Shown here: positions 1-47,154 of the stretch, in pieces | How the letters are laid out: the number at the start of each line of letters is the position of its first letter | How positions within the stretch are numbered: position 1 is the first letter of the stretch | DNA from: Candidatus Buchananbacteria bacterium | GTDB taxonomy: Bacteria; Patescibacteriota; Patescibacteriia; CAIXNZ01 | Reading direction: 5' to 3' | Assembly: GCA_014729025.1 (NCBI GenBank) | Contig: WJKP01000018.1 | Coordinates: 1 to 47,154, forward strand | DNA length: 47,154 nucleotides | Position numbers and translations under genes: made by a program | The notes under the pieces: generated by a model | What the model was told of the DNA's origin: nothing | Databases searched by the model: none | The model's input: the letters and a program-made list of their open reading frames with translations, nothing else

Positions 1-2
1 CT

Positions 3-356
3 ACTCCTGCTTTAGCAGCTAGTCCTTCCCCCTCTCCGTCTCCATCGCCTTCTCCTTCTCCCACGGGCACACCTTCCGGTGGCACTGTCAACCTGGCTGA
101 TGTCAGCCCGGTTGGTGAAACCGATGTACCCACTATTATTGGTAATGTAATTAAAGCGGTTTTGGGTATAATCGGCGCAGTTGCTTTATTTATGTTTGTC
201 TATGGCGGTATTTTACTTTTAAGTTCCGGGGGCAGGCAGGATCAAATCAAAAAAGGCAAAGACGTACTGATCTGGGCTATTATTGGTATTGCCGTGATAC
301 TGGCAAGTTATGCCTTGGTCTCTTTTGTTATTTCCGGCTTAACTGCTGGCGCTTAA
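3..356 (+). CDS. T4SS-type pilin-like protein (5' truncated by the window edge)
   Basis: The reading frame is open from the first bases, so the start lies upstream. The visible 117 residues begin with a Ser-Pro repeat linker (about seven SP units) followed by a pilin-like core. The core is a hydrophobic helix (VIKAVLGIIGAVALFMFVYG), a short basic loop (GGRQDQIKKGKD) and a second hydrophobic helix ending close to the stop. This two-helix pattern with YGG and a polar KK loop is that of the VirB2/TrbC-like 'T4SS pilin' family common in CPR genomes. The architecture (linker, then core) matches the next gene. Membrane location is inferred; the role (surface filament or secretion-channel subunit) is a family-level inference. 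Confidence 0.75.
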   Translation, partial: TPALAASPSPSPSPSPSPSPTGTPSGGTVNLADVSPVGETDVPTIIGNVIKAVLGIIGAVALFMFVYGGILLLSSGGRQDQIKKGKDVLIWAIIGIAVILASYALVSFVISGLTAGA

Positions 357-382
357 TTAAGTTTAATAATTTACATTTTATT

Positions 383-925
383 ATGAAAAAAATTATTATA
401 ATCAGTTTATTGCTTTTATTAACCAGCTTAGTTTTTATAGTATCTCCTACCCAAGCTCAAACAGAATGTAAAAGTGACGCAACAGCTCAAAGAATTTGCC
501 AACCCAAAGGCAACTGCGTCTCCCCCTGGAAAGATATTGGGCAATTAAATTGTTCCGATCCTCATCTCACCATGACTTGCTGTGAACGTGCTCTAAGTAC
601 TAGCCCCTCTCCCAGCCCATCCCCAGGCAGTGGTGGCGGGACCAGTGTTTCTTTTGGCGGTTTAAGTCCGGTTGGTCAAGATACTTCTATACCGCAAATT
701 ATCGGCAGTGTTGTCAAGGCTGTTTTAAGCGTAGTCGGTGCTTTGGCTTTATTTATGGTTGTTTATGGCGGTATTATCTTATTAAGTTCAGCCGGCAAAC
801 AAGACCAGATCAAAAAAGGCAAAGACGTATTAATCTGGGCAACAATCGGGGTAGCTGTGGTTCTGGGCAGTTATGTTTTGGTTGATTTTATTATTACTGG
901 CATTGAAGGCGGGGGGGGGCAATAA
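383..925 (+). CDS. Pilin-like protein with N-terminal Cys-rich module; C-terminal tail possibly frameshifted off
   Basis: 180 residues. A signal peptide (MKKIIIISLLLLLTSLVF...AQ) is followed by a Cys-rich module with seven Cys (roughly residues 29-68, ending in TCCER), a Ser-Pro linker, and the two-helix pilin core with YGGIILLSSAGKQDQIKKGKD. The frame ends GGGGQ-stop right after a run of nine G (911-919). With one G fewer the frame would continue into 1148 and add a second Cys-rich module (see the entry at 921-1148). No SD is visible before the ATG. It is the second gene of a tandem pilin-like array. The core assignment is firm; whether the tail is really off is open. Confidence 0.8.
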   Translation: MKKIIIISLLLLLTSLVFIVSPTQAQTECKSDATAQRICQPKGNCVSPWKDIGQLNCSDPHLTMTCCERALSTSPSPSPSPGSGGGTSVSFGGLSPVGQDTSIPQIIGSVVKAVLSVVGALALFMVVYGGIILLSSAGKQDQIKKGKDVLIWATIGVAVVLGSYVLVDFIITGIEGGGGQ

Positions 926-1148
926 TGGAGGCAGCGCAACTACAACGTCTGAGACAAGATGTGAAGATTCTGGAACAGGCGATGAACTTTGGGCTTGCAT
1001 GAACTTAATGGAATATAGTGTTGGAACTACATGTTTAAAAACAGATTCAGTTTTAGAATGTGCCAATAAGCTCGGATTTACAAACTGCAAAACAGGCCTA
1101 TGCCCGGGAGATAAATGGAATATTTGCTGTGAATGGGAAATCCCTTAG
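921..1148 (+). pseudogene. Detached Cys-rich C-terminal module of the preceding pilin-like gene (frameshift at G9 tract)
   Basis: This frame is not preceded by a credible start: the only upstream ATG lies inside the pilin core in the wrong frame. It encodes a Gly/Ser/Thr linker, then a Cys-rich domain with seven Cys ending in WNICCEWEIP. The ending resembles the QICCQ end of the tail on the pilin-like protein at 2206-2820. Reading 383 onward with eight (or eleven) Gs instead of nine gives one protein of about 254 residues. It may therefore be a phase-variable tail, a programmed frameshift product, a true mutation, or a base-count error in the assembly. Confidence 0.65.
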
Positions 1149-1232
1149 ACAAAAACTTGGTCTATATTAAATTGATTATTTTTAAATAGATACCTGCTTG
1201 TAATGCCAGATAAAAAAATATTAACAGTTTAT

Positions 1233-1261
1233 TTGGTTAATTTTTTAAAATATTGTATAAT
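1233..1261 (+). promoter_or_regulatory. Promoter for the third pilin-like gene
   Basis: TTGGTT (1233-1238), 17-base spacer, TATAAT (1256-1261), in the 213-base gap before the gene at 1362. The predicted leader is about 90 nt and carries a hairpin at 1315-1343 (arms AAATGCTTGAT / ATTAAGCATTT, 11 pairs including one G-U) just ahead of AGAAAGG, the nearest SD-like sequence. The hairpin could modulate initiation. Confidence 0.55.
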
Positions 1262-1361
1262 ATAGTTAGTTTGTAATTTTACAATAAAAATAATTTAATA
1301 AAATAATTTAAATCAAATGCTTGATTTTTTTAGATTAAGCATTTAAGAAAGGTCTAAAAAA

Positions 1362-1742
1362 ATGAAAAAAGGTTTAATCTTTGTTTATCTTTTAACAATC
1401 TTTAGCCTTGTAGTTGCACCGCAATTAGCCCTTGCTGCTGTTGGGACACCGCCTAACGTAGGTTTAAACACAATTGCAGATGTAATTCAATTAGGTACCC
1501 AGGATATCCGTGTAACTGTTGCCCGAATTATTAATGTTGCTATGGGCCTTTTAGGTATAGTAGCAGTTGTTATTATCCTGTTAGGCGGCTTTAAATGGAT
1601 GACAGCCGGCGGTAATGATGAAAATGTCAAACAAGCTAAAAAGTTGATTGTTTCCGGTATTATTGGCTTGGTTATTATCTTAACAGCTTATGCTATTGCT
1701 CAATTTGTACTTAACTCTTTACTAGAAGCAACTGCTGAATAA
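1362..1742 (+). CDS. T4SS-type pilin-like protein (compact form)
   Basis: 126 residues. A signal peptide ends at about LALA-A (residues 24-26), then a short polar segment and the most canonical core of the array: a hydrophobic helix with VAVVIILLGGFKWMTAGGN, the basic loop DENVKQAKKL, and a second helix (VSGIIGLVIILTAYAIAQFVL). This closely resembles what is annotated as 'pilin' in many CPR genomes. It is the only array member with its own clear promoter and a perfect hairpin terminator directly after it, so it may be expressed as a separate, major transcript. It lacks any Cys-rich module. Confidence 0.85.
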   Translation: MKKGLIFVYLLTIFSLVVAPQLALAAVGTPPNVGLNTIADVIQLGTQDIRVTVARIINVAMGLLGIVAVVIILLGGFKWMTAGGNDENVKQAKKLIVSGIIGLVIILTAYAIAQFVLNSLLEATAE

Positions 1743-1755
1743 ACTGGCTAATCTT

Positions 1756-1793
1756 TTTTAAGGGTAGGATTAATTTCCTACCCTTAAAAGTTT
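1756..1793 (+). terminator. Hairpin terminator after the third pilin-like gene
   Basis: A 14-bp perfect stem (TTTTAAGGGTAGGA 1756-1769 / TCCTACCCTTAAAA 1776-1789) with loop TTAATT. The run of T after it is weak, so partial read-through into the rest of the array is likely. Confidence 0.7.
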
Positions 1794-1806
1794 AAATTAA
1801 AAAATT

Positions 1807-2187
1807 ATGAAACTAAAATATAAAAATCTAAATAAATTAAGTTTTTTTGCCTTACTGGCAAACCTGTTTATTGTTCAGCATGCTTTAGCGGGTGATTATG
1901 GTTTAGGTACAGCCGCCCAAAAAGCAGGATTACCAGGCCAGGGAGAAGAAGGCGGTGCCGGCATTGCTACTTTTTTAGGCAGTTTTGCCGGGGCAGCTTT
2001 AGCTTTAAGCGGTTCAATTTTCTTATTCTTAATTATTTACGGCGGTATTTATATCATGACTGCAGCCGGGAATCAAGAAAAAGTCAAAAAAGGCAAAGAT
2101 GTTATTATCTGGGCAATTATCGGGGCTGTAATTTTGGGCAGTGCTTATGCCATCACCAGTATTGTTTTTGGTGTTTTTGGCCAATAA
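1807..2187 (+). CDS. T4SS-type pilin-like protein
   Basis: 126 residues with an N-terminal signal segment ending near QHALA-G, a Gly-rich stretch, and the two-helix core (GGIYIMTAAGNQEKVKKGKD, then VIIWAIIGAVILGSAYAI). The loop KKGKDVIIWA is nearly identical to that of the first two genes, while the MTAAGN motif matches the third, so this paralogue is intermediate. It sits 19 bases before the next pilin-like gene. No SD precedes the ATG. Confidence 0.82.
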   Translation: MKLKYKNLNKLSFFALLANLFIVQHALAGDYGLGTAAQKAGLPGQGEEGGAGIATFLGSFAGAALALSGSIFLFLIIYGGIYIMTAAGNQEKVKKGKDVIIWAIIGAVILGSAYAITSIVFGVFGQ

Positions 2188-2205
2188 AAAGTATAATTTA
2201 CTTAC

Positions 2206-2820
2206 ATGAAAAAAACTTTTTTAATTTTATTAATTTTAATTATCGGGCTTTTTCTTGTTTTTAATTCGGCTCTGGCTTTTCAATTTGGCGACATACAAGG
2301 CTTTTACAGCCAGACCGCTTCTAAAACAGGTTTAAGCCAAACAGATCCAGGCCAAATTGTGGCTGAAGTTATTCAAGCAGCCTTAACACTCGTTGGCGCT
2401 CTTTTGGTTATCTTGATGGTCTATGGCGGTATTACCTGGATGACAGCTGGCGGGAACGAAGAAAAAGTCGGCAAAGCCAAAAAAACTATAATTTATTCAA
2501 TCATCGGAGTTTTGGTAATCATTGGTTCTTATTCTATTACTTTTTTTATAAGTTCAACTATTGAAGATGTAGAACAAGAAGGTGAAACCGCCAGTCCTGG
2601 TGCGACTGGTCAAGGCTGTGCTGATTTAGGTGGTGTTTGCGAGACACTTTATTCTTGTTCACAAAAAAATGGCAATATCTTAAATGTTTGCGCTGGTGGC
2701 GAACTTGACGGAGTTACATGTACTTATGACGGTGACTGTCCTGGCGGTAATTGTAATGATTTTGGCTGTACCGGTCAAATTTGCTGCCAAGTACCTGATA
2801 AACCTGATGAAACAGAATAA
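2206..2820 (+). CDS. Pilin-like protein with C-terminal Cys-rich module
   Basis: 204 residues. A signal peptide (ends near ALA-F) is followed by the pilin core (VYGGITWMTAGGNEEKVGKAKK plus a second helix), a Ser/Pro/Gly/Thr linker at about residue 128, and a C-terminal module with ten Cys (about residues 138-198) containing GCADLGGVC, CTYDGDCPGGNC and ending QICCQ. The module is probably extracellular and disulfide-bonded. Its end resembles the detached tail after the 383 gene, which supports that tail being real. The gene lies within a tight run of pilin-like genes (gaps of 19 and 38 bases). Confidence 0.82.
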   Translation: MKKTFLILLILIIGLFLVFNSALAFQFGDIQGFYSQTASKTGLSQTDPGQIVAEVIQAALTLVGALLVILMVYGGITWMTAGGNEEKVGKAKKTIIYSIIGVLVIIGSYSITFFISSTIEDVEQEGETASPGATGQGCADLGGVCETLYSCSQKNGNILNVCAGGELDGVTCTYDGDCPGGNCNDFGCTGQICCQVPDKPDETE

Positions 2821-2858
2821 TTATTCAAAAAAATCAATTAAATTTTTATATTCTTTCT

Positions 2859-3251
2859 ATGAGAAAAATTTTAATCAGCTTAATTGGTATAACTTTATTA
2901 ATCAGTTTAAGTTTAACTTTCGCCAATCATTTTATTATGGCTGAGGATCTTGATATTGGTGATGCCGGTAATCTAGCCGGCCGGACTGCTGATGAAGCCG
3001 GGGTCCAAAAAACTCCTGACCTGACTCTTTTAGCCAGTGCTGTGGTCAGAACCTTATTAGGTTTAATCGGGATCGTCTTTTTTATATTGATCATTTATGG
3101 CGGTTATTCTTGGATGACAGCCGGTGGAAATGATGATAAAATTTTAAAAGCTAAAAAACTGATTATTCGAGCTGTTATCGGCCTAGCTATTGTAGCCAGT
3201 GCTTATTCAATTGCTTATTTTGTTACTCAAGCAATTGAACAAACACCTTAA
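2859..3251 (+). CDS. T4SS-type pilin-like protein
   Basis: 130 residues. There is a signal/transmembrane N-terminus, a short mature N-part (EDLDIGDAGNLAGRTADEAG), then the core: a hydrophobic helix with YGGYSWMTAGGNDDKILKAKK and a second helix ending QAIEQTP. It has no Cys-rich module, so it is a compact form like the genes at 1362 and 1807. It is followed after 13 bases by the next paralogue, with no terminator, implying co-transcription. Confidence 0.82.
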   Translation: MRKILISLIGITLLISLSLTFANHFIMAEDLDIGDAGNLAGRTADEAGVQKTPDLTLLASAVVRTLLGLIGIVFFILIIYGGYSWMTAGGNDDKILKAKKLIIRAVIGLAIVASAYSIAYFVTQAIEQTP

Positions 3252-3264
3252 TTACTTTTTTTTT

Positions 3265-3825
3265 ATGAAAAATTTTCTTACTCTATTAATCCTTGCTATT
3301 CTTGTTTTATTTGGTTTTTGTTTTGCTTTAGAAGTTGATGCCACCAGCAGTTTTCAGCAAGGCCTGGAAAATACTGGCCGTCAAGTTGAAGGTCTGGCTC
3401 AAGATCCGCCTGAAGTAATCGCTGCCAACGTAGTCAGAGCTCTTTTAACTTTAGTCGGAGTTATTTTTGTTGCTTTATTAATTTACGGCGGATTTCTTTA
3501 CATGACTTCAAGGGGCGAAGACGAAAAAATAAAAAAAAGCAAAAAAACCTTAGTTGCAGCAGTAATCGGTATAATAATTATTATGACTGGTTATTCTATT
3601 ACTTTTTTTGTAACCAGTACTCTAGAATCACCAGGACAAGTAACTCCTTCTTATAACGAAGATTGTGAAAATTCAGGCTCGCTTAATTATTATTCCATTA
3701 ATTGTTGTGAATATCGTTTTCGAGTTTATGGCAGTGTTAGTAATTCCTGTTGTTCACAAACTACTTTTTGCAATGCTCATGAATCTAAATGTATACAAGA
3801 AGGCGGTGTCTCAAATTGCCCCTAA
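3265..3825 (+). CDS. Pilin-like protein with C-terminal Cys-rich tail
   Basis: The frame is open from 3199, but the start is placed at the ATG at 3265. That removes 22 residues overlapping the previous gene and leaves a proper signal peptide (MKNFLTLLILAILVLFGFCFA). The 186-residue product has the core (IYGGFLYMTSRGEDEKIKKSKK plus second helix) and a tail of about 55 residues with nine Cys, including NCCEYRF and SCCSQ. The tail differs from the other Cys modules in spacing, so the modules have diverged or been replaced independently. Confidence 0.8.
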   Translation: MKNFLTLLILAILVLFGFCFALEVDATSSFQQGLENTGRQVEGLAQDPPEVIAANVVRALLTLVGVIFVALLIYGGFLYMTSRGEDEKIKKSKKTLVAAVIGIIIIMTGYSITFFVTSTLESPGQVTPSYNEDCENSGSLNYYSINCCEYRFRVYGSVSNSCCSQTTFCNAHESKCIQEGGVSNCP

Positions 3826-3839
3826 TTATTTTAAATATT

Positions 3840-4283
3840 ATGAAAATCAAAAAAATAATTACGATTTTATTAATAATTTCTACAGGTATTTTTCTGCTAA
3901 CAGGTCTGGTTGCAGCACAATCCCCTGATCCGGCAGAAGGTATTAGCGGCGGAGTTCAATCATTTGGCGACATGGTTTATGGTGGCGAACCCAAACCACC
4001 GGCTCAATTAGCTGCTTTAATAATCAAATCGGCTTTAACTTTATTAGGTATTTTATTTGTCGCTCTTTTGATTTACGGCGGTTATTTATACATGACAGCC
4101 CAAGGCAAAGAAGATCAGATCAAAAAAGCCAAACAAACCATTATCGCGGCAACTATTGGCGTAGCCATTATTGTTATGTCTTATGCTATTGCCAGCTTTA
4201 TTTTAAATGCTGTAATTGAAAGTTCAGGTCCTGGTTATACTGGTTCGGATGGTGATACCGGCCAAACCGGTGGCGGTGGTTAA
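3840..4283 (+). CDS. T4SS-type pilin-like protein (last of the array)
   Basis: The open frame begins at 3789, but the ATG at 3840 gives a normal signal peptide (MKIKKIITILLIISTGIFLL) and avoids overlap with the previous gene. 147 residues: signal, short mature segment, core (IYGGYLYMTAQGKEDQIKKAKQ, second helix) and a short Gly/Ser/Thr/Asp-rich end (GYTGSDGDTGQTGGGG) that resembles a linker without a module attached. The stop is followed by a strong hairpin shared with the convergent lipoprotein gene. Confidence 0.82.
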   Translation: MKIKKIITILLIISTGIFLLTGLVAAQSPDPAEGISGGVQSFGDMVYGGEPKPPAQLAALIIKSALTLLGILFVALLIYGGYLYMTAQGKEDQIKKAKQTIIAATIGVAIIVMSYAIASFILNAVIESSGPGYTGSDGDTGQTGGGG

Positions 4284-4299
4284 AAAAACAAATTTAAAT

Positions 4300-4338
4300 A
4301 AAAAAAGAGGGGCGGTTCTTACTAGAACCGCCCCTTTG
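4300..4338 (-). terminator. Bidirectional terminator between the pilin array and the lipoprotein gene
   Basis: A 12-bp GC-rich perfect stem (AGGGGCGGTTCT 4308-4319 / AGAACCGCCCCT 4324-4335) with a 4-base loop. On the minus strand it is followed by CTTTTTT, so it is a strong terminator for the lipoprotein gene; on the plus strand the T-run is short. Confidence 0.8.
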
Positions 4339-4349
4339 CTTAAAAGGAG

Positions 4350-4886
4350 TTATGGCTTGTACCAATAGACAAAATCCACGTCCTGGTTAGCCAGCCGGGA
4401 ATGCCGATCAGCTCCTTTACGATTAATAATCGCGTCGGCCGAAGCGATCAGCAAAATATTTTTCCGATGAACTTGTCGTTCAACAGAATAATCGTATTTA
4501 CCAGGACTAAGATTAAGCCTGGCAAAGCTTTTAGCCGGGATAACAACAGAATACTTTTCTTTGCTTGGCAAAGGCCCGACAAAAGTGACCTTGATATCAA
4601 ACTCGGCATAATTCTCAAAAATACCGGATTGATCACCGTCACTGCCATCTCCGATGTAGGTAAATCCCGGCGTAACAACCGTGGCCTGAGAATTTTCCTC
4701 AATAACTTTAGCCACTCGCGGACCAAGAACATAATCGTTCTCGTCATCTATGGCTTCGGCCGCCACGGCTCTATCATAAGTCCTGACCGAAACATCACCG
4801 TTACCGCTTCTCTTGATCTTAGTTGAACAGGCCAGATTGCCGATAACCAAAACGCTGAGCAAAACCATAATCCAGACCTTTTTCAT
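4350..4886 (-). CDS. Secreted lipoprotein of unknown function
   Basis: 178 residues. The N-terminus is a lipoprotein signal (MKKVWIMVLLSVLVIG, then NLAC with Cys-20 as the lipidation site). The mature part is soluble and mixed alpha/beta by appearance, with no recognised domain; it ends FVYWYKP. It has a strong SD (AAAGGAGG) 7 bases before the ATG and a good promoter upstream, unlike the neighbouring pilin and membrane genes. Its base composition is visibly GC-richer than theirs, so it may be an acquired gene. Anchoring to the outer face of the cytoplasmic membrane is inferred from the lipobox. Confidence 0.75.
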   Translation of the reverse strand: MKKVWIMVLLSVLVIGNLACSTKIKRSGNGDVSVRTYDRAVAAEAIDDENDYVLGPRVAKVIEENSQATVVTPGFTYIGDGSDGDQSGIFENYAEFDIKVTFVGPLPSKEKYSVVIPAKSFARLNLSPGKYDYSVERQVHRKNILLIASADAIINRKGADRHSRLANQDVDFVYWYKP

Positions 4887-4953
4887 TTTGTTCCTCCTTT
4901 ACTCCTATTTTTCAGGAGTTAATGTTTTTTTACAAAAGCCAAATCATTTTATA

Positions 4954-4982
4954 ATAATAGCATATTTTAACAAAAAAGTCAA
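4954..4982 (-). promoter_or_regulatory. Promoter of the lipoprotein gene
   Basis: On the minus strand: TTGACT (4977-4982), 17-base spacer, TATTAT (4954-4959). A small inverted repeat (ACTCCT 4901-4906 / AGGAGT 4914-4919) lies in the leader just upstream of the SD and could compete for it. Confidence 0.65.
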
Positions 4983-5029
4983 CACCGTCTTTATTTTTAT
5001 TTTTTTTTAAGCTACAATTATAATAATTT

Positions 5030-6904
5030 ATGTTAAATTATCTACAAAATTTAACCTGGCCAAAATTAGCTAAAATTACTATAATTTTAGTTATTATTTA
5101 TATAGCCTTAGTGTTTGGCTTTTGCTTATTCAAATACCAGACTTTTAATTATAATGCTTTGGATTTGGCGATTTTTAATCAGGTTTTTTATAATTCTTCA
5201 TTGGGTGATTTATTTGAATTTACAATTCACCCCACTTCTTATTTGGGAGATCATTTTACCCCGATTATTTTATTATTATTACCGTTTTATTCCCTTTTAC
5301 CCCATCCCCTAAGCCTGCTTTTTTTACAAACTTTTTTTATTGCTTTAGCCACTATTCCTTTATTTTTAATTGCTAAAAAGCATTTGTCAAGATTACCAAC
5401 ACTTTTGATTATTGTCCTCTACTTGTTTAATCCGGCAACTTTAAATATGAATTTGTATGAATTCCATTTGCTGGCTTTTCTGCCTTTTTTTATTTTTTGG
5501 ACTTTTTATTTTTATCAAAATAATAATTTTAAAGCTTTTTTAGCTTTAGCCGGTTTAAGCTTATTAATCCGAGAGGACGTGGCTTTTGTTATTTTTATGT
5601 TTGGCCTAGTAGCTGTTTTGGATAAGAAAAAATTTAAATGGATATTAACACCGCTAATTCTTAGCAGCCTTTACTTTTTTACTGCTTTAAAAATTTCAGC
5701 CGACTTTGCCAGCAGTAAAGATTATAAATTTTTAATTTATTATCAATGGCTGGGCAATAATCTTTATGAAATTTTTATTAATTTCTTTTTAAAATTTAAT
5801 TTGGTTTTGGAAAGGGTTATTAATATCCATTTTTTTGAATTAATTTTAGGCTTATTTTTTATATTTTTATTTCTGCCCATTTTCCGGCCTAAATATTTAC
5901 TTTTAAGCTTAGGCATGTTTATGCAGATTATTTTAGCCAGATATTCTGGTGAATCTATTTTACAATCACATTATGCGGCTATTTTTTTAATTACGTTTAG
6001 TTTGGCCGCAATTTTTTCTTTAAAATATTTATTGACAAATCAAAAATTTATTAGTCTTTATAAAAAATACAAAACAGTTATTCTAACGATTTTAATAATC
6101 GGATTAATTTATAACTTTTTAATCTTGGGTCCGCTTATACCATTAATAAAAGCGGTAATAACAACTGATTATCAGCAAGTCACCCTAAAAAAAGAATTTA
6201 TCAAGCAAATACCTGCTCAATCTTCGGTAATAACAACTTATGATTTAATTACGTCTTTATCTTCTAGGCAACAAATTTATTCTTTAAATTATACTTTTTT
6301 AAACCAGCAGCAATATGAGCAAGGCCAATATCAAATTCCCAAAGATACCCAATATTTATTAATTAATTTTAATGACTTTATCAGTTATAAATTTCAATAT
6401 AAGCAACGATACACTAATAATTATTACCAAGGCGATAACACTTTAAGAGCGCTGATAAAAACAAATAATTATCAATTAAAAAAAGCTAAACAAAATTTAG
6501 CTTTATGGCAAAAAAACATAGACTCAAATTTAACTTTATATAAAATTTATGATCAATTGCCTGAAATTAAAAATCAACAAAATCAATCTATTGACCAGCA
6601 AATTGAATTTTTAGGTTATAATTCAAACAATAATCGGATTTCTTTATATTTTAAATCTTTAAAACCAATTTCTAAAAATTATTTTATTGAAATGAATCAA
6701 CAAATTTATCCTTTGGGTTATGGGCTTTATCCGACCAGTGAATGGCGAACCGATCAAATTATTCAGATGAATTTTTATAATCCGGGAAAATTTAACAAAT
6801 TCCAAATTATTGATATTCAGGGGGGCGTGGAACAAAATAATATCTGTTCTATTACTAATATTTTTGATCAAATCCAAGTTTTAGCTGAAATTAGTCTAAA
6901 TTAA
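5030..6904 (+). CDS. DUF2079 family polytopic membrane protein (GT-C-like)
   Basis: 624 residues. The first two-thirds consist of many hydrophobic helices; the last third is a soluble Gln/Asn-rich domain. Family hallmarks of DUF2079 are seen early: LDLAIFNQ, then GDHFTPIILLLLPFYSL, and later a conserved charged REDVAF after the EFH segment. This family has the layout of GT-C glycosyltransferases (luminal acidic motifs between early helices), but no reaction is established. It ends overlapping by 4 bases with the convergent GT2 gene, so both stops share TTAA. The glycosyltransferase neighbours support a role in surface glycan transfer, as inference. Confidence 0.75.
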   Translation: MLNYLQNLTWPKLAKITIILVIIYIALVFGFCLFKYQTFNYNALDLAIFNQVFYNSSLGDLFEFTIHPTSYLGDHFTPIILLLLPFYSLLPHPLSLLFLQTFFIALATIPLFLIAKKHLSRLPTLLIIVLYLFNPATLNMNLYEFHLLAFLPFFIFWTFYFYQNNNFKAFLALAGLSLLIREDVAFVIFMFGLVAVLDKKKFKWILTPLILSSLYFFTALKISADFASSKDYKFLIYYQWLGNNLYEIFINFFLKFNLVLERVINIHFFELILGLFFIFLFLPIFRPKYLLLSLGMFMQIILARYSGESILQSHYAAIFLITFSLAAIFSLKYLLTNQKFISLYKKYKTVILTILIIGLIYNFLILGPLIPLIKAVITTDYQQVTLKKEFIKQIPAQSSVITTYDLITSLSSRQQIYSLNYTFLNQQQYEQGQYQIPKDTQYLLINFNDFISYKFQYKQRYTNNYYQGDNTLRALIKTNNYQLKKAKQNLALWQKNIDSNLTLYKIYDQLPEIKNQQNQSIDQQIEFLGYNSNNNRISLYFKSLKPISKNYFIEMNQQIYPLGYGLYPTSEWRTDQIIQMNFYNPGKFNKFQIIDIQGGVEQNNICSITNIFDQIQVLAEISLN

Positions 6905-7614
6905 TCTTTAAACTTTAAACGTAAAACCTCTTTAAAATATTGCCAAGAAACTTTAAGCAAATTAACTCGGCTTTTATTTCCCTTAGTTCTGGGTTCGTGC
7001 CATTTAACTGGCACTTCCTTTATTTTATAGTTGTTTTTTTCCGCTAAATATACCATTTCAGTATCAAAAAACCAGGTATTATTTTTAATTTGGGGAATAA
7101 TCTCTTTTACAATTCTGGGGGTAACGGCTTTAAATCCACAAGGGAAATCTTTTATCTTTGTGCCTAAAAATATTTTTAAAAATAAGCGATAAACTAAAGA
7201 AAATAAACGACGTAAAACAGTTCTTTTAACTTTTGCTTCTTTTAAATATCTTGAACCAATCGCCATATCAGCACCGTTTTTAATTTCTTGAATTAAGCCA
7301 TTTGTGGCGCTTAAATCAGTGGCCAGATCAGCATCCATAAAAATAAAAACATCAAAACTATCAATATACTTTTGCCACGCTGCTTTTATAGCCAAACCCT
7401 TGCCTTTTTGTTTAATAAAAAAATAATAAATATTTTTATTTTGCTCTACCAATTTCTGTATCTGTTCTGCTGTACGATCAGTTGAATTATTATCAGCCAC
7501 AACTATTAAATATTCGTCAACCAAATTATCCGCTAAATAAGTATTTAGCTGTAAAAGATTTTCTTTTATAATCTTTTCTTCATTATAAACCGGCAAAACA
7601 AATAAAATCCTCAT
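6901..7614 (-). CDS. Family 2 glycosyltransferase, polyprenyl-phosphate sugar transferase type
   Basis: 237 residues. It starts MRILFVLPVYNEEKIIKENL, the typical GT2 nucleotide-sugar binding start. It contains DNNSTDRTA and the metal-binding FMDADLATD, then GADMAIGSRYL and FPCGFKAVTPR, the pattern of dolichyl/undecaprenyl-phosphate mannosyl- or glucosyltransferases. There is no C-terminal membrane domain, so it is the short soluble form. It lies one base after the GT-C protein gene on the same strand. The pair fits a scheme where this enzyme makes the lipid-linked sugar donor and the GT-C protein uses it (inference). Confidence 0.85.
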   Translation of the reverse strand: MRILFVLPVYNEEKIIKENLLQLNTYLADNLVDEYLIVVADNNSTDRTAEQIQKLVEQNKNIYYFFIKQKGKGLAIKAAWQKYIDSFDVFIFMDADLATDLSATNGLIQEIKNGADMAIGSRYLKEAKVKRTVLRRLFSLVYRLFLKIFLGTKIKDFPCGFKAVTPRIVKEIIPQIKNNTWFFDTEMVYLAEKNNYKIKEVPVKWHEPRTKGNKSRVNLLKVSWQYFKEVLRLKFKD

Positions 7615-7615
7615 A

Positions 7616-9259
7616 TTATTTGGTTAATTTAAAAATAGTGCCGTCCTGATCTTCATAGACTTGAACAAATCCACTATACCTTTGCAAATTACGTTTCAAT
7701 TGCCCACGATCCGCATCAACAATGAAATATTTGGCTTTAAATTTATTTTTAACCTCATTATATAAATTGTCAAATTTTCTGGCGGTTGTAATCTCGGTAA
7801 ACAAATTATATAAATCAGCATCATAATTATACATAAAAGTGGGATCCAGCCCAATAATATAATAATTTTGATGATTATGATAAAAAAGCATGGGAAAATC
7901 ATCCCAATCAGTCTGCATAACAATATCGCCTGGCCGGCTTTTTTGCTTTAAATAATTGGCTATACCTTCAAAACGCTGATATTCAATCCCCCCGCGATAA
8001 CTTTGGCTTGTTAAATAAGCATTGCGAATAATTATACAAGGAAAAATAATCGCAATATAAATTATTAAAAAAATAAGCAAGCTACCCAAAATATAATTTT
8101 CTTTTTTAAATTGTCTTAAAAACTTTTTAAAATTAATTTCAGCTAAAATATAACCACAAGTAAAAGCTGAAAAATAAACTAAATTAGGAGTCAAGTATTC
8201 CACATAACGCCTCGATTTTAAAGTTAAAACAAAAAATAATAAACTGGTCAATAAAAAGAAAATGCTGGGAGGTTTTTGTTTTTTTATAAAAATAAAAAAC
8301 AAAATAACGGAAACAATAAAAATGATAACAACAATACCGCTGTTGGTCATTAATTCCGCAAGACTATAAGGATACCATTCACCACCAACATTAACCAAGC
8401 CTCTATAATTAATCACGCCTATTTCAATTACTTGCTGCCAATAAAATTTTAAATTTTTAGGAAAATAGGGGTTTAAAACCAGGCCTAAAATAATACCTAA
8501 AAAGGGAGCCAAAATTAATTTTAAATTATCTAAACTGAATAAATTTTTAAAAAATAATTTAAAATAATTTTTTATTTTGATTAACTTTAAAAAATTTTTT
8601 AATTCAAACCATAATGGCTGAGCTATAAAAGTATGATAAATGGTTTTAGCCAAAACAAAAATAAAAGCTGCAATGAAAATCAATAAAAAACCGCCATAAG
8701 ACCAAACATATAAAAAAGAAATTAAGGCCAAAAGCCAATACTTTTTTTTAAAAAGACAATAAATTCCTAAAAATAAGAAAATCAAAGATAAGGCGACGGC
8801 TTTAGCCAAAGATATACGGAATAAAAAAGCTGAGGAAAAAAGTAAAATTAAAGTAAAAATTTCAGCATATTTAATCTTATATTTTTTAAAAAATATATAA
8901 GATAATAAAACAAACAAAGTAGCCAAAATAACGGTAAAAAATTTCAAACCTTCAAAATCACCCAAAATTTTAATAAACGGTATGGCAAGAACATGATACA
9001 AAAAATGATGATCAATATAATAATCCTTTAAAACCGTATATTGTAACCAGGGAAAATCCCAAATGGGCCCCTGTTCAGCAATTAATTTTGATATTTTTAA
9101 ATGATAAAAAGAATCCGGATCTAAAAAAGTGGGATTAGCTTGAACCCATAAAAAAACAAAATAAATTATAAAAAAAATAATCAAATACAAAATAAACTGA
9201 TTGTTTTGAATCAGTTTTTTTATCTTTTTAGCCCATTTAAATCTAATTTCCATATTCAA
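7616..9259 (-). CDS. STT3-like GT-C membrane glycosyltransferase
   Basis: 547 residues with a dozen or so hydrophobic helices and a soluble C-terminal domain. Right after the first helix is NPTFLDPDSFYHLKISKLIAEQG. This resembles the first-loop acidic motif of STT3/AglB/PglB oligosaccharyltransferases, and DHHFLYH follows in the next part. The C-terminal domain contains QTDWDDFPMLFY, a plausible counterpart of the WWDYG region, though not a match. A protein O- or N-glycosylation role is suggested but not shown. Other GT-C families are possible. Confidence 0.6.
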   Translation of the reverse strand: MNMEIRFKWAKKIKKLIQNNQFILYLIIFFIIYFVFLWVQANPTFLDPDSFYHLKISKLIAEQGPIWDFPWLQYTVLKDYYIDHHFLYHVLAIPFIKILGDFEGLKFFTVILATLFVLLSYIFFKKYKIKYAEIFTLILLFSSAFLFRISLAKAVALSLIFLFLGIYCLFKKKYWLLALISFLYVWSYGGFLLIFIAAFIFVLAKTIYHTFIAQPLWFELKNFLKLIKIKNYFKLFFKNLFSLDNLKLILAPFLGIILGLVLNPYFPKNLKFYWQQVIEIGVINYRGLVNVGGEWYPYSLAELMTNSGIVVIIFIVSVILFFIFIKKQKPPSIFFLLTSLLFFVLTLKSRRYVEYLTPNLVYFSAFTCGYILAEINFKKFLRQFKKENYILGSLLIFLIIYIAIIFPCIIIRNAYLTSQSYRGGIEYQRFEGIANYLKQKSRPGDIVMQTDWDDFPMLFYHNHQNYYIIGLDPTFMYNYDADLYNLFTEITTARKFDNLYNEVKNKFKAKYFIVDADRGQLKRNLQRYSGFVQVYEDQDGTIFKLTK

Positions 9260-9295
9260 ATTATAGCAAGATTAAAAAAAAATAGGTAGTTATTT

Positions 9296-9958
9296 TTACT
9301 TTTTATATATATAAAGTTTATTACTTAAAGCATTTTTTCTTTTTTCGTTAATAACAATAAAATTTTCCGGCTGCCAATTTTTAAATTTAAAAGTATTAGA
9401 AATAACCAAAGCACCTGGTTTTAATTCCTGTTTTAATTTTTTTTCTAATTTTGCCATCTCATCCGTAATTAAATAACAAAAAACATAATCAGCTTGAGAC
9501 AAATCAGCTTTAAAAAAATTTTTTAATTTAATCTTTACTTTATTTTTACTGAATAAATTATAAATCTGCCCGATTATATAAGGCATTAAAAAATACTCGT
9601 AACCAATGCCTTGAATCTGCTTATGTTTTTTTAATTGTCTTAAAAACCGACCGTCACCACAACCCAAATCATAAACTACTGAATTAGGTTTAAAATTTAT
9701 TTCCTTAATAATTTTTTTTATTAATTTATTGCTGCTGCAAATATAAGGAGCATGACCTTTAAAAATCACTCTATAGACCTCTATAAAAATAAAAATTAAA
9801 ATAATTAAAGTGGTAAAAATTATAAAATAGGAAAAATATAAAGCAATAAAATATAATTGTAAATGATATAAAAGCAATAGAATTGCTCCGCATAATAAAA
9901 TTGTTAATAAAATAACGATCATAAATATAAAAACCCTGCTAATCATTTCACTTAGCAT
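9296..9958 (-). CDS. Membrane-anchored class I SAM methyltransferase (FAM173/ATPSCKMT-like)
   Basis: 220 residues. Two hydrophobic segments at the N-terminus precede a Rossmann methyltransferase domain: motif I VVYDLGCGDGRFLR, then GIGYEYFLMPY, a downstream ADYVFCYL and LEKKLKQELKPGALVIS. This order resembles the FAM173 lysine methyltransferases. There is an in-frame stop 6 bases before the ATG, so the start is 9958 or an internal ATG (residue 5 or 13). The first codons lie inside a strong hairpin (see 9934-9983). It is the first gene of a minus-strand run into the GT-C and GT2 genes. Confidence 0.7.
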   Translation of the reverse strand: MLSEMISRVFIFMIVILLTILLCGAILLLLYHLQLYFIALYFSYFIIFTTLIILIFIFIEVYRVIFKGHAPYICSSNKLIKKIIKEINFKPNSVVYDLGCGDGRFLRQLKKHKQIQGIGYEYFLMPYIIGQIYNLFSKNKVKIKLKNFFKADLSQADYVFCYLITDEMAKLEKKLKQELKPGALVISNTFKFKNWQPENFIVINEKRKNALSNKLYIYKK

Positions 9959-9983
9959 GAGTTAGTGAAACAATTAAGCAGGG
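9925..9983 (-). promoter_or_regulatory. Terminator-like hairpin over the methyltransferase start (possible attenuator)
   Basis: On the minus strand the arms CCCTGCTTAATTGTTTCACT (9983-9964) and AGTGAAATGATTAGCAGGG pair over about 18 positions with minor mismatches, and TTTTTAT follows the second arm. The annotated ATG is in the loop. This is the layout of an intrinsic terminator or attenuator placed at the gene head. Confidence 0.5.
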
Positions 9984-10053
9984 ATATTTATCATAAGTAA
10001 TTATTATTATTGTATTATTCTTATATTTTTACCTCCTTTATTCCTTAAAACTC

Positions 10054-10081
10054 AGTATACCAGCTTTACTGAGACTAGCAA
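10054..10081 (-). promoter_or_regulatory. Minus-strand promoter of the methyltransferase/glycosyltransferase operon, with an orphan SD
   Basis: TTGCTA (10076-10081), 16-base spacer, TATACT (10054-10059). An inverted repeat (CTCAGTA / TACTGAG, 10051-10073) overlaps it and might be an operator. Shortly downstream the transcript carries TAAAGGAGGT (10040-10031) with no ATG, GTG or TTG at a usable distance. Confidence 0.5.
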
Positions 10082-10100
10082 ACTTAAATTGTGGATATCC

Positions 10101-10129
10101 TTGAAAATTTCCTTAAAATCTTATACAAT
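10101..10129 (+). promoter_or_regulatory. Promoter of yebC
   Basis: TTGAAA (10101-10106), 17-base spacer, TACAAT (10124-10129). A leader hairpin follows (TGCCCT 10161-10166 / AGGGCA 10179-10184, extended by AT-rich outer pairs) just before the yebC start. Confidence 0.6.
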
Positions 10130-10209
10130 CAAAATATTCCTATTAATAACAAATAATGCCTGCCCTGAGCAAAAGCCAAGGGCATAATTATTAATTTATC
10201 AATATTGTT

Positions 10210-10938
10210 ATGTCAGGACACTCTAAATGGGCCACAATTAAACGCACTAAAGGAGCTGCTGACGCTAAACGGGCTTCTTTATTTACAAAATTAGCCCGGT
10301 CTATTACTGTAGCTGCTAAAGAAAAAGGCGGAGACCCTGAAACTAATTTCTCGCTACGCTTAGCCATAGAAAAAGCCAAATCTGCCAATATGCCCAAAGA
10401 TAATATTGAACGGGCAATTAAAAGAGGCACGGGTGAAATACAAGGCGAAGAAATTGAAGAAATCTTTTATGAAGGCTTTGGTCCGGGCGGCACAGCTTTA
10501 ATTATAAAAGCTTTAACTGATAATCGTAACCGCACCTCTCAATCAATGAAACATCTTTTATCAAAATACGGCGGTTCTTTGGGTGGACCGAATTCAGTCA
10601 TGTGGCAATTTGAGCAAAAAGGCGTAATCAGGCTAGGTTCAGATAAATTAGCTGATAAAAACCCCGAGGAGCTGGAATTAACCATAATTGATTTAGGTGC
10701 TCAAGATATAAAAAAAGAATCAGATTATTGGGTTATTTATACCAAAGTGGAAGATTTACAAAAAGTTAACAAAGGCATTGAAGATTTGGGGCTTGAAGTT
10801 GAATATGCTGACCTTGAATATATCGCTAAAGAAAAAATAAAAGTTAGTCCTGAAATAAAAGAAAAAAATCAAAAATTATTTGGGGCCCTGGATGAAGATG
10901 AAGATGTTGATGATTATTATACAAATTTACAGGAATAA
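10210..10938 (+). CDS. yebC: YebC/PmpR-family regulator
   Basis: 242 residues, the usual length. The N-terminus MSGHSKWATIKRTKGAADAK is the family signature, followed by FTKLARSITVAAKEKGGDP, NMPKDNIERAIKRGTGE and the GPGGTALIIKALTDNRNRT stretch. YebC-type proteins act as DNA-binding regulators in some species; others have been linked to translation of difficult (Pro-rich) sequences. Which applies here is not shown by sequence. yebC next to ruvC is a common arrangement. The start at 10210 is fixed by the signature. Confidence 0.97.
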   Translation: MSGHSKWATIKRTKGAADAKRASLFTKLARSITVAAKEKGGDPETNFSLRLAIEKAKSANMPKDNIERAIKRGTGEIQGEEIEEIFYEGFGPGGTALIIKALTDNRNRTSQSMKHLLSKYGGSLGGPNSVMWQFEQKGVIRLGSDKLADKNPEELELTIIDLGAQDIKKESDYWVIYTKVEDLQKVNKGIEDLGLEVEYADLEYIAKEKIKVSPEIKEKNQKLFGALDEDEDVDDYYTNLQE

Positions 10939-10965
10939 AAAAGGCGGTCAAAGGATCGCTCTTTT
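10937..10965 (+). terminator. Imperfect terminator after yebC
   Basis: AAAAAGGCGGTC / GATCGCTCTTTT arms with one bulge and a loop of AAAG, ending in TTTT. Confidence 0.55.
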
Positions 10966-11060
10966 ATATTGAATAAATCTTCCACCCAAACTTTCTAAAA
11001 AAAAATACAATTAAGGGGGTAATCTTTTCTTGGTTTGTTTTTTTTGCTAAACTTAAACTA

Positions 11061-11576
11061 ATGAAACCAAAAAAACAACAAATCATCCTGGGCATTGATC
11101 CTGGCTTGGCTATAACAGGCTATGCATTTGTAAAAGAAAGCAATCCCCAATTAACCGTTATTGACTACGGCACAATTTTAACTTCAGCCAAATTAGATTT
11201 TTCTATTAGATTAGCCCAAATTCATCAAGACTTAACTTTTTTAATAAAAAAATTCAAACCAAATGTTATTATTGTTGAAAATCTATATTTTGCTAAAAAT
11301 GTCAAAACAGCTTTACAAGTCGGCCAAGCCAGAGGCGTTATTCTTTTAACTGCTATTTTACATAAACTGCCCCTTTATGAATTCACCCCTTTACAAATTA
11401 AACAAGCTATTTGCGGTTATGGCCAGGCTGATAAATGTCAAGTACAAAAAATGGTTAAAAATATTTTAAAATTAAAAGAAATACCAAAACCTGATGATGC
11501 CGCTGATGCTTTGGCTATTGCCATTACCTATACACAAGCTCAAAATTTCTTAAAAAAAACCAGCCAGAAGACTTGA
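11061..11576 (+). CDS. ruvC: Holliday junction resolvase RuvC
   Basis: 171 residues, normal length. The RNase H-like fold is visible: GIDPGLAITGYA near the N-terminus (first catalytic Asp at residue 13), VENLYFAKNVKTALQVGQARGV (second acidic residue) and a final DDAADALAIAI with the last catalytic acids. It cleaves four-way junctions during recombination, normally with RuvAB. The ruvA and ruvB genes are not adjacent here; the next gene is a penicillin-binding protein. Confidence 0.95.
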   Translation: MKPKKQQIILGIDPGLAITGYAFVKESNPQLTVIDYGTILTSAKLDFSIRLAQIHQDLTFLIKKFKPNVIIVENLYFAKNVKTALQVGQARGVILLTAILHKLPLYEFTPLQIKQAICGYGQADKCQVQKMVKNILKLKEIPKPDDAADALAIAITYTQAQNFLKKTSQKT

Positions 11577-11601
11577 TTTTTTCTTTAAATTACGCTATAA
11601 T
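11574..11601 (+). promoter_or_regulatory. Promoter for the class A penicillin-binding protein
   Basis: TTGATT (11574-11579), 16-base spacer, TATAAT (11596-11601). The -35 overlaps the ruvC stop codon, so the gene can be expressed apart from ruvC. Confidence 0.6.
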
Positions 11602-11621
11602 AAGGCTACTATACTAAAAAT

Positions 11622-14513
11622 ATGCCCATTTCACAGCTTAATAAAAGAACAAAAAAATATAATAAACGCAAAAACATCTCACAAAAAAGACTAGCCCAAA
11701 AAGCTGCTAGCCAGCGATATCAGCGCAAGAAAAAAAACAAAGCCCTAGCTAAACGTTTAATTGCCTGGCTGGTGGTTCTGGCTGTTATTGGCAGTTTAAT
11801 GGGCGGTATTTTTTTAATTGGCGCTTTTGCTTGGTATTCCAAAGACTTACCTGACCCCAATAAAGTAATTGACCGTATTGTAGCTGAATCAACTAAAATT
11901 TATGATCGAACAGGTGAGAACTTACTTTGGGAAATTCATGGTGATGAGAAAAGAACCGTTGTGGAATTAGACCAAATCTCTGATCATATTAAATGGGCAA
12001 CGATTTCAGCTGAAGATAAGCATTTTTATGAACATCATGGTATTAATATTTTTTCAGTTATTCAAGGCGTTATTTTGGATCCGCTAAGAGGTAAAAGAGC
12101 CAGAGGAGGCTCAACTTTAACTCAGCAATTAGTTAAAAACGCTATTTTAACCAATGAACGTAAAGTTTCCAGAAAAATTAAAGAATGGATTTTATCTTAT
12201 CAAATTGAAAAAAAATTTAGTAAAGACCAGATTTTAAAAATGTATTTTAATGAAATTCCTTATGGTTCAGTCAATTATGGTGTAGAATCAGCAGCTAATT
12301 ATTTTTTTGGCAAATCTGCTAAAGACATTGATTTGGCTGAAGCTGCTGTTTTAGCTGCTTTACCCAAAGCACCGACCAGACTTTCACCTTATGGCTCTCA
12401 TACAGATGAACTGTTTGCCCGGCAAAAATGGATTTTAAATGAAATGGTTGATGAGGGTTATATTACCCAAGAAGAAGCTGAAGCAGCAAAAAATCAACAA
12501 TTAGATTTTAAAAAAGAAAACATCAGCGGCATCAAAGCGCCTCATTTTGTTTTTTATATCCGGGAGGTTTTGGCTGAAAAATTAGGCGAAAAAGTTTTGG
12601 AACAAGGTGGACTAAAAGTTATTACTACTTTGGATATGGAAAAACAGAAAATAGCCGAAGAAGCCGTCCATGGAGCCAAAGAAAGGATCAAACAATATGG
12701 AGCAACCAATGCTTCTTTTGTTTCAGTTGACGCAAAAACCGGTGAAATTCTGGCCATGGTCGGATCAATGGATTTTAACGACGAAGAAATTGATGGACAA
12801 GTCAATGTATCTATTATGCCACGCCAACCGGGCTCTTCAATTAAACCAGTGGCATATTCAGCGGCTTTTGCCAAAGGTTTTACAACTGAAACAGTTTTAT
12901 ATGACGTTGAAACAACTTTTCCCGCTACACCTAAAAATTATACTCCAAAAAATTATGACCTTGGTGAAAGAGGCCCGATTACTATTCGCCGAGCCCTAGG
13001 AGGTTCTTTAAATATTCCAGCGGTTAAAGCACTTTATTTAGCTGGAATTGAAAATGTTAAAAACTTAATGAAAGATATGGGGTACAGCACCATTACTGAT
13101 AAAAGTCAATGCGGTTTATCTTTGGTATTGGGTGGTTGCGAAGTAAAATTACTCGACCATGTCGGGGCTTTTACTACTTTTGCACGTGACGGTGAACGAG
13201 CTGAAATCGCCTCTATTTTAAAAGTTGAAGATAAAGACGGTAAAATCGTAGAAGAACTTAAACCAACAAAACATAAAATTTTAGATACCAATACGGCTCG
13301 GCAGATTAATAGTATTTTATCAGATGATAATGCTAGAGCCTGGGCTTTTGGGGCCGGTTCAAATTTGACTTTGCCAGATCGCCCAGTTTGCGCTAAAACA
13401 GGCACAACCAATAATAATAATGATGCCTGGACTATTGGCTATACGCCTTCTTTTGTGACAGGTGTCTGGGTTGGTAATAGCGATGGTACAGATATGAAAG
13501 GTTCGGCAACAGGCTCTAGTCTAGCTTCACCGATCTGGAATCAATATATGAGAAAAATTTTAGAAGGAACTCCTGTTGAATATTTCAAATCACCAGCCGA
13601 AATCAACGAAGACTTGCATCCGGTTTTAAAAGGGGAAATGACAGGTGAAATAGAAGTTGAAATAGACAAAGCCTCTGGTAAATTAGCAACACCGTTAACG
13701 CCCGAATCTTTTATAGAAAAAAAGACTTTTAGGCAAGATCATTGTATTTTGCATTATATTAACAAAGACGATCCAACTGGCCCGTCTCCTGAAAATCCTG
13801 CTAGCGACCCAATGTATCAGCCGTGGGAAGAAGCAATTGAAGAATGGCTAAAAAAACAAGAAGAAGAATTAGATGAAGAATTTATTAGAGAAGAACCGCC
13901 AACAGAATATGATGATTTACATGTCCCTGAAAATACACCGACTATTACTTTGCTTTCTCCTAAAAATAATGAAACCATAGAAAATTATCCTGTTAATTTT
14001 GAAGTTGTCGCTAGTGCTCCACGAGGAATTAGCCGGGTAGTTTTTGCTATAGATGAAGAATTTATTGGTAGTGTCAGAAATAAACCTTACTCTTTAGAAA
14101 TTAACTCACTAGACATTGCCAATGGTTATCATAAATTAAGAGCCATGGCTTATGACGATATTGATAATGGTAATTTTATTGAAATTGAAATTAATTTAAA
14201 ACTACCGCAAACTGCATCGCAGATTACCTGGTTAACCCCCAGACAAAAGGCTTCTTTTTATTCTTCCAATTTTCCTTTAAGTATTAATTTTACTTTATCT
14301 AAAATTAATAATCTCAATAAAGCGACTTTTTACTATACAAATAATAATTTATCCCAACAATTTGCTGAAATTCGACAATTCCCACAAAAAGAATTAAGTA
14401 TTAACTGGCAAAATTCAGCTGGATCAGGTAATTATCAAATATATGCGGAACTGGAACAAGCTGATGGAACTATAACAAAAACCATTCCGCTTGAACTGAC
14501 AATTTTACAATAA
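11622..14513 (+). CDS. Class A penicillin-binding protein (PBP1A-type) with C-terminal extension
   Basis: 963 residues. A Lys/Arg-rich cytoplasmic tail (residues 1-45) and one membrane helix (46-72) come first. The GT51 glycosyltransferase domain follows, with EDKHFYEHHG (catalytic Glu-131) and RGGSTLTQQLVKN. The transpeptidase domain has SSIK (Ser-405 nucleophile, Lys-408), SLN (462-464) and KTG (592-594). It therefore polymerises and crosslinks peptidoglycan outside the membrane. After about residue 740 there is an acidic linker, then about 200 residues of Ig-like beta-rich sequence (ITLLSPKNNETIENYPVNFE...), longer than a minimal PBP1A. It has its own promoter and a strong terminator. Confidence 0.95.
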   Translation: MPISQLNKRTKKYNKRKNISQKRLAQKAASQRYQRKKKNKALAKRLIAWLVVLAVIGSLMGGIFLIGAFAWYSKDLPDPNKVIDRIVAESTKIYDRTGENLLWEIHGDEKRTVVELDQISDHIKWATISAEDKHFYEHHGINIFSVIQGVILDPLRGKRARGGSTLTQQLVKNAILTNERKVSRKIKEWILSYQIEKKFSKDQILKMYFNEIPYGSVNYGVESAANYFFGKSAKDIDLAEAAVLAALPKAPTRLSPYGSHTDELFARQKWILNEMVDEGYITQEEAEAAKNQQLDFKKENISGIKAPHFVFYIREVLAEKLGEKVLEQGGLKVITTLDMEKQKIAEEAVHGAKERIKQYGATNASFVSVDAKTGEILAMVGSMDFNDEEIDGQVNVSIMPRQPGSSIKPVAYSAAFAKGFTTETVLYDVETTFPATPKNYTPKNYDLGERGPITIRRALGGSLNIPAVKALYLAGIENVKNLMKDMGYSTITDKSQCGLSLVLGGCEVKLLDHVGAFTTFARDGERAEIASILKVEDKDGKIVEELKPTKHKILDTNTARQINSILSDDNARAWAFGAGSNLTLPDRPVCAKTGTTNNNNDAWTIGYTPSFVTGVWVGNSDGTDMKGSATGSSLASPIWNQYMRKILEGTPVEYFKSPAEINEDLHPVLKGEMTGEIEVEIDKASGKLATPLTPESFIEKKTFRQDHCILHYINKDDPTGPSPENPASDPMYQPWEEAIEEWLKKQEEELDEEFIREEPPTEYDDLHVPENTPTITLLSPKNNETIENYPVNFEVVASAPRGISRVVFAIDEEFIGSVRNKPYSLEINSLDIANGYHKLRAMAYDDIDNGNFIEIEINLKLPQTASQITWLTPRQKASFYSSNFPLSINFTLSKINNLNKATFYYTNNNLSQQFAEIRQFPQKELSINWQNSAGSGNYQIYAELEQADGTITKTIPLELTILQ

Positions 14514-14523
14514 AGCAATAAAT

Positions 14524-14556
14524 AAAAAAGAATCGCTATATAGCGATTCTTTTTTT
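14524..14556. terminator. Bidirectional terminator between the PBP and GT4 genes
   Basis: Near-perfect palindrome with GAATCGCTA / TAGCGATTC arms, flanked by six As on the left and seven Ts on the right. It serves both convergent genes. Confidence 0.9.
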
Positions 14557-14573
14557 GTTTTTATAATTATTGT

Positions 14574-15731
14574 CTATTTTATTAATTGATTATAATAAGT
14601 AATTAACTGTCGGGTTATTTTATCAATACTGAATTCTTGAGCAATTTTTAAGGCATTGGCTATCATTTTATGATAAAGCTTTTTATCATCTAAAATTTTT
14701 AATACTTTTGTAGCAAATTCTTTTTTGTTTTCCCTAACCAAAAAACCATTAAAGCCTTGTCTCACCATATTTATAAAAGCCAAATCTTTGACCGCCACAA
14801 CTGGCAAGCCGCAGGCTAAGGCTTCTAAAATAACCATGCCTTGAGTATCGGTCTTAGAAGCAAAAACAAATAAATCACTAGCCTGATAAGCTTTAATAAC
14901 TTGATCTTTTCTAAAATAACCTGTAAAAATAATTGCTTTTTGTAAATTTAATTTTTTAGTTAAAGTTTTTAAATTTTCTATATATGGACCGTCGCCAACA
15001 ATTATTAATTTTATATTATTATTAACTTTTTTTAAATCAGCCATTGCTTTAATTAAAAAATCTATATTTTTTTCTTTAGCTACTCGTCCAACATAAATCA
15101 AAACTTTGTCTTTTTCATGTAATCCATATTTTTTTCTAAAATTATTATTAATAATTGGCTTACATTCTTCTAAATCCAAACCGGTCGGTAGAACTTTAAT
15201 TGTATTTTCCGCGCCATACGATCTTAAAAGTTTTTTTATTTTTTCTGAAGGTGCAATGGTTAAATCACAACGATTAGAAAAAACCGCACTTAATTTCTTA
15301 ACCATTTGCGGAGTTAACACTTTGCCTTTCATTATATAAGTTTTAACATATTCCGGATAAAGTGTATGATAAGTATGTATAAAAGGAACTTTTTTTATTA
15401 CTGAGTAATAATAGCCTAATTGGCCCAAACTAAAAGGTGTGTGAGCATGGACAATATCTAAATCGTTTTGCCATAAGTATTCTATAGTTTTTCTGGAAAA
15501 AGGTAACGAAATATAATATTCGGGCTGGAAAAAAAACTTAACTGACCTAAACCGAATAATTTTTTTACTAGACTTTTTGTTTTTAATTTTAGGACAATAA
15601 ACATACACCTGATGCCCTTGTTTTTCTAATTCTAAACGAAAAGCTTCTACCGAAGAAACGACCCCATTAATCTGAGGCTTATAAGTATCCGTAAAAAAAC
15701 CTATTTTTAATTTTTTATTGATTTTAGCCAT
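14574..15731 (-). CDS. Family 4 glycosyltransferase (glycolipid-synthesis type)
   Basis: 385 residues, two Rossmann domains. The N-terminal domain starts GFFTDTYKPQINGVVSSVEA, typical of GT4 enzymes acting on diacylglycerol or phosphatidylinositol. The C-terminal domain has YVGRVAKEKNIDFLIKAM, IIVGDGPY and the E-x7-E region TDTQGMVILEALACGLPVVA. The likely role is transfer of a sugar from a nucleotide donor to a membrane lipid (for example monoglucosyl-diacylglycerol synthesis), at the inner membrane face. Acceptor identity is not determinable here. It is a single gene between two hairpin terminators. Confidence 0.85.
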   Translation of the reverse strand: MAKINKKLKIGFFTDTYKPQINGVVSSVEAFRLELEKQGHQVYVYCPKIKNKKSSKKIIRFRSVKFFFQPEYYISLPFSRKTIEYLWQNDLDIVHAHTPFSLGQLGYYYSVIKKVPFIHTYHTLYPEYVKTYIMKGKVLTPQMVKKLSAVFSNRCDLTIAPSEKIKKLLRSYGAENTIKVLPTGLDLEECKPIINNNFRKKYGLHEKDKVLIYVGRVAKEKNIDFLIKAMADLKKVNNNIKLIIVGDGPYIENLKTLTKKLNLQKAIIFTGYFRKDQVIKAYQASDLFVFASKTDTQGMVILEALACGLPVVAVKDLAFINMVRQGFNGFLVRENKKEFATKVLKILDDKKLYHKMIANALKIAQEFSIDKITRQLITYYNQLIK

Positions 15732-15744
15732 AAATTAATTATAC

Positions 15745-15780
15745 AAAAAAAAGACTAACTTGAATAGTTAGTCTTTTTTA
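15745..15780. terminator. Bidirectional terminator
   Basis: AAAAAGACTAACT / AGTTAGTCTTTTT arms around a 5-base loop, with A- and T-runs outside. It mainly serves the minus-strand M20 peptidase gene that ends at 15789. Confidence 0.85.
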
Positions 15781-15788
15781 AATTACAA

Positions 15789-16877
15789 TTAATAACAAAA
15801 TTCTTTTATAAAATTATCATATAAAAACTCTGCCTTTTTTAATTGATCTTTGCTAATATACTCATTGGGCTGATGCGCCAAACCATTCCCTGGACCTAAA
15901 ATCACACAATCATAACCATATTTTTTATAATAAGTTCCTTCAGTCGCACCGTTAATTCCCACTACTTTTTTATTTGTTAACTTTTCCATACTATTAATCA
16001 GCTTTTTATTTTTAATCAGCATGGGCTCTATTTGATTTATTAATTTTATTTTAAATTTACAATTCATTTTTTTTAAAATTGCTAAAATATCCTGATAAAT
16101 CAAAACTCCCTGATTATAATTAACTGTCCTGTATTCAAATTCCAAGCAACAATAAGAAGGTATACGATTAATTAAATCTCCCCCTAAAACTTTGGCTACA
16201 TTAACAGTCGCAAAAGGCGCTTCAAATAAACTATTAAGCTTATTTTTTTGTTTTTTAAAATATTTTTCTAACTTATCAATAAAATCTTGTGCGATTAAAA
16301 TAGCATTAACGCCTTTATTAATTTCGGCGCCATGAGCTGCTTTGCCTTCAAATTCTATTTTAATAGCATAGGCTCCTTTTGAAGCAACAACCGGACCTAA
16401 CCCGGTATCTTCTGCTAAAATAATGTATTTGGTTTTTAATTTTATTTTTTTCAAAAAGCTCTGAATCCCTTCTATGGCCTCTTCTTCGCCAAAGGTAAAA
16501 ACTAAATTAAGTCCTTTTTTTAAATTTTTCAAATCTTGTTTTAAAACAGCTTGCAAAAAAGTTGCGATACCCCCTTTCATATCACTGGTGCCCAAGCCGT
16601 ATAATTTATTGCCTTTTTGTGTTAATTTAAACGGATCATAATTCCAGTCTTTGGTTGCAGGAACTGTGTCGGTATGGCCAGAAAAAGTTAAAACCGGTTT
16701 TTTTTGATTAAATTTTGCCAATAAGTTTAAATTTTTAGTTTTTTTATCTTTAACCATTTGTATTTTAAAACCAACTGGTTTTAACAAATCAGCAAGATAT
16801 TTCATAATGATTTTATTCTCTTGATCTTTAACTGTATTAAATTTGATTAATTTAGCTAAAATCTGTTGACTCTTCAT
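15789..16877 (-). CDS. M20-family metallopeptidase/deacylase (ArgE/DapE-like)
   Basis: 362 residues. Metal ligands and catalytic residues of M20 are visible: SGHTDTVPA (His-68, Asp-70), GLGTSDMKGG (Asp-99), TFGEEEAIEG (Glu-131/132), AEDT, and near the C-terminus GATEGTYYKKYG and GPGNGLAHQPNE. Substrate cannot be assigned: acetylornithine deacetylase, succinyl-diaminopimelate desuccinylase and small peptidases share these motifs. The dimerisation domain sits in the middle (KGAYAIKIEFEGKAAHGAEINKG). No pathway genes are adjacent. Upstream on the same strand are two tiny ORFs and a 38-base palindrome. Confidence 0.85.
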   Translation of the reverse strand: MKSQQILAKLIKFNTVKDQENKIIMKYLADLLKPVGFKIQMVKDKKTKNLNLLAKFNQKKPVLTFSGHTDTVPATKDWNYDPFKLTQKGNKLYGLGTSDMKGGIATFLQAVLKQDLKNLKKGLNLVFTFGEEEAIEGIQSFLKKIKLKTKYIILAEDTGLGPVVASKGAYAIKIEFEGKAAHGAEINKGVNAILIAQDFIDKLEKYFKKQKNKLNSLFEAPFATVNVAKVLGGDLINRIPSYCCLEFEYRTVNYNQGVLIYQDILAILKKMNCKFKIKLINQIEPMLIKNKKLINSMEKLTNKKVVGINGATEGTYYKKYGYDCVILGPGNGLAHQPNEYISKDQLKKAEFLYDNFIKEFCY

Positions 16878-16905
16878 ATATTTAAATTAATTTGTGTTTG
16901 ATTAA

Positions 16906-16943
16906 GGGCAGACTAAAATTAAAATTTTAATTTTAGTCTGCCC
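16906..16943. repeat. 38-base perfect palindrome
   Basis: Arms GGGCAGACTAAAATTAAAA (16906-16924) and its exact reverse complement (16925-16943) with no loop. It lies between the 25-residue ORF and the M20 gene. No T-run follows in either direction, so a transcript end, a processing site or a protein-binding site are all possible. Confidence 0.8.
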
Positions 16944-16951
16944 ATCTTGAT

Positions 16952-17029
16952 TTAGTGCCACTCGTCAAAATCTCCCTCAGGAAAAACCGAATGGCTAAAC
17001 AATGTCCTTAACCGCGCTGAGTTTTTCAT
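16952..17029 (-). CDS. Tiny SD-led ORF, 25 residues
   Basis: ATG at 17029, stop at 16952. The SD AAAAGGAGA precedes the ATG with 4-5 A between; it is a perfect match to the altered anti-SD at the 16S 3' end (UCUCCUUU). The peptide begins MKNSARLRTLFSHSV and ends FPEGDFDEWH: a basic first half and an acidic, aromatic end. No known family is recognised. It sits between two strong hairpins and upstream of the M20 gene. It could be a leader peptide, a secreted or modified peptide, or a small stand-alone protein. Confidence 0.5.
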   Translation of the reverse strand: MKNSARLRTLFSHSVFPEGDFDEWH

Positions 17030-17058
17030 TTTTTCTCCTTTTTTCTTGAAGTTAGTTT

Positions 17059-17091
17059 TGAGCAGGCGGGCCTTAAAGGCCCGCCTGCTCA
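17059..17091. terminator. GC-rich hairpin between two tiny ORFs
   Basis: TGAGCAGGCGGGCC (17059-17072) and GGCCCGCCTGCTCA (17078-17091): a 14-bp perfect stem with a 5-base loop. No good T-run is present, so it may protect or process RNA rather than terminate. Confidence 0.6.
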
Positions 17092-17098
17092 GTGCTCT

Positions 17099-17140
17099 TT
17101 ACTTCCACGAACGATGGCCTTTGTAACCCTTGCAGCTCAT
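17099..17140 (-). CDS. Tiny SD-led ORF, 13 residues
   Basis: ATG at 17140, stop TAA at 17099-17101: MSCKGYKGHRSWK. It has a strong SD (GAAAGGAGG) 8 bases upstream, preceded by a nested hairpin at 17159-17190 (CCCATA/TATGGG outside, AACCAA/TTGGTT inside with a GCAA loop). The peptide is basic with one Cys and two aromatics. Its function is unknown; it resembles the 18-residue basic ORF at 33939-33995 only in style. It may be the first of a two-peptide leader (with 16952-17029). Confidence 0.45.
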   Translation of the reverse strand: MSCKGYKGHRSWK

Positions 17141-17209
17141 ACTAAGCGCCTCCTTTCTCCCATATATTTAACCAATTGCTTGGTTATGGGACCTGTTAAA
17201 GGTACAAAT

Positions 17210-17242
17210 AAAAAATAGCCCTTGATGCTAGGACTATTTTTT
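17210..17242 (-). terminator. Terminator downstream of the GH-A glycosidase gene
   Basis: On the minus strand AAAAAATAGTCC pairs with GGGCTATTTTTT (12 pairs, one G-U) around a 9-base loop, followed by ATTT. It is about 230 bases past the glycosidase stop. The stretch 17243-17476 holds nothing else recognisable and is AT-rich. Confidence 0.65.
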
Positions 17243-17476
17243 ATGTAAAAATATCTATTGATTCTATTTTAGCGGTAAATTCATTACATCAAAAAAATAA
17301 CCTAGCACATTAATGGGGCATCGTCTGTAATGTTTCCAATTATTAATTTGTAGATTATTTTTCAAATTCATAAATTTTTTTAGCTTATATCTTATTTGTA
17401 CCAAACTGCTAATTTATTGTCAATGCTTTTAGGGTTATCAATGTGTAAAAGTCAACTTTTTTATTCATAAATTTAT

Positions 17477-18481
17477 TTAAAAATATTGTTTGGCAGCCTG
17501 CCAAACTGAAGCATCGTTATGAACGGTTTTTAACCAATACCACCATTCTGCACCCCAAAAATAAGCCCTGGCAAAATTAGTTTTTTTAGCATATTCCGCA
17601 TTTTTTATTAACTGCCTGGCATTCATTGAATGGTAATGAATATCAATTGGAGTCTCTAATGGTCCGTAAGGAAACCATGGTTCCGCCTGTAGCTCCGCGA
17701 TTAATAAATTTTGCTCTTCTTTGCCAAAAATTGCGGCCTTAACTCTATAAAAAGAAGGGGGTAAAAAGAAATACTCCCAATAACCTATATATTTATTATA
17801 AGTAATCCGGTATAATGTGGTCCCAAAATAATCACCCATTTTTATAACCGGATACCAAGAACTTAATTCACCCGAATCAGTTAATAAAATCGGCCGATCA
17901 TCCAAAGCCCTGACAATATCGATTTCTTCTTGTAATTCTTTTTTAGTCATTTGGGGACATTCTCCAAAAAAATCTAAAAAGGGCTCGTTTTCAACTTGCC
18001 ACATTTCAACAGCTGGATGATCTTTATATCTCTCAACAACAACTCTAATATTTTTTCTGGCCCGGGCCCTGGCATCAGCTGGGTTTAATTGATTAACCCA
18101 ATCGGGCTCATGACATTCAGGCCAGCGTGGCTGTCTTCGGCCTACGACTAATATAATTTTTACATCTCTTTTTTTCGCTTCGTCTAATTGCCAATCAATT
18201 GCGGAAAAATCATATTGATCTTGAGCTGGTTCAATATCTTCCCAATAAGTAGGTATTCTTATATATTTAACTTTTAAATCGTCCAAAATGGCTTGATAAT
18301 TTTCACGCCAATTAAGCTTTAAATGTGAAGAGAATTTTTTAGAAAAAGTAATTCCATAATTCATTTTTGGATTAGCTTCATGAGTCTGAACAGCCAAAAT
18401 TATATAAGTAATAACAAAAATCACCAAAAGAACTATAATAATTGTTATTATAAGTTGTTTTATGTTTAATTGCTGTTTCAT
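17477..18481 (-). CDS. Membrane-anchored GH-A clan glycoside hydrolase
   Basis: 334 residues. One N-terminal membrane helix (about residues 9-31) anchors a (beta/alpha)8 glycosidase domain facing outside. IRIPTYWEDIEP and a DWQLDEAKKRDVKIILVVGRRQPRWP segment match the first strands. The acid/base is Glu-166 in WQVENEP and the nucleophile is probably Glu-263 in LLIAELQAEPW. This fits clan GH-A (GH5/GH42-like); substrate is unknown. It is the last gene of a minus-strand run, 5 bases after the transporter gene, suggesting co-expression with import of a released product (inference). Confidence 0.8.
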   Translation of the reverse strand: MKQQLNIKQLIITIIIVLLVIFVITYIILAVQTHEANPKMNYGITFSKKFSSHLKLNWRENYQAILDDLKVKYIRIPTYWEDIEPAQDQYDFSAIDWQLDEAKKRDVKIILVVGRRQPRWPECHEPDWVNQLNPADARARARKNIRVVVERYKDHPAVEMWQVENEPFLDFFGECPQMTKKELQEEIDIVRALDDRPILLTDSGELSSWYPVIKMGDYFGTTLYRITYNKYIGYWEYFFLPPSFYRVKAAIFGKEEQNLLIAELQAEPWFPYGPLETPIDIHYHSMNARQLIKNAEYAKKTNFARAYFWGAEWWYWLKTVHNDASVWQAAKQYF

Positions 18482-18486
18482 AAATC

Positions 18487-19383
18487 TTATTTTATTGTTA
18501 ATAAATATAAACCAAAAGCTATTAATATAATAGCAATTATTTTTTGAATAACCTGTTTATAATTCAAGGATTCTTTTAACTGAGGTGTTTTTGTGCCCAA
18601 AAGAGTTGCTAAAATAAAAACAAAAGCATATTGAATTGCTTGTAAAGCATTAATCAAGGTAGCACTGGCCAAAGAAAAAGCATAATTTTGGCCAATTACC
18701 CCAGCTCCGCCAAAAATTTGAATTGCTAAAATTAAACCGCCTTTTTGTTTTTTGGGCCTTTGCCAATCAATTTTAATAGCACGTCGATTTTGTGGTATAA
18801 GAAAAATAAACAAAGCTGTTACAAATCCGCCTAAGCGGACCCAAACAAATCCCGAGATAAAAGGTTGATAAAGATAAACGTATTTAGCTAATACATAACT
18901 ACAAGCAAAGGCTACCCCGGATAAAACTGCCCAAAAAATTAATTGCTTGGCAGTTTTTTGTTTTTTACTTTCTAATGGCCAGGAAATCACAATAATAGCT
19001 AAAACTAAAATCGCAAAGGACACAATTTGATTGCCTGTTAATCTTTCGCCTAAGAATTGATAGGAAAGCAAAAAAGTAAAAATAGGAGCCGAACTCCCCA
19101 TGATTGTTATGGCTCTAGTTGTTTCACCAGCATTAATCGCCTTATACATAAAAAATAAAGCAAAAACAAAAGCTACTCCCCCCCAAAAACACCAAAAAAG
19201 CTGAAACCAGCCCGGCCAAATTACGCCAAAAGGAATCAAGATTAAAGTAACGATGCCCATAAAGCCGACGTAAAAAGCATACACGATTGGTTTTGTTTTA
19301 TACTTACTGACTACTAATTTATCGCCTATATTCGCCAAAGCAAAAAGCAAATAGGCACTAACGGTAATTAATAACCAAGTCAT
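18487..19383 (-). CDS. EamA/DMT-superfamily transporter
   Basis: 298 residues with about ten hydrophobic helices in two similar halves. The first half contains FMYKAINAGETTRAITIMGSSAPIFTFLLSYQFLGERLTGNQI, the typical end of an EamA repeat. The second half has the equivalent YAFSLASATLINALQAIQYAFVFILATLLG. Substrate is not predictable (the family exports or imports metabolites, including nucleotide-sugars). It is embedded between an exonuclease gene and the glycosidase gene. Confidence 0.85.
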   Translation of the reverse strand: MTWLLITVSAYLLFALANIGDKLVVSKYKTKPIVYAFYVGFMGIVTLILIPFGVIWPGWFQLFWCFWGGVAFVFALFFMYKAINAGETTRAITIMGSSAPIFTFLLSYQFLGERLTGNQIVSFAILVLAIIVISWPLESKKQKTAKQLIFWAVLSGVAFACSYVLAKYVYLYQPFISGFVWVRLGGFVTALFIFLIPQNRRAIKIDWQRPKKQKGGLILAIQIFGGAGVIGQNYAFSLASATLINALQAIQYAFVFILATLLGTKTPQLKESLNYKQVIQKIIAIILIAFGLYLLTIK

Positions 19384-19437
19384 ATTAGTAATAATTTATA
19401 ATTAGCTCTTAAAATCTCTCCGTCTCAGGCTAAAATC

Positions 19438-20151
19438 TTATTTAATATTTATATACTTATCCCATTTTTCATACAAATCTCTCGTGGCAGAAAGATCTCC
19501 CACATTATAACGGGCAATTTTTTGATATTCTTTAGCTTTAAATAAAGGCTGAACTTCATCACCTGTCACACCGCCATCTTTGGGGCTTTGAAGACCCAAG
19601 GCTCGACAAAAAAGATGCAGACTGCCCTTTCGTCTAACTGCGCCATAAAAAGATAATTGATCCATTAAATCAATGTGTAAAGCATTAAATTTTTGATTAT
19701 TTAAATAACGATTGGACATTAAATCTTTTGAAGGCTTGACTTCATGAACCGCTGAACGAATCATTAAAAAGGGGACATCAAAACATCTACCATTAAAACT
19801 TATAAATTCATTGTATTCTAAAATACCCTGCCAAAAATTTTCCAGCATTTGTTTTTCTGTCATGGCTCGAAAAACAATTCCGTTTTCTTCAAAATCCTGA
19901 TAATTTTGGTCTGGTGCTTGATAATAAACCGCACCCTTATTAGTTTCATAATCCAAAACGCCAATAGCCACTATTTCACCGGTTAAGGGCGAAAAGCCCA
20001 ACCCGTTTTTTATGTCTTCCACTCCTTTTTCAAATTCTTCTTCAGAAACAGTTTCTCTTTTTAACCAACGGGTTAAATTCTCTTGCGTTGTTTTATCCAG
20101 GTTATCCCAATCTTCACCAATTGTTTCTATGTCAAAAATTAATTTAGGCAT
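19438..20151 (-). CDS. Predicted 3'-5' exonuclease, PolB-like (DEDDy)
   Basis: 237 residues. DEDDy motifs are in order: FDIETIG (Asp-7, Glu-9) for ExoI, SFNGRCFDVPFLMIR for ExoII, and YNVGDLSATRDLYEKW for ExoIII. This is the pattern of the stand-alone 3'-5' exonucleases related to family B polymerase proofreading domains. No polymerase domain is present. It is separated by 3 bases from the upstream Cys-rich protein gene, so the two are probably co-translated. A role in DNA or RNA end trimming is inferred from the family. Confidence 0.85.
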   Translation of the reverse strand: MPKLIFDIETIGEDWDNLDKTTQENLTRWLKRETVSEEEFEKGVEDIKNGLGFSPLTGEIVAIGVLDYETNKGAVYYQAPDQNYQDFEENGIVFRAMTEKQMLENFWQGILEYNEFISFNGRCFDVPFLMIRSAVHEVKPSKDLMSNRYLNNQKFNALHIDLMDQLSFYGAVRRKGSLHLFCRALGLQSPKDGGVTGDEVQPLFKAKEYQKIARYNVGDLSATRDLYEKWDKYINIK

Positions 20152-20154
20152 ATT

Positions 20155-20349
20155 TTATTTTTTTTTATTCTTTTTAAAAAAATATTCAATTGAACGATCA
20201 TAAGTCTTTTCTTGTTCAGCCGTAAAATAACAAGCCGGGACTTCATTTTTAGCACGATGATAAGCCAAACATTCACAACAAAATCCTTTTTTATCACAAG
20301 GATAATTACAATTACAAAATTCTAAGTTTTTTGGGTTTTGACATTCCAT
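20155..20349 (-). CDS. Small Cys-rich protein (DUF6485-like)
   Basis: 64 residues. It starts [19 protein letters not shown] and continues [21 protein letters not shown], then YDRSIEYF and a Lys-rich end. Eight Cys in the first 40 residues suggest a metal-binding knuckle. The pattern resembles the DUF6485 family from memory; function unknown. No signal peptide, so probably cytoplasmic. Confidence 0.65.
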
Positions 20350-20391
20350 ATGTTACTTTAATTTTAGCACAAATTACTTAGTTATAAAAAT

Positions 20392-20421
20392 AAAAAAGAC
20401 GTGTTTTTATACGTCTTTTTT
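20392..20421 (-). terminator. Terminator after dnaN
   Basis: AAAAAAGACGT / ACGTCTTTTTT arms with an 8-base loop; followed by T on both strands. Confidence 0.85.
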
Positions 20422-20431
20422 TATTATCTTC

Positions 20432-21595
20432 TTATTGTTTTATCGGCATAATTATATATAAATAATCTTCAGAAGCAATAGGTTCTTCACCTTCTGGTAA
20501 GCTTTCAGCCGGTTTAATCACACAAGGATTAGACTCATCAGACATTTCAAAAATAAGTTGCGAAGCATCAATATTTTGCAAACCATCCAATAAATATCGA
20601 TAATTAATAATGATTTTATTATCCTCGCCTGTTACAATACTTTCAACCTTAGAACGATTCTCACCTAATTGATTATTGGTTGAAGAAACTGTAACACCAT
20701 TTTTATCTAATTCCAAATTAATATCATAAATGCCTGTTCGAGAAAAAAGAGCCGCTGTTTTGGTTGCTTTTATTAAATCATTAATATTAACAATAGCTTT
20801 TGTTTTATAATCAGAAGGAATGATTTGCTGATAATTAGGATATTGGCCTTCAATTATTCGTGAAACTAATTCGACATTATCAAAAACAAATAAAACCTGA
20901 TTGTCTTCAAAATAAATCTCTAAACCCGAATTGCTTTCTTCATCGCTGACCCTTTCGTTTTGTCCGGTAAGATTAGATAAAATTCTAAATAATTCCTGAA
21001 TGGTTTTGGCGGGAATAATCACTTCTTTTTCAGTTTTTACTTTTTCTTTAAGTTTAATCTTTTTTTCGGCCAAACGATAACTGTCAGTAGTAGCTAAAGT
21101 TAAAAGATCTTCTTTGAAATTAAAATAAACGCCTGAAATTTCCGGTCTTGTTTCCGACACAGAAACAGCTAACAAAACCTGGGAAAAAGCTTTTAATATT
21201 TCATTTATTTTACAGCTATAAACTTCACTTCTTGTCACTTGAGGAATCAAAGGAAACTCTTCCGGACTATTACCTTTTATCTTGGTTTCCTGTTGCTCTG
21301 TTTTTATTTCTAAATTATCGTCTTTTTGCTCTAATAAAACTTTTTGATTTGGCAACAAATTAACATAATCGTTTATTAATTTTGAATGAACAGTATAACT
21401 ACCATCTTTTTCTATTTTTCCTCTTATTTGACAATTAATCCCGATTTCCAAATTTGTTGTAGTTAAATTTAAAATGCCTTTTTCCGCTTTAATTAAAACA
21501 TTATTTAAAATGGGTAAAGAAGTATTTTTACTGGCGATATGTGAAACAATATTTAGTCCTTGATTTAAATTTTCTTGAGTACAAGTTATTTTCAT
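20432..21595 (-). CDS. dnaN: DNA polymerase III beta subunit (sliding clamp)
   Basis: 387 residues, close to the usual 365-380. The start MKITCTQENLNQGLNIVSHIASKNTSLPILNNVLIK is the typical first clamp repeat; ETRPEISGVYF and ATDSYRLAEKKI mark the second; the C-terminal YIIMPIKQ is the expected clamp end. It forms the ring that holds replication enzymes on DNA. It lies immediately after dnaA in the same direction, the classic bacterial order. No SD before the ATG. Confidence 0.97.
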   Translation of the reverse strand: MKITCTQENLNQGLNIVSHIASKNTSLPILNNVLIKAEKGILNLTTTNLEIGINCQIRGKIEKDGSYTVHSKLINDYVNLLPNQKVLLEQKDDNLEIKTEQQETKIKGNSPEEFPLIPQVTRSEVYSCKINEILKAFSQVLLAVSVSETRPEISGVYFNFKEDLLTLATTDSYRLAEKKIKLKEKVKTEKEVIIPAKTIQELFRILSNLTGQNERVSDEESNSGLEIYFEDNQVLFVFDNVELVSRIIEGQYPNYQQIIPSDYKTKAIVNINDLIKATKTAALFSRTGIYDINLELDKNGVTVSSTNNQLGENRSKVESIVTGEDNKIIINYRYLLDGLQNIDASQLIFEMSDESNPCVIKPAESLPEGEEPIASEDYLYIIMPIKQ

Positions 21596-21901
21596 AAAAT
21601 TATATTTTTAATAATAAATATATATAATTTAATAATAATAATAATAATAAGGAAGGGGATAAAAGTAGTTATTAGAACGTTTTTGTTTATTTTTAGGGAA
21701 AAATTCAGATAATCAGCTGTTTAAAAAGGCTGGAAAACTTTTTAATGTAACTGTGTTTATTTTGTTGATTTAATTTGGTTCTTTTTTTTCTTGGGGAAAT
21801 GTTCTATTTTTATTCACCTTTTTTCATTAGTTTTTATAAATATTATCCCTGCTTTTTCCCAATAAATTTTACCTTTATTAACTATTTTTACACAAGCAAA
21901 T
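21596..21901. other. dnaA-dnaN intergenic region with TAA repeats (possible unwinding element)
   Basis: 306 AT-rich bases without a convincing ORF. It contains seven TAA repeats (21630-21650) and one DnaA-box-like TTTTACACA (21886-21894). Trinucleotide repeats of this kind and a nearby DnaA box are features of unwinding elements, so it may be part of the origin together with the gap at 23303-23515. Confidence 0.4.
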
Positions 21902-23302
21902 CTACATGGCGTATAATCGCTGTTTAATTTGCTCTATTTCTCTTCTAGTTCTTTCGTCATTATCATAATTATTTTTTATTTTATTAACAGCATGCATAGC
22001 TGTGGTATGATCACGGCCTCCCAATTCATGTCCGATGGTCGGAAAAGAGCTTTTTATTTCTTCTCTTAATAAAAACATGGCGATCTGTCTCGGAGTAACT
22101 AATTTTTTTTCTCTGCACTTGCCAATTAAATCATCTAAAGCAACATCGTAAAAATTGGAGACGGCATGCAAGATTTCTTTTGAAGTTACTGATTTTTTTT
22201 GTAAATTTGTTGTTAAGCCAGATAAAATCTTTTTAACCGAATCTAAGGTTGGTTTTGTGTTATTTAATTGATTGTAAGCAATTATTCTGTTTAGAGCACC
22301 TTCAAGCTCCCTGACGTTGCTGGAGATATTATTGGCTAAATAAGTTATAATGTCTTTTTCTAGTTTTTGTTTTTTTTCGTTCATTTTGGCTTCTAAGATA
22401 GCTACACGAGTTTCATAATCTGGCAATGAAATATCAGCAATCATTCCCCATTCAAATCTTGTCAAGAGACGATTTTCTAAGGCAGGAATAGATTTGGGCG
22501 GACGATCAGAAGACAAAACAATTTGTTTGTTGTTTTGATGTAAGGCGTTAAAAGTATGGAAAAATTCTTCTTGTGTTCCTTCTTTACCGGCTAAAAATTG
22601 GATATCATCAATTAATAAGACGTCAACTGAACGGTAAAGATCTTTAAAATTGGTGGCTTTCCCGTTTGAAATTGAATTAATAAAATCATTAGTGAATTTT
22701 TCACAAGTAATGTAAAGAATTTTTTTATCGCCGGTTTTATAAATAATTTCATGCCCGATAGCTTGCAGTAAATGAGTTTTTCCCAAACCAGCTCCCCCAT
22801 AAAGAAAAAGAGGATTATAGGTCAGCCCTGGATTAGAGGCTACGGCCAAGGAAGCTGCTCTAGCTAATTCATTGTTTTTCCCCACAATAAAAGCATTAAA
22901 AGTATATAATGGGTTCAAACCATAAGAAGTTGTTTTTGGGACGCCAGCATTTTTAGATGCTTGTTGAATAAAATTTTTTTCTGTTTCAGAGGTATTAAAA
23001 TTTTCAGGATTTTTGTCTTCGTTTTTTTTAATTTCTTTGGCCTGGCTTTGTTTTATGGAGGCTACTTTATAATTTATGTTTTTTATCTCTTTTTCTGTTA
23101 TATTCCTTAAGGCTTTTAAAATTTCAGAATTATATTTTTTTTCCAGCCAGCTTTTGGTAAAACCATTGGGTACGCCAAGAATAACACTTGTTTCATCAAG
23201 CTCTAAAATAAAAGTTCCTTTAAACCAGGTAGTGAAATTTGCCTTGCTTAAAGAAAGTTCTAATTCACCAAGAACAGCTTGCCAAATTTGTTGAGTATTC
23301 AT
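21902..23302 (-). CDS. dnaA: Chromosomal replication initiator DnaA
   Basis: 466 residues. Domain I at the N-terminus (IWQAVLGELELSLSKANFTTWF), a variable linker (about 85-130), the AAA+ domain with Walker A GGAGLGKT (169-176), Walker B LLIDDIQ (Asp-231/232) and RLLTRFEWG, and C-terminal domain IV with GGRDHTTAMHAVNKI, the DnaA-box recognition helix. It binds origin boxes and opens the duplex. The start is fixed by domain I homology; AGGGG is 5 bases upstream. It is divergent from rpmH across a gap with DnaA boxes. Confidence 0.98.
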   Translation of the reverse strand: MNTQQIWQAVLGELELSLSKANFTTWFKGTFILELDETSVILGVPNGFTKSWLEKKYNSEILKALRNITEKEIKNINYKVASIKQSQAKEIKKNEDKNPENFNTSETEKNFIQQASKNAGVPKTTSYGLNPLYTFNAFIVGKNNELARAASLAVASNPGLTYNPLFLYGGAGLGKTHLLQAIGHEIIYKTGDKKILYITCEKFTNDFINSISNGKATNFKDLYRSVDVLLIDDIQFLAGKEGTQEEFFHTFNALHQNNKQIVLSSDRPPKSIPALENRLLTRFEWGMIADISLPDYETRVAILEAKMNEKKQKLEKDIITYLANNISSNVRELEGALNRIIAYNQLNNTKPTLDSVKKILSGLTTNLQKKSVTSKEILHAVSNFYDVALDDLIGKCREKKLVTPRQIAMFLLREEIKSSFPTIGHELGGRDHTTAMHAVNKIKNNYDNDERTRREIEQIKQRLYAM

Positions 23303-23515
23303 AATTCCCCTGAAAATTATTAGCTAGAGAAATTTTCTTTTAATATATAAAATATAATAACACAAATAAATTTAGAAAAAAACAAAGAAAAACAAGTGAA
23401 ATGTTAATATATTGTTTATATGTTGTGGATTTATTTTAAACTATTAATTTAATTTTGACAAATTTTTCCACAACTGTTACAATAATGTTGACTTTTAAAT
23501 CTTAAAATTTGAAAT
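23303..23515. other. dnaA-rpmH intergenic region, candidate oriC with DnaA boxes
   Basis: 213 bases, very AT-rich. DnaA-box-like sites: AAATCCACA on the minus strand (23424-23432) and TTTTCCACA on the plus strand (23464-23472). The divergent dnaA-rpmH gap is the usual origin site in many bacteria. Too few boxes are visible to call the origin with certainty. Confidence 0.5.
23455..23483 (+). promoter_or_regulatory. rpmH-rnpA-yidD promoter with a DnaA box in the spacer
   Basis: TTGACA (23455-23460), 17-base spacer, TACAAT (23478-23483). The DnaA-box-like TTTTCCACA (23464-23472) lies entirely in the spacer, so DnaA binding would be expected to block this promoter. Confidence 0.75.
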
Positions 23516-23677
23516 ATGCCGAAAAGAACATACAAACCGAAACGACGCAAAAGAGCAAAAACTCATGGTTTTCGAGAAAGAATGAAAACAAAAAAGGGCC
23601 AGCAAACATTAAACCGAAGACGAGCTAAAAAACGTACTAAACTGACTGTTTCAGATGAAAAAAAAGGTAAAAAATAA
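23516..23677 (+). CDS. rpmH: 50S ribosomal protein L34
   Basis: 53 residues: [19 protein letters not shown], then [20 protein letters not shown]. This is the L34 signature with a short extra C-terminal tail ([13 protein letters not shown]); the usual length is 44-46. It is part of the large ribosomal subunit. It lies in the conserved order rpmH-rnpA-yidD, divergent from dnaA. No SD; start fixed by homology. Confidence 0.97.
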
Positions 23678-23699
23678 GAGTTATTGTTCGACTGATTAG

Positions 23700-23730
23700 A
23701 AAAAACTAGGCAAAATCGTCTAGTTTTTTT
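23700..23730 (+). terminator. Hairpin between rpmH and rnpA
   Basis: AAAAAACTAG / CTAGTTTTTT arms and a 10-base loop with trailing T. It probably gives partial termination so that L34 exceeds RnpA. Confidence 0.75.
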
Positions 23731-23741
23731 ATAATAAAACT

Positions 23742-24095
23742 ATGTTAGAAAAAAAGCAACGTTTAACCAAAAAAAAAGAGTTTGAAAAAATAACTCAAAG
23801 GGGTAAGGCTTATTATTCCCCGATTTTAATTTTAAAAATTTTAAAAAACGATTTATCTTATTCCCGGTTTGGCCTTATTGTTTCTAATAAAGTTAGTAAG
23901 AAAGCCAGTCAGCGTAATTTAATAAAAAGAAGAATTAGAGAAATTATCCGTTTAAATTTAAATAGAATTAATGCCGGTTATGATATCTTAATTATTGTTT
24001 CCCCCAAAATAATAGCTCAAGATAAGAAAGTTTTAAAATATCAAGCAATCGAAAAATCTTTAATGACAGCGTTTTCTAAAGCCGATTTAATATGA
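23742..24095 (+). CDS. rnpA: Ribonuclease P protein component
   Basis: 117 residues. It begins [22 protein letters not shown] and contains [28 protein letters not shown], the RNP box ([10 protein letters not shown]). It assists the RNase P RNA in processing tRNA 5' ends. Its stop overlaps the yidD start by 4 bases (ATGA), so translation is coupled. The RNase P RNA itself is not in this window. Confidence 0.95.
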
Positions 24096-24349
24096 TAAAA
24101 AATTTAAAAATTTTAATTAAAATAGCGGTTTTATCATCAATAAGATTTTATCAAAAAACGTTATCTTTTGATCATGGACCTTTAGCTAAATTTTTCCCTT
24201 TTTGGGGTTGTCGTTTTTATCCTTCTTGCAGTGAATATACTTATCAGGCCATTACTAAATTCGGAGTCATTAAGGGTTGTTATTTGGGTTTAAAACGTTT
24301 GCTTCGTTGTCATCCTTGGTCAAGCGGTGGTCCTGATCCAGTACCCTAA
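24092..24349 (+). CDS. yidD: Membrane protein insertion efficiency factor YidD
   Basis: 85 residues. The family motifs are clear: [54 protein letters not shown]. The N-terminal amphipathic helix associates with the membrane. yidD normally precedes yidC; here it is followed by a terminator and a convergent gene, so yidC must be elsewhere. Confidence 0.95.
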
Positions 24350-24358
24350 GCATAAAAG

Positions 24359-24385
24359 AAAACGGCTCTATTAAGAGCCGTTTTT
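24359..24385. terminator. Bidirectional terminator after yidD
   Basis: AAAACGGCTCT (24359-24369) / AGAGCCGTTTT (24374-24384) with a 4-base loop. The stop codon of the convergent gene at 24371 lies in the loop, so that gene's last codons (Asn-Gly-Ser) form one arm. Confidence 0.85.
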
Positions 24386-24907
24386 AAGAAATTTAAAGGA
24401 TAAGATTATCTGATCATATTTTTTTTTATATTTTTGCTTTTTTTCTTTTTCCGGGATGTAAGCAATGATCAGAGTTTTATAATTATTACCTTTAACTACG
24501 GAGAGAATATAAAACAGATAAGGATGCTCGGCTTGTTTATCAGTTACTTTTTTGCAGTATTGGTTTATTTTTTCTTTCTTTTTTTGTAAAACAAAACAAG
24601 TTGTCATGCCGTTTGTCATTTGAGTAAAAGTTGCTGCCCGATTTTTATTTAAAGTCAAAATTTCGATTTTAATCCCGCAAAGCAATTCATTTGTTTTATA
24701 TTTTTGATTGGCAGCTAAAGCATCAGGTGAATAAAGGGCTAAATACCCTTTTTTCGCATCATCAGCTTGCAAAACCCAGTTTTTAGGATAAGCAAACTGA
24801 AATTTATAACTTTTGTCTTGATAAGACGCTAATTCTTGTTTTTCTCCCTCAGTTTTAAGGCTAATTAAAAGAACAATAATCCCCCACAACAGTATATTTT
24901 TCCTCAT
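24371..24907 (-). CDS. Secreted protein with PsbP-like domain, unknown function
   Basis: 178 residues. A hydrophobic N-terminus (MRKNILLWGIIVLLISL) acts as signal or anchor. The mature part has YKFQFAYPKNWVLQADDAKKGYLALYSP, the common first strand of PsbP/LpqN-like domains found in many secreted bacterial proteins, and ends IILSFKFL. It has a very strong SD (GGAGGAGG) before ATG and a promoter overlapping tsaC's end. The gene is low-GC, like its surroundings, so the SD is not just a sign of recent acquisition. Confidence 0.65.
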   Translation of the reverse strand: MRKNILLWGIIVLLISLKTEGEKQELASYQDKSYKFQFAYPKNWVLQADDAKKGYLALYSPDALAANQKYKTNELLCGIKIEILTLNKNRAATFTQMTNGMTTCFVLQKKKEKINQYCKKVTDKQAEHPYLFYILSVVKGNNYKTLIIAYIPEKEKKQKYKKKYDQIILSFKFLKNGS

Positions 24908-24954
24908 TCTGCTTCCTCCTCCCCGCTTAATTTAAAATTACTTGGCTTTAAGCT

Positions 24955-24982
24955 ATTTTAAGGTATTTATGAAAAAAGTCAA
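24955..24982 (-). promoter_or_regulatory. Promoter of the PsbP-like gene
   Basis: TTGACT (24977-24982), 16-base spacer, TAAAAT (24955-24960) on the minus strand; the -35 overlaps the tsaC stop. Confidence 0.5.
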
Positions 24983-25602
24983 GTAGGTTGTTTTAGATCA
25001 ATAAAATTAAGATCACCTTGGCCTTTTCTTATTATTTCAATTTCATCTTGACTTAAGTCAATAATGGTTGAAGGTTTATCAGGTAAATACCCTGCATCAA
25101 GCATTAAATCTATTTTATTGCGGATCTCCTTACTTAATTCTTGTAAATTTTTAATATTTTGTTCCCCGGATATATTTAAACTGGTAGTAATAATCGGTGA
25201 ACCTAATTGTTTGGTAATTTGCAAACAAAATTGATTATCAGGAATTCTTATGCCAACGGTTTTATTTTTAGCCAAAATGTTTTTAGGCATATTATTACGA
25301 GCTTTTAAAATAAAAGTATAAGGACCTGGCAAGATTTTTTTCATTAGTTTAAAAGCGTAATCAGGTATAATCACATATTGGCTTGCTTGTTTAAAATCAG
25401 CACATAAGATACTAAGCGGTTTTTTTTTATCGCGTTTTTTTATATTGTAAATTTTATTAACTGCTTGTTTATTAAAAATATCACAGCCCAGTCCATAAAC
25501 GGTATCGGTCGGATAAGCAATTACAGCGCCGTTTTTTATCGCAGTAACGGTTTTTTTTATTTTATTGGTCTGCGGTGAATCTGGGTTTATTTTTAAATAC
25601 AT
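24979..25602 (-). CDS. tsaC: L-threonylcarbamoyladenylate synthase (Sua5/YrdC/TsaC family)
   Basis: 207 residues. It starts with a KTVTAIKNGAVIAYPTDTVYGLGCD segment (the ATP/threonine pocket), then KKRDKKKPLSILCAD, LPGPYTFILKA, KTVGIRIPDN and SPIITTSLNISGEQ. It makes threonylcarbamoyl-AMP for the t6A37 modification of ANN-decoding tRNAs. Its length fits the short YrdC/TsaC form rather than the longer Sua5. It overlaps the upstream DUF167 gene by 10 bases. Confidence 0.93.
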   Translation of the reverse strand: MYLKINPDSPQTNKIKKTVTAIKNGAVIAYPTDTVYGLGCDIFNKQAVNKIYNIKKRDKKKPLSILCADFKQASQYVIIPDYAFKLMKKILPGPYTFILKARNNMPKNILAKNKTVGIRIPDNQFCLQITKQLGSPIITTSLNISGEQNIKNLQELSKEIRNKIDLMLDAGYLPDKPSTIIDLSQDEIEIIRKGQGDLNFIDLKQPT

Positions 25603-25823
25603 ATTTTAACGATTTTAGTTTTATTTGTTTGTCCGGCTAAAATTTCAATATTATTTTTAGGGATTTTAAAATATTTCCCTAAAAATTCAATTAGTTGCTT
25701 GTTGGCTTTGCCTTTTTCAGGTGGGGCGGTTAATTTTATTTTAAGAGAATTTTGGTTTAGCTTTATTATTTTATTTTTTTTACTGCCAGGAATAACCTTG
25801 ATAGTATAGATTTTTTCAGCCAT
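25593..25823 (-). CDS. DUF167/UPF0235 (YggU-like) protein
   Basis: 76 residues with KVIPGSKKNKI, LKIKLTAPPEKGKANKQLIEFL and a final LAGQTNKTKIVKI, the full DUF167 signature. Its function is unknown although the family is widespread. It overlaps tsaC by 10 bases and follows the Cys-rich membrane protein gene by 3 bases, so the three form an operon. Confidence 0.9.
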   Translation of the reverse strand: MAEKIYTIKVIPGSKKNKIIKLNQNSLKIKLTAPPEKGKANKQLIEFLGKYFKIPKNNIEILAGQTNKTKIVKICI

Positions 25824-25826
25824 ACA

Positions 25827-26105
25827 TTATTGAGCTAATTGGCAGCCTTGCTCGCTGGCAAAGCAGGAATATGGAATGCCAATTTCCGGAGCTTCATATA
25901 AAACCCAATCAGCTGGAGCGTCTTTGCATACACCATTGGCACAGCCAAAACAATCAACTTCACCTGTTTCAGGATTTTGCAATAAAACGCATTCTTCATA
26001 GCTAATTTTATCATTTTCGCCTGGACTAATAAACAAAGAAAAGGCAATAGAAATAAAAACAACAAAAATAACAAAAATTACAATAATTAAAAATGTTTTT
26101 CCCAT
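25827..26105 (-). CDS. Small membrane protein with external Cys-rich domain
   Basis: 92 residues: a single N-terminal hydrophobic helix (residues 4-27), then an exported domain with six Cys (EECVLLQNPETGEVDCFGCANGVC, and PYSCFASEQGCQL). No family is recognised. The Cys spacing suggests disulfides outside the cell. It is first in the operon with the DUF167 and tsaC genes. Confidence 0.6.
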   Translation of the reverse strand: MGKTFLIIVIFVIFVVFISIAFSLFISPGENDKISYEECVLLQNPETGEVDCFGCANGVCKDAPADWVLYEAPEIGIPYSCFASEQGCQLAQ

Positions 26106-26192
26106 TTTAATAAAAAGTTAATTTTTAGATTTTTGAAAAAGGTTAAAATTAAGGTGTTTAATTATTTTGTTATCAATCTAAAATTGCGGAGA

Positions 26193-26660
26193 TTAAAACC
26201 ACCATTTCTTTTTTTTGTGTGATGCTCCCCATAAAGTGTTTTTTGATTTTAATTCATATTCTAATTTTCCGAGCACAAATAAAACAAAAAAGATTAAAAA
26301 AGCAGTAATAATAGCTACGGCAAACCAACCCAATCCAATGGCCACTCCCATAGCTGCGCTTGTCCATAAAGCAGCTGCTGTAGTTAGTCCTTCAATTTCA
26401 TGTTTTTCAAAGATAATTAACCCAGCTCCAATAAAACCAATACCAACAATAATTTGCCCGACAATACGGGAAGGATCAATATTGGCAAATTGATTAAAAC
26501 CTTCAAGGGCGATTATTGTAAATAAAGTGGCGCCAAGACTAACCAAGGCATAAGTTCGGCTGCCAGCGGGTTTTCCTGTTGATTCACGTTCTAAGCCAAT
26601 ACAATAACCCAAAATGATTGCTAATAAAAGTTTCCCCAAGATAATTAAAAGACTATTCAT
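26193..26660 (-). CDS. MgtC/SapB-family membrane protein
   Basis: 155 residues from the ATG at 26660. The open frame extends to 26705, but the family start MNSLLIILGKLLLAIILGYCIGLERE fits the later ATG. It contains GLERESTGKPAGSRTYALVSLGATLFTI, the signature of the MgtC/SapB N-terminal domain, and GFIGAGLIIFEKHEIEGLTTAAALW. MgtC proteins are linked to Mg2+ stress and ATP synthase control in pathogens; the role here is unknown. Confidence 0.88.
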   Translation of the reverse strand: MNSLLIILGKLLLAIILGYCIGLERESTGKPAGSRTYALVSLGATLFTIIALEGFNQFANIDPSRIVGQIIVGIGFIGAGLIIFEKHEIEGLTTAAALWTSAAMGVAIGLGWFAVAIITAFLIFFVLFVLGKLEYELKSKNTLWGASHKKKKWWF

Positions 26661-26720
26661 AATTTTGCTTAAAAAATTAAAATATACTAGTATTATAACA
26701 AACATTTAAGGAGGGGGAAA

Positions 26721-26921
26721 ATGGGCAAGGGAAAAAATCCGGGGGTGACTCCCCTGCAAAAAGAAATGCAGCGATTAGATGAACAACAAAAAAAAGCCTT
26801 ACAACATGGCTGTCCCAATTGCCAGGGCGAATTAAAAAGGGAGACAATTATTCAACTTCGCTGTTTGGCTTGTGGCAATTTTTATTGTGTTGAGGATTTA
26901 ATAAAAGGTACTATAAAATAG
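26721..26921 (+). CDS. Small zinc-ribbon protein
   Basis: 66 residues. A charged N-terminal helix (TPLQKEMQRLDEQQKKALQ) is followed by GCPNCQGELKRETIIQLRCLACGNFYC, a CxxC...CxxC zinc ribbon. It is probably cytoplasmic. It has a strong SD (AAGGAGGGGG) 4 bases before ATG. Function unknown. Confidence 0.7.
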   Translation: MGKGKNPGVTPLQKEMQRLDEQQKKALQHGCPNCQGELKRETIIQLRCLACGNFYCVEDLIKGTIK

Positions 26922-26931
26922 TACCTTTTTT
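26903..26931 (+). terminator. Terminator overlapping the zinc-ribbon stop codon
   Basis: AAAAGGTACTAT (26903-26914) / ATAGTACCTTTT (26918-26929) with a 3-base loop. The TAG stop (26919-26921) is inside the second arm, still before the T-run. Confidence 0.85.
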
Positions 26932-27430
26932 AAATTTTTTCTAAAATAATCAGCCGTGCTTTTTTAGTTTGCGTATCAAAGATAGCAAAAGTTGCTTTAG
27001 TAAAAAGTCCGGCTAGAGTGCCCGGATTAATTAAAATTGTTTTGCCATTTTTTTCTTGCCAAGGAGTATGCGTGTGGCCGTAAAAAATAAAATCATATTT
27101 TTGTGATTGGGCCATTTTTTTAGCCAGAGAAGGTTCATGAGCCCAAACAAGTTTTAAATTATCAATTTCCAGTTTACCGGTATGGCCATAAAATTTTAAA
27201 TTTTTATGTTTTTGGGATTGATTTTTAACTTCTTCAATATCATTGTCAGCATTACCTTTAACCAAATGAATTTCACTTTTATATAATTTAGCCATTTCAG
27301 CCAAAGTTGAAGGAGCGCAAACATCCCCGCAATGAATCATCAAGGGGATTTTATGTTTATTTAGATATTTAATTGCTTTTTCAGTATTCACCCAATTATC
27401 ATGAGTATCGGAAAAAATAGCGATTTTCAT
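26930..27430 (-). CDS. YfcE/MJ0936-type metallophosphoesterase
   Basis: 166 residues. Metal-binding motifs are in order: FSDTHDN, HCGDVC, KGNAD, WAHEP and YGHTHTP. This is the compact phosphodiesterase subfamily, with two metal ions and broad in-vitro activity; the natural substrate is generally unknown. It lies alone between convergent and same-strand neighbours. No SD. Confidence 0.9.
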   Translation of the reverse strand: MKIAIFSDTHDNWVNTEKAIKYLNKHKIPLMIHCGDVCAPSTLAEMAKLYKSEIHLVKGNADNDIEEVKNQSQKHKNLKFYGHTGKLEIDNLKLVWAHEPSLAKKMAQSQKYDFIFYGHTHTPWQEKNGKTILINPGTLAGLFTKATFAIFDTQTKKARLIILEKI

Positions 27431-27477
27431 AGTTTAAGTTTAACAATTTTTAAACAAAAGAAAAAGGAGCGTGATCG

Positions 27478-27528
27478 TTGTCGTGTTATGATTTTACAAA
27501 AAATAATTTTAGGCGCTTGGTAAATTAA
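27478..27528 (+). CDS. Possible 16-residue SD-led ORF with TTG start
   Basis: AAAAGGAG is 8 bases upstream of a TTG (27478), giving MSCYDFTKNNFRRLVN. No promoter is evident and the start is non-ATG, so support is weak. It is listed because the gap otherwise has no gene and several better tiny SD-led ORFs exist nearby. Confidence 0.2.
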   Translation: MSCYDFTKNNFRRLVN

Positions 27529-27556
27529 AAAAACGCGATAATTTCGCGCTTTTTTA
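27527..27556 (-). terminator. Terminator after trigger factor
   Basis: CGCGA / TCGCG arms around ATAATT-type loop; on the minus strand followed by TTTTTTT. Confidence 0.7.
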
Positions 27557-27565
27557 ATATATGTT

Positions 27566-28891
27566 TTACTCGTGATTGTGCTTTATTTTAGGATTTTTTT
27601 CATTTTTAGTGATACAGGTTTGTTTGATTATCTCCATGACTTTACGATTACCCATTAAGTTTCTGACATAATCACGATATTGGGCTGATTCCAGTTGCTT
27701 GATTATTTCAGGATTATTTTGATACATAGCTTTGGCCTGTTCCAGTTCTTTGTCTATTTCGGCTTCAGGAATTTCAATATTTTGATCAAAAAATATTTGG
27801 CGCATAATTAAAGCGCTTTGGACTCTTTTTAGGGCTTGAGACGCAAAATCTAGTTTTAGCTGGTCAACGGTTTTATTTAAGTGTTTTAAATAGTCGTCAA
27901 ATTTTAAACCTTGTTGGCTAATATTTGATTCCAATTCTTGAATCATTTTATCGGTTTCAGATGTCAAAAGCATATCAGGTATTTCTCCAAATTCTGACTT
28001 GGCAATTAATTTTTCCAAAAGTTCGCGATCTAATTTTTCCTCAGCTTTATGTGATTCTTCGTGTTCTAGGTTTTGTTTGATTTGTTGTTTTAATTTAGCC
28101 AAGGATTCTTGCCCTAATTCTTTGGCAAATTCATCATTAAGTTCTGGCAGTTCGCGTTTATAAACATTTAAAATTTTAACTTTAAATTTAGCAGGTTTAC
28201 CAGCCAAATCTTTATTATGATATTCTTCTGGAAAATTTAATTCAAATTCTTTTTCTTCGTCTTTTTTCAAACCGATCAAATTTTTCTCAAAACCGGGTAT
28301 AAAATGATCAGAACCAATAACTAACGGATATTTTTTTTGCGCACCGCCTTCAATCGGAACATTATCACGAAATACATCAAAATCAAGTTCAACTTTATCG
28401 CCTTTTTCAATTTTTTTATCTTCCAATGTTTCTTTAGCTCTGGATTCTCTTAATTCTTCCAAAACTTTATTAACTTGTTCATCGGTAATTTTTATTTCTG
28501 GTTCTTTTATTCTAATTGATTGCCAGTCACCAAGCTTAACTTCAGGAATTAAAGCAATAGTTGCTTTGTAAACAAAATCATTCTCCGGGGCTAATTTGAC
28601 AAATTCAACCTTTGGAGAGCCCAAGGGCTCTAGTTTTTCTTTAGTTGCTAGATCAATATATGATTTTTCTACGGCTAAACCGGCTGCTTCTTCATAGAGT
28701 TTCATCTCACCAACTCTTTGTTTGATGGCATCAATTGAAGCTTTGCCTGGCCGAAACCCTTCAATTTTGGTTGATTGAGAAATGTTTTCTGCTGCTTTTT
28801 GTAAAAATGATTTTAATTCTTCATTAGGAATAGTAACTGTCATTTCTACTTCATTTTTTGGTAATTTTTTTATTTCGTGTTGATAATTCAT
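27566..28891 (-). CDS. tig: Trigger factor
   Basis: 441 residues, normal length. The ribosome-binding tail is at the N-terminus with GFRPGKA. The FKBP-like PPIase domain follows (about 155-240, GDKVELDFDVF... VIGSDHFIPGFEKNLIGLKKDEEKEFELNFPEEY), then the helical arm domain. It chaperones nascent chains at the ribosome exit. Here clpP/clpX, common neighbours, are absent. Its 5' region has hairpins at 28915-28946 and 28992-29036. Confidence 0.95.
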   Translation of the reverse strand: MNYQHEIKKLPKNEVEMTVTIPNEELKSFLQKAAENISQSTKIEGFRPGKASIDAIKQRVGEMKLYEEAAGLAVEKSYIDLATKEKLEPLGSPKVEFVKLAPENDFVYKATIALIPEVKLGDWQSIRIKEPEIKITDEQVNKVLEELRESRAKETLEDKKIEKGDKVELDFDVFRDNVPIEGGAQKKYPLVIGSDHFIPGFEKNLIGLKKDEEKEFELNFPEEYHNKDLAGKPAKFKVKILNVYKRELPELNDEFAKELGQESLAKLKQQIKQNLEHEESHKAEEKLDRELLEKLIAKSEFGEIPDMLLTSETDKMIQELESNISQQGLKFDDYLKHLNKTVDQLKLDFASQALKRVQSALIMRQIFFDQNIEIPEAEIDKELEQAKAMYQNNPEIIKQLESAQYRDYVRNLMGNRKVMEIIKQTCITKNEKNPKIKHNHE

Positions 28892-29040
28892 AATTTGATT
28901 TTTTAATTAAATTAGCGCGAAAAGTACTGGGAGTACGATAACGCGTTGTTTTTTTATTAATTTTTTTAGCGTGATTTTTCATAAATAAATTCTGGGTAGC
29001 TGAGAATTTTTAAATGTTAAATTAAGCACTACCCGAAAAA
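28892..29040 (-). promoter_or_regulatory. Structured leader upstream of trigger factor
   Basis: Two stem-loops on the minus strand: GGGTAG...CTACCC over about 28995-29035, and a nested CGCG...CGCG / GTACT...AGTAC structure at about 28915-28946. They may be regulatory RNA elements; no known riboswitch is recognised. Confidence 0.35.
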
Positions 29041-29088
29041 TAAATATTATTACAAGTCTAATAGAAAATTATAAAAATGTCAAGGCAT

Positions 29089-29128
29089 AAAAAAGGAAGA
29101 CCCACCCAATGGCGAGCCTCCCTTTTTA
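29089..29128 (-). terminator. Terminator after the CARDB/DUF11-like protein gene
   Basis: On the minus strand AAAAAGGGAGGCTC pairs with GGGTCTTCCTTTTT (14 pairs with G-U wobbles), ending in TTTTTT. Confidence 0.7.
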
Positions 29129-29140
29129 TGTAAATCAATT

Positions 29141-30997
29141 TTATTGAATCACTTTATTTAATTCTTCTTCTGAAAATATAGCAGTCGTAATATTTTTACC
29201 TGAGGCTGTTAAAAACGCACCGGTTTTGGCATCAGTTGCTGTGGCCGTAATATTGGTCAATAAAGCCGGGCTGGCGCCTGCTTGCTTGGCAGAAGGAATA
29301 ATTGCCAATTGAATTCGGGCTTCTGGCGCTGGTCTAAAAATACCAGCAAAACGTTCAATATCCCCAATAGTCCAAGTAATTGTATTATTTTCAGCATTAT
29401 AAACAATCTGATTACCTTCAGTTACATTATAAATATCAGCAAATTCTACTGCAGCCGGGATTTGAGCGGTTATTTTTAAATCTTTGATAGCATTATTAGT
29501 ATTAATAACTTTAATTAATGTCCAATAAGAAGTATATTCGCCCACTGCCGGTGGGACTGAGCCAACACCGATTTGATCACCTTGCGGAGTGTAAAATAAG
29601 CCGGTAGTCTGTAAGGATACATTTGAATTAACAGCTGTAATAATAGGTTTGCTTTCTACTGTGATTCTTGATTTTTCAATCGGATCATCATAACTGGCAA
29701 CAGCTCTTACTTCCAGATTGTAATTTCCTTGTTCTTGTGAAAAATCAATAATTGATTTGGTTGTTAATGGTATTTGAATAGAAGCTGATTGGCCTGATTC
29801 TAACTCAGCTAATTGCTGATAATCGTTCTGATTAACCTTGATTAAGCTTTGTTTGGCATAATCACCTTTGACTGAGAGACCGATTTCTAAATTGGTAATA
29901 GTATAATCTTCGCTATTTTTATAATTAATGGTATAAGTTGTTTGCTGGCCAGGACTGACTGATAAATTATTTTCTAAATTTGTAAAATTAACTGTTACTT
30001 TAGAAAAATCCACCCAAAGCAAATTTTGTGCTTGAGCTAATAAATATTGCTCGTTGTCATAAGTAGCATAAAAATCCGTAGTAAGATTAAGATTTTGAGG
30101 TTTATTTACATAAGCTTTGGCAATAAAAGAGTAAGTATTTTCTTGGTTTGGTTTATAATTACCAATAGTCCAGGTTGATTGATTAGCTTTACCTAATTCT
30201 GTTGAAATCAATTTTATTTGCTCAGGCCAGCTGATTTTTATTTGTAAATTATCAAAAGTTATTTCAGAGGAATTTTTTATATTAAGTTTGGCTTCAAACG
30301 GGCTGGTAGCAATGGCTTTATTCGGTAAAAACATTTCTGTTTGCAACGCCGAGCCATTTAAATTAAATTCTTTTTGCCAAAATTCCTGACGCTCCTGTCC
30401 ATATTTATTTTTATAATTCATAACAGCCAGAAACTCTTGGCTAGTATCAAGATTACCCAATAAAAAACCTGTAATTTTAAATTGGCCATGCGCATTTGGT
30501 GCCAAATCCCCGATTTTTAAAGTATTGGTTTTTGTATTAAACTCTGTAGTGCTGTATTTTGGCTGATGTAAGCTAGCTGGTTTTTTTAAAACCAAGTTTA
30601 CATCAGTTAAAGTCTGATCAGTCGTATTGGTATAATTAATTATAAACTCGGCTTCCTGACCGTTGATTACTTCATGAGTTGTAACTTGAAAATCAATTAA
30701 ATTTACCAGTTTGTTTTTGGAAAAAAACCACAGATTTAAAATAACGCCCAGTAAAATTAAAATAATGGCAGCTAAAACAATATCAATAATCAAATGTGTT
30801 TTATCGGTTTTATAATGTTTTTCATAACGTTTTTTTAATGGTTTCGCTACCATGTTTAAGGTTAAGTTGCCGATTCTGTCAATTCGAATATTATCAACTC
30901 TAGAAGGCGTTGGTTCTTTTTTTTCTTCAACCGGTTTTGGTTCAACCATAATAACTTCTTTTGATTCTTTGTCTTGTTGTTTTTTTTGTTTAGCCAT
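29141..30997 (-). CDS. Large membrane-anchored protein with repeated beta domains (DUF11/CARDB-like)
   Basis: 618 residues. A charged cytoplasmic N-terminus (1-75), one membrane helix (about 86-108, LIIDIVLAAIILILLGVILNLW), then about 500 residues outside. The outside part reads as four or five similar beta-sandwich units of about 110 residues. Each has a 'NGQEAEFIINYTNTTDQTLTDVNL'-type start (also SPGQQTTYTINYKNSEDYTITNLEI). Such units occur in surface or adhesion proteins. Function unknown. It lies 40 bases downstream of the large secreted protein gene on the same strand. Confidence 0.7.
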   Translation of the reverse strand: MAKQKKQQDKESKEVIMVEPKPVEEKKEPTPSRVDNIRIDRIGNLTLNMVAKPLKKRYEKHYKTDKTHLIIDIVLAAIILILLGVILNLWFFSKNKLVNLIDFQVTTHEVINGQEAEFIINYTNTTDQTLTDVNLVLKKPASLHQPKYSTTEFNTKTNTLKIGDLAPNAHGQFKITGFLLGNLDTSQEFLAVMNYKNKYGQERQEFWQKEFNLNGSALQTEMFLPNKAIATSPFEAKLNIKNSSEITFDNLQIKISWPEQIKLISTELGKANQSTWTIGNYKPNQENTYSFIAKAYVNKPQNLNLTTDFYATYDNEQYLLAQAQNLLWVDFSKVTVNFTNLENNLSVSPGQQTTYTINYKNSEDYTITNLEIGLSVKGDYAKQSLIKVNQNDYQQLAELESGQSASIQIPLTTKSIIDFSQEQGNYNLEVRAVASYDDPIEKSRITVESKPIITAVNSNVSLQTTGLFYTPQGDQIGVGSVPPAVGEYTSYWTLIKVINTNNAIKDLKITAQIPAAVEFADIYNVTEGNQIVYNAENNTITWTIGDIERFAGIFRPAPEARIQLAIIPSAKQAGASPALLTNITATATDAKTGAFLTASGKNITTAIFSEEELNKVIQ

Positions 30998-31037
30998 ATA
31001 TGTATTGTAGCAAAAATTTGTAAATTAGTAGATTAAA

Positions 31038-33101
31038 TCACCAGTTTTTAAAAGCGGTAGTAAAAGTATCAGGACTGGCAGCTAAAATTTCAGCGGCACC
31101 GTCATTATCCAAATCATTAATAACGACTCTTACACCGGTTCTTGAATCTTTACCAAACGCCCAAAAACCAGGACTTAGAGGTTCAAATTTAGAATTAAAA
31201 TATCTGACATGAGAAGAACCACCATAGCCTGCACCAGTTACGATTTCATCAACCCCATTACCATCAATATCACCGCAAGCGACATTAACACCACCACGAA
31301 AAGATTTATTATAAGCAAAAAATCCACCGGATAGCACTTTGCCGTTTTTATCAAAAATTCTGACCAAAGGACCGCCCATATAACCGGCTCCAGTCACTAT
31401 TTCTTTTTTACCATTTCCGTTTGTATCACAAACAGCCACATTAACACCGCCTTTATATTCGGCTTGATAAGCATTAAATCCTTCACCTTGTTGTTCGCCC
31501 AAATGATTAAAGACTCTGATTTCTGGACCATAGCCTTTCATTGTTCCGGTAGTAATTTCATAAAAACCATCATCTTCATAATCATTAAGAGAAAAATTAA
31601 TACCATAATTATAATTTTGCCCATAAGGATAAAAAGTTTTCATAACTGATTTATTGGGCTTATAAATAATTATTTTATTTTTATCTGCAACAAGCGTTTC
31701 TATTTGGTTGTCTTTATTAATATCTTTTTTAACGACCACATTGCCACCTTTAAATTGTTTTTCATATAAAAAGAATCCGTTTCTGACAGAATCACCGTAT
31801 TTATTAAAAACACGCACAAAAGAACCGTTAAAATAAGAACTGCCAGTAACTTCTTCTACTCTGCGTAATAAAATAATACCGTCATATGGTTTTAAAGTAA
31901 CGGATCTGACAATCGCGCCATTATTAGTAATGGGATCTTGGTTACCTTTGATTTTTTCAAATTCTTTATTAAAATTTATTTCTTGCTCCACGCCGGTTGA
32001 ATTAACCAATACTAAACCATTTTGAAAATCTCTTTGCCAAACTCCTGGTTGGATTTGTTTTGAACCAGCTGATAGTAAATTTTCAATATCATTTAAGGAA
32101 CGGCCTAAATAAAAATTATATTCATCATACCACCAAAGACTTTCATGTGCTTTATCGCCATGATCAAAACTATAATAACCGTCACCCAATAAGGTCGAAG
32201 TTAAACCAAAGCGAAAATCACGATAATCTTCGCTGTTACCGGTATTAGCAGTATTATTATTAATAATAAAATATTTAGGCTCATAACCCAGCTTATCATT
32301 TAAATATCTTTCCATGGCGCCTTGCCAGTGACCTTCATAATAAGCCGGGAAATTTTCCTGCATGCGACCGTTTAAATGTGAATTATAAATATTATCATTA
32401 GAATTAGCCACTATTAATTTATTAGGCGCCAGTTGTCTGGTTTTTTTTAAAATATTAGTCAGCCCTTTTTGCCAGTTTGAATCCATGAAATTTTTTGAAT
32501 CAACAGAACCGTTTTTGTCAGTATCAATTGGTTGATCCATCCAGGACACCCCGTTCCAAACATTATCATAAAAAACACCGTCCCATTGGCCTGATTTTAA
32601 AAATTCATCATAAACCAGTTTTGGCAAATAATCAGACCAATTTTGACCGTTTGATTTTGGTGCAACACTTGAAGTATTTATCATCCAGGTGCCAGGCCAA
32701 AAAGTTACATGTTGATTATCATTGGTTCTTAACCACCAGTTATTTTGATTGACTTCATTATAAATTTTTTGCCAAAAAGCTGTTTTATTCAAAATATCCT
32801 GATTAACATTTATTTCTTCAGCTAAAACATAGACCAAGATTTTGATTTGCGGATTATATTGTTTTAATTTGGTAATAATTTGCGGATTATTTTCAACTGC
32901 TTGTGGACTTAAAATAACAACATCCCATTTAGCCAATTCTTTAATAGAGGAATCTTCAATATACCACTCCAAGTAATAGTTAGCTAATTTAGGATAATTA
33001 TCATGCTGAGCAAAACTTTTTTGAGGAAGAACAAAAGCACTCGTTATAATCAAAATAACCAGTAAAAGTAAGATTTTTAGTTTTACTAATTGAAAACGCA
33101 T
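31038..33101 (-). CDS. Secreted GHL15-like putative glycoside hydrolase with C-terminal FG-GAP/VCBS-type repeats
   Basis: 687 residues. A signal peptide (MRFQLVKLKILLLLVILIIT...FA) is followed by a (beta/alpha)8-like domain, about residues 35-400. It has WDVVILSPQAVE, YNPQIKILVYV, WDGVFYDNVWNG and NKLIVANSND, the layout of the hypothetical glycosyl hydrolase family 15 (GHL15). The C-terminal 260 residues contain about five repeats of the type GGVNVAVCDTNGNGKKEIVTGAG, with calcium-binding DxNxNG/DxDGNG loops, forming a beta-propeller. It probably acts on or binds polysaccharide outside the cell. It has its own consensus promoter. Confidence 0.8.
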   Translation of the reverse strand: MRFQLVKLKILLLLVILIITSAFVLPQKSFAQHDNYPKLANYYLEWYIEDSSIKELAKWDVVILSPQAVENNPQIITKLKQYNPQIKILVYVLAEEINVNQDILNKTAFWQKIYNEVNQNNWWLRTNDNQHVTFWPGTWMINTSSVAPKSNGQNWSDYLPKLVYDEFLKSGQWDGVFYDNVWNGVSWMDQPIDTDKNGSVDSKNFMDSNWQKGLTNILKKTRQLAPNKLIVANSNDNIYNSHLNGRMQENFPAYYEGHWQGAMERYLNDKLGYEPKYFIINNNTANTGNSEDYRDFRFGLTSTLLGDGYYSFDHGDKAHESLWWYDEYNFYLGRSLNDIENLLSAGSKQIQPGVWQRDFQNGLVLVNSTGVEQEINFNKEFEKIKGNQDPITNNGAIVRSVTLKPYDGIILLRRVEEVTGSSYFNGSFVRVFNKYGDSVRNGFFLYEKQFKGGNVVVKKDINKDNQIETLVADKNKIIIYKPNKSVMKTFYPYGQNYNYGINFSLNDYEDDGFYEITTGTMKGYGPEIRVFNHLGEQQGEGFNAYQAEYKGGVNVAVCDTNGNGKKEIVTGAGYMGGPLVRIFDKNGKVLSGGFFAYNKSFRGGVNVACGDIDGNGVDEIVTGAGYGGSSHVRYFNSKFEPLSPGFWAFGKDSRTGVRVVINDLDNDGAAEILAASPDTFTTAFKNW

Positions 33102-33132
33102 CTTTATTTAAATTTTATTATTAATTCATTTT

Positions 33133-33161
33133 ATTATAGCAAAAAAAAAGGATTTTGTCAA
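33133..33161 (-). promoter_or_regulatory. Promoter of the GHL15-like gene
   Basis: Minus strand: TTGACA (33156-33161), 17-base spacer, TATAAT (33133-33138): a full consensus match. Confidence 0.8.
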
Positions 33162-33181
33162 TAATTTTTATTATAAATAAC

Positions 33182-33210
33182 TTGACAATTGATTTATAAA
33201 GTTTTACTAT
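33182..33210 (+). promoter_or_regulatory. Promoter of rpsP
   Basis: TTGACA (33182-33187), 17-base spacer, TACTAT (33205-33210). Confidence 0.75.
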
Positions 33211-33259
33211 TTAGATACCGTCAAAATGCTCATAATTATTAATTCTTAAAAATTTAAAT

Positions 33260-33871
33260 ATGTTAAGTATTAGATTATCGCGTAAAGGCAAGAAAAAACA
33301 GCCTATTTATCGCATAATTCTTTGTGAAAAACAAAAAGATCCTTGGGGTGATTATTTGGAAAATTTAGGTAATTATAATTCAGCTAGCAAAGAATTGGTT
33401 ATCAACGCTGATAGAATAAAATATTGGCTTGATAAGGGTGCCCAACCAACTGATACGGTTTGGAATATGTTGGTTGAAAAGGGTATTGTTGAAGGTAAAA
33501 AAAGAACAGTATCTAAAATTTCCAAGAAAAAATTAGCAAAACAAGAAGAAAAAAAGGCTAAAGATGTGCCGGCCGGAGAGCCAAAAGAAGAGGTAAAAGA
33601 AGAAACCCCCACGGAGGAAGTTAAGCCTGAAGAGCCGAAAGAGGAGACCAAACAAGAAGTGATTGACGAAGTAAAAGAAGCTCCAGCTGAGGAATCAAAA
33701 GAAGAGGTTCAAGAGAACGTTAAGCCTGAAGAGCCGGAAGAAGAGACTAAACAAGAAGAAGCGCCTGTTGAAGAACAAAAAGCAGAGGAACAAGAAGATG
33801 TTAACGGCGCAGCTTTATCTGAAGAACCTAAAAAAGAAGATTTAAATGAACAAGATAATACAGAAAAATAA
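33260..33871 (+). CDS. rpsP: 30S ribosomal protein S16 with long acidic C-terminal tail
   Basis: 203 residues; S16 is normally 75-100. The S16 domain is complete (MLSIRLSRKGKKKQPIYRII, GDYLENLGNYN, INADRIKYWLDKGAQPTDTV). It is followed from about residue 92 by a Lys-rich stretch and then about 100 residues rich in Glu, Lys, Pro and Val, with imperfect repeats (VKPEEPKEETKQE and VKPEEPEEETKQEE). The tail has no predicted fold and is probably extended from the ribosome surface. No SD. It is transcribed toward khpA but followed by a hairpin terminator. Confidence 0.95.
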   Translation: MLSIRLSRKGKKKQPIYRIILCEKQKDPWGDYLENLGNYNSASKELVINADRIKYWLDKGAQPTDTVWNMLVEKGIVEGKKRTVSKISKKKLAKQEEKKAKDVPAGEPKEEVKEETPTEEVKPEEPKEETKQEVIDEVKEAPAEESKEEVQENVKPEEPEEETKQEEAPVEEQKAEEQEDVNGAALSEEPKKEDLNEQDNTEK

Positions 33872-33896
33872 ACAATAAAATTTTATATAAATAAAG

Positions 33897-33924
33897 ATGC
33901 GACTGGAGTTCCAGTCGCATTTTT
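33897..33924. terminator. Bidirectional terminator after rpsP and the 18-residue ORF
   Basis: ATGCGACTGG (33897-33906) / CCAGTCGCAT (33911-33920), 4-base loop, TTTT after on the plus strand; on the minus strand CTTTATTT follows. Confidence 0.85.
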
Positions 33925-33938
33925 GTTGGTAGCTTTTT

Positions 33939-33995
33939 TTAGCACGATTGTTTGTACTTGCACAGTCCGTGTTTTGTTCTTTTAACCTTTTTCAT
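33939..33995 (-). CDS. Tiny SD-led basic peptide, 18 residues
   Basis: ATG at 33995, TAA at 33939-33941: MKKVKRTKHGLCKYKQSC. Support is unusually complete. There is a promoter (TTGACA-N18-CATACT, 34034-34063), SD AAGGAGG 7 bases before the ATG, and the rpsP hairpin as terminator. The peptide is strongly basic with two Cys five residues apart. It has no recognised family. It could be a ribosome-associated or regulatory peptide, a membrane-active peptide, or a metal-binding knuckle (Cys/His). It is encoded antisense to nothing, in a 326-base gap between rpsP and khpA. Confidence 0.65.
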   Translation of the reverse strand: MKKVKRTKHGLCKYKQSC

Positions 33996-34033
33996 GTTTA
34001 GTCCTCCTTGGTTGTTTTTTGCCTATAAACTTT

Positions 34034-34063
34034 AGTATGTTAAAAAATTAAAACTTTTGTCAA
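34034..34063 (-). promoter_or_regulatory. Promoter of the 18-residue ORF
   Basis: Minus strand: TTGACA (34058-34063), 18-base spacer, CATACT (34034-34039). It is nearly back-to-back with the khpA promoter. Confidence 0.55.
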
Positions 34064-34082
34064 TTTTAACTTTTTAAGTTTC

Positions 34083-34110
34083 TTGACTTTTTTATCTGAT
34101 ATGCTATAAT
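34083..34110 (+). promoter_or_regulatory. Promoter and structured leader of khpA
   Basis: TTGACT (34083-34088), 16-base spacer, TATAAT (34105-34110). The roughly 80-base leader holds two hairpins: ATCCG/CGGAT (34117-34132), and CTTTTGATCAG / CTGATTAAAAG (34150-34177). Confidence 0.65.
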
Positions 34111-34197
34111 ATAAATATCCGTTTAAGCGGATGTATTTTAAAAATTAAGCTTTTGATCAGATTTACCTGATTAAAAGAGTTAAGGATTTTTAAACCT

Positions 34198-34533
34198 ATG
34201 GCAGAGAAATTTCCAGAAGTTGAATTTGTCGAATACATCGTCAAAAACATTGTTGCTCATCCAGAAGATGTAAAAGTCGACAGAAAAGTTGATGAAATGG
34301 GAGTTTTATTAACTCTTGACATCAATCCAGAAGACATGGGTTACATCATCGGTAAAAGAGGCAACACTGCAAGAGCAATTCGCACTCTTTTAAAAATCGT
34401 TGGTGCTAAAAATAATGCCCGTGTTAATTTAAAGATCAATGAACCAGAAGGCTCTCAAAGAGCTCCAAGATCTACTGAAGCTACTGAATCTACTGACGTA
34501 GATACAGACGTAGTCGATGATCTAAAAATCTAA
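34198..34533 (+). CDS. khpA: KH-domain RNA-binding protein KhpA
   Basis: 111 residues. A single KH domain fills residues 1-80, with the GxxG loop in GYIIGKRGNTARAIRTLLK; the family (YlqC/KhpA) is normally 75-85 residues. The extra C-terminal 30 residues are Ser/Thr/Asp-rich. KhpA proteins bind structured RNAs and often pair with KhpB. The gene follows rpsP as in many bacteria (rpsP-khpA-rimM-trmD), but it has its own promoter here. Confidence 0.93.
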   Translation: MAEKFPEVEFVEYIVKNIVAHPEDVKVDRKVDEMGVLLTLDINPEDMGYIIGKRGNTARAIRTLLKIVGAKNNARVNLKINEPEGSQRAPRSTEATESTDVDTDVVDDLKI

Positions 34534-34557
34534 ATTTAAATTTTTTAGATAAAACAG

Positions 34558-34596
34558 CTCCGCACCTTTTATAAGGGGGTGCGGAGTTTGTTTTTT
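34558..34596 (+). terminator. Terminator after khpA
   Basis: CTCCGCACC / GGTGCGGAG stem with an AT-rich loop, followed by TTTGTTTTTT. Confidence 0.85.
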
Positions 34597-34663
34597 GAAA
34601 AAAAGTTTACTTTTAAGCTAATTTTTGTTAAATTTATAAAAAATAAGAATTAATTAAAATTTT

Positions 34664-35371
34664 ATGAAAAAAGTGATTTTGTGGGGGATTATTTTTATTT
34701 TAGCTTTTGCGCCTTGCTTTGTTTTTGCGGCTGGTTTTGATCAGTATGGTTATTATATTAATACGGCTGGCCAGGCCAGTTATACTTTTATTCCGGATTA
34801 CCCCGAATATTTAAGCGGTTATTTAGACAGACCAATGTCACCATATATTTTTTATCAGCCTGAACTTGCTAAAGCTGAATTGGCTGATAAAGCACCTTTA
34901 ATTTTTACTCCACAATTAGCCAATAATCCAGAGAAAGATAAATTATTCTGTCAGGATGCCCAAATTTTTGCTGACGGACGCTATATAATGGATAATAAAA
35001 ATAGGATAAAACCGGTTTGCGCTAAAGAGGTAGAACTTATTGAAACAGAAAATAATAGCAAACCAAAAAATTATTATACTAATTTACCGATAAATAATTC
35101 AAAAATCGAAAAAGTTTATCCTTATCATGAATATTTAAACAAAAAAGTTTTTACTTCACGGCCGGATTTAGAAGCTATAAAAGGATATTTAATTCAAGGC
35201 GCAACTGATCCTGCTTTATATTATGTTGACAAACAAGAAGACCAAATAGTGTTGCGTCAGATTATGCCAGATAAAGCTCAGTCTCTTTTTGGTCAGGACT
35301 ATAAATCAAAAATAATTTATTTTTCAGATTCAATTATTTATAGCTTTAAACCAGGCAAGGATCTTTGGTAG
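34664..35371 (+). CDS. Secreted protein of unknown function
   Basis: 235 residues. A clear signal peptide (MKKVILWGIIFILAFAPCFVFA-A) precedes a soluble domain rich in Tyr, Pro and Asp, with two Cys (in LFCQDAQIF and VCAKEVEL). No family is recognised. It occupies the place where rimM is usually found between khpA and trmD. No SD. Confidence 0.6.
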   Translation: MKKVILWGIIFILAFAPCFVFAAGFDQYGYYINTAGQASYTFIPDYPEYLSGYLDRPMSPYIFYQPELAKAELADKAPLIFTPQLANNPEKDKLFCQDAQIFADGRYIMDNKNRIKPVCAKEVELIETENNSKPKNYYTNLPINNSKIEKVYPYHEYLNKKVFTSRPDLEAIKGYLIQGATDPALYYVDKQEDQIVLRQIMPDKAQSLFGQDYKSKIIYFSDSIIYSFKPGKDLW

Positions 35372-35408
35372 ATTTTTAAAATTTATAATTTAATCCGCAA
35401 ATGACCAG

Positions 35409-35450
35409 AAGCCATTTGCTATAAGCCATTCGCTATAAGCTATTCGCTAA
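35409..35450. repeat. Three 14-base tandem repeats before trmD
   Basis: AAGCCATTTGCTAT, AAGCCATTCGCTAT, AAGCTATTCGCTAA (35409-35450), ending 1 base before the trmD ATG. They differ at one or two positions each. Confidence 0.85.
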
Positions 35451-35451
35451 T

Positions 35452-36105
35452 ATGCAGTTCAATATAATTACAATTTTTCCTGATATTTTTGAGTCTTATT
35501 TTGAAAAGGCCATGATTAAGCGTGCTCAAGAAAATAAGATCATAGAAATTAAGCCGGTTGATTTGCGTAAATACACTGACAAAAATGATCCTCATAAATC
35601 CATTGACGATACCCCTTATGGTGGCGGAGCTGGAATGGTTTTAAAAATAGAACCAATTTATAAGGCTTTAAAATCAATTCGGCGTAAAAAAAAGAGCCGG
35701 GCAATTTTATTTTCAGCTAAGGGTAAACAACTGAAGCAAGCAGATTTAAAACGTTTAACCAAATATGACCAGTTAATCATGATTTGTGGCAGATATGAAG
35801 GAGTTGATAATCGCGTAGCAGAACATTTGGCTGATGAGGAAATTTCTATCGGCAATTATGTTTTAACAGGTGGAGAAATTCCGGCAATGGTTTTAGTTGA
35901 TGGTATTACTCGTCTTTTACCGGGCGTTTTAGGTAATATTGAATCAGCTGAAGACGAATCTTTTGCCAAGAAAAATGAATTAGAATATCCGCAATATACC
36001 AAGCCAGAAGAATTTAAAGCGTGGAAAGTGCCAGATGTATTGCTTTCAGGTCATCATCAAAAAATTAAAGAATGGAGAGAAAGGCAGAAAAAGAAAATAG
36101 GATGA
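35452..36105 (+). CDS. trmD: tRNA (guanine-N1-)-methyltransferase TrmD
   Basis: 217 residues. It starts MQFNIITIFPDIFESYFEKAM and contains DDTPYGGGAGMVLK, the deep trefoil-knot SAM site (MICGRYEGVDNRV, and GNYVLTGGEIPAMVLVDG) and a C-terminal helical part. It methylates G37 of tRNAs to prevent frameshifting. rplS, its frequent neighbour, is absent; the rRNA promoter region follows directly. Confidence 0.96.
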   Translation: MQFNIITIFPDIFESYFEKAMIKRAQENKIIEIKPVDLRKYTDKNDPHKSIDDTPYGGGAGMVLKIEPIYKALKSIRRKKKSRAILFSAKGKQLKQADLKRLTKYDQLIMICGRYEGVDNRVAEHLADEEISIGNYVLTGGEIPAMVLVDGITRLLPGVLGNIESAEDESFAKKNELEYPQYTKPEEFKAWKVPDVLLSGHHQKIKEWRERQKKKIG

Positions 36106-36109
36106 GATG

Positions 36110-36138
36110 TTGACATTTGTGAATTTTATTGTTATAAT
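36110..36138 (+). promoter_or_regulatory. rRNA promoter P1
   Basis: TTGACA (36110-36115), 17-base spacer, TATAAT (36133-36138): full consensus, starting a few bases after the trmD stop. Confidence 0.85.
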
Positions 36139-36181
36139 ATAATTATTGATATTTTGTTAATAATTTGTTGAAGAAAAATAC

Positions 36182-36210
36182 TTGACATTTTTTTTAACTT
36201 AATTTAAAAT
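36182..36210 (+). promoter_or_regulatory. rRNA promoter P2
   Basis: TTGACA (36182-36187), 17-base spacer, TAAAAT (36205-36210). Tandem promoters before rRNA genes are common for growth-rate control. Confidence 0.75.
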
Positions 36211-36279
36211 ACTAATATCTTAAAAGTAATCTTAAAATTTTCATTTTACTCTAAATAAAATTTTTTCGATGATATTTCG

Positions 36280-36507
36280 CACTCGGCTCGCCTTCGCTTT
36301 TCGTAAGGCTCAAAGCTTCGGCGAGTGTGGAGAGGAGAAAAAACAGGTGAATTCGACCTATTAAAAATGTCGTAAAGCATACTTTAATAGGCAATGGAAT
36401 TTTCCTGTTTTTTCTTCTTTAAAAATGAAGAAAAATGTACCCTTCGCCCTTTAAGGCTTATGGGTTCACTCAAAAATTTAAAATATTAACAGATAAGATT
36501 TTGAGTG
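36280..36507 (+). other. Folded 16S leader: chain of four hairpins
   Basis: In order: CACTCG/CGAGTG (36280-36327). Then a long structure with outer stem AGAAAAAACAGG/CCTGTTTTTTCT (36336-36347 / 36404-36415) and inner stem CCTATTAAA/TTTAATAGG (36357-36391). Then ACCC-GCC/GGC-GGGT (36439-36465). Then CACTCAAAA/TTTTGAGTG (36467-36507). The second ends in a T-rich stretch and could act as a terminator unless antitermination occurs. No gene in this stretch. Confidence 0.55.
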
Positions 36508-36522
36508 TGAAATTTGACAAAT

Positions 36523-36540
36523 AAAAAGTGATAGAATCGT
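36523..36540 (+). other. 5' half of the pre-16S processing stem
   Basis: AAAAAGTGATAGAATCGT is the exact reverse complement of 38181-38198 downstream of 16S. The 18-bp stem would bring both ends together for RNase III-type cleavage. Confidence 0.8.
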
Positions 36541-36607
36541 CAATTCAATTTTTATTCCCTTTTTTAGGGAATCTCCAATAATGTCCGTGGTGAACTTTAT
36601 CATCACA

Positions 36608-38110
<1,503 letters not shown>

Positions 38111-38180
38111 TAGGGAGTTTTGAGTAAATTGTTATTTTGTAATATTTTGCTCTGATTCGGTCGGGCCCTTTTTTAGGGCA

Positions 38181-38198
38181 ACGATTCTATCACTTTTT
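38181..38198 (+). other. 3' half of the pre-16S processing stem
   Basis: ACGATTCTATCACTTTTT, exact complement to 36523-36540. Confidence 0.8.
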
Positions 38199-38209
38199 AG
38201 AGGTTAAAT

Positions 38210-38271
38210 AAAAAAGGCTAGCTAAGTTAATATTTTTAAATATTTAGATATTGGTTTAGCTAGCCTTTTTT
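38210..38271 (+). terminator. Terminator of the 16S transcription unit
   Basis: AAAAAAGGCTAGCTAA (38210-38225) / TTAGCTAGCCTTTTTT (38256-38271), a 16-bp perfect stem with an AT-rich loop. It shows that the 16S gene is transcribed alone. Confidence 0.9.
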
Positions 38272-38360
38272 GCTATAATTTGATGTATAATTTGAGTATT
38301 TAGTTTTGAGTAATTAGCAAAGAGTAATTACAAATTATTATATTCAGAGTGTATAGCTCT

Positions 38361-38390
38361 GTCTACGCTAATGCTTTGGCGGGCAGGCAG
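38361..38390. repeat. Dispersed 30-base repeat, copy 1
   Basis: It matches 25 of 30 positions with 38781-38810; shared core CGCTAA-GCTT-GGCGG-CAGGCAG. The region 38272-38455 holds no gene besides this repeat. Confidence 0.7.
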
Positions 38391-38455
38391 CTGGTTAAAA
38401 TAATTAATTTTTTATGCCAGCTTCGCTCAAGTATTTTCAAAATCATAATCTTTAT

Positions 38456-38529
38456 GGGCGTATAGCTCAGCTGGTTAGAGCGCATCGCTGATAACGATGA
38501 GGTCCCTGGTTCGAATCCAGGTACGCCCA
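38456..38529 (+). tRNA. tRNA-Ile (GAT)
   Basis: GGGCGTA acceptor pairs with TACGCCC; D arm GCTCAGCTGGTTAGAGC; anticodon stem CATCG/CGATG with loop CTGATAA (anticodon GAT); T arm CCTGG-TTCGAAT-CCAGG. The 3' CCA is not encoded (CCT follows). tRNA-Ile after 16S recalls the usual rRNA spacer tRNA, but here it lies beyond a terminator. Confidence 0.97.
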
Positions 38530-38644
38530 CCTTTACGTCGTAAAAGTTCAGGCCTAAAGACCTTTGAGCCAAGGAACTGACGAACAAATTGAGGAAGTGA
38601 CTAATTATTTATGAAGCAAAAGAGGTTCACGAAAGATAAATTTT

Positions 38645-38674
38645 TTGACAGACCATATTGGACAAGACTACAAT
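38645..38674 (+). promoter_or_regulatory. Promoter of tRNA-Phe
   Basis: TTGACA (38645-38650), 18-base spacer, TACAAT (38669-38674), 7 bases before the tRNA. Confidence 0.7.
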
Positions 38675-38681
38675 TAAAATA

Positions 38682-38753
38682 GCCCGGGTAGCTCAGTGGT
38701 AGAGCAAAGGACTGAAAATCCTTGTGTCGTGAGTTCGATTCTCACCCCGGGCA
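38682..38753 (+). tRNA. tRNA-Phe (GAA)
   Basis: GCCCGGG / CCCGGGC acceptor, anticodon stem AAGGA/TCCTT with loop CTGAAAA (anticodon GAA), T arm GTGAG-TTCGATT-CTCAC. CCA not encoded. Confidence 0.97.
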
Positions 38754-38780
38754 CAGTTGTATTATCGGCGCGTGACGCCC

Positions 38781-38810
38781 GTCGTCGCTAAAGCTTCGGC
38801 GGACAGGCAG
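38781..38810. repeat. Dispersed 30-base repeat, copy 2
   Basis: GTCGTCGCTAAAGCTTCGGC followed by GGACAGGCAG; it shares 25 of 30 positions with copy 1. A shorter related core (AAAGCTTCGGCG) is also in the 16S leader at 36312-36323. Confidence 0.7.
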
Positions 38811-38877
38811 ATTGATTAAGTTTTTATTATATTTAGGCCAACTGCGTTCGAATTTTTAAAACAACAACATATTTTAC

Positions 38878-38954
38878 CGGGGCGTGGCGCAGTTGGCTAG
38901 CGCGCATGGTTTGGGACCATGAGGTCGTGGGTTCAAGTCCCACCGCCCCGACCA
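38878..38954 (+). tRNA. tRNA-Pro (TGG)
   Basis: CGGGGCG / CGCCCCG acceptor, anticodon stem CATGG/CCATG with loop TTTGGGA (anticodon TGG), T arm GTGGG-TTCAAGT-CCCAC, CCA encoded. Confidence 0.97.
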
Positions 38955-38972
38955 TAAAAAAGCAGGTAAAGA

Positions 38973-39048
38973 GCGGGTGTCGTATAATGGCTTATTATAT
39001 CAGCCTTCCAAGCTGAGGATGGCGGTTCGATTCCGCTCACCCGCTCCA
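38973..39048 (+). tRNA. tRNA-Gly (TCC)
   Basis: GCGGGTG / CACCCGC acceptor, anticodon stem TCAGC/GCTGA with loop CTTCCAA (anticodon TCC), T arm GGCGG-TTCGATT-CCGCT, discriminator T and encoded CCA. Confidence 0.95.
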
Positions 39049-39083
39049 TGTCTGTTTTTTATAAAGTATAAAGTTTTTATAAT

Positions 39084-39122
39084 AAAACACCTGTTAAAAT
39101 TTTTAGTAAAACAGGTGTTTTT
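39084..39122. terminator. Bidirectional terminator after the tRNA cluster
   Basis: AAAACACCTGTT / AACAGGTGTTTT arms with an AT-rich loop. It ends the tRNA transcript and the minus-strand gene at 39121. Confidence 0.8.
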
Positions 39123-39363
39123 ATTTTGTTTCAGGTGGCAAGAACCTTTCTGCTATTTTACAGTTTTGGCGGTCTGGACAGGCAAAACCACAAAAAATTT
39201 CCCTCATTAACCAGCCGAATTCTTTAATAAAGTCCTCTTTGCCTCTCTGATCATCAGCGATTTGCCTACACCATTTATGCTCGTCAATATGGCGTTGTAA
39301 AATGATTCTTTGTGTTTGTAAAAATTCAGCCAAATGAACACAATGATCAATTTTTTCACACAT
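39121..39363 (-). CDS. Small Cys/His-containing protein of unknown function
   Basis: 80 residues. It starts MCEKIDHCVHLAEFLQTQR and contains QRHIDEHKWC, FGWLMREIFCGFACPDRQNC. Six Cys and several His suggest metal binding; the first half is helical. No signal peptide. It has a strong SD (AAAGGAGG) before the ATG and a promoter back-to-back with that of the next gene. Confidence 0.65.
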   Translation of the reverse strand: MCEKIDHCVHLAEFLQTQRIILQRHIDEHKWCRQIADDQRGKEDFIKEFGWLMREIFCGFACPDRQNCKIAERFLPPETK

Positions 39364-39398
39364 TATTGCCTCCTTTTGTCTTTTTAAGCATTTTTTTG

Positions 39399-39427
39399 AG
39401 TATAAAAAAATTTTAATATTTTAGCAA
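39399..39427 (-). promoter_or_regulatory. Promoter of the Cys/His protein gene
   Basis: Minus strand: TTGCTA (39422-39427), 17-base spacer, TATACT (39399-39404). Confidence 0.6.
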
Positions 39428-39431
39428 TAGC

Positions 39432-39460
39432 TTGATCTTTTTTAACATAAATTATATAAT
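39432..39460 (+). promoter_or_regulatory. Promoter of the His-rich membrane protein gene
   Basis: TTGATC (39432-39437), 17-base spacer, TATAAT (39455-39460). The -35 boxes of the two divergent promoters are 4 bases apart. Confidence 0.65.
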
Positions 39461-39493
39461 TGAATGATTAAGAAAAAAAGGGAGGGCTAAAAA

Positions 39494-39787
39494 ATGAATT
39501 CAACCGCTCATGATCCTTTAGCCGGCTTAATTATTGGAATTATTCTTTTGCTAATTTGTTTATATTTAATCACTGGTAAAAAATTTTTTGGCAAAATGAT
39601 AAGTGATCTGGCTAGTTTTATAATAGGGTTATTCACAAGATTAATTAAAGGGTTATTTCAAGGTATTTGGTGTGCAATTTTAAAAAAACAACCAGAACCA
39701 AAGGGAAGTAAGCATGAGACTGAACACCATTTTCATTTTTATTTTCATGGTAAACCCGGCTCTAATGAACCTGATGAAAATGAATAA
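39494..39787 (+). CDS. Small membrane protein with His-rich tail
   Basis: 97 residues. A hydrophobic helix at residues 10-28 and an amphipathic, membrane-associated stretch (ISDLASFIIGLFTRLIKGLFQGIW) are followed by a hydrophilic tail with HETEHHFHFYFHGK. The His cluster suggests metal binding. It has an SD (AAGGGAGGG) 8 bases before ATG. Function unknown. Confidence 0.65.
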   Translation: MNSTAHDPLAGLIIGIILLLICLYLITGKKFFGKMISDLASFIIGLFTRLIKGLFQGIWCAILKKQPEPKGSKHETEHHFHFYFHGKPGSNEPDENE

Positions 39788-39809
39788 AAGAGGCAAATAG
39801 CCTCTTTTT
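39786..39809 (+). terminator. Terminator
   Basis: AAAAGAGGC (39786-39794) / GCCTCTTTT (39800-39808) with a 5-base loop and a T-run. Confidence 0.85.
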
Positions 39810-39910
39810 GTTTTTGCCAAACAAAATGTTTTGTGATAAAATTGGGTTATAATTAGTAAAGAATTTAGCTCTTTTAGCTAGAGTTTTTATAGTTAAAAAT
39901 TTTAAAAAAT

Positions 39911-42337
39911 ATGCCTCCTAAAAGTAAAAGATTAGCCAAATTGAAAAAGAAGAAAAAAACTAAAAATAGCCCCAAAATAGAAATACATCCGGAAACTAAA
40001 CGCTGGATTTTTATAATTATCTTGTTTACTTTCGCGGGTATCAGTTTTTTAGGTTTATTTGATTTAGCTGGCAGTGCCGGCCAGTTTATTAATCGAGTTT
40101 TATCTTTATTTTTTGGCTGGGCTAAGATCCTTTTTCCCCTTATCTTGGTTTTATGGGGTTATTTTTTACTTAATAAAAAAATTCAAATTAAACCAGTTAA
40201 TTATTTTGGTTTATTTTTATTTATTTTTAGTTTAACCGGGCTTTTACATTTATTTGTTGATTTTAATGAAGCTATTTTAGCTGTTGATCAAGGTCGTGGT
40301 GGCGGTTATTTAGGGTTATTTTTAAGTTATGCTTTTCAAAATATAATGGGATTTTGGGCCGCTTTAATTGTTTTACTGGCAATTTTTGTAATTGGATTAT
40401 TACTGATCATTAATACTTCAATAGAAGGGTTAAAAGAATCAAAGACTCTTTTAGGTCGAATTTTAGGTAAATTTTTACAAAAACTTTCAATAGTTTATTA
40501 TAATATTAAATTAAAATTAGTTAGAGAGCCCAAAGAAGATGATGAAGAACAAGCTGATTATGAAGATGAAGAATCAGAGATTGAACAAGATGATCAGCCA
40601 GAAGATGAAGAAGCTAAAGCAGTTGCTTTTGCCAAAAAACAATTAGCCCAAAAAGATAAATCGGCATTAAAAAAAGATGACATAAAACTTGATGAACCTA
40701 AAGTTAAAAAAACTTATCGTAAAATAGATTTACCCATGGATTTACTTGATGGACGTGCCGGGAAACCAACTTCCGGTAATATTGCTGCTAATAAAATGGT
40801 TATCCAAAAAACTTTAGAGAGTTTTAATATTCCGGTTGAAATGGCTGATGTAGCGGTTGGCCCGACTGTGACTCAATATACTTTAAAACCAGCTGAAGGG
40901 ATTAAACTTTCTAGGATAACGGCTTTAAATGATGATTTAGCCTTGGCTTTAGCGGCTCATCCTTTAAGACTTGAAGCCCCTATTCCCGGGAAATCATTGG
41001 TTGGTATTGAGGTTCCTAATCAATCCGTGGCAATAGTTCGTTTAAGAGAACTTTTGGAAAGCTCTGAATTTAAAGGGCGTAAATCAAATTTAAATTTAGC
41101 AATTGGTCGGGATGTTTCCGGTAAGACTTGGGTTGATGATTTGGCTAAAATGCCTCATCTTTTGGTTGCTGGGCAGACCGGCTCTGGAAAGTCTGTTTGT
41201 TTGCATTCAATTATTGTCAGCTTGCTGTATCAAAACGGCCCAGATACTTTAAAATTCATCATGGTTGATCCCAAAAGAGTAGAAATGCCGGCTTATAATG
41301 ATATTCCCCATTTGTTAACACCGGTTATTACTGATTTAAAGAAAACAGTTAATGCTTTAAAATGGACTTTGGCTGAAATGGATCGACGTTATCAGTTTTT
41401 GGAAAAATTTGCTAAACGCAATATTGAAGATTACAATAAAATAGCCGAAGAAAAAATTCCTTACATTGTTTTTGTTGTAGATGAAATGGCTGATTTAATG
41501 TCTAGCATGGGTAATGAAGTCGAGTCTTTAATTATTCGTTTAGCTCAAATGGCCAGAGCTGTCGGGATTCATTTGGTTTTAGCGACTCAAAGACCATCAG
41601 TGGAAGTAATCACAGGTTTGATTAAAGCTAATGTGCCGGCTAGAATTGCTTTTGCCGTAGCATCAATTACTGATTCTCGCACAATTTTGGATTATGCTGG
41701 CGCAGAAAAATTAATTGGTCGTGGTGATATGCTTTATACTACAGCTGAATTGCCAAAACCAAAACGATTACAAGGCGCGTTTGTTACTGACGCCGAAGTT
41801 AAAAGAGTTGTTGATTATTTAAAACAAAGTGGTGAAAAACCTGATTATGAAACAGGTGTAGTGGAAAAACAAACAAAATTAAATGGTGACGGCACAATTA
41901 ATTTTTCAGATTCTGATGAAGGCGATGAATTATTTGAAGAAGCCAAGGAATTAATATTGCAAGCTGGTAAGGCTTCTACTTCTTATTTACAAAGACGTTT
42001 AAAAATAGGTTATTCCAGGGCGGCACGTTTAATGGATTTATTAGAAGAAGCTGGTGTGGTGGGGCCGGCTGATGGCGCTAAACCTCGTGAAATTTTAATT
42101 ACTGAAAAAGAAGTTGAGACAGAACCTGATTATGAGGGGCCGGACATGCAGCCTGTGTCACAAGAAGATTTAGATTTTGAAGAATCAGAAGAAAACAGTG
42201 AGGTAGAAGAATCAGCAATTGAAGAAGAAAAAGAAGCAGATGAAGATCAAGAAGAATTACCAGAAGAAGGTGTTGCTGAAGAAGATAATGAAGAAGATAA
42301 TAAAAAAAATAATACCAATAATTGGGAAGATTGGTAA
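39911..42337 (+). CDS. ftsK: DNA translocase FtsK/SpoIIIE
   Basis: 808 residues. A basic N-terminus and about four membrane helices (residues 30-180) are followed by an acidic linker (about 205-240) and the motor: alpha domain MPMDLLDG-type region, then beta with Walker A GQTGSGKS (421-428), VDPKRVEMPAY, FVVDEMADLM and ATQRPSVEVITGLIKANVPARIAF. The gamma winged helix is near 690 (ASTSYLQRRLKIGYSRAARLMDLLEEAGVVGP). It pumps DNA at the division septum. After gamma there are about 60 extra, very acidic residues (EESEENSEVEESAIEEEKE...), unlike typical FtsK, where gamma is the end. Confidence 0.96.
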   Translation: MPPKSKRLAKLKKKKKTKNSPKIEIHPETKRWIFIIILFTFAGISFLGLFDLAGSAGQFINRVLSLFFGWAKILFPLILVLWGYFLLNKKIQIKPVNYFGLFLFIFSLTGLLHLFVDFNEAILAVDQGRGGGYLGLFLSYAFQNIMGFWAALIVLLAIFVIGLLLIINTSIEGLKESKTLLGRILGKFLQKLSIVYYNIKLKLVREPKEDDEEQADYEDEESEIEQDDQPEDEEAKAVAFAKKQLAQKDKSALKKDDIKLDEPKVKKTYRKIDLPMDLLDGRAGKPTSGNIAANKMVIQKTLESFNIPVEMADVAVGPTVTQYTLKPAEGIKLSRITALNDDLALALAAHPLRLEAPIPGKSLVGIEVPNQSVAIVRLRELLESSEFKGRKSNLNLAIGRDVSGKTWVDDLAKMPHLLVAGQTGSGKSVCLHSIIVSLLYQNGPDTLKFIMVDPKRVEMPAYNDIPHLLTPVITDLKKTVNALKWTLAEMDRRYQFLEKFAKRNIEDYNKIAEEKIPYIVFVVDEMADLMSSMGNEVESLIIRLAQMARAVGIHLVLATQRPSVEVITGLIKANVPARIAFAVASITDSRTILDYAGAEKLIGRGDMLYTTAELPKPKRLQGAFVTDAEVKRVVDYLKQSGEKPDYETGVVEKQTKLNGDGTINFSDSDEGDELFEEAKELILQAGKASTSYLQRRLKIGYSRAARLMDLLEEAGVVGPADGAKPREILITEKEVETEPDYEGPDMQPVSQEDLDFEESEENSEVEESAIEEEKEADEDQEELPEEGVAEEDNEEDNKKNNTNNWEDW

Positions 42338-42346
42338 AAGTAGGTA

Positions 42347-42375
42347 TTAGTAATTAGTAATTAGTAATTAGTAAT
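42347..42375. repeat. Short tandem repeats (TAGTAATT) before the RodZ-like gene
   Basis: TAGTAATT is repeated about three to four times immediately before the ATG at 42376. Similar sequence recurs after recA (44070-44090), as a simple-sequence motif in gaps. Confidence 0.75.
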
Positions 42376-43005
42376 ATGAAAAAAGAGACTTTGGGGCAAG
42401 TTTTTCAAAGATATCGGCAGGTTGAAGATTTAACAATTGAACAGATTGAAAAAGAAACAAAAATAAGTCATAAAATGATTAAGGCTTTGGAAAATGACGA
42501 TTATTCAAGTTTGCCTGATGATTTATATGCCAAACATTTAATAAAAGCTTACGCTAAATATTTATCATTGGATTATAATAAATTATTAAATCTATATGAA
42601 CAAGGCAAAATTCAGTCTTATATTAATAAAAAAAAGCCGAAAGAAAAAAAATTACGTATTTATTTAACACCTAAAATGGTTAGAATCGGCTTGGTTGTTA
42701 TAATAATTTTAGCGTTAGGCACATATTTAGGGTTTCAGGTAAACAAAATATTTAGCCCACCAGAATTGGTAATTTATAATCCAGCTAATGATGCTAAAAT
42801 TTCGGAAAATTTTATTGAAATTAAAGGACAGACTGAAGAAGAAGCCAGAGTTTTTATTAATGAAAAAGAAATTTTTTTAGATTCGCAAGGCTTGTTTAAA
42901 ACAACGATTGATTTGCAAAAAGGTATAAATTACATTAAAATATCAGCTGTAAAGAAACATAGCCGACCAAATACTATTTTTAGACAAGTTTTAGTTAATA
43001 ATTAA
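42376..43005 (+). CDS. RodZ-like helix-turn-helix membrane protein
   Basis: 209 residues. An Xre/RodZ-type helix-turn-helix ([43 protein letters not shown], then [16 protein letters not shown]) is followed by a membrane helix (about 96-118) and an outside beta domain ([39 protein letters not shown]). RodZ links MreB to the cell wall; the external part resembles glucodextranase-type domains. No SD; the position between ftsK and recA suggests a division/repair operon. Confidence 0.85.
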
Positions 43006-43022
43006 TTATTAATTTAATTTAT

Positions 43023-44048
43023 ATGTCGAAAAAAGCTGATCAGGGGGATAATAAAGAAAAACAAAAAGCAGCTGAAATCGCAATTTCACAAATAAAAGAA
43101 AGATTTGGCGAAGGCGCTATTATGAAATTTGGTGAAGCAAAAACTATGCAGGTTGATGCAATCAGTACTGGCTGTCTTTCACTTGATATTGCCTTGGGTG
43201 TTGGTGGCGTACCTCGTGGCAGAATAATTGAAATATTTGGGCCGGAAGCTTCTGGTAAAACAACTTTAGCCCAGCATATTGTAGCTGAGGTTCAAAAACA
43301 AAGTGGTATGGCGGCTTTTGTGGACGCAGAACATGCCTTGGATCCTGAATATGCCAAAAAAATTGGAGTTAGTGTTAGTGATCTTTTTATTTCTCAGCCT
43401 GATACTGGTGAACAAGCGTTGGAAATTGTAGAAACTTTGATTCGTTCAAATGGAGTTGACGTGATTGTGGTTGATTCAGTCGCTGCTTTAGTGCCAAAAG
43501 CTGAAATTGAAGGTGAAATGGGCGACCAGCATATGGCTTTGCAGGCTCGTTTAATGTCACAAGCGTTACGTAAACTTGCCGGTATAATTTCCAAATCAAA
43601 TACTATTTTAATTTTTATCAATCAAACTAGACATAAAATCGGTGTCTTTTTTGGGAATCCGGAAACAACAACTGGTGGTAATGCTTTAAAATTTTATTCT
43701 TCGGTCAGAATTGAAGTTCGTCGTGCAGCTCAGATTAAACAAGGTGATAAATTTATTGGTAATCGGGTTAAAGCTAAAATAGTCAAAAACAAAGTAGCTG
43801 CGCCTTTTCAAAACTGTGAATTTGATATTATGTATAATGAAGGCATTTCCATTTCTGGTGATGTTTTGGATAAAGGTGTTGAATTGGGTATTATTAAAAA
43901 AGCAGGTAATTCATATACTTATGAAGATGCTAAAGAAGGTGAAATAAAATTAGGTGTTGGCCGTGAAAATGCCAAGACTTATTTAAAAGAAAATCCAAAA
44001 TTGATTAATAGAATAAAGAAACAGGTTTGGGCGGTAGTGGGAGAATAG
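43023..44048 (+). CDS. recA: Recombinase RecA
   Basis: 341 residues, normal length. Walker [10 protein letters not shown] (73-81), [31 protein letters not shown], and [21 protein letters not shown] near loop 2. Typical sequences have KIGVMFGNPE, so the Phe is a mild variant. It catalyses strand exchange. The N-terminal part is Lys-rich and the C-terminus lacks the long acidic tail of E. coli RecA. The gene is 17 bases after the RodZ-like gene. Confidence 0.98.
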
Positions 44049-44104
44049 GAATTAGACTCCCGGCATTAGGAATTAGTAATAGGAAATTGATTATAATAAA
44101 AAAG

Positions 44105-44130
44105 TTCCCGCTGTAAGGCGGGGATTTTTT
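44105..44130 (+). terminator. Terminator after recA
   Basis: TTCCCGC / GCGGGGA stem (one G-U) with a TGTAAG loop, followed by TTTTTTATTTTT. Confidence 0.8.
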
Positions 44131-44159
44131 ATTTTTAAGTTAGTGCGTTTCAGTGACTT

Positions 44160-44903
44160 TTATTTTTTACACATATCATACATGAATTGAAACCAGGTTT
44201 TATAACTTTCGGCTAATTGCCTGTCTCGTAAAACAAATAATGTCCCGTTATCATCAATTCTTTTAAAATGCAAACCTGTAAAAGTCACCACATAATCACC
44301 AAAAATATCCACACCGGAATTGGTTGAATATTTTTTAGGTAAAAATCTGTAGTTTTCCTGCAGTTTTTTTATTTCCTCGGCATGTTTTTCTTTTACTTCA
44401 TAATCAAAAATATGATAAAACTTAATTTTTTTACGTTTAACTTCTTTAAAAAATTGTTCCCGAAAAGCTTTTAATCTGGGATCAAACCAGCCCAGTTTGG
44501 CGCCAATAAAGTAGCCAGCCTCACCTACTCTTAATAAATCTCTCATATAATTTTTAAAACCCTCAATACCTCGATAAATATAAGCCTCTTGCGGGCCCAC
44601 TCTTTGTTCATATTTATGCCTTAACTCAGGTAAGGCTTTATTTAAAATAGTTTCTTTTTCTTTGACCAATTCCAAAAGTTTATCAGGGTCAACCGGTGAA
44701 TAGAGGTTCTCACCTTTAGTTAAAATCGGGAAAATCAAACCTTTGTCAATTAAACGATTAATTGCATCATAAACATTGCGGCGATGAATTTCAGCTTGTG
44801 ATGATATTTCTCCTACTCCAGCCTCTTTTAATTCAAGCAAAGCTTCATATATTTTGGCTTCGTTGGGAGAAAGACCTAATTGTTGCAAAACTTCTATACT
44901 CAT
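44160..44903 (-). CDS. TrmB-family transcriptional regulator
   Basis: 247 residues. An N-terminal winged helix (MSIEVLQQLGLSPNEAKIYEALLELKEAGVGEISSQAEIHRRNVYDAINRLIDKGLIF) is followed by a short coiled segment and a TrmB-type C-terminal ligand-sensing region (QEAYIYRGIEGFKNYMRDLLRVGEAGYFIGAKLGWF). TrmB proteins, mostly archaeal, sense sugars or other small molecules. It has a consensus promoter with a palindrome directly abutting the -35, so autoregulation is likely. A divergent gene on the other side is the likely target. Confidence 0.9.
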   Translation of the reverse strand: MSIEVLQQLGLSPNEAKIYEALLELKEAGVGEISSQAEIHRRNVYDAINRLIDKGLIFPILTKGENLYSPVDPDKLLELVKEKETILNKALPELRHKYEQRVGPQEAYIYRGIEGFKNYMRDLLRVGEAGYFIGAKLGWFDPRLKAFREQFFKEVKRKKIKFYHIFDYEVKEKHAEEIKKLQENYRFLPKKYSTNSGVDIFGDYVVTFTGLHFKRIDDNGTLFVLRDRQLAESYKTWFQFMYDMCKK

Positions 44904-44911
44904 ATGCTTTT

Positions 44912-44940
44912 ATTATAAGTTATAGTTTTTTATATGTCAA
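44912..44940 (-). promoter_or_regulatory. Promoter of the TrmB-like gene
   Basis: Minus strand: TTGACA (44935-44940), 17-base spacer, TATAAT (44912-44917): full consensus. Confidence 0.85.
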
Positions 44941-44956
44941 GGTGGTAAATACCACC
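44941..44956. promoter_or_regulatory. Palindromic operator candidate
   Basis: GGTGGTAAATACCACC: 7-base arms around AA. It sits immediately next to the TrmB -35 box and 11 bases upstream of the divergent -35 box. Confidence 0.7.
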
Positions 44957-44967
44957 ATAGGGTCATA

Positions 44968-44996
44968 TTGGCCACTCGTATTAAATATGATATGCT
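44968..44996 (+). promoter_or_regulatory. Promoter of the divergent gene at 45055
   Basis: TTGGCC (44968-44973), 17-base spacer, TATGCT (44991-44996). A weak promoter, consistent with a regulated gene. Confidence 0.5.
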
Positions 44997-45054
44997 GTGA
45001 CATCAAGCTGAAACAGGGTTTTTGAGCCTTGAACCAAAAGAAAGGAGAAAAATA

Positions 45055-45438
45055 ATGGAAATTTTAGGGAATTTGAGTGAAATGTTGCCAAAGGGTATTT
45101 CAGTAGAGTTTTGGGTAAATAGGCCAAGCAAGGTTTTTACTGACAAGGAGGAGGTAATACCTTTGGGCTGGTACAGTTTTAGGAACTGGTATGATATTTG
45201 GCAGGCAGGGATAACTCTTTCTCGGCCCAGACTGGGCACAGTAGTTAAAGCCAATAAGGGTATAATCTATGTTTGTTCTCGCTCGGCAATACCTAATAAG
45301 AGGTATAATCCCAATTCATTACACGCTGATGAACAGCAGCCGAATAAATTTTCTGCTGAATGGACTGAGTTGCCGGACGAGATAATATTTCTTATCTGGC
45401 CCATGCGAAACTATCGCCAAATGTCTGTTCGTAACTGA
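45055..45438 (+). CDS. Conserved-looking protein of unknown function, divergent from TrmB
   Basis: 127 residues from the ATG at 45055, chosen because AAAGGAGA lies 7 bases upstream. The open frame extends to 45022 but without an SD. No signal peptide or membrane helix. Aromatic-rich (WYSFRNWYDIW), with NPNSLHADEQQ and FLIWPMRNYR; no domain recognised. Position and operator suggest it is the main target of the TrmB-like regulator. Its composition is GC-richer than core genes. Confidence 0.6.
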   Translation: MEILGNLSEMLPKGISVEFWVNRPSKVFTDKEEVIPLGWYSFRNWYDIWQAGITLSRPRLGTVVKANKGIIYVCSRSAIPNKRYNPNSLHADEQQPNKFSAEWTELPDEIIFLIWPMRNYRQMSVRN

Positions 45439-45452
45439 ACCGCATTAAAATC

Positions 45453-45470
45453 GGGGATCTTTGATCCCCT
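45453..45470 (+). terminator. Weak hairpin after the 45055 gene
   Basis: GGGGATC / GATCCCC with a TTT loop; no strong T-run, so read-through to 45559 is likely. Confidence 0.45.
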
Positions 45471-45558
45471 TCAACTCCAGTCTATTAAGTAATTAATAGG
45501 CTGAAGTGGGAAACGTTTTTGAAAGTTTAAAGTATAAAAACAACAAAAAGGAGAAAAA

Positions 45559-46134
45559 ATGAAGAAAATGATTTTGGCGGTAATGGCGGTTGTTATGATC
45601 ATGGCAACTTCGGCTAAGGCAGAGACTCGTCCAGCGCGGCTGAGACTGCTGGTTCACGGGCATATCAATGTCCAAGAAGGAATTGATCTTCGAGCTCACT
45701 TTATCCCGGCAGGCAATCTGGTTAACGACATTGCCCCTCTGGGCTATTTGGGGCTCGGTTATCAGGTCAATGATTGGCTTAATCTCGAGCCGGCGATTGG
45801 CTACGATTACACGGCTAATGAAATGATTTATTCATTGCGGCTTGAAGCTGGACAGGATAAATTCTACACTTGGGCTGATTACGAATACACAGCCGGCGTA
45901 GATGCCAGTTACTGGTTTGTTCAAGCGCAGTACAAGGTAAAACCCTGGCTGCATGTCGGTTTTGAAGAGGAGTCTTGGGGGCGTTTTGCCCGGTCAGAAG
46001 ATTTTAGTCACGGTGGTGGCCCCAATATTCTTTTTCGCAGCAATCACTGGGGTGTTGATCTAGCTTGGCATTACCGAAATTTTGAGGATCAGCCGGGCAC
46101 AGAGTTTTTCACCAGAGTTCATTTATTTTTCTAA
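45559..46134 (+). CDS. Secreted beta-barrel-like protein (outer-membrane-protein style)
   Basis: 191 residues. A signal peptide (MKKMILAVMAVVMIMATSAKA-E) is followed by alternating-residue strands such as YLGLGYQVNDWLNLEPAIGY, YTAGVDASYWFVQAQYKVKPWLHVGFEE and WGVDLAWHYR. The C-terminus is FFTRVHLFF: a terminal Phe preceded by alternating hydrophobics, as in Gram-negative outer-membrane beta-barrels. Codons are markedly GC-rich compared with the rest of the window. CPR cells are thought to lack an outer membrane, so the fold or the origin is puzzling. Strong SD (AAAGGAGA) 7 bases upstream. Confidence 0.6.
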   Translation: MKKMILAVMAVVMIMATSAKAETRPARLRLLVHGHINVQEGIDLRAHFIPAGNLVNDIAPLGYLGLGYQVNDWLNLEPAIGYDYTANEMIYSLRLEAGQDKFYTWADYEYTAGVDASYWFVQAQYKVKPWLHVGFEEESWGRFARSEDFSHGGGPNILFRSNHWGVDLAWHYRNFEDQPGTEFFTRVHLFF

Positions 46135-46145
46135 ATAGTAAAAGC

Positions 46146-46177
46146 AAATCCCCGTTAGTAATGGCGGGGATTTTTTA
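46146..46177 (+). terminator. Terminator after the barrel-like gene
   Basis: AAATCCCCG (46146-46154) / CGGGGATTT (46165-46173) with a T-run. Confidence 0.85.
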
Positions 46178-46180
46178 TTA

Positions 46181-46209
46181 TTGACTTTAAGTTAAAAATA
46201 TGCTATACT
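46181..46209 (+). promoter_or_regulatory. Promoter of the lysozyme-like gene
   Basis: TTGACT (46181-46186), 17-base spacer, TATACT (46204-46209). Confidence 0.75.
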
Positions 46210-46256
46210 GACTAATTGTTAAATTTGGAGAATGCTCAAGCTCAAAGGAGGTAAAT

Positions 46257-46751
46257 ATGAAAAAGTGGTTAATTGTGGAAGCGGTTATGGTCGTGGCGAT
46301 TATTTTTCTGGTTCACTTGATTAAAATTCAGTTAATAGCCGAAGCCCATGTCCAGGATAATAGTTTTGAACTTTTAGTTCAAACAGAAAACGGCTTGGTT
46401 CCCTATTCTCAGATTAAAATAGTGAAAATTAAGAAGCCACGGCCTGTAAGTAAAATTCAAAATAATAACCAGGTTATTTATGCTCATCGCCAGTCTATTC
46501 AATTTCGTATTTACGAGATTGAGCCAGAGCTTGGCAAGACATTGATTCAGCTGGCGCACTGTGAAAGCAGCTTGAACCCCGAGGCCGTCGGAGATAATGG
46601 CAATAGTTATGGCTTGTATCAAATTTATTTGAAGTGGCATCCTGATGTTAATAAAAAACAAGCTCAGGACATTGAATTTGCTACCAAATGGACAGCCAAT
46701 AAAATCCGGCAAGGCAAAGGTGATCTTTGGACTTGCTGGAACAAGATTTAA
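46257..46751 (+). CDS. Membrane-anchored lysozyme-like (lytic transglycosylase-type) protein
   Basis: 164 residues. One N-terminal membrane helix (about 4-24), a stalk, then a compact lysozyme-like domain from about residue 88. It has LIQLAHCESSLNPEAVGDNGNSYGLYQIYLKWHP, with catalytic Glu-103 in the CESSLNP context and GLYQI as in SLT domains; it ends GDLWTCWNKI. Two Cys (102, 160) could form a disulfide. It is smaller than typical lytic transglycosylases. It likely cuts peptidoglycan for wall remodelling or insertion of surface structures. SD AAAGGAGG. Confidence 0.8.
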   Translation: MKKWLIVEAVMVVAIIFLVHLIKIQLIAEAHVQDNSFELLVQTENGLVPYSQIKIVKIKKPRPVSKIQNNNQVIYAHRQSIQFRIYEIEPELGKTLIQLAHCESSLNPEAVGDNGNSYGLYQIYLKWHPDVNKKQAQDIEFATKWTANKIRQGKGDLWTCWNKI

Positions 46752-46757
46752 AACAAT

Positions 46758-46785
46758 AACCTCGGTTAACATATCCGGGGTTTTA
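46758..46785 (+). terminator. Terminator after the lysozyme-like gene
   Basis: AACCTCGG (46758-46765) / CCGGGGTT (46775-46782), one G-U, then TTT. Confidence 0.7.
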
Positions 46786-46951
46786 TAATTAAAAAACCGG
46801 CGCTATCATGATTTTTCATGTACTCGCGCCGGTGTTTGCCCTTATCACGCTTGGACTGGGCTTTGTCCTTTTTAGACAAGATGATTTGGCGGCTTTTGCG
46901 CCCCAATTTGTCGCTTTGCTGTCGCGGTAGCCATTTTTTCTTTTGAGCCAT
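46766..46951 (-). CDS. Small basic protein encoded with a terminator before its stop codon (ArfA/BrfA-like arrangement)
   Basis: 61 residues from ATG at 46951, chosen for the SD AAAAAGGAGGG 5-6 bases upstream; the frame is open to 46990 without an SD. MAQKKKWLPRQQSDKLGRKS, then many Lys/Arg, KRDKGKHRREYMKNHDSAGF, and a hydrophobic end (LIIKPRIC). A hairpin (46833-46796 on this strand, 8-bp GC-rich arms ACCGGCGC/GCGCCGGT) plus six T lies inside codons 40-54. Most transcripts should therefore end before the stop codon and yield a truncated protein of about 53 residues. The basic KGKH segment is reminiscent of ArfA, a ribosome-rescue factor made this way. Homology is not shown. Confidence 0.6.
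   Translation of the reverse strand: MAQKKKWLPRQQSDKLGRKSRQIILSKKDKAQSKRDKGKHRREYMKNHDSAGFLIIKPRIC
46791..46833 (-). terminator. Intrinsic terminator inside the small basic protein ORF
   Basis: Minus strand: ACCGGCGC (46833-46826), loop containing CATGA/TCATG, GCGCCGGT (46803-46796), then TTTTT (46795-46791). The stop codon is 25 bases beyond. Confidence 0.8.
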
Positions 46952-46980
46952 TTTCACCCTCCTTTTTGAATTATTTAAAC

Positions 46981-47009
46981 AGTTTAGCAAATTTTCAAGT
47001 ATTTGTCAA
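46981..47009 (-). promoter_or_regulatory. Promoter of the small basic protein gene
   Basis: Minus strand: TTGACA (47004-47009), 17-base spacer, TAAACT (46981-46986). Confidence 0.65.
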
Positions 47010-47014
47010 TGTAA

Positions 47015-47154
47015 TGTACAGTTAACACCATGGGGTTACAAAGAGTATACTTAAGGGTAACACATGTTAACTATTAAATTTAAGTATATGAACAAGACAA
47101 AATATGATAGAGAAGAACGATTTAAGTGGTACCGACAAGTAGATAAATACAAAC
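47015..47154 (+). mobile_element. Putative insertion-sequence left end (partial)
   Basis: TGTACAGTTAACACC at 47015 looks like an element end; GTTAAC and GGGTAAC/GGGGTTAC motifs recur in inverted order over 47021-47076. A transposase-like ORF starts right after. The element runs off the window. Confidence 0.35.
47088..47154 (+). CDS. Start of a probable transposase/HTH protein (cut by window edge)
   Basis: ATG at 47088 opens a frame to the window end: MNKTKYDREERFKWYRQVDK plus two more residues. The charged, aromatic start with RFKWYRQV resembles N-termini of IS481/IS3-like transposases that continue into a helix-turn-helix. Only 22 residues are visible, so the assignment rests mainly on the inverted motifs upstream. 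Confidence 0.4.
   Translation, partial: MNKTKYDREERFKWYRQVDKYK

Follow-up and report, generated by a model that had tools for sequence, protein, structure and literature searches.

In the studies cited here, release-factor-dependent backup rescue of ribosomes is described only for some Proteobacteria and for Bacillus, and the factors of the different groups are unrelated to one another (PMC6881298, PMC8012679, PMC6299226). In Escherichia coli, a stem-loop ahead of the stop codon of arfA gives rise to a non-stop mRNA, and the tail of the full-length ArfA protein is both hydrophobic and unstable (PMC8012679). The brfA gene comprises 71 codons with an internal terminator, and its non-stop product of ~62 residues has a basic tail that includes a Lys-His motif (PMC6881298). 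The non-stop messages of both genes are held down by trans-translation (PMC6881298, PMC8012679), as the initial annotation of the DNA analyzed here had stated; the same control was attributed there to Francisella arfT, wrongly, since neither a terminator nor an RNase III site precedes the stop codon of that gene (PMC6299226). ArfA, BrfA and ArfT are all narrowly distributed, and the authors of the BrfA study expected more such factors to be found (PMC6881298). The papers found that combine ribosome rescue with CPR or Patescibacteria are, by their titles and abstracts, only incidental to the subject.

The gene and its predicted overlapping terminator

The window (the whole stretch of 47,154 nucleotides that was analyzed, contig WJKP01000018.1 of Candidatus Buchananbacteria) belongs to the genome designated G000, and the other genomes compared are designated G001 to G009. 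Its minus strand carries the complete unit that had been annotated initially: a promoter, TTGACA-17-TAAACT, with a 17-nt spacer and an extended -10 TG (47009-46981), a strong Shine-Dalgarno sequence, AAGGAGGG (46964-46957), and an ORF of 61 codons (46951-46766) that begins with ATG (46951-46949) and ends with TAA (46768-46766). The Lys/Arg-rich translation, MAQKKKWLPRQQSDKLGRKSRQIILSKKDKAQSKRDKGKHRREYMKNHDSAGFLIIKPRIC, represents a small and very basic protein with a basic C-terminal tail (KK.K...KGKHRR).

Folding places a terminator hairpin (ACCGGCGC ... GCGCCGGT; 46833-46796, minus strand) in codons 40-52 of this ORF, with an energy of -21 kcal/mol (z -4.3) that was equalled in none of 200 shuffles. 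It is followed by a run of six T residues (46796-46791, minus strand), the first of which pairs with the stem, and the transcript would be expected to end in this run. The stop codon begins 28 nt past the first T, beyond the expected transcript end, and the annotated position of hairpin and T-run, inside codons 40-54 and ahead of the stop, was thus correct. The predicted non-stop product has ~53 residues, a size that fits that of the brfA product (PMC6881298). Translation beyond the hairpin would add the tail LIIKPRIC, which is rather hydrophobic at its start; the same is true of the read-through tails in G004, G005 and G007, partly because T-runs encode Phe and Leu.

The overlap is more than chance would suggest. 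A crude scan of a 339-kb sample of the genome, the window included, returned 156 terminator-like hairpins with energies of -12 kcal/mol or stronger; of those that precede, in the reading frame, the stop of an ORF whose start follows an SD, the hairpin described here was the strongest. No Rfam family was found for it. The stop codon of the small ORF is itself contained in a second terminator-like hairpin, recognized by eye on the plus strand (46757-46784) and attributed to the convergent SLT/lysozyme-like gene.

That convergent gene (46257-46751, plus strand) encodes a probable exported lysozyme/SLT-like protein, with weak Pfam matches to SLT_3 and SLT below the cut-off, and several relatives have ORFs of similar size in the interval from recA to the small gene. 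Also on the plus strand of the window, a protein of 191 residues (45559-46134) has a weak Pfam match to an outer-membrane beta-barrel (E 1.6e-4, below the cut-off); a barrel of this type would be unexpected among CPR bacteria.

Family, distribution and conserved anatomy

Homologues that are 61-69% identical to the window protein occur in G003 and G005, which belong to the same CPR family of genomes, and four further, diverged small basic ORFs occupy the same place in other genera (G001, G002, G004 and G007). The family is therefore present in seven of nine genomes, convergent with recA in each; no such gene was detected at the recA-convergent place in G006 and G008, and G009 was left out of the count because its recA contig ends too near the place of the gene. 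Pairwise scores exceeded those of shuffled sequences for G000-G004 and G000-G007 (p 0.002 each), G001-G004 (p 0.001) and G002-G004 (p 0.001; 42% identity by BLASTP), and were not significant for several other pairs within the seven, so that the evidence for this putative family is a chain of similarities combined with synteny. The N-terminal half of the protein differs strongly between genera. Among G000, G003 and G005, dN is ~0.2 and dS is 2.7 or saturated (saturated in most pairs), which indicates that the protein is under purifying selection.

Beyond these genomes, database searches with the window protein (Pfam included) returned no family match, and profile searches of 380 genomes of the class and 379 of the phylum revealed no credible member outside the family. 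None of the best matches from outside showed a small, SD-led ORF that carries a terminator, and they are probably chance similarities. No relatives were found among the viral contigs searched, and the surroundings of efp at 30 loci, from this and other families of the class, contained no further small basic ORF of this kind, under a non-exhaustive filter by which the genes at the efp loci of G002 and G007 also went undetected. In several genomes the small gene has efp and the rpsF-ssb-rpsR block as neighbours. Its narrow and fast-evolving distribution would resemble that of ArfA, BrfA and ArfT. In G002, two efp genes occur in a single MAG (contigs C67 and C72), through either duplication or contamination.

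All seven genes are preceded by a purine-rich SD sequence, and six of them (G000, G001, G002, G003, G004 and G007) have a near-identical dedicated promoter with a 17-nt spacer and GC before the -10 element. The exception, in G005, lies directly behind efp, in the efp operon. Syntenic homologues, purifying selection and a conserved promoter and SD make it highly improbable that the ORF is a decaying or spurious frame over a terminator, despite the lack of a database family for the window protein and the confinement of the gene to one family of genomes. Slightly less improbable, and still very unlikely, is an attenuator leader peptide, the translation of which would decide whether the hairpin stops downstream transcription. 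A short ORF with a strong SD that overlaps a terminator has the appearance of such a leader; this reading is disfavoured because no gene on the same strand follows, either in the window or at the homologous loci, where the next genes (the SLT-like gene and recA) are convergent. Gene order thus largely refutes it, and the ORF codes for a protein whose sequence is conserved across ~50 codons.

A hairpin with a T-run covers the last codons of all seven genes (-13 to -27 kcal/mol). The position of the stop codon relative to this structure varies. Past the first T, it lies at a distance of 21 nt in G007, 42 nt in G004 and 59 nt in G005; the G003 gene is borderline, its stop being 5 nt past the first T and starting on the last T of T6. 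In G001 and G002 the stop falls within the hairpin and precedes the T-run by 8-9 nt, and for this reason their mRNAs would keep the stop and translation would terminate normally. A stop codon before the start of the hairpin, named initially as evidence against the annotation, was observed in none of the seven. The conservation in related CPR genomes that had been suggested as a check holds for the hairpin and only in part for its order relative to the stop codon.

Covariation in the stem was analyzed in an alignment of the seven homologues, in which the arms were cut by hand using the codon register and the loop was replaced by a fixed spacer. Three of the eight pairs change on both sides, and the covariation score was reached in none of 500 shuffles; pairing was found in 91% of the stem cells, versus 81% in shuffles and at most 48% in slid controls. 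This is support rather than proof, seven related sequences being few. Taken together, the sequences indicate a non-stop layout that is real and sufficiently conserved to look selected, and that is not universal. G004 and G007 also share DNA beyond the T-run that resembles an inverted or dispersed repeat (AACCAC...TTCACTgAtAACAC).

Similarity to ArfA and the rescue machinery of the genome

The G002 homologue, MKVKIDKAKEARRASRELFGHLGHKVEQPKKGKGVKFNRKQKHRKKEDD, matches the Pfam ArfA model (PF03889) over residues 24-43 (E 2.5e-4; 20.9 bits, below the curated cut-off of 25.5), in a region that covers its KKGKG...RK.KH stretch. The HMM comparison proposed at the outset thereby linked one member to ArfA, below threshold, with no match to PF03889 for the other members. 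Compared directly with E. coli ArfA, the G002 protein gave a shuffle p of 0.006, the best of seven comparisons, and the window protein a non-significant 0.31. The tail motif KGKG(S)..RK.KH is present in G002 (KKGKGVKFNRKQKH), and KKDKAQSKRDKGKH of the window protein can be aligned in the same register, not significantly by shuffling. In sequence searches of the PDB, the members tried matched no solved ArfA or BrfA chain; queries with G001, G004, G000 or the family profile, at E up to 10, returned no BrfA chain (PMC8874680 gives 6SZS as the structure of BrfA). An AlphaFold model from the single window sequence consists of one long helix (pTM 0.44), which is uninformative for a protein of such composition. 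Homology of the family to ArfA is suggestive, a lead and not a result, and convergence on a basic tail for the mRNA channel is equally possible.

Elsewhere in the window genome, the tmRNA gene adjoins that of SmpB, and RNase III is present. Two long RF-1-domain proteins are taken to be RF1 and RF2, and the presence of two long class-I release factors is consistent, and no more than consistent, with release-factor recruitment by the window protein. An ArfB gene, above the NCBIfam equivalog cut-off and encoding a GGQ motif and a basic tail, was also identified (L107 972-1451, minus strand, contig C47), and a short third RF-1-domain protein occurs in the other genomes of the family. Because of these proteins, a further backup would not be strictly needed, and the small gene would not be the sole one.

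Proposed function and comparison with known factors

The terminator before the stop codon that is typical of ArfA and BrfA is clear in G000, G004, G005 and G007, borderline in G003 and not seen in G001 and G002, and a tmRNA-SmpB system is encoded in the same genome, as in that type. Our preferred reading, to which we assign a probability of roughly 0.6, is that the gene encodes a non-stop-encoded, tmRNA-controlled and release-factor-dependent backup rescue factor of the ArfA/BrfA working type, with a small family of its own. The layout, the conservation of the hairpin, the presence of tmRNA and SmpB and the ArfA-like stretch in G002 all support the rescue factor that the initial annotation had proposed; the layout that is not universal (G001, G002) and the non-significant similarity between the window protein and ArfA weigh against it. 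Stem covariation, purifying selection, the shared dedicated promoter, the match in size to brfA, the narrow distribution and the lack of a downstream gene on this strand speak for it as well, as does the presence of RNase III and two long release factors; the missing gene in G006 and G008 at the expected place, the ArfB gene and the sub-threshold Pfam score of G002 count on the other side.

According to this proposal, transcription from the dedicated promoter would end within the coding region, at the hairpin, leaving an mRNA without a stop codon, on which the ribosome would stall after ~53 codons. As long as trans-translation works, tmRNA-SmpB would tag the product for proteolysis; once this system can no longer keep up, the basic peptide would be released without a tag and accumulate. 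Its basic C-terminal tail would then reach into the vacant mRNA channel of a stalled ribosome, allowing a release factor, the putative partner in rescue, to free the stalled peptide.

The main alternative, which we consider unlikely, is a small basic protein that associates with the ribosome or binds nucleic acid (an accessory ribosomal or hibernation-like protein), and whose gene has a terminator that overlaps the 3' end to save space. Loss of the stop would have been tolerated in some lineages, and tmRNA would remove part of the product without regulatory meaning. The stop codon retained inside the hairpin in G001 and G002, the location beside efp and the rpsF-ssb-rpsR block and a composition that is simply Lys/Arg-rich would all agree with such a protein. 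Its weakness is that three or four diverged genera have retained the non-stop layout, in a protein under purifying selection; further weaknesses are the ArfA-like stretch of G002 and the strongly variable N-terminal half together with the absence of the gene from this place in two genomes, which are unlike a structural ribosomal protein.

A more far-reaching interpretation, offered tentatively and with somewhat less than even confidence, is that these proteins are a distinct family of rescue factors, dependent on release factors and born within CPR, in which non-stop expression under tmRNA control evolved without any link to ArfA or BrfA. Its living relatives would then display the steps from a normal to a non-stop gene, with the stop inside the hairpin, on the last T, and far beyond. 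A rescue factor of this kind in CPR would add a third bacterial branch, one with reduced genomes, to those with release-factor-dependent backup rescue. It would also suggest that non-stop control keeps arising, and would provide related genes in which the stop takes different positions relative to the same hairpin.

Among the known systems, ArfB resembles the window protein in its basic tail and, presumably, in backup rescue, and differs in having its own GGQ catalytic domain, whereas the window protein has neither an RF-1 match nor a GGQ motif. With ArfT, a short basic release-factor-dependent factor, it shares its shortness and a basic C-terminal stretch, and possibly release-factor dependence; unlike arfT, the window gene has a terminator before its stop. 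E. coli ArfA belongs to a different phylum and has different gene neighbours, yet the stem-loop before the stop and the hydrophobic residues after the hairpin are common to both, and its KKGKG...RKGKH tail has a counterpart in the G002 homologue, where the match to PF03889 stays below the cut-off. Bacillus subtilis BrfA (YqkK), compared here by PDB search and by its description, is limited to Bacillus, and the equivalent rescue activity of the window protein is a proposal; the window gene nevertheless shares with it a short frame of similar size, a basic product whose tail has a Lys-His motif, and a terminator located within the coding region.
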